Shown one piece after another: positions 1-33,086 of a stretch of 33,086 nt of DNA. The notes under the pieces are model-generated. The model saw only the letters and a program-made list of their open reading frames with translations, was not told where the DNA came from and made no database searches. Location of the stretch: the NCBI GenBank assembly GCA_025356475.1, contig JANXSX010000046.1, positions 1 through 33,086 of the forward strand. Direction: 5' to 3'. The translations under genes and the position numbers were made by a program. How positions within the stretch are numbered: the stretch's first letter is position 1; each line of letters begins with the position of its first letter. Source of the DNA: Isosphaeraceae bacterium (GTDB lineage: Bacteria; Planctomycetota; Planctomycetia; Isosphaerales; Isosphaeraceae).

Positions 1-269
1 AGTCTAGGGTGGATAGGAAGAATGCGAAAGATCGACTACAGCCCGATGCGCCTTATGGCTTTACGGGGCCAAGATTGTCGATTTTCCCATTAATCTCGTC
101 CGATGAATATGGACAGGCGTTCAATTTTGTCGGTGACGTCAAGATTATGGTTGCCGAACGGCATGTAGAGTGCTTCAATAATATCTGTCGGCACGGTTAC
201 CGTGTCGCGTGGCGGTCGATTGTCGATCGCCTCAGCGGTTCACTCTCCTACTTTGTGAGGCCCTTGACG

Positions 270-608
270 ATGCGCAAGCTGTTCCCGCTGCTGGTCGTGA
301 CCCTGATGTCGACGGGTGTTGTTCTCTCGGTCCGCGCTGCGGAAGAGAAGACCGTCACCGGCATGGCTCAGTGCGCCAAGTGCGCTCTGAAGGAAACCAA
401 GACCTGCCAGAACGTCGTTGTTGTTAAGGATGGCGACAAAGTCGTCAAGTACTACATGGTCCAGAACGATGTCGCCAAGAAGGCCCATGGCGCTACGTTC
501 TGCCAGGCTGCCAAAGACGACGGTCCCAAGGTCAAAGTGACCGGCGACGTCAAGGAAGAGGACGGCAAGCAGGTCCTCACCCCCACCAAGATCGAAACGG
601 TTGAGTGA
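270..608 (+). CDS. Small secreted cysteine-containing protein, DUF6370-like
   Basis: Encodes 112 residues. The ATG at 270 is chosen because it opens a clear Sec signal peptide (MRKLFPLLVVTLMSTGVVLSV, cleavage near RAA-EE); the longer in-frame reading from position 9 has no protein-like N-terminus. A GTGAGG about 9 bases upstream can serve as ribosome binding site. The mature part has a CAKC pair (MAQCAKCALKE) and two more cysteines (KTCQN, TFCQAA), then a basic/acidic tail ending TPTKIETVE. This pattern resembles small planctomycete DUF6370 proteins of unknown role; cysteines may bind metal or form disulphides (inference). It is followed by a hairpin terminator, so it is probably monocistronic. 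Bases 1-269 show no other convincing gene. Confidence 0.75.
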   Translation: MRKLFPLLVVTLMSTGVVLSVRAAEEKTVTGMAQCAKCALKETKTCQNVVVVKDGDKVVKYYMVQNDVAKKAHGATFCQAAKDDGPKVKVTGDVKEEDGKQVLTPTKIETVE

Positions 609-639
609 GCAGGCGAGAGTTCGATTTCAGGCAATCACT

Positions 640-689
640 ACCGGCCTCGTTCTCGCCCACAAGGCGGGAACAGGCCGGTTCCTGTTTCT
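640..689 (+). terminator. Rho-independent terminator-like hairpin
   Basis: ACCGGCCT at 640-647 pairs with AGGCCGGT at 672-679. The inner arms GTTCTCGCC and GGCGGGAAC continue the stem with one bulge and one G-T pair, leaving a short loop around CACAA. The stem is followed by a T-rich stretch (TTCCTGTTTCT). It lies 31 bases after the DUF6370-like stop and just before the ATP-grasp gene, so it most likely ends the first transcript. Confidence 0.6.
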
Positions 690-698
690 GGGGGATCG

Positions 699-1859
699 AT
701 GGAGATTCTGATCGTTGGAGCGACAGCTCGCGCAGCCGCGATGTCCGCTCTTCGGGCGGGCCTGAAGCCAACCACGATCGATCTCTTTGCCGACCGTGAC
801 CTCCAAGCGGTCGCTCGCACGATCCGAGTCTTACCTGACGATTATCCGCAGGGTCTGGTGAGCGCCGCGCTGAAACTCAGCCCTCTACCTTTTCTCTACA
901 CGGGGGGGCTGGAGAACTTTCCCGCCTTGGTGGACCAGATCGCCTCGCACCATACCTTGTGGGGTAACGCGAGCGAAGTCCTTGCGTTGATTCGTGATCC
1001 GTTCGTGCTCGCGACGACTTTGACGAACGCGGGATTTCGATTCCCCCCCATAAGCAGGGTCCCACCGATCGGAGCGAAAGGCGCTGAAGCTTGGCTGGTC
1101 AAACCCGTCGCGTCGGCGGGAGGTATGGGGATCGCGTTTTGGTCAAATCCGGAAATCACCAAGAATGTTGCTTCAGCCGAAAAAAACCCGACAAACGTGT
1201 ACTATCAACAATACATCCTTGGATTGAGTGGTTCGGCAATCTACCTGTGCGATCGAGCCGGGGTCGAGCTGGTCGCGATGAATATCCAACTCGTGGGCGA
1301 GCCCGGTCAGCCCTTCGTCTATCGGGGGAACCTCACCCCGATGGTTTGCGAGCCAGAGACTTGTGAGGAGTTGCAACGTCTGGGCAAATTCTTGCATGCT
1401 TGGGCAGGCTTACGTGGAGTCTTCGGGGTCGATTTCATTCTGAGCGAGGGGCGACCTTGGATCATTGAGGTGAACCCCCGCTACACCGCATCAGTCGAAC
1501 TGGTCGAGTTCTCGACGGGCCGATCGTTACTCGCCGAGCATCGACGAGCCTTCGATCGCGGTGCTCCCCGCCCGTCCCAAAGAAGGCGAGAGGCCCCGGG
1601 TGTTCTGGGCAAGCTGGTCGTGTACGCTCGGAAGCCTTCGAGATTCCCCAAGATCGAACACATAACGTCACGAAATGTTGACACGTCAAACATGCCACGG
1701 TGTGCCGACATTCCCCCGGCTGGCGAGCGATTCGCGCCGGGAGATCCCGTGTTGACACTGCTCGGACGTGGTGAAACAGCCAAGGTGTGCCAGGAATCCC
1801 TGGATCGCAGGGCGGATCGCTGGCGACGCAGGATCGGGCGAGTCGACGGACTCACGTGA
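699..1859 (+). CDS. ATP-grasp enzyme of the C1-cofactor island (OrfY-like)
   Basis: A 386-residue soluble protein starting at an ATG preceded by GGGGGA. The N-terminus (MEILIVGATARAAAMSALRAG, then TTIDLFADRDL) is a Rossmann-like pre-ATP-grasp domain. The middle carries the ATP-grasp nucleotide loop (WLVKPVASAGGMGIAFW) and a YYQQYI segment. The end of the fold has the metal-binding strand GVDFILSEGRPWIIEVNPRY, with the Glu and Asn expected to hold Mg2+. ATP-grasp enzymes ligate a carboxylate to an amine or thiol through an acyl phosphate. Similar ATP-grasp genes (OrfY) occur in the methanopterin-linked C1 gene islands of methylotrophs and planctomycetes, which fits the MfnB/CitG/RimK operon nearby. 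The substrate is unknown. Its stop directly abuts the convergent next gene (TGATCA). Confidence 0.75.
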   Translation: MEILIVGATARAAAMSALRAGLKPTTIDLFADRDLQAVARTIRVLPDDYPQGLVSAALKLSPLPFLYTGGLENFPALVDQIASHHTLWGNASEVLALIRDPFVLATTLTNAGFRFPPISRVPPIGAKGAEAWLVKPVASAGGMGIAFWSNPEITKNVASAEKNPTNVYYQQYILGLSGSAIYLCDRAGVELVAMNIQLVGEPGQPFVYRGNLTPMVCEPETCEELQRLGKFLHAWAGLRGVFGVDFILSEGRPWIIEVNPRYTASVELVEFSTGRSLLAEHRRAFDRGAPRPSQRRREAPGVLGKLVVYARKPSRFPKIEHITSRNVDTSNMPRCADIPPAGERFAPGDPVLTLLGRGETAKVCQESLDRRADRWRRRIGRVDGLT

Positions 1860-3695
1860 TCACAAGCTTCGCAAGTATGCGATAAGATCGTCGGTCTCGG
1901 GTTCAGTCAGCGTGCCGAGCCCGGTCACGTCTTCGGGGTTATGGGGACCGATCAAGGCATCCTTGAGGGTTTTCGACCGGCCATCGTGGAGGTAGGGATC
2001 CTTGTCGTATGTCCCTCTCAGCGACGGCGGGTTAAAGCCCTTGTAGACGTCGCGTCGATCTTCAAGACCGACGACGTGGATCTTGCCATCACTATATTCA
2101 GCGCCACCGTGGCAGGAGTTGCACGCGGCCTTAGACGATCGAAAGATCGTTTCGCCCCGGCGGGCCGATTCGGTCAGCGAGCCATCAGGGGCAAGATAGG
2201 GATTCTTGGGATATTCTAGCGTCTTCAAATAAGCAATCAAGGCATCGACTTCCTCTTGCTTGGGAGCCTTGCCTTGCATGCTTTTCGTGAACGACTCGAC
2301 CATGGCGTCGTCGAGACTCTTCTGCCAACCGTGCCAGGTCCAGGGGCCGGTCTTGGCGACACCCCGCAGGGTTGGGACCTTCTTGCGACTCAACTTTGGC
2401 ATATTGCTGTTATCTTGCCAGCCGTCATTCATCGTGTCGAAGTCGAGCCCGCCCGTATGGCCTTCGCTGTGGCAGGTATTGCAGCTATACCACTGGTTGA
2501 AGGAACGCACGGCATCGTGGAAGAGGGCCTCACCACGTCGTTCGACCGACACGGTCTTGGGACTTCCCAGGGCGATTGTTCTGAGCAGCTTGGCCGATTC
2601 GGCATCAACGATCTGGACCGAGTCGTTCAGATAATTCGCGACGAAAAGGGTTCTTCCGTCGGCGGCGAATGCGATCTCGGTCGGTCGACCGCCGAGTGCA
2701 ACCCGCTGGAATCGTGTTCGATCCCGTGCGAGATCTGGAACCATCAGGTCGCGGGAATTGTTCTCTCGCCAGGGGAGCGGGTCCTTCGCATCTGTACGGA
2801 ACAACATGACCTCATGCGTGCCTCCGCAACTGACGGCCAGGATCTTCGCATCATTGGAGATGGCAATTCCATGGGCATCGCCGGCAGCCAAGCCTTCGGG
2901 GTCAAGCGACAATGTATCGAATGGCTCAGAGCCGTCGAGCGTCACTCGGGTCAGGCGTTGGCCGAGAACCCAGCCCTTGTCGATATTGGTGCGGGTGGTG
3001 GCAAACCTACGGTTTCGCATGTTCGCGACCAGGCCTGTCTTGCCATCGGCGGAGATGGTGACTTGGCGGAGGTTGTCGCCATCGATCTCTTGAGTCCGCT
3101 CGACCTTGAAATCCGCAGTGGTGATGATCGACAAGCTCTTGGCTCGTGCATTGCCGACGAGTAGTCGGGATCCATCAGGCGTGATCGCAATTCCCCGTGG
3201 CTCACGACCGACCTCAACCCGCCCTGTGATCTTGAGCGAGTCGGTATCCACCCGCACAACCTCGTTCGCGACCCCAACCGTGACATAGGCGGTCTTGCCA
3301 TCCGAACTCAAGACGACCCCACGCGGTTCCGGGCCGACGTTCACCCGTCCCAGGACTTCGATCGCGCTGGGACCAATCTCGAGAACCGCCACATCGTAAC
3401 CGAACCAGTGGGCGACAATCCCGCGCTTGCCATCCTTCGAGAGAGCCACGGCGACGGGCTTTTCACCGGTTGTGACTTCCGCAAGAATCGAGCCATTGGA
3501 GACATCGACCAGCGAGACCGAGTTACTCGTCTGGTTGGCGGTGAGGAGCCGTTGACCGTCGTTGGAGAGGGCGATCGCAACCGGAGAGCGGTGTTTTTCC
3601 GTAGGCTCGTCGGCGACCCCCGGAATGCTCAACGCAACGGCAATGCTGAGGATTCCGAGCAAGAGGGCGAGGCGGAGGGCGTTTCGTGGCGACAC
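1860..3695 (-). CDS. Secreted YVTN beta-propeller / dihaem cytochrome c peroxidase-like protein
   Basis: A 611-residue exported protein. Residues 1-28 are a signal peptide. Residues about 35-380 hold repeated YVTN/NHL-type blades (ALSNDGQRLLTANQTSNSV, VLSSDGKTAYVTVG, AITPDGSRLLVGN, AFAADGRTLFVAN). Residues 385-611 are a cytochrome domain with two haem c motifs, CNTCH at 405-409 and CNSCH at 525-529, plus the MauG/CCP-type C-terminal block PSLRGTYDKDPYLHDGR. MauG/cytochrome-c-peroxidase relatives act in the periplasm on peroxide or on protein substrates; the propeller probably recognises a partner (inference). A role in C1 metabolism is not shown. It is transcribed away from nikR, and its stop overlaps none of the convergent ATP-grasp gene. 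Confidence 0.85.
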   Translation of the reverse strand: MSPRNALRLALLLGILSIAVALSIPGVADEPTEKHRSPVAIALSNDGQRLLTANQTSNSVSLVDVSNGSILAEVTTGEKPVAVALSKDGKRGIVAHWFGYDVAVLEIGPSAIEVLGRVNVGPEPRGVVLSSDGKTAYVTVGVANEVVRVDTDSLKITGRVEVGREPRGIAITPDGSRLLVGNARAKSLSIITTADFKVERTQEIDGDNLRQVTISADGKTGLVANMRNRRFATTRTNIDKGWVLGQRLTRVTLDGSEPFDTLSLDPEGLAAGDAHGIAISNDAKILAVSCGGTHEVMLFRTDAKDPLPWRENNSRDLMVPDLARDRTRFQRVALGGRPTEIAFAADGRTLFVANYLNDSVQIVDAESAKLLRTIALGSPKTVSVERRGEALFHDAVRSFNQWYSCNTCHSEGHTGGLDFDTMNDGWQDNSNMPKLSRKKVPTLRGVAKTGPWTWHGWQKSLDDAMVESFTKSMQGKAPKQEEVDALIAYLKTLEYPKNPYLAPDGSLTESARRGETIFRSSKAACNSCHGGAEYSDGKIHVVGLEDRRDVYKGFNPPSLRGTYDKDPYLHDGRSKTLKDALIGPHNPEDVTGLGTLTEPETDDLIAYLRSL

Positions 3696-3852
3696 TGGGA
3701 ACGCTCCTGAGTCGTCCAGGGGAGGGCAGGCGGGATTCTCCGGCGGAGTGCAAAGGCCATCTTACGAGATCACCCCCCCACCGACAAGCGCCTGACTGGT
3801 ATCGGCGGGCTCCGCGTCGTAGACTTGAAAGATAACCATCTGGAGGTGTCGC

Positions 3853-4260
3853 GTGTCCGAGGTCGTCCGTTTCACGGTTTCGCTGGAAGCCGATCTGCTC
3901 GAACGCTTTGATGCGTACTGCCAGGAGGGCCAGTTCGCCACCCGAAGTGAGGCGATCCGCCAGCTCCTTCGCGAGAGCTTGACAACCCAAGCCTGGTCGG
4001 ACGACGCCAAGGATGCCGTCGCCACCTTGACCCTCGTCTATGACCACCACAAGGGTTCATTGAGCGACCGTTTGCGTGATATTCAACACGATCACGTCAA
4101 TGTTGTCGTCTCCAGCATGCACGTGCATCTCGACCATCATCATTGCCTTGAAGTGATCATCCTTCGTGGTCGCGCAGCCGAGCTACAAGACCTCGCCTCC
4201 AAGCTTCGTGGACTCAAAGGAATCCACGGAGGTCGGTTAGTGGTTGCTTCGGCAGATTGA
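3853..4260 (+). CDS. nikR: Nickel-responsive transcriptional regulator NikR
   Basis: A 135-residue protein from a GTG start at 3853 with GGAGGTG just upstream. Residues 1-45 form a ribbon-helix-helix DNA-binding domain (VVRFTVSLEADLLERFDAYC, then RSEAIRQLLRESL). The rest is an ACT-like metal domain. The four ligands of the E. coli NikR high-affinity nickel site (His76, His87, His89, Cys95) line up at a constant +3 offset with His79, His90, His92 and Cys98 in SSMHVHLDHHHC. The family forms tetramers and usually represses nickel uptake when Ni(II) is bound. No nickel transporter or nickel enzyme gene is in this window, so its targets lie elsewhere. I saw no clear GTATGA-N16-TCATAC operator upstream, though distant family members use other sites. 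Confidence 0.92.
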   Translation: MSEVVRFTVSLEADLLERFDAYCQEGQFATRSEAIRQLLRESLTTQAWSDDAKDAVATLTLVYDHHKGSLSDRLRDIQHDHVNVVVSSMHVHLDHHHCLEVIILRGRAAELQDLASKLRGLKGIHGGRLVVASAD

Positions 4261-4278
4261 GGATGGACCGACCCGAGT

Positions 4279-4812
4279 CTACCCCCGCCACTCCACCCGC
4301 GCGGACTGGCCACTGCACTCCTCAACCTCGACGCGAAGTACGCGTGGGGTCGGCAAGTGCTTCGAGGAAAAATCTTCGCGAAGCCGGGCACAAATATAGT
4401 CGGCCAACAGCTCGCTCGTCGTGTTCGGAATCGGCAGCAGCACGCATTCGTCTTTGGGAAAGCTCCAGTACCGTTCTTTATAGGTGACACGCCAGTTCGC
4501 TCCGTCGTCCTCCAGATGGATCAGCGGACTTGTCGTCGGCAAGAGCATGCGATGGTCGAGTTCATCGGTGATCGCGCGTGTCAAGTCTCGGAGCGCTAAG
4601 AAGTCGAACACATAATGATTTTCATCGAGGTCGCCATCGACTTCAACTGCGACCCGATAGTTATGTCCATGTATCCGCTCGCAGTGATCACCATCATAAG
4701 TGATGAAATGTCCTGAACAGAACATCAAATAGTCTTTGGTAACTCGCACGGTGTACATTGAGGTCGGCACAGGGGGTTGATCCTGGTTGAGAATGGGGAG
4801 AAGACGCGTCAT
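4279..4812 (-). CDS. 6-pyruvoyl-tetrahydropterin synthase / QueD family protein
   Basis: A 177-residue protein of the T-fold family. The zinc ligands are His35 (FCSGHF) and His48/His50 (RIHGHNY). The catalytic set appears to be Cys44 (DHCERIHGH) with Asp86-His87 (ELDHRML). Glu165 in VEVEEC matches the pterin-anchoring glutamate. It is longer than bacterial QueD (about 120 residues) because of an N-terminal extension, where Met19 could be the true start, and an insertion at about 97-128. QueD makes a deazaguanine precursor, while PTPS-type relatives process dihydroneopterin triphosphate. Last place in the C1-cofactor operon, 6 bases after the CitG-like gene, suggests a pterin step toward tetrahydromethanopterin or folate. 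That role is inferred from context; the fold is clear. Confidence 0.85.
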   Translation of the reverse strand: MTRLLPILNQDQPPVPTSMYTVRVTKDYLMFCSGHFITYDGDHCERIHGHNYRVAVEVDGDLDENHYVFDFLALRDLTRAITDELDHRMLLPTTSPLIHLEDDGANWRVTYKERYWSFPKDECVLLPIPNTTSELLADYICARLREDFSSKHLPTPRVLRVEVEECSGQSARVEWRG

Positions 4813-4818
4813 CGAGTT

Positions 4819-5703
4819 TCACAGGTCAATGGCTGTCCAGCCCAGGCGAGCACGAACGGCCAACACATTGAGTCTCCCAGTCCGAAGCGCCACGAACAAG
4901 GCCGCTGTCACCAGGTCGGCGGTCGTTCCAGGATTGCGGCCATGTTCGTCTTGTCGGAGCCACGCGTCGAAATCTTGGAGGGCATCCACCTGCTCTGGCC
5001 AACCGGAGTCAAGGACCTCCGAGGCCATCGCTGATGCAGCAATTGCGACAGAGTCGCCACGTTTGCGCTGGATCAATGTGTCTTGACAATAGGATAAGAT
5101 CGTCAGATATGTTGTGATAATCGCCGTCTCAAGTGGCTGATTGCTAGCGATCGCGAGTTCTAAGGCTGGGAGAGCCAGCGCAAACACGGTGTGGAAGTTG
5201 GTCGCATATTGTCGGGCGACGCCATCGTGATCGGCCGCCAGCTTCATCGTTTCAAGAAGGGTGATCGTCGGCTCGGCGGCAATGTCCTGATCGGCGGTCT
5301 GGCCCATCCCGCCGGGACTCGCGAGCCGGATCGCCTGATAAACGAGGCGTGCATCTTCAACTGTCGTCGCCGAGAGAACTCTCATCAGCTCGGATCGAAA
5401 GTGGTCATAGGAACCGTCAGTGTCGAGGTCGACGGCTGCGAGGGGTGCCAGCAAGAGAATGATTCCCAGGTTCGTGTTCGTCGAAACGAGTCGACGGGTC
5501 GCGGTTACTGCGTCGAGTATGGTCACTCCCAGAGGGCGACTTGATGCCCTGGCCATTGGCTCGGCGATTGCGGCAGCGCTCAAGGTAAAGTCGAGATAAC
5601 TGAGATCATCGAAATCGTGAAATCGATGGACGTTGCCAGGCTTGCGGGCAGTCGCTTCTAGAAGACATGCCATCGTGGCCGCCAAGCCGGGTTCGAGTCT
5701 CAC
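4819..5703 (-). CDS. CitG-like (triphosphoribosyl-dephospho-CoA synthase family) C1-island protein
   Basis: A 294-residue mostly helical protein. It carries the family N-terminal block LLEATARKPGNVHRFHDF (about residues 14-31) and a second conserved block NTNLGIILLLAPLA near residue 100. True CitG makes the prosthetic-group precursor of citrate or malonate lyase, but no lyase genes are present. A CitG-like gene (Orf5) is a recurring member of bacterial methanopterin/methanofuran gene islands, so a step in assembling one of those carriers is more likely (inference; exact reaction not known to me). Its start overlaps the stop of the upstream ATP-grasp gene by 4 bases (5700-5703), and its stop lies 6 bases before the PTPS-like gene, so all three are probably co-translated. 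Confidence 0.8.
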   Translation of the reverse strand: MRLEPGLAATMACLLEATARKPGNVHRFHDFDDLSYLDFTLSAAAIAEPMARASSRPLGVTILDAVTATRRLVSTNTNLGIILLLAPLAAVDLDTDGSYDHFRSELMRVLSATTVEDARLVYQAIRLASPGGMGQTADQDIAAEPTITLLETMKLAADHDGVARQYATNFHTVFALALPALELAIASNQPLETAIITTYLTILSYCQDTLIQRKRGDSVAIAASAMASEVLDSGWPEQVDALQDFDAWLRQDEHGRNPGTTADLVTAALFVALRTGRLNVLAVRARLGWTAIDL

Positions 5704-6581
5704 CGTCGAGCCTCACGCAAGTGAACGAGAATTGCAGAAGCAAAATCCACACCAGTAACCGAAGCAAGAGCTTTCCAGCCGGGGACGGCGTTGACTTCAA
5801 GGACAACTGTGCCCTGTTGCGGATCTTCGATCAGGTCGACACCGGCCATGATCGCGCCGACGGCTCGGGCGGAGTCGCGCGCAAGTTGGGAGGTCGCATC
5901 GTCAATGGTAGCCGCTTCCGCCCTGCCGCCAATTGCGACATTGGTTCGCCAGTCTTCGGCGGGGGCATAACGGCGCATGGCTCCGAGAACCTGTTCTCCC
6001 AAGACAAAGACGCGGAGGTCGTGGCCAGGGTGGGGGATCATTGCCTGGAGATAGAGGACAGCCCCGAGCCGCTCTAAGGTTGTGAACGCCCGGCGCGCCA
6101 GTTCTCGCTCTGAAATGCGGAGCAAGCCCCGACCCTCGGACCCGAATAACGGTTTGACGACGACATCGCCTCCCAGGTCATCGAACGCCAGGAGTGCCTG
6201 CTCTGCGGATTCACCGACCCACGTTGGAGGGACTGGTAATCCAGACGCTGCCAACTTCGCCAGTGTCAGGTACTTATCCACAGCGGCTTCGATCGCCTTG
6301 GGAGGATTGAGGACCGGCACTCCGGCCGCTTCGACACGTGCCAGCACATCCATACGAAAAACGACCTGCTCAAGACTTCCAGGTGGCATCATTCGCGCAA
6401 GCACGCCGTCGACTTCAAGCAAATTCGTATCGTTTGCAAAGATCCCTGAGGGAGCGACGGTGGCGACGAGTTGAGAGAATTCGACAGGTAGAAATGTGAT
6501 TCCGAGTTGCCCCGCCGCTCGGGCAAGGTCTTCGACATGCCAACCGAACCCCGAGACCAGAGAGATGACGTGCGTGGTCAT
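5700..6581 (-). CDS. RimK/MptN-like ATP-grasp ligase of the C1-cofactor operon
   Basis: The ATG at 6581 (MTTHVISLVSGFGWHVEDL) is chosen because it forms an ATGA overlap with the stop of the upstream zinc-ribbon gene. A longer in-frame reading to 6680 is only the shadow of that gene. The 293-residue product has the ATP-grasp signatures VVKPLFGSEGRGL, DLRVFVLG, WRTNVAIGG and LEVNAVPGWKAL. The last two are typical of RimK/MptN/LysX enzymes that add glutamate or another amino acid to a carboxylate. A homologous gene (Orf17) is part of bacterial methanopterin-linked C1 islands. Because bacterial methylofuran carries a glutamate chain, a glutamyl-ligase role in that cofactor is attractive (inference). 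Confidence 0.82.
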   Translation of the reverse strand: MTTHVISLVSGFGWHVEDLARAAGQLGITFLPVEFSQLVATVAPSGIFANDTNLLEVDGVLARMMPPGSLEQVVFRMDVLARVEAAGVPVLNPPKAIEAAVDKYLTLAKLAASGLPVPPTWVGESAEQALLAFDDLGGDVVVKPLFGSEGRGLLRISERELARRAFTTLERLGAVLYLQAMIPHPGHDLRVFVLGEQVLGAMRRYAPAEDWRTNVAIGGRAEAATIDDATSQLARDSARAVGAIMAGVDLIEDPQQGTVVLEVNAVPGWKALASVTGVDFASAILVHLREARR

Positions 6582-6745
6582 CCCCGACCGCCTTCGCAGC
6601 AGGTTTCGCAGATTGTCCGGCAGCGGCTGCATTGGAGCTTGGCCCGAACCTCGATCAAGGCTCCACCGCAGGCTGGACACGCAGGTCGGCAGGGGGCGGG
6701 GGCCTCTTGGGGTTTTGCAGGCGGGGGTGGCGGTTGGTGATCCAT
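6578..6745 (-). CDS. 55-residue zinc-ribbon protein in the C1-cofactor operon
   Basis: A small gene read from ATG at 6745 to TGA at 6578-6580, overlapping the next start by 4 bases (ATGA). The product opens with a proline run (MDHQPPPPPAKPQEAPAP). It then has nine cysteines: C19, C23 and C26 (PACPACGG), C39 and C42 (LQCSRC), C46, C49 and C50 (ICETCCEGGRG; C46-C49 is a third CxxC), arranged as paired CxxC knuckles typical of zinc or iron-sulphur binding. The cysteine spacing, translational coupling and position between mfnB and the ATP-grasp ligase support a real gene. Its function is unknown; metal delivery, scaffolding or a regulatory contact with the ligase are possibilities. No strong ribosome binding site is visible, so it may depend on translation of mfnB 37 bases upstream. 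Confidence 0.7.
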   Translation of the reverse strand: MDHQPPPPPAKPQEAPAPCRPACPACGGALIEVRAKLQCSRCRTICETCCEGGRG

Positions 6746-6782
6746 CGGGGTGCTCGTTCCGTTGCGGGATGCGACCGTTACC

Positions 6783-7451
6783 TCAAGTTACCACGCACGC
6801 GGCGAGATCGGCCACGAGTTGGGTGTCGATCCGATCGGTTCGATCACCCTTGACGCACGCCGCGCCCCGAACCGCGAACCAATCGGGGCGGAGTGGGGCG
6901 AGTCTTCGAATGGCCGACAGGTCCAGCCCGCCCGCCAGTACAATCTTGAGGCCGGCCTGGCGGGCTCGCTCAACCCAGGGCAGACAGCTCGAATCCAAGG
7001 AGGAGGCATTCGATTTTATATATGTATCCACAAGAATGACGCCACAAGTGTCGGCGTCGATCGCCGCTTCAAGCACGTGATCGGGGTGCGGAGCCTTGGC
7101 TAGCTCCCAGTCCGAGTACGACACGGCGACCCAGACGACCGAAGGGAATCGGGCCCGAACTTGGGACCATTGATGAATCCAGCCTGAACCAGCCCCCGCA
7201 AGACCGAGCTTAGCGTAGCCGATTCCTGCAGGAAGTGTCTCGGGAAGGGAGCATGCTTCGGTGAGTTCACCCAGCGCCACACTCAAGGGAACGTGCACAG
7301 GCACGACCGCCCGCACGGCCTCCCAGACCGAAGCGTCAGCTCGTCCGAGCGGTCCATGTACAGGTTCTTTGATGTCAATCAAATTCGCACCTCCGGCCAA
7401 GGCGGCAAGGGCCTCAGCCGAGGAGCGAACGCTCACGAGCAATCCAGCCAC
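6783..7451 (-). CDS. mfnB: (5-formylfuran-3-yl)methyl phosphate synthase MfnB (DUF556)
   Basis: A 222-residue TIM-barrel-type protein starting with GTG 3 bases after the upstream stop. MfnB converts two molecules of glyceraldehyde 3-phosphate into the furan core of methanofuran. The active-site residues described for the Methanocaldococcus jannaschii enzyme (Lys27, Lys85, Asp151, Lys155) have clear counterparts: Lys28 in NLIDIKEP, Lys81 in GYAKLGLAG, and Asp142/Lys146 in ILVDTYIKS, with the 4-residue spacing kept. The C-terminus has the barrel phosphate site (IVLAGGLDLS, WFAVRGAAC). In bacteria the gene (Orf9) belongs to the tetrahydromethanopterin/methylofuran formaldehyde pathway. It is the strongest marker for the role of this operon. 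Confidence 0.92.
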   Translation of the reverse strand: MAGLLVSVRSSAEALAALAGGANLIDIKEPVHGPLGRADASVWEAVRAVVPVHVPLSVALGELTEACSLPETLPAGIGYAKLGLAGAGSGWIHQWSQVRARFPSVVWVAVSYSDWELAKAPHPDHVLEAAIDADTCGVILVDTYIKSNASSLDSSCLPWVERARQAGLKIVLAGGLDLSAIRRLAPLRPDWFAVRGAACVKGDRTDRIDTQLVADLAACVVT

Positions 7452-7454
7452 CGC

Positions 7455-8000
7455 TCAGACCGTTGTTGAGACGGGAGTCATGCTCGACCGTAGCCCAAGC
7501 CTTGCGAGCAACTCATCACCTTTAAAGAGCAGCCCGACAATGATCAGGTCGGCGGCGATTGTATTGCCTACGAACGGCAAGCCCGCTAGGTAGCACATCC
7601 CCAGCCCGCCCAGGCCAGCCGGATACACCGCATCACCACCGGCGTAGACGGCAAAGTTTGTGGTCAAGAAGAAGAGCGTTGAGGCGAAGAGGGACAGGCC
7701 AACAAGGCGAACTGGAGCCTCACTCCGACCGCGCTGGAGCATACCGACGATTGCGATGACCGCGTAGGTCCCATAAATGGTCGCCTTCGAGAGCAGGTAG
7801 GGCGAAACGTCGGTTCCCCAGTCGAGGACCAGGTCGGAGAGCAGCATCGCACCCAACGGTACGACGAGCGCCCAACCGCGCGAGAGCCGGGCACCTGCAA
7901 ACAGGGCGAGGCCACCGATAGCGACCGCGTTATGCGGGTGCGGGACAAGGCGGCTGAAGGCGCCGATGAGCATCAGGATGAACGGCGTCGCCATACCCAT
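7455..8000 (-). CDS. DUF6580-like integral membrane protein, first gene of the C1-cofactor operon
   Basis: A 181-residue protein with about five hydrophobic segments (FILMLIGAFSRLV; AIGGLALFAGARL; ALVVPLGAMLLSDLVL; the 80-95 stretch; LSLFASTLFFLTTNFAVY; IAADLIIVGLLF). The early block RLVPHPHNAVAIGGLALFAG is characteristic of DUF6580, a family related in shape to the substrate-binding S components of ECF vitamin transporters. It stands 3 bases before mfnB and is almost certainly co-transcribed with it. Uptake or export of a furan, pterin or metal precursor is conceivable, but nothing in the sequence identifies a substrate. No ECF ATPase or T component is nearby. Confidence 0.75.
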   Translation of the reverse strand: MGMATPFILMLIGAFSRLVPHPHNAVAIGGLALFAGARLSRGWALVVPLGAMLLSDLVLDWGTDVSPYLLSKATIYGTYAVIAIVGMLQRGRSEAPVRLVGLSLFASTLFFLTTNFAVYAGGDAVYPAGLGGLGMCYLAGLPFVGNTIAADLIIVGLLFKGDELLARLGLRSSMTPVSTTV

Positions 8001-8057
8001 AGCAGCAAGACCCCAGGCAAGATCCAGCGGACAGAATCGTATTCGCCAACTCTAGGG

Positions 8058-8086
8058 AGTCTAACCTGTTGACGCTCCAGGTTCAA
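8058..8086 (-). promoter_or_regulatory. Candidate sigma70-type promoter of the C1-cofactor operon
   Basis: Read on the minus strand, TTGAAC (8086-8081) and TAGACT (8063-8058) are separated by 17 bases. Transcription would start near 8050 and leave a leader of about 50 bases before the first ATG at 8000. The site fills the space between the exonuclease stop (8092) and the operon. It also contains the small inverted repeat AACCTG/CAGGTT, which could be an operator. This is a motif match only. Confidence 0.35.
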
Positions 8087-8091
8087 CATGA

Positions 8092-8895
8092 TCACGAAGC
8101 GGCCAGGTTATGGCGAGCGATGCGGTCGAGCCGGAACTCCTTCTCCTTGGCATCCAGGTGGCAAAAAGCGACCAGGTAAACGCTCCCTCCGCGATGGACA
8201 AACCGCCGAGGAGTGATCGACCGAGGCCCAACGCCGCGAGTCCCTCCTTGGTATTCGATGATCACCGCCTGCCCGAGGCCGATCGCCTCATTCAGGCGTT
8301 CAAAGCCTTCGGGTGCGGGCTTGGGCTTGCGGGGGTCGAAGATCGGGTAGACGACCCAATGTTCAGGGACCGCCGCCCCTTCGAGGGCCAGCCACATCCC
8401 CATCACACGCAGACTGTCGGCCAACGCCCGATGTGCTCCGCCCGCGTCGAGTCCCAGGAGATCGGCGATCGTTGCCAGGCGATGGTCTCGGGCTTTCGGC
8501 AGGCTTAACCTCGCGAGAGGAAGCGTATCAACAACCCGATGTGTCGGCATCGGGTGGCCAAGTCTTGCCAACTCGCCACCGAGGAACCCTGCGTCGAAAC
8601 TGGCGTGATGCGCAAGCATCACCGTCTCTGCCGGATCGCCGAGAAAATCCAGGAAGGTCGGCAGGACTTCAGCGGCACTTGAAGCGACCGAGAGCATCCC
8701 ATCCGAGATGCCATGCACTTGAAACGCCCGCATTGGCATCGACCGACCGGGGTTCACCAACTCTTCAAAACGACCGAGTTCGCGACCTTCCACATCGAAC
8801 CGGACCGCCCCCACCTCGACGATACGGTCGAGGTCGGCGGAGAGGCCGGTAGTCTCAAAGTCGAACGCGACGAATTCTAGAGAGGGAGCAGGCAT
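8092..8895 (-). CDS. DEDDh 3'-5' exonuclease (DnaQ-like) with C-terminal WYL-like domain
   Basis: A 267-residue protein. Residues 6-172 are a DnaQ/PolC-type exonuclease with all catalytic residues: Asp12 and Glu14 (AFDFETTGL), Asp101 (HHASFDAGFL), His155 and Asp160 (GAHRALADSLRV). After a linker (VVYPIFDPRKPKP), residues about 209-260 match the core of a WYL domain: VIIEYQGGTR, RSITPRRFVHRGG, VYLVAFCHLDAKEKEFRLDRI. WYL domains bind single-stranded nucleic acid or ligands in PafB/C-type regulators and in phage-defence and CRISPR regulators. The fusion suggests a processing or repair nuclease whose activity is tuned or targeted by the WYL part (inference). It is transcribed divergently from the CAP-domain gene. 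Confidence 0.88.
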   Translation of the reverse strand: MPAPSLEFVAFDFETTGLSADLDRIVEVGAVRFDVEGRELGRFEELVNPGRSMPMRAFQVHGISDGMLSVASSAAEVLPTFLDFLGDPAETVMLAHHASFDAGFLGGELARLGHPMPTHRVVDTLPLARLSLPKARDHRLATIADLLGLDAGGAHRALADSLRVMGMWLALEGAAVPEHWVVYPIFDPRKPKPAPEGFERLNEAIGLGQAVIIEYQGGTRGVGPRSITPRRFVHRGGSVYLVAFCHLDAKEKEFRLDRIARHNLAAS

Positions 8896-9050
8896 GGGCA
8901 GCGGCCCGTGAGGTGGTGTTCAATCTGACACCATCTTGGTCGGGGTTGGGTCGGTTTGTCCAATCTGGCAGTCAGAGAATCCCGAATCTAGCCATTTTGC
9001 CTGGACCAGATCGGCCAGGAGTGCGATGTTCGATCTCAGGGAGAAACTCC

Positions 9051-9569
9051 ATGACACGAAGTTATCGAGGGTGGCTCATCCTCCTAATGTGTCTTGCGAC
9101 CATGTCAGGTTGTGCCGCACCACTCAACCGGGCGGCAGTCGAACCTGGGTTGATCATGGACGACCCGGAGATCGATCCGGCGGAGCTTCTCGACCAGTTG
9201 GTCAAAGCCCACAACGCCGAACGGACCGAAGCCGAGTTGTCCTCCATTGCCCTGGACAAAAAACTCTGTGCCGCAGCCCAGCGTCAGGCTGAGGACATGG
9301 CTGCCCAAAACAAGATGGATCACCAAGGTTCGGACGGTTCAAACCTCCCCGACCGGGTCAAGGATGCCGGCTATTCCTACAAACGTTGCGGCGAGAACAT
9401 CGCCTGGGGTCAGAAATCGGTCGAACAGGTTGTCGAGGTCTGGATGAAGAGTCCTCCCCACAAGAAGAACATCTTGGGGGAGTTCACCCAGATGGGTGCC
9501 GCTCGCGCCTTCTCCAAAGACGGAACCCCCTACTGGTGCGTGGTCTTCGCAACGCCATTGCGGAAGTAG
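9051..9569 (+). CDS. CAP-domain (SCP/PR1-like) lipoprotein
   Basis: The ATG at 9051 is preferred: AGGGAG lies about 8 bases upstream and the protein opens with a lipoprotein signal (WLILLMCLATMSGC, lipidated Cys21). Reading further upstream gives no sensible N-terminus. The 172-residue product has a CAP domain at about 45-170. The usual cavity residues are His91 (KMDHQG), Glu115 (CGENIAWG) and His137 (PPHKKNIL). The ending GTPYWCVVFATP is also typical. Bacterial CAP proteins are common in planctomycetes. Their activity is poorly defined, with lipid binding, protease and adhesion all proposed. It stands alone, with convergent or unrelated neighbours. Confidence 0.88.
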   Translation: MTRSYRGWLILLMCLATMSGCAAPLNRAAVEPGLIMDDPEIDPAELLDQLVKAHNAERTEAELSSIALDKKLCAAAQRQAEDMAAQNKMDHQGSDGSNLPDRVKDAGYSYKRCGENIAWGQKSVEQVVEVWMKSPPHKKNILGEFTQMGAARAFSKDGTPYWCVVFATPLRK

Positions 9570-9739
9570 GTGGTGCCCTAGGCGTTAAGCTGAATTGATC
9601 CCAAATCGAGGCATGTTCTCCTTCTGCTTGAACTCGCAACTGAACAGGGTCACGAACTCCTCAATCGTCTTGACCGAATGCGGAAGAAATCCTAAAGTCC
9701 GCCCCGACTCGATCCGAAGCTTGGGGAGGGATTTCAGCC

Positions 9740-10282
9740 ATGCGCATCAGGATGATGGCGCGACGAGGTGCGATTTCCATCTTTTTGGTACTGCATCTCG
9801 CCGCAGTGGCACTCTGGAACTTGCCCGCTTGTCCGCTCCGGGCTCGCTTCGAGGGTTTGGCTGCGTACTACATTTTGCCGACCGGCCTCTGGCAATATTG
9901 GGGGATGTTCGCTCCCGACCCGATTCGAGACACCTTGACGGCTGAAGCCATGGCGATGGACGCCCAAGGCAAGTTGCACCGGTTTGGGTTCCCCAAGATC
10001 GCCGACTACTCGTTCTGGGCTCAGATCCCCCGAGTCCGATTCTCCAAGTTCACCTGTAATTTGAACGAACCCACGTTGCGGGTCCACCGCGAGTTCGCGG
10101 CTCGTCACGCCGTTCGTCAGATGAACCTTCCCGAAGAGGCCTTCCCGGTCCACGTCGAGCTGAATTACCAACTCTGGCGGTCGCCTCCTCCAGGCTCCCC
10201 TCCAATCGATCCTTTGACTCCGCCAATTCAGATCTTGATTGAATCATATCGCTTCCCGACGATCGCGGAGGTCCGCTCATGA
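9740..10282 (+). CDS. Membrane-anchored partner of the HTTM protein
   Basis: A 180-residue protein with GGGAGGG upstream. It has a basic N-terminus and one clear hydrophobic segment (ISIFLVLHLAAVALWNLPA, residues 12-30), then a soluble region with the block TGLWQYWGMFAPDP (48-61). That motif recurs in proteins encoded next to HTTM/vitamin-K-carboxylase-like genes. The remainder looks like a beta-rich extracytoplasmic domain. Its stop overlaps the start of the HTTM gene by 4 bases, so the two are translationally coupled and probably form a complex. I do not know its reaction. Confidence 0.65.
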   Translation: MRIRMMARRGAISIFLVLHLAAVALWNLPACPLRARFEGLAAYYILPTGLWQYWGMFAPDPIRDTLTAEAMAMDAQGKLHRFGFPKIADYSFWAQIPRVRFSKFTCNLNEPTLRVHREFAARHAVRQMNLPEEAFPVHVELNYQLWRSPPPGSPPIDPLTPPIQILIESYRFPTIAEVRS

Positions 10283-11289
10283 ACCCCCTCCACGTGTGGA
10301 ACACCTTCTGGTTCACCAAGACCTCGGCCAAGCCGCTCGCCACGTTCCGGATCATCTTTGGGATCGTCGCAATCGCCAATCTGGCTCTGTTGCTCCCGGA
10401 CCTTGATTTCTGGCTCTCCGGCGACGGACTGCTCCAGGGGACTGAGGCTCAGGAGTACGCTGGGCCTTTCCGTCCCTCGATCTTGCAGTGGTATCAATCG
10501 CCGACGATCGTCCACGCCATCGTCGCTTTCACGGCCCTGGCCTTCGTGGGCCTGTTGGTGGGCTGGCATACCCGAGTGATGAGTGTTCTTAGTTATCTAG
10601 GTATGCTATCCATTCATCAACGCAATGTCGCCTCAACGAGTGGTGCCGATGTTTTGTTGATGGTCATCAGCTTTTACATGCTGCTCTGCCCTTCAGGGGT
10701 TGCCTACTCACTCGATGCACGTCGAAGGGATCGCAAGCGAGCGACGCTCGCCGAGCCCTTGATCGAGCCTTGGGGGTTCCGCCTGATCCAGATCCAACTC
10801 TGCGGAATTTACTTGATCACCGCAATCCTTAAGTGCAACGGAGCCACCTGGCTCAATGGGACCGCCTTGCATTTCGTACTCAATAACCCCGAGATCGGGC
10901 GTTTTAGCCTCTACCCACTTCAGGAATACCCGCTCGCTATCAATATCCTCACATATTTGGGGCTTGCGACTGAGTTCCTCCTGGCATTCGCACTCTGGTT
11001 TCGACCGACCAGGCGCTGGGCGATTCTCGCAGGCATCGCGCTGCATGTCGGGGTTATCTTCACGGTGAATATCCCGATATTTGGTGAGTTGATGACTGCC
11101 TGCTACATCCTCTTCTTGGCCCCCGACGAGCTTCAGGCGATTCTGCGAGCCATCAACCCACGCACGTATCTGAAGGCCAAGACCAATCTGATCATTCCGG
11201 GCCGGGTCGATTTGGGTTCACGACCCCATGGTCCACATTCGGGAGTTCGCCAAGGGGTTCTCGCGTTTGCCGAGGATTCAGTGATCTGA
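10279..11289 (+). CDS. HTTM-domain multi-pass membrane protein (vitamin K-dependent gamma-carboxylase-like)
   Basis: A 336-residue protein with about eight hydrophobic segments. Features of the HTTM fold shared with the vitamin K-dependent carboxylase membrane core include the first helix ATFRIIFGIVAIANLALLL, the HQRN turn after helix 4 (113-116), a Lys185 in LITAILKCNGATWLNG, and histidine-containing helix IALHVGVIF. Bacterial HTTM proteins are known in planctomycetes and others, but most have no demonstrated carboxylase activity; the C-terminal lumenal domain of true carboxylases is absent here. The overlapping upstream gene may supply the missing soluble domain (inference). About 180 untranslated bases follow before the TlpA-like gene. 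Confidence 0.8.
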   Translation: MNPLHVWNTFWFTKTSAKPLATFRIIFGIVAIANLALLLPDLDFWLSGDGLLQGTEAQEYAGPFRPSILQWYQSPTIVHAIVAFTALAFVGLLVGWHTRVMSVLSYLGMLSIHQRNVASTSGADVLLMVISFYMLLCPSGVAYSLDARRRDRKRATLAEPLIEPWGFRLIQIQLCGIYLITAILKCNGATWLNGTALHFVLNNPEIGRFSLYPLQEYPLAINILTYLGLATEFLLAFALWFRPTRRWAILAGIALHVGVIFTVNIPIFGELMTACYILFLAPDELQAILRAINPRTYLKAKTNLIIPGRVDLGSRPHGPHSGVRQGVLAFAEDSVI

Positions 11290-11475
11290 AAGTCGGTTCC
11301 TCAACCCCCAATCAAAACTTCTCTGGACAAGTATACAGATGTCTCAATTCCCGAAGGAAAAGATCACCTGAATGTGAAAGATTCTCGTTCCAATCACTCG
11401 TGGTGCCTGGTACGTTCAAGAGTTGAAGTTGATGCCCAATCAACTCCGATTTTCACTCACCAGGAGAGCACGGCG

Positions 11476-12747
11476 ATGAAACGATCCTGTACAGGAATGA
11501 AGGCTTCGGTGGCATTGCTGGCAATGGGGGTCATCGCGTTAGGCGACGACACCGTGACTTTGAAGCCGATAGCATCGGGCGCGATGAAGAAAATGGGTGG
11601 ATATATGCCCCAGCGGCTCACCCTTTCGGCGGAGAAGCCCGAAGGGCTCGGGAAGACCCCCGACCTGGCTGCCCCCATGTACGGGGTCCTGACTTTTGGA
11701 CCCAAGGATTCGGCCACCCGGATTATCGTTGTGGTCGATGAGCCCGAAGGCAAGCCGGCGAGGCTCTATGTCGACTCGAACGGAAACGGTGACCTGACCG
11801 ACGACGCTGCTGCGGAATGGGTCGGTAAGCCCTCGCCAGGGCGTGACGGCAAGACGTACACCATGTCGTCGGGGGGTGCCAACGTCACGTTAAAGTATGG
11901 CAAGGCCGAATTCCCTGCACATCTTGGCATGTATCGGTTCGACAAGACCGATAGTGCTCGTGAAGCCCTCAAGGATATTCTGCTCTACTACTCTGACTAT
12001 GCCCAGGAAGGCGAAGTCAAGCTCGGCGAGCAGTCCTACAAGGTCCTGCTCGTTGATCAGTTCGCGAGCGGTGACTATCGCGGTAACGACGGACCTCGGG
12101 GATCGGGCGTTTCGTTCATGATCGACGTCAACAAGAACGGGAATTTTGAACGTCGGGGCGAGATCTACGATATCCGCAAGCCGTTCACGATTGCGGGTGT
12201 GACCTATGCGATTGGCGAGGTCGCTCCCTCAGGCGCGACTTTCACGATCACCAAGTCCGACATCAAGGTGGCCGAGATTCTGCCGCCCCCCGACCTCTCC
12301 GTCGGAGCACCCATTATTGGCTTTACGGCCAAGACGACCGACGGTATCGAGCGAAATATCCTCAAGAGTTATAGGGGCAAGCTCGTCCTTATCGACTTCT
12401 GGGCAACCTGGTGCGGACCCTGCATCGCCGAGCTTCCCAACTTGATTCCCGCCTACGAGACCTACCATGAGAAGGGGCTCGACATCATCGGGATCAGTCT
12501 TGATCAGGCCAACATGAGTGAGAAGCTGGCCTCGTTCACGGACGAGAAAAAGATGACCTGGCCGCAGGTCTATGACGGCAAGTTCTGGCAGGCGGAGATC
12601 GCTCAACTTTATGGCGTGGACTCGATCCCCCGCGCGATCCTCGTTGATGGCGACACCGGCAAGATCGTGGCGACTGGCGACAACCTCCGTGGTGAGAAAC
12701 TCGCCAAAACCATCGAGGCCGAACTGGCCAAGAAGAAGACCCCATGA
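11476..12747 (+). CDS. Secreted TlpA/ResA-like thioredoxin-fold protein with N-terminal calcium-loop-like domain
   Basis: The start at 11476 is preferred over an upstream GTG because AGGAGA sits 8-9 bases before it and a signal peptide follows (ASVALLAMGVIALG). The product has 423 residues. Residues 25-265 form a beta-rich domain with two DxNxNGxL-type loops, VDSNGNGDLTDD (99-110) and IDVNKNGNFERR (216-227), which resemble calcium-binding EF-hand/dockerin loops. Residues about 275-420 are a TlpA-like thioredoxin with WATWCGPCIAELP (CGPC at 313-316) and the cis-Pro in SIPRAILVD. Such proteins reduce disulphides or haem-protein cysteines outside the cytoplasm. The large N-terminal part is typical of planctomycete TlpA paralogues, and its role is unknown. 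Confidence 0.85.
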   Translation: MKRSCTGMKASVALLAMGVIALGDDTVTLKPIASGAMKKMGGYMPQRLTLSAEKPEGLGKTPDLAAPMYGVLTFGPKDSATRIIVVVDEPEGKPARLYVDSNGNGDLTDDAAAEWVGKPSPGRDGKTYTMSSGGANVTLKYGKAEFPAHLGMYRFDKTDSAREALKDILLYYSDYAQEGEVKLGEQSYKVLLVDQFASGDYRGNDGPRGSGVSFMIDVNKNGNFERRGEIYDIRKPFTIAGVTYAIGEVAPSGATFTITKSDIKVAEILPPPDLSVGAPIIGFTAKTTDGIERNILKSYRGKLVLIDFWATWCGPCIAELPNLIPAYETYHEKGLDIIGISLDQANMSEKLASFTDEKKMTWPQVYDGKFWQAEIAQLYGVDSIPRAILVDGDTGKIVATGDNLRGEKLAKTIEAELAKKKTP

Positions 12748-12778
12748 GCTGATACGTCCATTGGGTAATCATCAAGAA

Positions 12779-12851
12779 CGTCGTCACCAGCGGCCCGTCT
12801 GTGGGATCTGAAGGGATCTCTCAGAGACAAAGCGGGCCGCTGGTGGCGACG
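12779..12851. terminator. Strong hairpin between convergent genes, likely bidirectional terminator
   Basis: A 19-base arm at 12779-12797 (ending CACCAGCGGCCCG) pairs with 12833-12851 (CGGGCCGCTGGTGGCGACG) with only one G-T position. The 35-base loop has weak inner pairing (TCTC/GAGA). It sits between the TlpA-like stop (12747) and the convergent hydrolase stop (13005). No T-run follows on either side, so termination would have to rely on the hairpin alone or on Rho. Nothing gene-like is seen elsewhere in this gap. Confidence 0.5.
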
Positions 12852-13004
12852 GTCGTGTTCGGACCGGAAGCAAGTGTCGACGTTTTCAAGCCCGCTCAGG
12901 GGCGCACTTCAGTCGTTCCAGTTACCTCGGACACAGAGCCATCGGGCATCCCGACCCGGGCGCGGTGTCTGCTTCGATCTGGATCAACGCGGCGGTCACA
13001 TCAC

Positions 13005-14801
13005 TTATTGAGTCGTTATAGTCTGATTAAGGTGTAAGTATAAAATCCGCCTGACCTCGTCGGCGGTCGGAATTTTCTCGAGGCATAAGTGATTACTTGA
13101 AACAATGTGTTCAGACTCAACATCTGCATGGTGTGCGCTCTCGTAGGTAACGACCAGGTCGGTCCACCTTTCCCTCGGGGCACGAGATCGTACATTGGCG
13201 ATAATTGAATGCGACGCAATCCCGGGTGCGACTGGCTTTTTAGAGAGAGCTTCAATCACGGGGTTTCCAAACGTTAGGCTATCGACAACGTTCAACCCGA
13301 TCCCGTTTCGCTCACGATTGACGATTCCGGAGCCATTCAGAGCAATTAACTCATTCTTGGCCCCCCCAAGGACATCTGTAGGCCGTATCAACAAATCCGA
13401 CAAAAGTTGGAAAATCCCGAGATTCGCGATGCGGCTTCCCTGATGCGGTGTGGCGATGAAAACAACGCGTCGAATCTCAGGTCGGGGGCGGATCGTGTAA
13501 ACATCTGTCAACAATGCTCGTAATTGCGGCGAGGCGTTGATCGCCCAGAGGGGCATTGTAAATCGCGCATTCCAGAGCGATTCGCCACTCTCGACGACTA
13601 ACGCCTTTGTCATTAGACCGCCGAGACTATGCCCAATCACCACCATCCTGTCGAAGGCCGGATCGTTCCTCAAAGGATCGAACGCTTCGCGAGCCCGCTG
13701 AAGTTCCTTCCTTAACTCAGCGGCGGAAAGCACCAGCGGATTCCCAGTCGCATAACGGATTAGCCAGATCTGGTAGTGATCACGTAGGACAGGATCACCT
13801 TGGACGTCATTGGCAATCTGCGTCCAACTCTCAGGGCCAGAACCGAGCCCATGAATCATGACGATCGGGATCTTGCCTGGACAATAGGGGGTCAACATGA
13901 AAAGACCAGCGGCATCTGCTGCACGTTGGGGATTGACCAAACCGAGCCACGCAAGTCTTGCCAGGTCGCGTGCCTTTGTAGCCTGTTCGCGAGCGAGTGA
14001 GGACGTAAAATCGGCAGACAGTGGCCAGCTCTGGCCTCCTATCACAACGGTCGACTCCTGGGTTGGGTCGTGGAGCACGAGTTTGACCCGGTGCTTTCGC
14101 CACTCGCCCCCAGCCGGAGATCCTTCGGGAACGAGCACTCCTGTCGCTGCGAGGTTGATCTCGTTGGGGTAGAACTCGTCTTGAACGTCCAGCTTCCGCG
14201 CAATCTGTCGGTAGGCGACTAACGGGCAACCGAAGCCATCCCTTGCGAATTGATGATTCATGCCTGAGACGTTCAGATCACCCGCCACAAGCAGGTCGTC
14301 GACTCGTTCGGGTCGCAGACCAATCAGAGTGGCCGCAGGCTCAATGCCCTGTTGACGCAGGCGACTTGCCCATTCACCAGTCGACGGGCGCGATCCAAGA
14401 CCAGCCCGACTGATCCGAACGCAGCCTGCAACCCCTTCCGCATGTAGAGCTTTTGCAGGCTCGGCAAGCGCTGGGTCGGCCATAGCAAAGTAAGAGAAGA
14501 CTGCCGCGTCCCGGTGGTGTTGCAGTGAGGAAGCGGAGTCGTGCGGACCGGAGTGACGAGCCAGCTTGGCATGAAGTGCTGCTAGCTCAAGCATTTGCTG
14601 AGGTCGAGGGTTCGCCATGACCTCAGCTTCAAGACGTTCCAAACCGGTTTTTGTAACCAAGCCGGATACGGGAACGGCCTTGGAACGCAGACTTGCTGGG
14701 ACTAACTTCCGTTGCACCCGAACCGGGGCACACCCAACCACAATTCCCAATGCTACGACAACTCGGAGTGCACGTCGTTCTCTCTGGCGGAGTTGGAACA
14801 T
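13005..14801 (-). CDS. Alpha/beta-hydrolase lipoprotein (esterase/lipase-like)
   Basis: A 598-residue protein with a lipoprotein signal (VVVALGIVVGC, Cys24) and GGAG about 10 bases before the ATG. Residues 45-300 form a family-specific N-terminal domain I cannot name, rich in helices. Residues 308-595 are an alpha/beta-hydrolase: oxyanion strand VMIHGLGSGPESW (314-326), nucleophile elbow VIGHSLGG with Ser392, and a late histidine in SSNHLCLEK. Residues such as Asp in WTDLVVTYES may complete the triad. The architecture recalls PGAP1-like or triacylglycerol-lipase-like proteins. The substrate is unknown. It faces the convergent TlpA-like gene. Confidence 0.82.
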   Translation of the reverse strand: MFQLRQRERRALRVVVALGIVVGCAPVRVQRKLVPASLRSKAVPVSGLVTKTGLERLEAEVMANPRPQQMLELAALHAKLARHSGPHDSASSLQHHRDAAVFSYFAMADPALAEPAKALHAEGVAGCVRISRAGLGSRPSTGEWASRLRQQGIEPAATLIGLRPERVDDLLVAGDLNVSGMNHQFARDGFGCPLVAYRQIARKLDVQDEFYPNEINLAATGVLVPEGSPAGGEWRKHRVKLVLHDPTQESTVVIGGQSWPLSADFTSSLAREQATKARDLARLAWLGLVNPQRAADAAGLFMLTPYCPGKIPIVMIHGLGSGPESWTQIANDVQGDPVLRDHYQIWLIRYATGNPLVLSAAELRKELQRAREAFDPLRNDPAFDRMVVIGHSLGGLMTKALVVESGESLWNARFTMPLWAINASPQLRALLTDVYTIRPRPEIRRVVFIATPHQGSRIANLGIFQLLSDLLIRPTDVLGGAKNELIALNGSGIVNRERNGIGLNVVDSLTFGNPVIEALSKKPVAPGIASHSIIANVRSRAPRERWTDLVVTYESAHHADVESEHIVSSNHLCLEKIPTADEVRRILYLHLNQTITTQ

Positions 14802-15177
14802 GGACTGAAGGCTCCGCCTAGACCGGGCTGTGTTCGCTGGCTTGGTAGGTCGCTAGGGGCGTGCATTACCGCCGACGGGGTGCGCCTAAACCATGCATTC
14901 TGCATCGACTTTGATCGCCTACAACTTGATCTGATCTCGCGTTCGCAGTCAATTCGCGATTCCAGAATCAGCATAACCTCTTTTATCACAAGACATTACA
15001 ACTTAGACGTTCTAGCAAGACTCCCGGATTCGGGAAAAATCAATCGTTCGGCCCAACAAATGCTCTTATCCCTTCCGAGGGTCACGACTACTTCAGGTCC
15101 GATCCCACTTGATGACGCTCAGCGTCGTCCCCTCCCCCAGGTTTGCAACCGCGTCTAGACAGAAGTCGAGGTGGATT
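14802..15177. other. 376-base intergenic region, no convincing gene
   Basis: This space separates the leftward hydrolase gene from a small rightward gene. It must hold both promoters, but I see no clear -35/-10 pair. An AT-richer stretch (about 14960-15010) and a tiny hairpin GACGC-TCA-GCGTC near 15115 are the only notable features. An open frame running through the region gives a composition unlike real proteins. Confidence 0.5.
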
Positions 15178-15333
15178 ATGGAAGGTTTCTTGTTAGAAGA
15201 AATGGTGGTACCGGTCTGTTTGGCAGTCGTACAGGGTTTGGGAGCCGGTGGTGTCGTGGTCGGTGCCATGAATATGTTCGACCGCTACATTCTTGGCCGG
15301 AACCCTAAGAGTCGAAGCGACAAAGACGCTTGA
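15178..15333 (+). CDS. Small hydrophobic hypothetical protein
   Basis: A 51-residue reading frame from ATG at 15178, preceded by GAGGTGG about 6 bases upstream. It contains one hydrophobic, glycine-rich stretch (VVPVCLAVVQGLGAGGVVVG) that could cross the membrane. A basic tail follows (FDRYILGRNPKSRSDKDA). The stop lies one base before the stop of the convergent UvrA gene (TGACTCA). I do not recognise a family. The ribosome binding site and clean end support a real gene, but length and composition leave doubt. Confidence 0.5.
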   Translation: MEGFLLEEMVVPVCLAVVQGLGAGGVVVGAMNMFDRYILGRNPKSRSDKDA

Positions 15334-15334
15334 C

Positions 15335-18300
15335 TCAGCGAAGTTTCGCATGCGCTTTGCCAGCCTTGCCTAAGAAAGTGGCAAACGCACGGCTATCCAG
15401 GTCATCGCTGTGACAAGTAATCAAAATCTCCTGAGTGGACACTAGCTCCCGAATGACGAGCCGATCTGCATCACTCAGAATCGGTGTTGGCGACTCGTCA
15501 AACGGGATCAGATTCAAATCATCATCGAGTTTGTCGATCTTGAAGGTCCCCTTGGGAACAGTGAATCTCAAGGTGACGACCCACTCACTTCCTGTCTGAG
15601 CGACAAGGAACGCAGGAGCGTTGAGGTTCGCGGAAAGAACGCGGACAACGGCGCGCTCCGTCCACTGGGTTGTCGGGAATCCGTGAACTGACGTCAGTCG
15701 ATCGACGATCTTTGCTAAGAGGTTTCCATCCCATCGACAGGGATTGCCGTTTCGAGCGACGCGATCTTGCGTATGCCAGAGACGTCCGTCAGCCTCCCAG
15801 GGGGGCTTCGTTTCGTCGCTTGGAAGCGACTTCAACGCGGCCTTCGCCTCGGCGAGCACACGCATTGCCGCCTCTTTGGGGTCGAATCGAACCCGTTCGG
15901 CATGTGGACCGGCAGCGAGGACCGGTTTTAGGATGGCCCCCGTCAGGCTTTCCTTAACTTTGGCAACGGTCTCCGGAGTCCCTTCTGCAACAACATGGCC
16001 TCCTGCCTCTCCCGCCTCGGGACCGATGTCGATCAACCAGTCCGCCGTTTTAATCACTTCAAGATTGTGCTCGATGATCACAACCGTGTTGCCCAGATCG
16101 GCAAGTCGATGGATCACATCCATGAGCTTGCGAGTATCGTCCATGTGCAGCCCCGTCGTGGGCTCATCAAGGATATAGAGCGTCCGACCAGTGTCCGGTC
16201 GAGCCAGCTCCGCTGCGAGCTTCACGCGTTGCGCTTCACCCCCCGAGAGGGTTGCCGCCGACTGGCCTAGAGCAACATAACCCAGACCGACATCCGAGAG
16301 TGTCTGGAGAACCTTGCGAATCTTGGGAACGGTCGCGAAGAGTTCAAGGGCCGGGTCAATCTTCATGGTCAAGACATCGGCGATCGTTTTACCACGATAT
16401 TTGACCGCCAATGTCTCTGCTGTATATCGCTGACCTGCACACGCTTCGCAGGTGACCCAAACATCAGGAAGGAAGTGCATTTCGATTCGCTTCTGACCGG
16501 CACCCTCACACGCCTCGCACCTGCCGCCCGCCTGATTGAAGCTGAACCGGCGCGACGTGTAACCCCGCGCCTTGGCCTCGGGAATTTTGGCAAAGAGTTC
16601 TCGAATCAGGTCGAAGACTCCCGAATACGTCCCCGGGGTCGAAGTCGGCGTACTTCCGAGTGGCGACTGATCGACACGGATCACCTTATCAAAGAGTCCC
16701 AATCCCTCAATGCTATCGTGAAGTCCAGGTGTCACTTGGGCGCGATGAAGCGCCTTCGCAGCAGCGTTTGAGAGGATGTCCTCAACCAGTGAACTCTTGC
16801 CAGAACCACTGACACCGGTCACCACGGTCACACAACCGATCGGGAAAGCCACATCGATATTCTTAAGGTTGTGATGCCGAGCGCCTCTGATGATAAGTTG
16901 GAGCCCATCGGCCGGTCGACGATTGCTCGGTATTGGGATCGCGGCTGAGCCGCTCAAGTATCGCCCAGTCAAGGAAGTCTTCGAGGCTTTGACTTGGGCG
17001 GGAGTTCCCGCCGCAGTCACTTCACCTCCGCCATCTCCTGACCCTGGTCCGAAATCGATCAAGTAATCCGCCGCCAGAATCACTTCGCGGTCGTGCTCGA
17101 CCAAAACTAATGTGTTTCCTAGATCTCGGAGGGACTTGAGCGCTTTGAGAAGCCGAGCATTATCGCGAGGGTGAAGCCCGATCGTCGGTTCATCCAGCAC
17201 GTATAGAACGCCGGTGAGTCCACTCCCGACCTGGCTTGCCAGCCTGATCCGTTGGCTCTCTCCTCCAGAGAGAGTCGGTGTCCCGCGTGAGAGGCTGAGA
17301 TAATCAAGGCCGACATCCACCAAGAACTTTAGTCGGTCACGAATCTCGCGGACAAGGTCTCCAGCAATATGCTTCTGATCGCCGGTGAGCTTCAGTCCAG
17401 TGAAGAAAACGAGCGCGCGACCTAGCGGCCATTTGCTCACCTGCTCAAGAGTGAACCCCTGGAACCGAACTGCCGCCGAGTCATCGCGAAGCCTCGACCC
17501 CATGCAGGACGCACATTCGACGCTATCGACCATTCCGGAAAGCTTGTGTCGGTAGAGGAAGGAGACCCGGCCCGCCTCTTCGATCGCGGGAAATAAACCC
17601 TTGTATTGGAACGAGAAACCCGGCCCATCCGTGACCGAAGGGACCGTGAACCAGGTGTCGCCGCTACCATGAAGGATTGCCCGACGGAACCGCCCCTCAA
17701 GGTCTTCAAAGGGTTGATTGAGGTCAATTCCGAGTGAATCCGTCAATGCGGCAATCATCCTTGCGAACATTGGATTGTCACCAAATCGCGGCCAAACAAC
17801 CACTGCTCCATCGCTAAGGGTCTTCCGACCGTCAGGGATGAGGAGCGCAGGGTTCGCACCGTTCTGAACGCCAAGTCCCTGACAAACCTCACACCAACCC
17901 ATCGAACTGTTAAATGAGAAGTGATGCGGTGAAAGCTCTGGAAAACTCCGGCCGCATGTCTCGCAGGAACGATGTTGACTGAATTGATCAACTTGCCACT
18001 TTGCCTCGTCGCCATCATCACCCACCCTTGCGACATGGACGACCCCCTTACCCAGGTCGAGTGCCGCTTCAATCGAATCTGCGAGCCGAGAACGAGTCGA
18101 GCGTCGTACGACCGCACGGTCGATCACCACCTCGATCTTGTGCTTGCGACGATGACTCAAGGTTGGTGAGGCATCGAGACTAAACGATACTCCGTCGACT
18201 CGAACGCGTGAGAATCCTGAACCCCGGAGCTCGTCCCACAGTTGGTCGAAATCTTCATTCTCACGACGTTCGATAGGAGCCATCACATAGACTTTGGTCC

Positions 18301-21300
18301 CCTCGGGCAAATGCAAGATTTTCTCGACAATTTCATCTGCGGACTGCGTTCCGATCGGAGTACTACACTTGGGGCAATAAGGCTGACCGAGTCGTGCAAA
18401 GAGAATTCGCAAATAATCATGAATTTCCGTGACAGTTCCCACCGTCGAGCGAGGGCTCTTGCTCGTGGTCTTCTGCTCGATGCTCACGGCTGGAGAGAGG
18501 CCTGTGATCTTCTCGGCCTTCGGCTTAGGGAGTGGGGCCAGGAACTGGCGAGCATAACTCGAAAGGCTCTCGACATATCGCCTCTGGCCTTCGGCGTAGA
18601 GGGTATCCATCGCCAGCGAGCTCTTGCCGGAGCCGCTCGGCCCACTGCAAACTGTCATCTTATGTCGAGGGATATCGACATCGATTCCTTTGAGATTATG
18701 CTGTCTGGCCCCTCGGACCACGATTCCAGCGAGCCCGTCCTCCGACGATCCTGCGCCCTTTTTGGTCGTCTTCGACTTCGCGACCGGGGCATGGAGACCC
18801 TTGAGCGTTCTCGCGAGCGCCCGGCCCGTATAGCTCTCCGTAACCTTAGCTACTTGCTCGGGAGTCCCTGTGGCGACCACTCGTCCGCCCCGTGAGCCTC
18901 CCTCGGGGCCGAGATCAATGATCCAGTCGGCGGTCTTGATCACATCAAGGTTATGTTCGATCACCACCACGGAATTGCCGGAGGCCTTGAACCCTTGGAG
19001 AACGTCGAGCAATCTTCGAACGTCGTCGAAGTGGAGGCCCGTTGTCGGTTCATCAAGCAGGTAGAGAGTCTTGCCGGTCCCACGTTTGACAAGCTCGCGA
19101 GCGAGCTTGATCCGTTGGGCTTCGCCGCCAGAGAGGGTCGGCGAGGCTTGACCGAGTTTGAGGTAATCGAGACCAACATCATGCAAGGTTTGCAGCATCA
19201 GCGCGATCTTCGGGACGTTCGAGAAATGCTCAAGAGCCTCTTGAACATCCATTTCCAGCACGTCCGCAATGCTCTTGCCTTTGAACCGAGCGTGTTGAGT
19301 CTCTCGGTTGAACCGCTTTCCTTCGCAGACTGGACACGTCACCCAGACGTCGGCCAGAAAGTCCATCTCCAAACGATTCGAGCCATTGCCCGAACACGCC
19401 TCGCAACGCCCTCCTTCGACGTTGAAGCTAAACCTCCCGGCCTTGTATCCCCGGGCTTTCGACTCCGGAAGCTTCGTGTACAAGTCGCGGATCAAGTCGA
19501 ACAACTTGATGTACGTCGCGGGATTTGACCTCGGTGTTCGACCGATCGGTGACTGGTCGATATCGATCATCTTGTCAAGATGATCGATCCCCTCGATTCG
19601 TTTGTGACTCCCTGGTTCCGTGAGTGCGCCGTTCAGATCGCGAGCGAGGGTTTCGCGAAGGATGTCTCCAATCAGCGAACTCTTACCCGATCCACTGACA
19701 CCCGTGACCACAACGAACATTCCCAACGGAATCTCGACGTCGATCTGCTTGAGATTGTTCTGAGTCGCACCCACAATTTTGAGCGATCGCCCATCGCTTG
19801 GCTTACGAGCCGTTGGGACCTCGATCGACTTCTTACCGGAAAGGTATTGACCTGTGATACTTCTGGCACTCTTGCACAACTGAGCAACTGTACCTTGTGC
19901 AACGACCTCGCCCCCTTTGACACCTGGTCCGGGCCCGAAGTCAACGAGGTGATCGCTCGCCCGCATTGTGTCTTCATCGTGCTCGACCACAATCACGGTG
20001 TTGCCCGCGTCTCGCAGTTTTTGAAGAGTTGAGATGAGGCGATCGTTGTCCCGTGGGTGCAGCCCAATCGAGGGCTCGTCTAAGATATAGAGGACCCCGA
20101 CAAGGCCCGCTCCGACCTGGCTCGCGAGCCTGATCCGCTGGGCCTCTCCACCGGATAGCGTCGGGGCAGGGCGGTCCAGCGTCAGGTATTCCAAGCCGAC
20201 GTTCGTCAAGAATGCGAGTCGACCGCGAATCTCTTTGAAAAGTTCTTCGGCGATCGTCATCGAGAGCGTATCGAGCGGGAGGGGAACTTCGGCCCGGCTG
20301 AGATCCTTGGCAGGGGAGCCGGCGAGGGCGTCAAAATGGCGCTGGGCGACGCCGATGGGGAGTCCACCGATCTCGACCATCGACTTCCCTCCGACTCGGA
20401 CTGCCCGAGCCCTCGCATTGAGTCGGGCCCCCCCGCAGTCGGTGCAACCGCGAGTCCGGACAAACTTCTCGAGCATCGCTCGATAGGGTCCTCCCTCGGA
20501 ACCCTTGTATTTCGCCATCAATTCCGTCGCAAATCCCTCCCACTTCTCGGCATGGGACCAGCTCTTACCCTTACTTTTCCAGCGATGGACGATGACGCGT
20601 TGCCCTGTGCCATGGAGCCAGGCTTCTTTAGATTTGGGGTCGAGATCGCGCCAGGGGGATTTGAGCAGGGTCCCTTTCGCCGGCCCACCTTTATCTGACT
20701 CAAGGTTCGCGGCGACCCCCTCCAAAATATGACGCCGCCAGTTGCCCATTTTACTGACCGGGCCAAGTGGCTCGATGGCCCCCTTCCAGACCGAAAGGGC
20801 GGGATTGGGGACAAGCAGATCGATGTCGAAGTCGAGGCGTGTCCCCAGTCCATCGCAAGACGGACACATCCCCTGCGGGCTATTGAAACTAAAAAGTTGA
20901 GGGCTGGGTGGATCGAAACTGATCCCACACGATGTGCAGGCATAGTGTGATGAGAGCAGAAGATCTGTCTGCCCTTCGACCGCGATGATCAGACTGCCGT
21001 CACCTCGCTTGAGGGCCGCTTCCACTGATTCCGCGAGCCGAGCCCGACCTCCCGACGACGCCTTGAGCCGATCAATCACCACTTCAATATTGTGCTTGAT
21101 TTGTCGGTCGAGCGCGAGTTCATCGGTCAGGGAGTGGACCTTTCCATCGACACGGGCTCGGACATAACCAGCCCTGCCCAACTCAGCGAAGAGATCCTTA
21201 TATTCCCCTTTTTGACCACGAATCACCGGTGCCAGGATGCTGAACGCAGTGGCGTCGGGCAGACCCATGATCCGTTCGACAATCTGCTCACGCGTCTGGG

Positions 21301-21712
21301 CCTCGACAAGTCGATCGCATTGAGGACAATGTCCTTGACCAACGCGAGCATAGAGTACGCGCAAGTAATCATTGATTTCGGTGATCGTGCCGACGGTCGA
21401 ACGTGGGTTCCTCCCGCCGGTCTTTTGCTGGATCGAGATCGACGGCGACAGCCCTTCGATCCGATCCACTTCGGGCTTAGGCATCTGGCCCAGGAACTGG
21501 CGTGCATAGCTCGAGAGACTTTCGACGTAACGGCGCTGCCCCTCAGCATAGAGCGTGTCGAATGCGAGTGAACTCTTGCCCGAACCGCTAACGCCTGTGA
21601 AACAGATGAGTCTGCCGCGAGGCAGATCGAGCGCGACGTCGCGGAGATTATGCTCACGCGCCCCGCGGATCACGATGTCCGTCGTCGCCATCCCTGCGGT
21701 ATCCTCATTCAA
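15335..21712 (-). CDS. uvrA: Double-length excinuclease UvrA: two fused UvrA units plus C-terminal extension
   Basis: One unbroken frame of 2125 residues. Unit 1 (about 11-970) and unit 2 (about 994-1930) are each a complete UvrA. The four Walker A loops (GxSGSGKSS) are at 40, 671, 1024 and 1633, with four LSGG(E)xQR signatures near 519, 860, 1481 and 1822. The Walker B strands read LDEPSIGLH, LDEPTTGLH, LDEPTIGLH and LDEPTTGLH. Four CxxC...CxxC zinc modules are present (259/262-283/286, 770/773-793/796, 1250/1253-1274/1277, 1732/1735-1755/1758). UvrA normally works as a dimer in damage recognition, so this chain is a covalent dimer. Residues about 1935-2125 match nothing I know. Met8 (21691) is an alternative start with GAGG upstream. 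Confidence 0.95.
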   Translation of the reverse strand: MNEDTAGMATTDIVIRGAREHNLRDVALDLPRGRLICFTGVSGSGKSSLAFDTLYAEGQRRYVESLSSYARQFLGQMPKPEVDRIEGLSPSISIQQKTGGRNPRSTVGTITEINDYLRVLYARVGQGHCPQCDRLVEAQTREQIVERIMGLPDATAFSILAPVIRGQKGEYKDLFAELGRAGYVRARVDGKVHSLTDELALDRQIKHNIEVVIDRLKASSGGRARLAESVEAALKRGDGSLIIAVEGQTDLLLSSHYACTSCGISFDPPSPQLFSFNSPQGMCPSCDGLGTRLDFDIDLLVPNPALSVWKGAIEPLGPVSKMGNWRRHILEGVAANLESDKGGPAKGTLLKSPWRDLDPKSKEAWLHGTGQRVIVHRWKSKGKSWSHAEKWEGFATELMAKYKGSEGGPYRAMLEKFVRTRGCTDCGGARLNARARAVRVGGKSMVEIGGLPIGVAQRHFDALAGSPAKDLSRAEVPLPLDTLSMTIAEELFKEIRGRLAFLTNVGLEYLTLDRPAPTLSGGEAQRIRLASQVGAGLVGVLYILDEPSIGLHPRDNDRLISTLQKLRDAGNTVIVVEHDEDTMRASDHLVDFGPGPGVKGGEVVAQGTVAQLCKSARSITGQYLSGKKSIEVPTARKPSDGRSLKIVGATQNNLKQIDVEIPLGMFVVVTGVSGSGKSSLIGDILRETLARDLNGALTEPGSHKRIEGIDHLDKMIDIDQSPIGRTPRSNPATYIKLFDLIRDLYTKLPESKARGYKAGRFSFNVEGGRCEACSGNGSNRLEMDFLADVWVTCPVCEGKRFNRETQHARFKGKSIADVLEMDVQEALEHFSNVPKIALMLQTLHDVGLDYLKLGQASPTLSGGEAQRIKLARELVKRGTGKTLYLLDEPTTGLHFDDVRRLLDVLQGFKASGNSVVVIEHNLDVIKTADWIIDLGPEGGSRGGRVVATGTPEQVAKVTESYTGRALARTLKGLHAPVAKSKTTKKGAGSSEDGLAGIVVRGARQHNLKGIDVDIPRHKMTVCSGPSGSGKSSLAMDTLYAEGQRRYVESLSSYARQFLAPLPKPKAEKITGLSPAVSIEQKTTSKSPRSTVGTVTEIHDYLRILFARLGQPYCPKCSTPIGTQSADEIVEKILHLPEGTKVYVMAPIERRENEDFDQLWDELRGSGFSRVRVDGVSFSLDASPTLSHRRKHKIEVVIDRAVVRRSTRSRLADSIEAALDLGKGVVHVARVGDDGDEAKWQVDQFSQHRSCETCGRSFPELSPHHFSFNSSMGWCEVCQGLGVQNGANPALLIPDGRKTLSDGAVVVWPRFGDNPMFARMIAALTDSLGIDLNQPFEDLEGRFRRAILHGSGDTWFTVPSVTDGPGFSFQYKGLFPAIEEAGRVSFLYRHKLSGMVDSVECASCMGSRLRDDSAAVRFQGFTLEQVSKWPLGRALVFFTGLKLTGDQKHIAGDLVREIRDRLKFLVDVGLDYLSLSRGTPTLSGGESQRIRLASQVGSGLTGVLYVLDEPTIGLHPRDNARLLKALKSLRDLGNTLVLVEHDREVILAADYLIDFGPGSGDGGGEVTAAGTPAQVKASKTSLTGRYLSGSAAIPIPSNRRPADGLQLIIRGARHHNLKNIDVAFPIGCVTVVTGVSGSGKSSLVEDILSNAAAKALHRAQVTPGLHDSIEGLGLFDKVIRVDQSPLGSTPTSTPGTYSGVFDLIRELFAKIPEAKARGYTSRRFSFNQAGGRCEACEGAGQKRIEMHFLPDVWVTCEACAGQRYTAETLAVKYRGKTIADVLTMKIDPALELFATVPKIRKVLQTLSDVGLGYVALGQSAATLSGGEAQRVKLAAELARPDTGRTLYILDEPTTGLHMDDTRKLMDVIHRLADLGNTVVIIEHNLEVIKTADWLIDIGPEAGEAGGHVVAEGTPETVAKVKESLTGAILKPVLAAGPHAERVRFDPKEAAMRVLAEAKAALKSLPSDETKPPWEADGRLWHTQDRVARNGNPCRWDGNLLAKIVDRLTSVHGFPTTQWTERAVVRVLSANLNAPAFLVAQTGSEWVVTLRFTVPKGTFKIDKLDDDLNLIPFDESPTPILSDADRLVIRELVSTQEILITCHSDDLDSRAFATFLGKAGKAHAKLR

Positions 21713-21817
21713 TAGGCTTGGTCTAGGAAGACCGGTAGTGAGCGCAATTTCACTATACGCGTGTTCGGTGGGTGTGTCTAGCAGCAGAGCCTCTTTGAAC
21801 GATCGAGTTGGGCGAGC

Positions 21818-24217
21818 TTACTCGCGAATCAGCCAGACTTCTGCCACTTGACAGCCCCGACCGTTTCCTCCACGACCTGGCTCTCCATTCCACTTCAGGT
21901 CGAGCTTCCCATCCTCGGTCGCTTTGACTGGAATTGAGAACTCTAGAGGTCGAACTGGTTCAGGCTTTGTTAATAGATCATGGATGACGACCCTATCCGC
22001 CTCAAGCCGCATTTTCGCCTTGGGGCTGTCTCCGGAATAGACCACGCGGATTTTATAGCTTGCGTGCCGGTCGAGACCCTCATAGTGCATCATTAATGGA
22101 GCATCATAAAAAGTACTTGCATAGCGGCGCCAGGCTACCGGCCAATCGGTTCGAATCGCGAAGCCCTGAAAGGTCGCTCGGCTGAAGAGGGGGTCCTCAG
22201 TCGTCGAAGGCTCGTGGATGAGGTGGGGCGAATGGGAAGGATCACCAAGCTGGTCATAAAAGCCTCCAGGGCCAGGATTCTCGCGGTCGAGCAGGGCGTC
22301 GATCGCTATGAGCTTCTCAGTCTCGTTTCCCAAGGTACGTATCCTATTGAATTCAAGGCCCAACCAGACCCGGTTGTTGACTGGAGTGTCAATTGTATCG
22401 AGATTTGCGCCTCGTTCTGCGGCGATAGCCAGATACTTCGGTTTGCTGAGTTGCATCCGAACCGACTGGTAGAGAGCCTCGCCAAGCTCGAAGATACGTG
22501 CACGCCGATCGGTGGAAACCGGCTCGGTTAAGGATTTTTCGAGTATTTCAGTCGCACGGTTCATCGCCAGTTCCGTACCTAAGCGGGTCGAGTGGCGAAG
22601 GATTTCCATGGCCCTCGCTTCCAGCGCCGTCTCTTGAAGCAATCGATCACGGATATAGGCGTCGTAATATGCTCGATAAAGTGCTTGTTGGAATCGCCAA
22701 TTGCGACGTAGCTCGGTGGATGCCGTTCGCTCTAGACCCTGAAGTTGCTTGAGGGTGGTCTCGACTCCTGAATTTGTCAGAAGGGGACCGCTCCAGTTCC
22801 GTTCGAGGGCGAATAGCGACTTCGCAAACGAATCGGCTGATTTCGCGCCGATGAAGACTCGCGAATACTGCTCGAGAACTACGTTCACGTCGCCCTCGGG
22901 GTCCCAGGCCTGTGTGCTCCAGACGATTTTATTGACGTCGTCGTTACATCCCTCGGAGTAACTGATAAAGCCAATCGTATCCTTAAAGTAGGCTTTGGCC
23001 AGCTCTGCCTGAGCGAATGGCCGAGGGTTGATGGCTTCGCGTCCCTCGGTCCAAGCGTAGGCGAGATCCCAGTCGGGAACCGGGTGTTGGCACTGGCGGT
23101 TGTGAGTGATGTCGGGGTACCCGCGAATGGGATATTTGGCGGGGATCAGCTTGCGGAGTTCGGGCAGGAAGACCCGGACCTGAGGGCCATAGACGATTCC
23201 ATTCAGCCAAGGGGGCTCGGCCCTTGTCAGTTCGAGGAATTCCTCCATTCCCTGTCGATTGAAGCCTTGCGGAGAGACCCACATCTGAGCCTTTGGATGC
23301 GACCTGTGGAGGATTCCCGTCGCTTTGGCGAGGAAGTCGAAGAGCGGTTTCGGAGGTACTGCACCAGGATCTCCACCCGGTACAAAGATGGCATTGACCC
23401 GCTTCAATTTCTTAAAGATCTCGTCCCACTCTTTAAGCAATGGCTCAATCTTTGACGGGTCGGTATCGACCGCATCCATCACCGGGAACCAGATCCAAAC
23501 ATCCATATCGAAAGAGTCACAAATGTTGGACATCTCGATCATCATTTCCATCGGCGGGAGAGGAAAGTGAGGGCTATCGAGATCATCATCGGTGCGGGGT
23601 GGGACGAGTTCAATTGCGTTGGTCCCAAAGAGTGAGAGGTCTCGAATGTAGCGATACCACTGATCTCGATCCCACGCGTCGTATGAATTTGTCTTGGCGC
23701 GGTAACCGAGCTGATGGCCGCGAAGCTTGGTCTTGGGCGCGGTCGAGACCTGGAACGACTTCGGGAGATGGGCCGAGCCAACCTCAAGTCGTAGCTCCCG
23801 AAGGAGTCGACCAATCCCGAAGATGACTCCGCGATCATCATTTCCTACGACGACAACGGCCAAGTTTTCCGCATCGATCTCGATCCGATAGCCCTCAGCC
23901 CCATTTGGACCTTTTCCGTCTGCCAGTCGCCCCTTTAGATGCCCCGCCCAGTCGAGGTCTTTGGTCTGCTTACCGACGGCCACGATCGGGTGCCCTTGTG
24001 CTTCACTTAACTCGCTGATGACCTTCCACTTCAAACCCGTCCGATGTTCGATCTCAGCGCGTAGATACTGACCTGAACCAACCGCAGGCCGAATTCCAGG
24101 CCCTTCGTAGATCACCGCGTTGGAGAGGTCGATCGTCACTTCGGTGGAAACAGCAAGACAATTGGTCGAGAGCACGAGAACAGCCAGCCCGAGGAAAGGG
24201 AAGTATGCGAGTCTCAT
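21818..24217 (-). CDS. Large secreted glycoside-hydrolase-like protein (GH20/GH67-type N-terminal domain)
   Basis: A 799-residue exported protein (signal peptide FPFLGLAVLVLSTNCLA). Residues 27-160 resemble the alpha/beta accessory domain in front of GH20, GH67 and GH84 enzymes, ending in GNDDRGVIFGIGRLLREL (125-142). Residues 165-500 look like a TIM barrel opening with KLRGHQLGYR and including WIWFPVMDAV and MWVSPQGFNRQG. Helices follow (about 500-640), and residues 690-799 form a beta-sandwich-like end. The catalytic acids cannot be assigned by eye and the family number is uncertain; alpha-glucuronidase- or hexosaminidase-like activity on an external polysaccharide is the best guess. It precedes uvrA on the same strand by 105 bases, probably without functional linkage. 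Confidence 0.7.
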   Translation of the reverse strand: MRLAYFPFLGLAVLVLSTNCLAVSTEVTIDLSNAVIYEGPGIRPAVGSGQYLRAEIEHRTGLKWKVISELSEAQGHPIVAVGKQTKDLDWAGHLKGRLADGKGPNGAEGYRIEIDAENLAVVVVGNDDRGVIFGIGRLLRELRLEVGSAHLPKSFQVSTAPKTKLRGHQLGYRAKTNSYDAWDRDQWYRYIRDLSLFGTNAIELVPPRTDDDLDSPHFPLPPMEMMIEMSNICDSFDMDVWIWFPVMDAVDTDPSKIEPLLKEWDEIFKKLKRVNAIFVPGGDPGAVPPKPLFDFLAKATGILHRSHPKAQMWVSPQGFNRQGMEEFLELTRAEPPWLNGIVYGPQVRVFLPELRKLIPAKYPIRGYPDITHNRQCQHPVPDWDLAYAWTEGREAINPRPFAQAELAKAYFKDTIGFISYSEGCNDDVNKIVWSTQAWDPEGDVNVVLEQYSRVFIGAKSADSFAKSLFALERNWSGPLLTNSGVETTLKQLQGLERTASTELRRNWRFQQALYRAYYDAYIRDRLLQETALEARAMEILRHSTRLGTELAMNRATEILEKSLTEPVSTDRRARIFELGEALYQSVRMQLSKPKYLAIAAERGANLDTIDTPVNNRVWLGLEFNRIRTLGNETEKLIAIDALLDRENPGPGGFYDQLGDPSHSPHLIHEPSTTEDPLFSRATFQGFAIRTDWPVAWRRYASTFYDAPLMMHYEGLDRHASYKIRVVYSGDSPKAKMRLEADRVVIHDLLTKPEPVRPLEFSIPVKATEDGKLDLKWNGEPGRGGNGRGCQVAEVWLIRE

Positions 24218-24349
24218 GGGCTGGAGATCCTGGCGAGAAGCGAGTTCTGAAGAGTGGGGACACTCAGATCGTAAACGGGCAGAGGACCGGCGTCACCGTT
24301 GTGATACCCGACCTTTGAGACGACTCCTCGAACCACGTCGCCCTTCACG

Positions 24350-24379
24350 TTGCCCAACCTCGCCCAATTCGGCTAGGAT
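24350..24379 (+). promoter_or_regulatory. Candidate sigma70-type promoter of the Exb/VWA cluster
   Basis: TTGCCC (24350-24355) and TAGGAT (24374-24379) are 18 bases apart. The leader to the ExbB-like start would be about 90 bases and contains the hairpin at 24397-24412. This is a motif match only. Confidence 0.3.
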
Positions 24380-24396
24380 GTCGCTATACGAAGTGA

Positions 24397-24412
24397 GGGA
24401 GCTGCGGCTCCC
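24397..24412 (+). other. Short perfect hairpin in the Exb cluster leader
   Basis: GGGAGC, loop TGCG, GCTCCC. The six GC-rich pairs and four-base loop would form in the transcript about 65 bases before the first start codon. It may stabilise the leader or modulate translation; it may also be chance. Confidence 0.35.
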
Positions 24413-24475
24413 AGCGGTTTCAACTCCGTCCCAACTGTATGAACAATCACGCGCCTGCACGGAGAGCCCCGCGCT

Positions 24476-25306
24476 ATGTCGACCGTCCGTCGCCCCTGGG
24501 CCTCTCTCTGGCTTGTCCTTGCTCTCCTCGGGCCAGCCTCATTCGCCCTTGCCCAGACAACTCCGGTTGCAAACTCGACGGAAGCTGCGGCAGAACCCCC
24601 ATCTTTCTTCACCCTCATGGTGAAGTCATCGGGGCTGATCGGCGTCGTGATCCTCTTCATGTCGGTGTATTTGGTCGCCCTCATTGCCTGGATGGCCATG
24701 CAGTATCGCCGCTCGGTCGCACTCCCGGAGCGACTCCTGGAAGACCTCCGAAATCTACTCGACCAGAGGCTTTACACGGAGGCTTTCTCCCGAGTCTCTA
24801 GCGATCCTTCCTTCTTAGCGCGAGTTCTCACCGTCGGGGTGAAGAAATTGCCCTCGGGGTCCGCTCAAGCTCAGAGGGCCATGGAATTGGCGAGTGACGA
24901 TGTGAGCATGGCGATGGAACACAGGACAACCTACTTGGCCACTGTCGGAACCTTGGGGCCGATGATCGGGCTGGTGGGTACGGTCTATGGCATGATTATC
25001 AGCTTCCGTGTGATCGCCAGTGCAGGGTCATCACCACAAGCGAGTCTACTGGCCGAGGGAATTTCGATCGCGCTCTTCGCCACGCTTGAAGGAATCGCAC
25101 TTTCAATCCCAGCGATCTACTTTCACGCTGTGTTCCGGAACCGGATTGCTCGACTGGCGCTCGAGGTCGAACTGGCGGCGGAGGGCCTCCTGGAACAATT
25201 TGCCCCAGGAGTCCGTGGAACCATGCACCCACTCGCGACTGTCATGACTCCTCCTTCGCCCGGTATTCCGACCCGAACCGCGTTGCCCCCCGCCCCTTCG
25301 GCCTGA
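24476..25306 (+). CDS. MotA/TolQ/ExbB-family proton channel protein
   Basis: A 276-residue protein. An N-terminal signal-like segment (LWLVLALLGPASFALAQ) precedes three membrane helices at about 53-76, 154-178 and 194-220. The helix 2 block VGTLGPMIGLVGTVYGMIISF and helix 3 block EGISIALFATLEGIALSIPAIYF are the classic TolQ/ExbB signatures. Family members form a pentameric channel that couples proton flow to movement of ExbD and its partner. The next genes are two ExbD-like proteins 20 bases on, preceded by GGAGGG. The cleavable-looking N-terminus followed by a periplasmic stretch is common among planctomycete ExbB proteins. I leave the symbol blank because the Ton or Tol identity is not clear. 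Confidence 0.9.
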   Translation: MSTVRRPWASLWLVLALLGPASFALAQTTPVANSTEAAAEPPSFFTLMVKSSGLIGVVILFMSVYLVALIAWMAMQYRRSVALPERLLEDLRNLLDQRLYTEAFSRVSSDPSFLARVLTVGVKKLPSGSAQAQRAMELASDDVSMAMEHRTTYLATVGTLGPMIGLVGTVYGMIISFRVIASAGSSPQASLLAEGISIALFATLEGIALSIPAIYFHAVFRNRIARLALEVELAAEGLLEQFAPGVRGTMHPLATVMTPPSPGIPTRTALPPAPSA

Positions 25307-25326
25307 ACTGACGGAGGGACCGATCA

Positions 25327-25818
25327 ATGTCACTCCGTGCTCGAACTCGCGGCGGGCCTGCCGTACTTAGCCCGAACCTAACGCCCTTGCTCGACGTTGT
25401 CTTGCAACTGATCACTTTCTTTCTGATGTTGGTCCACTTTGGGACCAAAGTCGAAGGTGATGCCCAAACAGTTCGCCTTCCCGTCACAGCGTCGGCAATG
25501 CCTACCGACGATCTCGCGATGGACCGTCTCGTACTCGGAATGGACTCGACCGGCCGGCTACTCGTCGAAGGCGAGGAAGTCCCCTTGGGTGAGCCCGAGG
25601 CCGCAGGCTTCTGGGCAGCTCAAGCCAAGGCGAGGCGGAAAGGGTTAGCCACACTCCGTGCTCTCAACCCCGGCCCGGCCGATCTGCTTCCTACGGTTGT
25701 CGTGATCCGGGCTGATCGCGAGGTCGCGTACGGATCGGTCCGGAAAGCTCTGGTAACCGCCCAAGAACAGGGGTTCGCTCAGTTTAGCTTGATCGTCAAG
25801 CAGAGGCCAGGACCATGA
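25327..25818 (+). CDS. ExbD/TolR-family protein, first copy
   Basis: A 163-residue protein with one N-terminal membrane helix (about 20-38: TPLLDVVLQLITFFLMLVHF). Asp23 in that helix matches the proton-carrying aspartate of ExbD and TolR, so it is likely functional. A periplasmic domain of about 120 residues follows, including the family ending DREVAYGSVRKALVTAQEQG. A GGAGGG precedes the start. Its stop overlaps the start of the second copy by four bases (ATGA). Confidence 0.88.
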   Translation: MSLRARTRGGPAVLSPNLTPLLDVVLQLITFFLMLVHFGTKVEGDAQTVRLPVTASAMPTDDLAMDRLVLGMDSTGRLLVEGEEVPLGEPEAAGFWAAQAKARRKGLATLRALNPGPADLLPTVVVIRADREVAYGSVRKALVTAQEQGFAQFSLIVKQRPGP

Positions 25819-26321
25819 CGAGCCGACAAGCCTCCCGGCGGCAAAAGCGTCACGATCCGCCCTCAGAAGTGATGTTCCCGGTCACTCCGATGCTCGATAT
25901 GGCGTTCCAGCTTCTTGCTTTCTTTGTGCTAACGTTCCAGGCCCCCAGTGGTGAGAGTCGGCTCGATCTCTACCTCCCGGCGGTCGCAGCCGCGCTCCCC
26001 TCCGCTCCAGGCGGTCTGGCATCGACGACCACTGTAACGAAGACGGAGTCGGACCTCGAAAATGACCTCCTCGTCCGTGTGGAGGCCGACGAACTCGGAG
26101 ACTTGAAATCGCTCAAGCTCGGCGATGCAAACGTCCCAAGTGTCGAGGTCTTGACGGATCGACTCCGTAAATACGAAGCATTATTGGATGGCCGGCCGTT
26201 ACGAGTTCGGATCTCCGCCGATGATCGGCTTCGTTATGAGGAGGCCGCACGAATCATTGCAGCTTGCGGGATCGCTGGGGCGTCGTCAGTTCGACTCACG
26301 GACCCGAGGGCCACGCCATGA
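25815..26321 (+). CDS. ExbD/TolR-family protein, second copy
   Basis: A 168-residue protein with a basic N-terminus and membrane helix PMLDMAFQLLAFFVLTFQ carrying the conserved Asp28. The periplasmic domain contains VRVEADELGDLKSL and ends in RYEEAARIIAACGIAGASSV, the usual ExbD C-terminal fold. It is coupled by 4-base overlaps to the genes on both sides. Two different ExbD copies per channel suggest a heterodimeric arm inside the ExbB pore (inference). Confidence 0.88.
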   Translation: MTSRQASRRQKRHDPPSEVMFPVTPMLDMAFQLLAFFVLTFQAPSGESRLDLYLPAVAAALPSAPGGLASTTTVTKTESDLENDLLVRVEADELGDLKSLKLGDANVPSVEVLTDRLRKYEALLDGRPLRVRISADDRLRYEEAARIIAACGIAGASSVRLTDPRATP

Positions 26322-26905
26322 CCTTGGTCATTGCCGTTCTTCTGACGATCGCGACCGCCGACTCCTCAGCATTGAATCTTGCCGATTTACCTGTATTTCA
26401 GGCAGCCCTTTCGGAAAATACCTCTATCCCGCTCACAGTTGGCTTTCAAGACCTGTGGGGACATCCCGAGAATTTCGCGGGTCAGCGAGTCAAGGTCGTC
26501 GGTCATCTCGAACGCCGGTTTCGTCAGGGTCCTGTGGGAGAGTTTCCCGCCCTCGTCGAGAGCTGGATTAGCGATAGTTCGAAGAACCTGATGTGTCTCG
26601 TCCATCCAGATCGGGGAGAAGCTTCCCCATCGGGACAGGTCGAATTCGTTGGAACATTCCTACGCCCAATTCGCTACAAGGCGAGCGATGCCCATCGACT
26701 CGTGCCGCTGATCATCGGAGCTGGACCGCTCGTCGGCTTGACCCCATCCGACACCACCCTCTCACAGAACAAAGAGAATGGAATCGATCGAATACTTTTC
26801 ATCGTGTTAGGGCTATTATTGATCATGATGATTGCTCGCAAGAGCCTGAACCGGCCCCCAGCACCGAGAGTTGTTATTGATCCAACGCCGGAGTTCATCT
26901 CCTAA
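26318..26905 (+). CDS. Envelope protein with OB-like domain and C-terminal membrane helix
   Basis: The ATG at 26318 overlaps the preceding stop (ATGA), which fixes the start; the frame open further upstream is a shadow. The 195-residue product has a signal peptide (MTLVIAVLLTIATADS). The extracytoplasmic domain starts FQDLWGHPENFAGQRVKVVGHLERRF, a pattern reminiscent of OB-fold tRNA_anti-like or cytochrome-assembly domains. It also has LMCLVHP, RPIRYKASDAHRLVPLIIG, and one membrane helix at 157-172 (RILFIVLGLLLIMMI). I cannot name its function. Its fixed place inside the Exb cluster suggests a structural part of that complex. Confidence 0.7.
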   Translation: MTLVIAVLLTIATADSSALNLADLPVFQAALSENTSIPLTVGFQDLWGHPENFAGQRVKVVGHLERRFRQGPVGEFPALVESWISDSSKNLMCLVHPDRGEASPSGQVEFVGTFLRPIRYKASDAHRLVPLIIGAGPLVGLTPSDTTLSQNKENGIDRILFIVLGLLLIMMIARKSLNRPPAPRVVIDPTPEFIS

Positions 26906-26921
26906 GAAAAGAGGCGATAAG

Positions 26922-27920
26922 GTGCAGATTCAACTCGGGGAATCCCCGATGACCGACCCTCGGTCGATATCGATTTCGTTAGTAGTCAATGGTTTCATCT
27001 TATTCCTGGCTTCAATAGCTGTGCTTGGGGTGGCGACTTCAGGACAGAATGAGCCACTCCCCAAATTAATTCGTGGGATTGTGGACCCGGTCGACACCCT
27101 CGCTCCTGCCGAGTCTGGTGGCGGGGGCGAAGGCGAACTCGGGGGTCGCAGCACCATTGCCGTGACAGCGGAGTCAACCGGTGTCTCAGTCCAAACAAAA
27201 GAGAGCCCTGCCGATGCCCTGCTAGCTGAGCTTCTTCCGAGCCAACCGATAATGGAACCGACCCCGGGCGTTCTTCCCGGCCCGACCACAAGTGGAATCG
27301 GGGTCACACCAGGGCTAGGAACCGGTGGTGGAGGAGGAAGGGGCGCGGGTTCGGGGGGTGGAGCAGGTAGAGGGGTCGGGCCTGGTACCGAATTTTTCGG
27401 CGCACGAGAGCACGCAGGCTCGTTCGCTTATGTCATTGATTGTTCCGGAAGCATGGCTCTGCGTGGAGCACTCGATCGGGCGAAGGTCGAGCTGATTGCT
27501 AGCCTCAACCAGCTTCCTCCTGACGCGATATTCGCTGTGATTTTCTACAACCTCAAGGCCGACGTGTTCAGTGATGCGACTGGTAAGATCGGGCTGATGC
27601 CTGCAACAGCCGCGAACAAGGCCAGGGTTCGGACCCTCCTCGGTAATGTCGTGCCCGACGGCGGTACCGACCACATGGGAGCCCTTCGAGCGGCCTTCGG
27701 TCTCAGGCCTGAGGTCGTCTTTTACTTGAGCGATGGGGACCTGATGTCCCAGCACGAAGTACTCGAACTCAATGCTGAGGTCGGTACGATCCGGATCCAA
27801 GCGGTGGAACTCGGGCTCGGCAAGAATAGTCTTCGAGTCGTAACACCCTTACGTAAACTTGCGACAAGCTCGGGCGGATCATATCGCTACATCGACACGA
27901 GCGAGTTTCACGGACGGTAA
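26922..27920 (+). CDS. TonB-shaped membrane protein with C-terminal von Willebrand factor A domain
   Basis: The GTG at 26922 is preferred: GAGG is 7 bases upstream and it lies just after the previous stop (26905). Met10 at 26949 and a TTG at 26871 are alternatives. The 332-residue product has an N-terminal membrane helix (17-39: ISLVVNGFILFLASIAVLGV). A long Pro/Gly-rich linker follows (about 60-155, with runs such as GGGGGRGAGSGGGAGRG). Residues 165-330 are a VWA domain with an intact metal site: DCSGS at 173-177, Thr249 in DGGTD and Asp271 in LSDGD. The helix-linker-domain plan matches TonB/TolA arms of ExbB-ExbD systems, but the C-terminal domain is VWA. It may convert proton-driven motion into binding of an envelope ligand (inference). 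Confidence 0.82.
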   Translation: MQIQLGESPMTDPRSISISLVVNGFILFLASIAVLGVATSGQNEPLPKLIRGIVDPVDTLAPAESGGGGEGELGGRSTIAVTAESTGVSVQTKESPADALLAELLPSQPIMEPTPGVLPGPTTSGIGVTPGLGTGGGGGRGAGSGGGAGRGVGPGTEFFGAREHAGSFAYVIDCSGSMALRGALDRAKVELIASLNQLPPDAIFAVIFYNLKADVFSDATGKIGLMPATAANKARVRTLLGNVVPDGGTDHMGALRAAFGLRPEVVFYLSDGDLMSQHEVLELNAEVGTIRIQAVELGLGKNSLRVVTPLRKLATSSGGSYRYIDTSEFHGR

Positions 27921-28202
27921 GTTCGCGCTGGGCTAAAGTTGCACGCCGCTGCACTCGGAATCGACCGAAAGCACCTAGTCAGGGCTGGACCCTCTTTTCC
28001 CGCTGCCCACACTTGTGTCTAATCGGACTACGTGCGGAGCGGTCGTACGATCACCTCGATGATATTGGCACTCTCAACGCGAACGAGGCAGCGGAGCGAT
28101 CCGTCCTGAACTCGTGTTGAAAGCCATTCACTTCATGGACTTGGTCCCTAGCGGTCCTGTCCCCCCCTTGATTGACATCGTTCAGAATGCGGAGGTCGAC
28201 CT

Positions 28203-30872
28203 ATGCGAGTTTGGCGAGGAATCTGCGGGGCAGCCCTGGTCTTGGGACTGACCGTGCTGGCTGGACCCACCGCACATGCGGCCGATCCGGTGGTCCCGAA
28301 CGCGAGCCCTACGGTCTCGGGTTCCGACTTTCACTATTTCGAGTTTCTCACTAGCAATAACACCGACACGAGCGAGAAGGTTGCATTAATTCTCGTCCTT
28401 GTCGTGGCCTTGGGTGGCCTCGTTTATGCGGCTATGCTCGTCTTTCAAGTCCTCGGAGCAGACCAGGGGACGCCCAAGATGCGAGAGGTCGCTCTCGCCA
28501 TCAAGAAAGGAGCGAATGCCTACCTGTTCCGGCAATTCAAGGCGATCATCACACTCGTCTTCCTTCTGACTGCCATACTCTACTTCGCGACCGCAGGGGG
28601 TGAGAGTGAAACCTATATCGCAATCGGTCGAGCTGCTGCATTCTTCGTCGGGGCGACATTCTCCTGGACCGTTGGCTATGTGGGTATGAGCCTCGCCGTC
28701 CGAGGGAATCTCCGTGTCGCAGCCGCAGCCCGGACGAGCTACGGTGCCGCCCTCCAACTCGGCTATCGCACTGGAACGATCACGGGAATGCTCACCGATG
28801 GCCTAGGCCTCCTCGGCGGCACGGTGATTTTCCTTGCTTATGGTGAGCATGCCTATGAAGTCCTGTTAGGCTTTGGATTTGGTGGCACGCTTCTCGCCCT
28901 CTTCATGCGAGTTGGTGGTGGCATCTACACCAAGGCCGCCGACGTTGGGGCCGACCTTGTTGGCAAAGTCGAGCAGAATATTCCCGAGGACGATCCCCGC
29001 AACGCCGCAACCATCGCCGATAATGTCGGTGATAACGTCGGCGATTGCGCAGGGATGGCCTCCGATATCTTCGAGAGCTACGAAGTCACGATCGTCGCCG
29101 CGATGATCCTTGGCTTTGCCAGCTTCGGGCACAAGGGGGTCATCTTCCCATTGCTTGTCCGAGCCATCGGCGTCATTGGCTCGATTATCAGCACCTATAC
29201 CGTCAAGGCAGGGGCCGATTCGACCAGCGATGAGGCCCTCCATTCGGTGCATCGGGGCTTCTTACTAGGCTCGTTCATCAGTGTCGCGGGATTTTTCTTG
29301 CTCGGGATCAGTTATCTCCACTTCGATGACAACTACATTCGCAAGTACCCCCAGGCGATTGGCGGTTATTCGATCACAGCGGAGTTCAAGTCAGCCAGAG
29401 ACGCCTTTGAACACGAACATCTCGATGACCAGACGGCCAACCCTCAGAAGTTCGCCCGCGAATACCGCACGTTCGTCACGGCTTACGAAGGAAAGATCAT
29501 TGATGGACGGCTTCCCTTCTGGGCAAGTCTGGGAATTTCCAGCCTCGACCTCCGGCCAGCGTTAACGTGCTTGATCGGAATCGTCCTGGCACTGGCATTA
29601 AACAAGGTGACAAGCTATTACACGCACACCCAATACGAGCCTGTGAAATCGTTGGCGAAGTCGTGTCAAACCGGACATGCCACCAACATTATCTCAGGCT
29701 TCGCCCTGGGATATGAATCGTCGGTCGCAGCGGTTCTGGTCATCGCGGTCGCCTTGTTCTTGTCGGTGCTAATCTACACCGGGGCAAGTCCCATCTTCGT
29801 AGCGTACGGAGTCGCAATGTGCGGCATTGGGATGCTTACGCTTACGGGTAACACGATTAGCATGGATGTGTTCGGTCCAGTGGCCGACAACTCCAACGGC
29901 ATTGGCGAAATGGCGTATGACCGCGCTGAGATGGGTGAAGAGAACTACAAACGAGCCCGACAAATTCTCGCCGATCTCGACGCGGTGGGAAACACCACCA
30001 AAGCCGAGACGAAGGGAATCGCAATTGGCTCAGCCGTCATCGCAGCCGTGAGCCTCTTCGCCTCGTTTATCGCCGTCATCGCGGTCGGCAGCGAGTCTCG
30101 AATTGGCGAGATGACAACGGCCCAGTACCTCACCGAAGCCGGCAAGCTCTCGGTCGCTCAGCCCGAAGTTTTTATCGGCATGCTCATCGGTGGCTCGATC
30201 CCATTCCTGTTCTCGTCGATGCTCATCCGCGCGGTCGGTCGTGCCGCGTTCCTGATCGTGAAAGAGTGCCGTATCCAGTTCCGAGACCCCGAAATCTGGG
30301 CAGGAACCAAGACTCCCGACTACGGGCGCGTCGTCAATATCTGCACCAAAGCCGCCCAAGGTGAGTTGATCGGACCGGGCGTACTGGCGATCGTCGCGCC
30401 GATTCTGGTCGGTATCTACCTCGGGCCTTACGCGCTCGGTGGGTTCCTCGCGGGGATGATCGTCGTGGGGCAACTCCTCGCCGTCTTCATGGCCAACGCC
30501 GGTGGGGCCTGGGATAATGCCAAAAAGACGATCGAGGACGGGCTCTATGGCGGAAAGGGATCCGAAGCCCATAAGGCGAGCATTACCGGCGACACCGTTG
30601 GTGATCCCCTCAAGGACACCGCAGGCCCCGCGCTCAACCCCTTGATCAAAGTTATGAACATGGTCGCCCTCCTGGCGATCGGCCCCATCCTGGCCGCCAA
30701 GGCGACCGATTCCACTCCGTGGCTACTCTATGGGATCGGTCTCCTAGGCATCGCTTCCGTCATCTGGGCCATCTGGCGGAGCAAAACCGAGAGTAAGGAG
30801 TTCCAGGAACTTGAACTTGAGCTTGCCGACGCACAGGCTGCAGAGATGAAGGGCGAACCTGTCGGCCACTAG
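28203..30872 (+). CDS. hppA: Membrane-bound H+-translocating pyrophosphatase
   Basis: An 889-residue multi-pass protein with GGAGG 7 bases before its ATG. It hydrolyses pyrophosphate and pumps protons. The substrate site is plain: DVGADLVGKVEQNIPEDDPR, then NAATIADNVGDNVGDCAGM (about 247-285), DVFGPVADNSNGIGEM, GGAWDNAKKTIEDG and GDTVGDPLKDTAGPALNPLIKVMNM. Lys600 in GNTTKAETKG stands where K+-dependent enzymes carry Ala, predicting a K+-independent pump. It is longer than the usual 670-800 residues: a signal-like N-terminus (ALVLGLTVLAGPTAHAADP) precedes the first core helix, and a hydrophilic insert of about 70 residues lies at 373-440. A nested hairpin follows the stop. Confidence 0.96.
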   Translation: MRVWRGICGAALVLGLTVLAGPTAHAADPVVPNASPTVSGSDFHYFEFLTSNNTDTSEKVALILVLVVALGGLVYAAMLVFQVLGADQGTPKMREVALAIKKGANAYLFRQFKAIITLVFLLTAILYFATAGGESETYIAIGRAAAFFVGATFSWTVGYVGMSLAVRGNLRVAAAARTSYGAALQLGYRTGTITGMLTDGLGLLGGTVIFLAYGEHAYEVLLGFGFGGTLLALFMRVGGGIYTKAADVGADLVGKVEQNIPEDDPRNAATIADNVGDNVGDCAGMASDIFESYEVTIVAAMILGFASFGHKGVIFPLLVRAIGVIGSIISTYTVKAGADSTSDEALHSVHRGFLLGSFISVAGFFLLGISYLHFDDNYIRKYPQAIGGYSITAEFKSARDAFEHEHLDDQTANPQKFAREYRTFVTAYEGKIIDGRLPFWASLGISSLDLRPALTCLIGIVLALALNKVTSYYTHTQYEPVKSLAKSCQTGHATNIISGFALGYESSVAAVLVIAVALFLSVLIYTGASPIFVAYGVAMCGIGMLTLTGNTISMDVFGPVADNSNGIGEMAYDRAEMGEENYKRARQILADLDAVGNTTKAETKGIAIGSAVIAAVSLFASFIAVIAVGSESRIGEMTTAQYLTEAGKLSVAQPEVFIGMLIGGSIPFLFSSMLIRAVGRAAFLIVKECRIQFRDPEIWAGTKTPDYGRVVNICTKAAQGELIGPGVLAIVAPILVGIYLGPYALGGFLAGMIVVGQLLAVFMANAGGAWDNAKKTIEDGLYGGKGSEAHKASITGDTVGDPLKDTAGPALNPLIKVMNMVALLAIGPILAAKATDSTPWLLYGIGLLGIASVIWAIWRSKTESKEFQELELELADAQAAEMKGEPVGH

Positions 30873-30932
30873 ATCTATTGAATTGTCTTTAGCTGGTTTA
30901 GTCGATTCAAGAATTATTCAGATCTGATTTCG

Positions 30933-30981
30933 ACAACCCTCAGCCACATCTAGCCTAGATGGTTAGAGGTGTGAGGGTTGT
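30933..30981 (+). terminator. Nested inverted repeats after hppA
   Basis: ACAACCCTCA (30933-30942) pairs perfectly with TGAGGGTTGT (30972-30981). Inside, CATCTAG (30947-30953) pairs with CTAGATG (30955-30961). The outer stem lies 60 bases after the hppA stop, and a short T-containing run (TTGTTCAACTT) follows. It could act as a terminator or protect the mRNA 3' end. Confidence 0.45.
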
Positions 30982-31098
30982 TCAACTTAATTACCAGGTG
31001 TTTAGTTCTACTGTATCAGGCAACGTTAGAGACACAAACCATTTGATATCTTGTATTTATGAAGACTAGACATTTCGGCGATCTTCCGACCTTACGTG

Positions 31099-31351
31099 GT
31101 GGCCTTCTAATGTCGCACGGCAGCGAATTGCAATCTCTTCGAATCGCCAACGAATCAAGGCTCAACAGCTTTCTCAGCCGAATTTCGTCGAGTCGCGTCT
31201 CATCCACGACGCCATTCGAAATAGGACGAATCACCGGATAGAACATTTCGGCACAATCGGCTCATTTTCCTCAAATCCAAGGCTCATTGAGGGTTACGAG
31301 TTCAACCCTAAACGCTTGGAATCGAATCGTTGTGCGACATTAGAAGGCCAC
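31099..31351. repeat. MITE-like segment bounded by a perfect 20-bp inverted repeat
   Basis: The 20 bases at 31099-31118 (GTGGCCTTCTAATGTCGCAC) recur exactly in reverse complement at 31332-31351. They enclose 213 bases with no recognisable gene; the short open frames inside look unlike proteins. The match ends sharply on both sides. I see no clean target-site duplication. A direct repeat ACATTTCGGC (31070-31079 and 31243-31252) is also present. A non-autonomous mobile element or a remnant of one is the simplest reading, with no transposase in the window. Confidence 0.5.
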
Positions 31352-31494
31352 TAGGCGAATTTTCGCAAAGGAGAATATCGCATGCAACCGGGGTCTTTCC
31401 CAACACCCGGCAAATCAAGAGATTGAACGGCCTGGGCATGAGCCTGGCTGGTTAAAACAAGCAGACACGAGAGAATGATCCAGTGGGAGCGCAT
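31351..31494 (-). pseudogene. Short signal-peptide ORF ending at the inverted repeat, possible truncated gene
   Basis: Read from ATG at 31494 to TAG at 31353-31351, giving 47 residues. The N-terminus is a convincing Sec signal peptide (MRSHWIILSCLLVLTSQAHA, cleavage after AHA or AQA). A short mature part follows (VQSLDLPGVGKDPGCMRYSP) and then stops at once. The stop codon shares its last base with the edge of the 20-bp repeat at 31332-31351. It lies 74 bases downstream of the WD40 gene on the same strand. Either a secreted-protein gene was cut by insertion of the repeat-bounded segment, or this is a genuine short exported peptide. I favour truncation. Confidence 0.4.
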
Positions 31495-31568
31495 TCGGGA
31501 GTCCCCAAGTCAGGCGAGTTCGACGGACTTTCAGCATACCCGCATTGCGCACGGGCGAAAGATGCCAG

Positions 31569-33086
31569 TCACTTGGGAGCCGGTGGAACGGCCGAATCCC
31601 CCTTGGGTTTCGCGGGCGTGAGAATCGTCCGCCAGCGGACGGCTTCGGCCTTATCGCCAGCGGCCTCGGCCCGGTCGAGAAGCTGCTTGGCCAGGCGTGG
31701 TTTCTCGGCGTCGTTGGCGTTCCCGTACTCTTGCCGCAGCCAATGCAGGCGGTCCGTGGCGACGTGCCCGGGGAACGGGAAATCGGGATAGGGGACGGGT
31801 TTGGCGGCAAGTTCCTGGCGATGCTTTTCCCAGGTCGGCTCGTCCCATTTGACGAAGGTGCCCTCGTCGTCGAGATGGCCCCGCACCGCGATTTGCGCCC
31901 AGAGTTCAAGGAGATCAGTCGGGATTTCCATATGGTGGGGTGGTGGCAGCCGGTGGATTTTCACCGGGGTATTTCCGGAGTCGCCTCCTTGATCGCGAGC
32001 CCAACCCACTGAAGGTCGATAATGCCATCTCCCGTCTTGAGGGATGGTCTTCTCCGTGACAGTGTCGAGGAGCTTAGACTCGCTATCAAGAAGAAAGAAA
32101 CGACCGTCCGCAGCGAAGCGGCCAAGATCGGGATGATATTTATGCCCCTTTGGCGGAAGGAGCCGTCGCCACGATTGCCGATCGAAAAGCTGGCCAGACC
32201 CGAGGAGAACGCGATCGGCTGTTAATCGCTGAGGTTTTGCGGGCAATCGGATCAACGGCTTGGCGCTGCCGATCGCATAAAGACTGTAACTTGGTCCTCC
32301 TTCATCGTCTTCAGCAGCCAAGAGATCGTTTGTGATGTATTCCAGAGTGTATCTGGACATAATATTCATGGAAAAAGCGAGTGGCCCCGTAGTCGCCGTC
32401 CGCGTCCACGACACGGTCTCGCGCGTCTGAATGGATTCTTTATCGTCCCCCGGTTGGTAAAAGGAAATGGTTTTGCCGTCGGGGCTGCTGCAGAGAGATA
32501 GATTAAAATACGGATTGATCTCAGTCAGCAGGCGTCCATCTTGAGCGGAAAGTAAGTGGATGAAACGCGCGTTGTGACCCACGGCCTCAATCCACCGTCC
32601 ATCTCCGAAAAATGCGATAAAGTCGGCTTCAACATCCTTTGGCAATTTCAAGGACGCGATCAGCCGCCCTGTTTTCGTGTCCCACAACTCGATTGGTCCG
32701 GGATAAGTTACTGATGTGGAGCCATCCTTGTTCAAGTTGTGAAACTGCCTCCTTGTAAGGATTCTTTCGTTAGAGATTTGGGTCATGCCCGGCTTGTTGT
32801 TATAGGGGTCTAAGTTGGGGTGAGAGAGATCTACCCCGACCAAGTGAAGTCGATTGGGCCGCGCCTCCGTTTCCGCACGGAATGCACCGTCTTTGGTCTC
32901 CCATAAGCGAACTACACCATCTTCAGAATGTGTGAACGCAGTCGATCCATCGGGGCTGAGTCCGGCTTCCACCACGTTCTCCTGGGCATGTCGGAGAATG
33001 GCGATCGGCTGACCTGTGAAAGCATCCCAGAGACGGGCCGTCTTGTCATTGCCTCGGGTGAGAAGTCGGTCACCCGTCGAGCTGAG
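31569..33086 (-). CDS. WD40-repeat protein, N-terminal part beyond the window
   Basis: The frame is open to the window end, so the start is missing; 505 C-terminal residues are visible. The edge begins inside a WD40 repeat (TRGNDKTARLWDAFTGQPIA), followed by further blades (GLSPDGSTAFTHSEDGVVRL, then PIELWDTKTGRLIASLKLP). Later blades are degenerate. The C-terminal 120 residues form a helical tail starting LLELWAQIAVRGHLDDEG and including FPFPGHVATDRLHWLRQEY. As I recall, this kind of tail follows propellers in planctomycete WD40 proteins that often carry an N-terminal Ser/Thr kinase. A kinase domain upstream is therefore possible but not visible. Confidence 0.85.
   Translation of the reverse strand, partial: LSSTGDRLLTRGNDKTARLWDAFTGQPIAILRHAQENVVEAGLSPDGSTAFTHSEDGVVRLWETKDGAFRAETEARPNRLHLVGVDLSHPNLDPYNNKPGMTQISNERILTRRQFHNLNKDGSTSVTYPGPIELWDTKTGRLIASLKLPKDVEADFIAFFGDGRWIEAVGHNARFIHLLSAQDGRLLTEINPYFNLSLCSSPDGKTISFYQPGDDKESIQTRETVSWTRTATTGPLAFSMNIMSRYTLEYITNDLLAAEDDEGGPSYSLYAIGSAKPLIRLPAKPQRLTADRVLLGSGQLFDRQSWRRLLPPKGHKYHPDLGRFAADGRFFLLDSESKLLDTVTEKTIPQDGRWHYRPSVGWARDQGGDSGNTPVKIHRLPPPHHMEIPTDLLELWAQIAVRGHLDDEGTFVKWDEPTWEKHRQELAAKPVPYPDFPFPGHVATDRLHWLRQEYGNANDAEKPRLAKQLLDRAEAAGDKAEAVRWRTILTPAKPKGDSAVPPAPK

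Follow-up and report, generated by a model that had tools for sequence, protein, structure and literature searches.

What does an ExbB/ExbD motor work on, when the protein encoded next to it has the geometry of TonB or TolA and a VWA domain at the working end? The question is raised by a stretch of 33,086 nucleotides, hereafter the window, a single contig from an Isosphaeraceae genome of 5.9 Mb, 99.98% complete. The preliminary description had proposed five linked genes at 24476-27920, separated by 20, -4, -4 and 16 bases: this layout is confirmed by open reading frames and Pfam matches, the order being ExbB, ExbD1, ExbD2, X, VWA. The features of the locus are reported below, with the evidence for each in brackets.

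24476..25306, + strand: ExbB/TolQ-type proton-channel subunit, 276 aa, with an N-terminal signal-like helix (Pfam MotA_ExbB, 3.2e-26)
25327..25818, + strand: ExbD1, 163 aa, NLTPLLD motif with Asp23 (Pfam ExbD, 3e-14)
25815..26321, + strand: ExbD2, 168 aa, VTPMLD motif with Asp28, starting 4 bases inside ExbD1 (Pfam ExbD, 2.2e-13)
26318..26905, + strand: X, predicted signal-like helix, periplasmic OB fold and C-terminal TM helix (AlphaFold2; OB-fold matches)
26922..27920, + strand: TM-linker-VWA protein, 332 aa from GTG 26922, 323 from ATG 26949 (Pfam VWA_3, 4e-7; AlphaFold2; alignments)
26976..26990, + strand: Ser19-x3-Asn23 in the TM helix of the VWA protein, in the place of TonB Ser16/His20 (alignment)
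27039..27383, + strand: Gly/Pro-rich linker of 115 residues, 40-154 of the VWA protein (alignments; AlphaFold2)
27438..27734, + strand: MIDAS span, D173, S175, S177, T249, D271 (invariant in 26 sequences)
28203..30872, + strand: H+-translocating pyrophosphatase (H+-PPase), a neighbour not counted as part of the cluster (Pfam)

A proton channel accompanied by two ExbD proteins with the key Asp, as originally described, is supported by the Pfam matches and by the presence of Asp23 and Asp28. Full-length VWA homologues are found family-wide, with 42-62% identity, and the recurrence of the cluster at this level of divergence indicates that it is not a product of chance. A scan for promoters and terminators revealed nothing above shuffles, thus providing no evidence for an operon, and an Rfam search gave 0 matches. 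A Zorya defence system was rejected: the best ZorA E-value, 0.047, was obtained for ExbB, and the other cluster proteins gave no ZorA match.

For the VWA protein, the start at GTG 26922 is favoured, since the residues preceding ATG 26949 (LGESPxTDPRS) are kept in the aligned relatives. The AlphaFold2 model, built with 26 sequences, features a TM helix at residues 13-39, a low-confidence linker at about 40-154 and a VWA domain with pLDDT mostly above 90; the 115 linker residues include 29 Gly and 13 Pro. The first part of the linker (LRGE..PVDNRA...GGGSPGE.GG in relatives) is kept across the family and is possibly a motor box. The MIDAS residues D173, S175, S177, T249 and D271 (D-x-S-x-S, T, D) are invariant in 26 of 26 sequences, and the domain is predicted to be of the metal-binding (MIDAS) type. 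When the model was compared with solved structures by Foldseek, the nearest ones were mostly VWA domains, BatB (3ibs) included. The N-terminal helix, Gly/Pro linker and MIDAS-bearing VWA domain noticed at first reading were all recovered, through Pfam VWA_3, AlphaFold2 and the five MIDAS residues.

In E. coli, Ser16 and His20 of TonB, and Ser18 and His22 of TolA, touch a Ser and a Trp of the first TM helix of ExbB or TolQ (PMC12215075). The N-terminal helix features the Ser-x3-His motif in 78 of the 91 distinct VWA homologues and Ser-x3-Asn in three (the window, G018 and G031); the remaining ten include two with Thr-x3-His, most of the others being truncated or devoid of the helix. In the window Ser19 is kept and His is replaced by Asn23, the Leu and the second Ser of the SHLS motif being replaced by Ala and Val. 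A change from His to Asn in E. coli TonB is reported to be fully functional: as the natural variants match this substitution, a docking role of the His is favoured over a proton-carrying one. A check for coevolution found no distinct change in ExbB TM1 of the three Asn-variant genomes. As for the origin of the Asn, two changes are needed by the ML tree, and a single one suffices in 13% of the bootstrap trees.

The ExbB of the cluster retains both pore Thr residues, the equivalent of Pro190, and Trp72, corresponding to Trp38 of E. coli ExbB. The Trp is present in all 24 clade orthologues with the region readable, VWA-unlinked motors included, and the Ser34 position is occupied by Ala throughout the VWA-associated clade. 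The ExbD1 Asp motif is found in 29 of 29 strong orthologues, and the ExbD2 motif is either TPMLD or APMLD among relatives. In the ExbB tree, the motors associated with VWA group in a single clade (29 rows, support 99/98), with the unlinked motors inside. ExbB proteins from planctomycete VWA-TPR-ExbB-ExbD clusters fall outside it: Glu or Asp is found at the Trp position in 11 of these 14 TPR-type motors, though their VWA proteins carry His, and the Trp therefore marks the lineage of the VWA clade, not partnership with a VWA protein generally.

Also outside the clade is the ExbB of a second cassette, ExbB-ExbD1-ExbD2-X', located on contig C189 of the same genome, where a total of seven MotA/ExbB genes and seven ExbD genes are found. 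ExbB proteins of this paralogous type have Lys, Arg or Leu at the Trp position, and homologues of X' extend to other families of the class. Lacking both the Trp and the VWA gene, the cassette is a built-in control. Its presence, without an adjacent VWA, in this genome and in relatives may also be taken to indicate that ExbB, ExbD1, ExbD2 and X are the real machine, with X or an unseen protein as effector and VWA as a secondary client or sensor; in line with this, when VWA leaves, X remains with the motor. Such an arrangement is quite improbable: G010 and G011 keep motor and VWA, with X not found beside the motor, and X itself has no TonB-like geometry, being anchored at the C-terminus without a long linker.

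X has no match in Pfam or NCBIfam. Its AlphaFold2 model (mean pLDDT 87.6) is composed of a signal-peptide-like helix, a beta barrel at about residues 35-143 and a C-terminal TM helix at 155-177; the barrel matches OB-fold chains with Z of 9-10, at about 2-3 A over 80-98 residues, those with Z of about 10 superposing at 2.5-2.8 A over 91-98 residues. X is accordingly predicted by the model to have an OB fold (five-stranded barrel), which, with the one C-terminal TM helix, agrees with the single-pass OB-like protein of the preliminary description. Because the domain lies between the signal peptide and the TM helix, it is likely to be periplasmic. An alignment of 20 sequences shows 17 invariant columns, and the short tail ends in a conserved P-x-x-x-F (P189 and F193). 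Many of the matched structures are nucleic-acid-binding OB proteins; the OB arrangement is widespread, however, and does not point to a function.

Linkage was counted by hand, from combined searches, in the genome of the window and 36 relatives of its family. VWA adjoins the motor in 25 of the 37; in G011, one of these, X was not found, and in G015 about 1.4 kb lie between X and VWA. The two are 12-14 kb apart, with uvrA in between, in G018 and G031, and are unlinked in seven genomes (G001, G008, G010, G016, G020, G026, G030); three more (G006, G009, G021), 68-81% complete, were left out of the verdict. Six of the seven unlinked genomes have an intact ExbB-ExbD1-ExbD2-X cassette elsewhere, the motor of G010 being found without X. 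Nearly all 37 genomes have both the VWA protein and an ExbB motor with the Trp: according to these counts, the VWA gene moves, yet both motor and VWA are kept. Independent variation of the VWA genes, which had been indicated in advance as contrary evidence, is therefore observed for their position (seven unlinked, two uvrA-split genomes), but not for their presence.

The unlinked genes, together with BatB among the matched VWA structures, may suggest that the VWA protein works on its own in the envelope, anchored in the membrane, as a Bat/YfbK-like factor for folding or adhesion, and that the vicinity of ExbB/ExbD is conserved synteny only. Bat proteins, which are Bacteroides membrane VWA and TPR proteins, do share a membrane-anchored VWA domain (the Foldseek match 3ibs). 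In 15 of 36 distinct family loci VWA is directly followed by the H+-PPase, and in several genomes VWA is still beside it while unlinked from the motor. An independent role is nevertheless unlikely: the helix keeps the motor-binding Ser-x3-His/Asn, needless for a simple anchor, those unlinked genomes that were read still have the Trp-type motor, and other planctomycetes also have VWA with ExbB, in a separate arrangement. Bat proteins are not known to have an ExbB/ExbD motor or a long Gly/Pro linker.

Profile searches, on which all statements of absence are based, found TonB_C (PF03544), receptor plug and TolB_N in 0 of the 37 family genomes; the same profiles match in the E. coli, Caulobacter and Bacteroides controls. 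Among other members of the class, TonB_C is found in 5 of 22 and the plug in 8 of 22, TolB_N being absent from all 59 genomes searched. The genome and its 36 relatives thus offer no recognisable Ton or Tol client for the motor, and a canonical TonB that could pair with these ExbB/ExbD proteins, named in the preliminary description as contrary evidence, is not found by profile in the 37 genomes. A diverged TonB or Tol-Pal system with known outer-membrane clients might be suggested by the same motor fold and by two OmpA-domain proteins in the genome; given these absences, and a C-terminal domain that is VWA, not of the TonB_C or TolA type, it is very improbable. The terms "adhesion" and "in place of TonB", used in the same description, go beyond the data: some TonB-bearing planctomycetes (G040, G044, G048, G049, G057) carry related VWA genes too.

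Force transducers with a vWA domain were proposed from structure prediction in June 2025, in several phyla including planctomycetes (PMC12204202, Mol Biol Evol): the cluster is therefore a variant of an already proposed class, and the idea put forward at first reading was right, but not new. In the collection of papers searched, none joined ExbB, ExbD and 'VWA domain'; vWA, TolQ and force led to PMC12204202 only. Within the PVC group, the genes of the published transducers are often preceded by TPR, tolQ and two tolR genes, and the complex has been modelled; many members, not all, have in the helix the SHLS motif with a conserved His (PMC12204202). With this class the cluster shares an ExbB/TolQ-like gene, two different ExbD/TolR-like genes and their order, a TM helix, a disordered linker (about 100 residues there, 115 here), a C-terminal vWA fold, the motor-binding Ser-x3-His in most relatives, and a VWA helix without a transpore Asp. 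In contrast to it, the Isosphaeraceae cluster has no TPR gene, featuring the predicted OB-fold protein X instead, Asn substitutes for His in the window, G018 and G031, and VWA is unlinked in some genomes. It is filed as a variant because, in the window, the SHLS His is Asn23 and the Leu and second Ser are missing. The second vWA class, TPH-vWA, carries a pore Asp on the VWA helix and lacks an exbD/tolR gene (PMC12204202); it was ruled out here by the lack of an Asp in the VWA helix and by the two ExbD genes.

The planctomycete VWA-TPR-ExbB-ExbD clusters (for example L046 and L091-L097; TPR genes are present in those of L046 and L048) resemble the locus in having a related Ser-x3-His VWA, an ExbB and one or two ExbDs. 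They differ in that VWA, and TPR too where read, is upstream of ExbB, no X is seen, and ExbB, with Glu or Asp for Trp, belongs to other clades. TonB-ExbB-ExbD shares the motor fold, the helix-linker-domain geometry, the Ser-x3-His/Asn docking site and the Trp and Pro of ExbB; the differences are a MIDAS VWA for TonB_C, two ExbD genes, and a family where no receptor plug was found. The motor fold and docking motif are common to TolQRA-TolB-Pal as well, in which, however, the C-terminal domain of TolA stands where the cluster has VWA; in addition, no TolB_N was found.

We put at about 0.68 the probability that the cluster is a vWA-class force transducer powered by the proton motive force. An ExbBD motor with a TonB/TolA-like arm that ends in a VWA domain, as first suggested, is supported by the Ser-x3-His/Asn helix, by the kept ExbB Trp and by the failure to detect TonB, plug or TolB in the family. 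The co-occurrence of motor and VWA, the invariant MIDAS and the predictions published for homologous clusters (PMC12204202) also speak for a vWA transducer. In the assembly that we infer, an ExbB pentamer would surround an ExbD pair, probably one ExbD1 with one ExbD2, and the motor would be powered by protons passing the pore Thr/Asp site. The single helix of VWA would dock outside ExbB, with Ser19/Asn23 facing Trp72, as in TonB and TolA; the flexible linker of 115 residues would span the periplasm, and the MIDAS VWA domain could grip a putative envelope partner, to be pulled or released. X may be an accessory protein, anchored in the inner membrane with its OB fold in the periplasm, and would probably act as a regulator or as an adaptor. 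Counting against a vWA transducer are the Asn replacing His, the loss of the SHLS Leu and Ser, Ala at ExbB Ser34, a VWA gene unlinked in 7 genomes and split off by uvrA in 2, the Glu or Asp in place of the ExbB Trp in TPR-type clusters whose VWA has His, and a putative motor box that is no more than a conserved stretch. A gliding-motility motor, as speculated for vWA transducers in PMC12204202, is scarcely credible here: the family does include, going by the title of Giovannoni 1987 as cited in PMC12603096, the glider Isosphaera pallida, but the cluster occurs throughout the family, and PMC12603096 describes the Tundrisphaera members that it compares as non-motile.

What is new, with respect to the proposed class, is the presence of X as an accessory protein with a predicted OB fold, the Asn variants, the VWA-less paralogous cassette without the ExbB Trp, and the family-wide absence of TonB and TolB. 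Given that TonB, plug and TolB were not detected in 37 genomes, a conserved, VWA-armed proton motor is the obvious candidate for energising the outer membrane of the family, and this absence makes the cluster worth an experiment. It may even be, although we consider it rather unlikely, that the cluster is the main outer-envelope energiser of the family, a metal-gated VWA grip, regulated by its OB partner, which would power a kind of transport or remodelling outside the repertoire of the described Ton and Tol systems.

The genes flanking the cluster in the window, together with two related loci of the same genome, are as follows.

15335-21712, - strand: tandem (double) UvrA, 2125 aa
21818-24217, - strand: 799-aa protein adjoining the cluster
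28203-30872, + strand: H+-translocating pyrophosphatase, immediately following VWA
L158:7623-10712 (contig C189): paralogous cassette of ExbB, ExbD1, ExbD2 and X' that lacks VWA
L049:8106-8966 (contig C124): second VWA protein

For the 799-aa protein, the sole match is to Glyco_hydro_20b, weak and below cut-off. uvrA is a repeated neighbour of the cluster, or of parts of it, among the compared loci (L037, L039, L041, L042, L167, L169).

In the paralogous cassette, ExbB features Lys in the position of E. coli Trp38. Longer X' homologues, of 380-441 aa, are present in other families of the class (L173:6273-7415; L174:6975-8300), where they adjoin large proteins; at L173, one of these large neighbours has a GH106 rhamnosidase match. 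The second VWA protein lacks the Ser-x3-His helix and has no motor close by; similar proteins are found repeatedly in the family.

Three MAG contigs titled Candidatus Kuenenia (L076, L077, L078) bear an Isosphaeraceae-type cluster, and are placed among family members in both the ExbB and the VWA trees: their bins or titles are probably mislabelled.

Among the 36 distinct family loci, 15 have the pyrophosphatase immediately 3' of VWA, an adjacency kept even in some family genomes where the motor is located elsewhere. Next to the cluster, it sets a proton pump alongside a motor proposed to be proton-driven.
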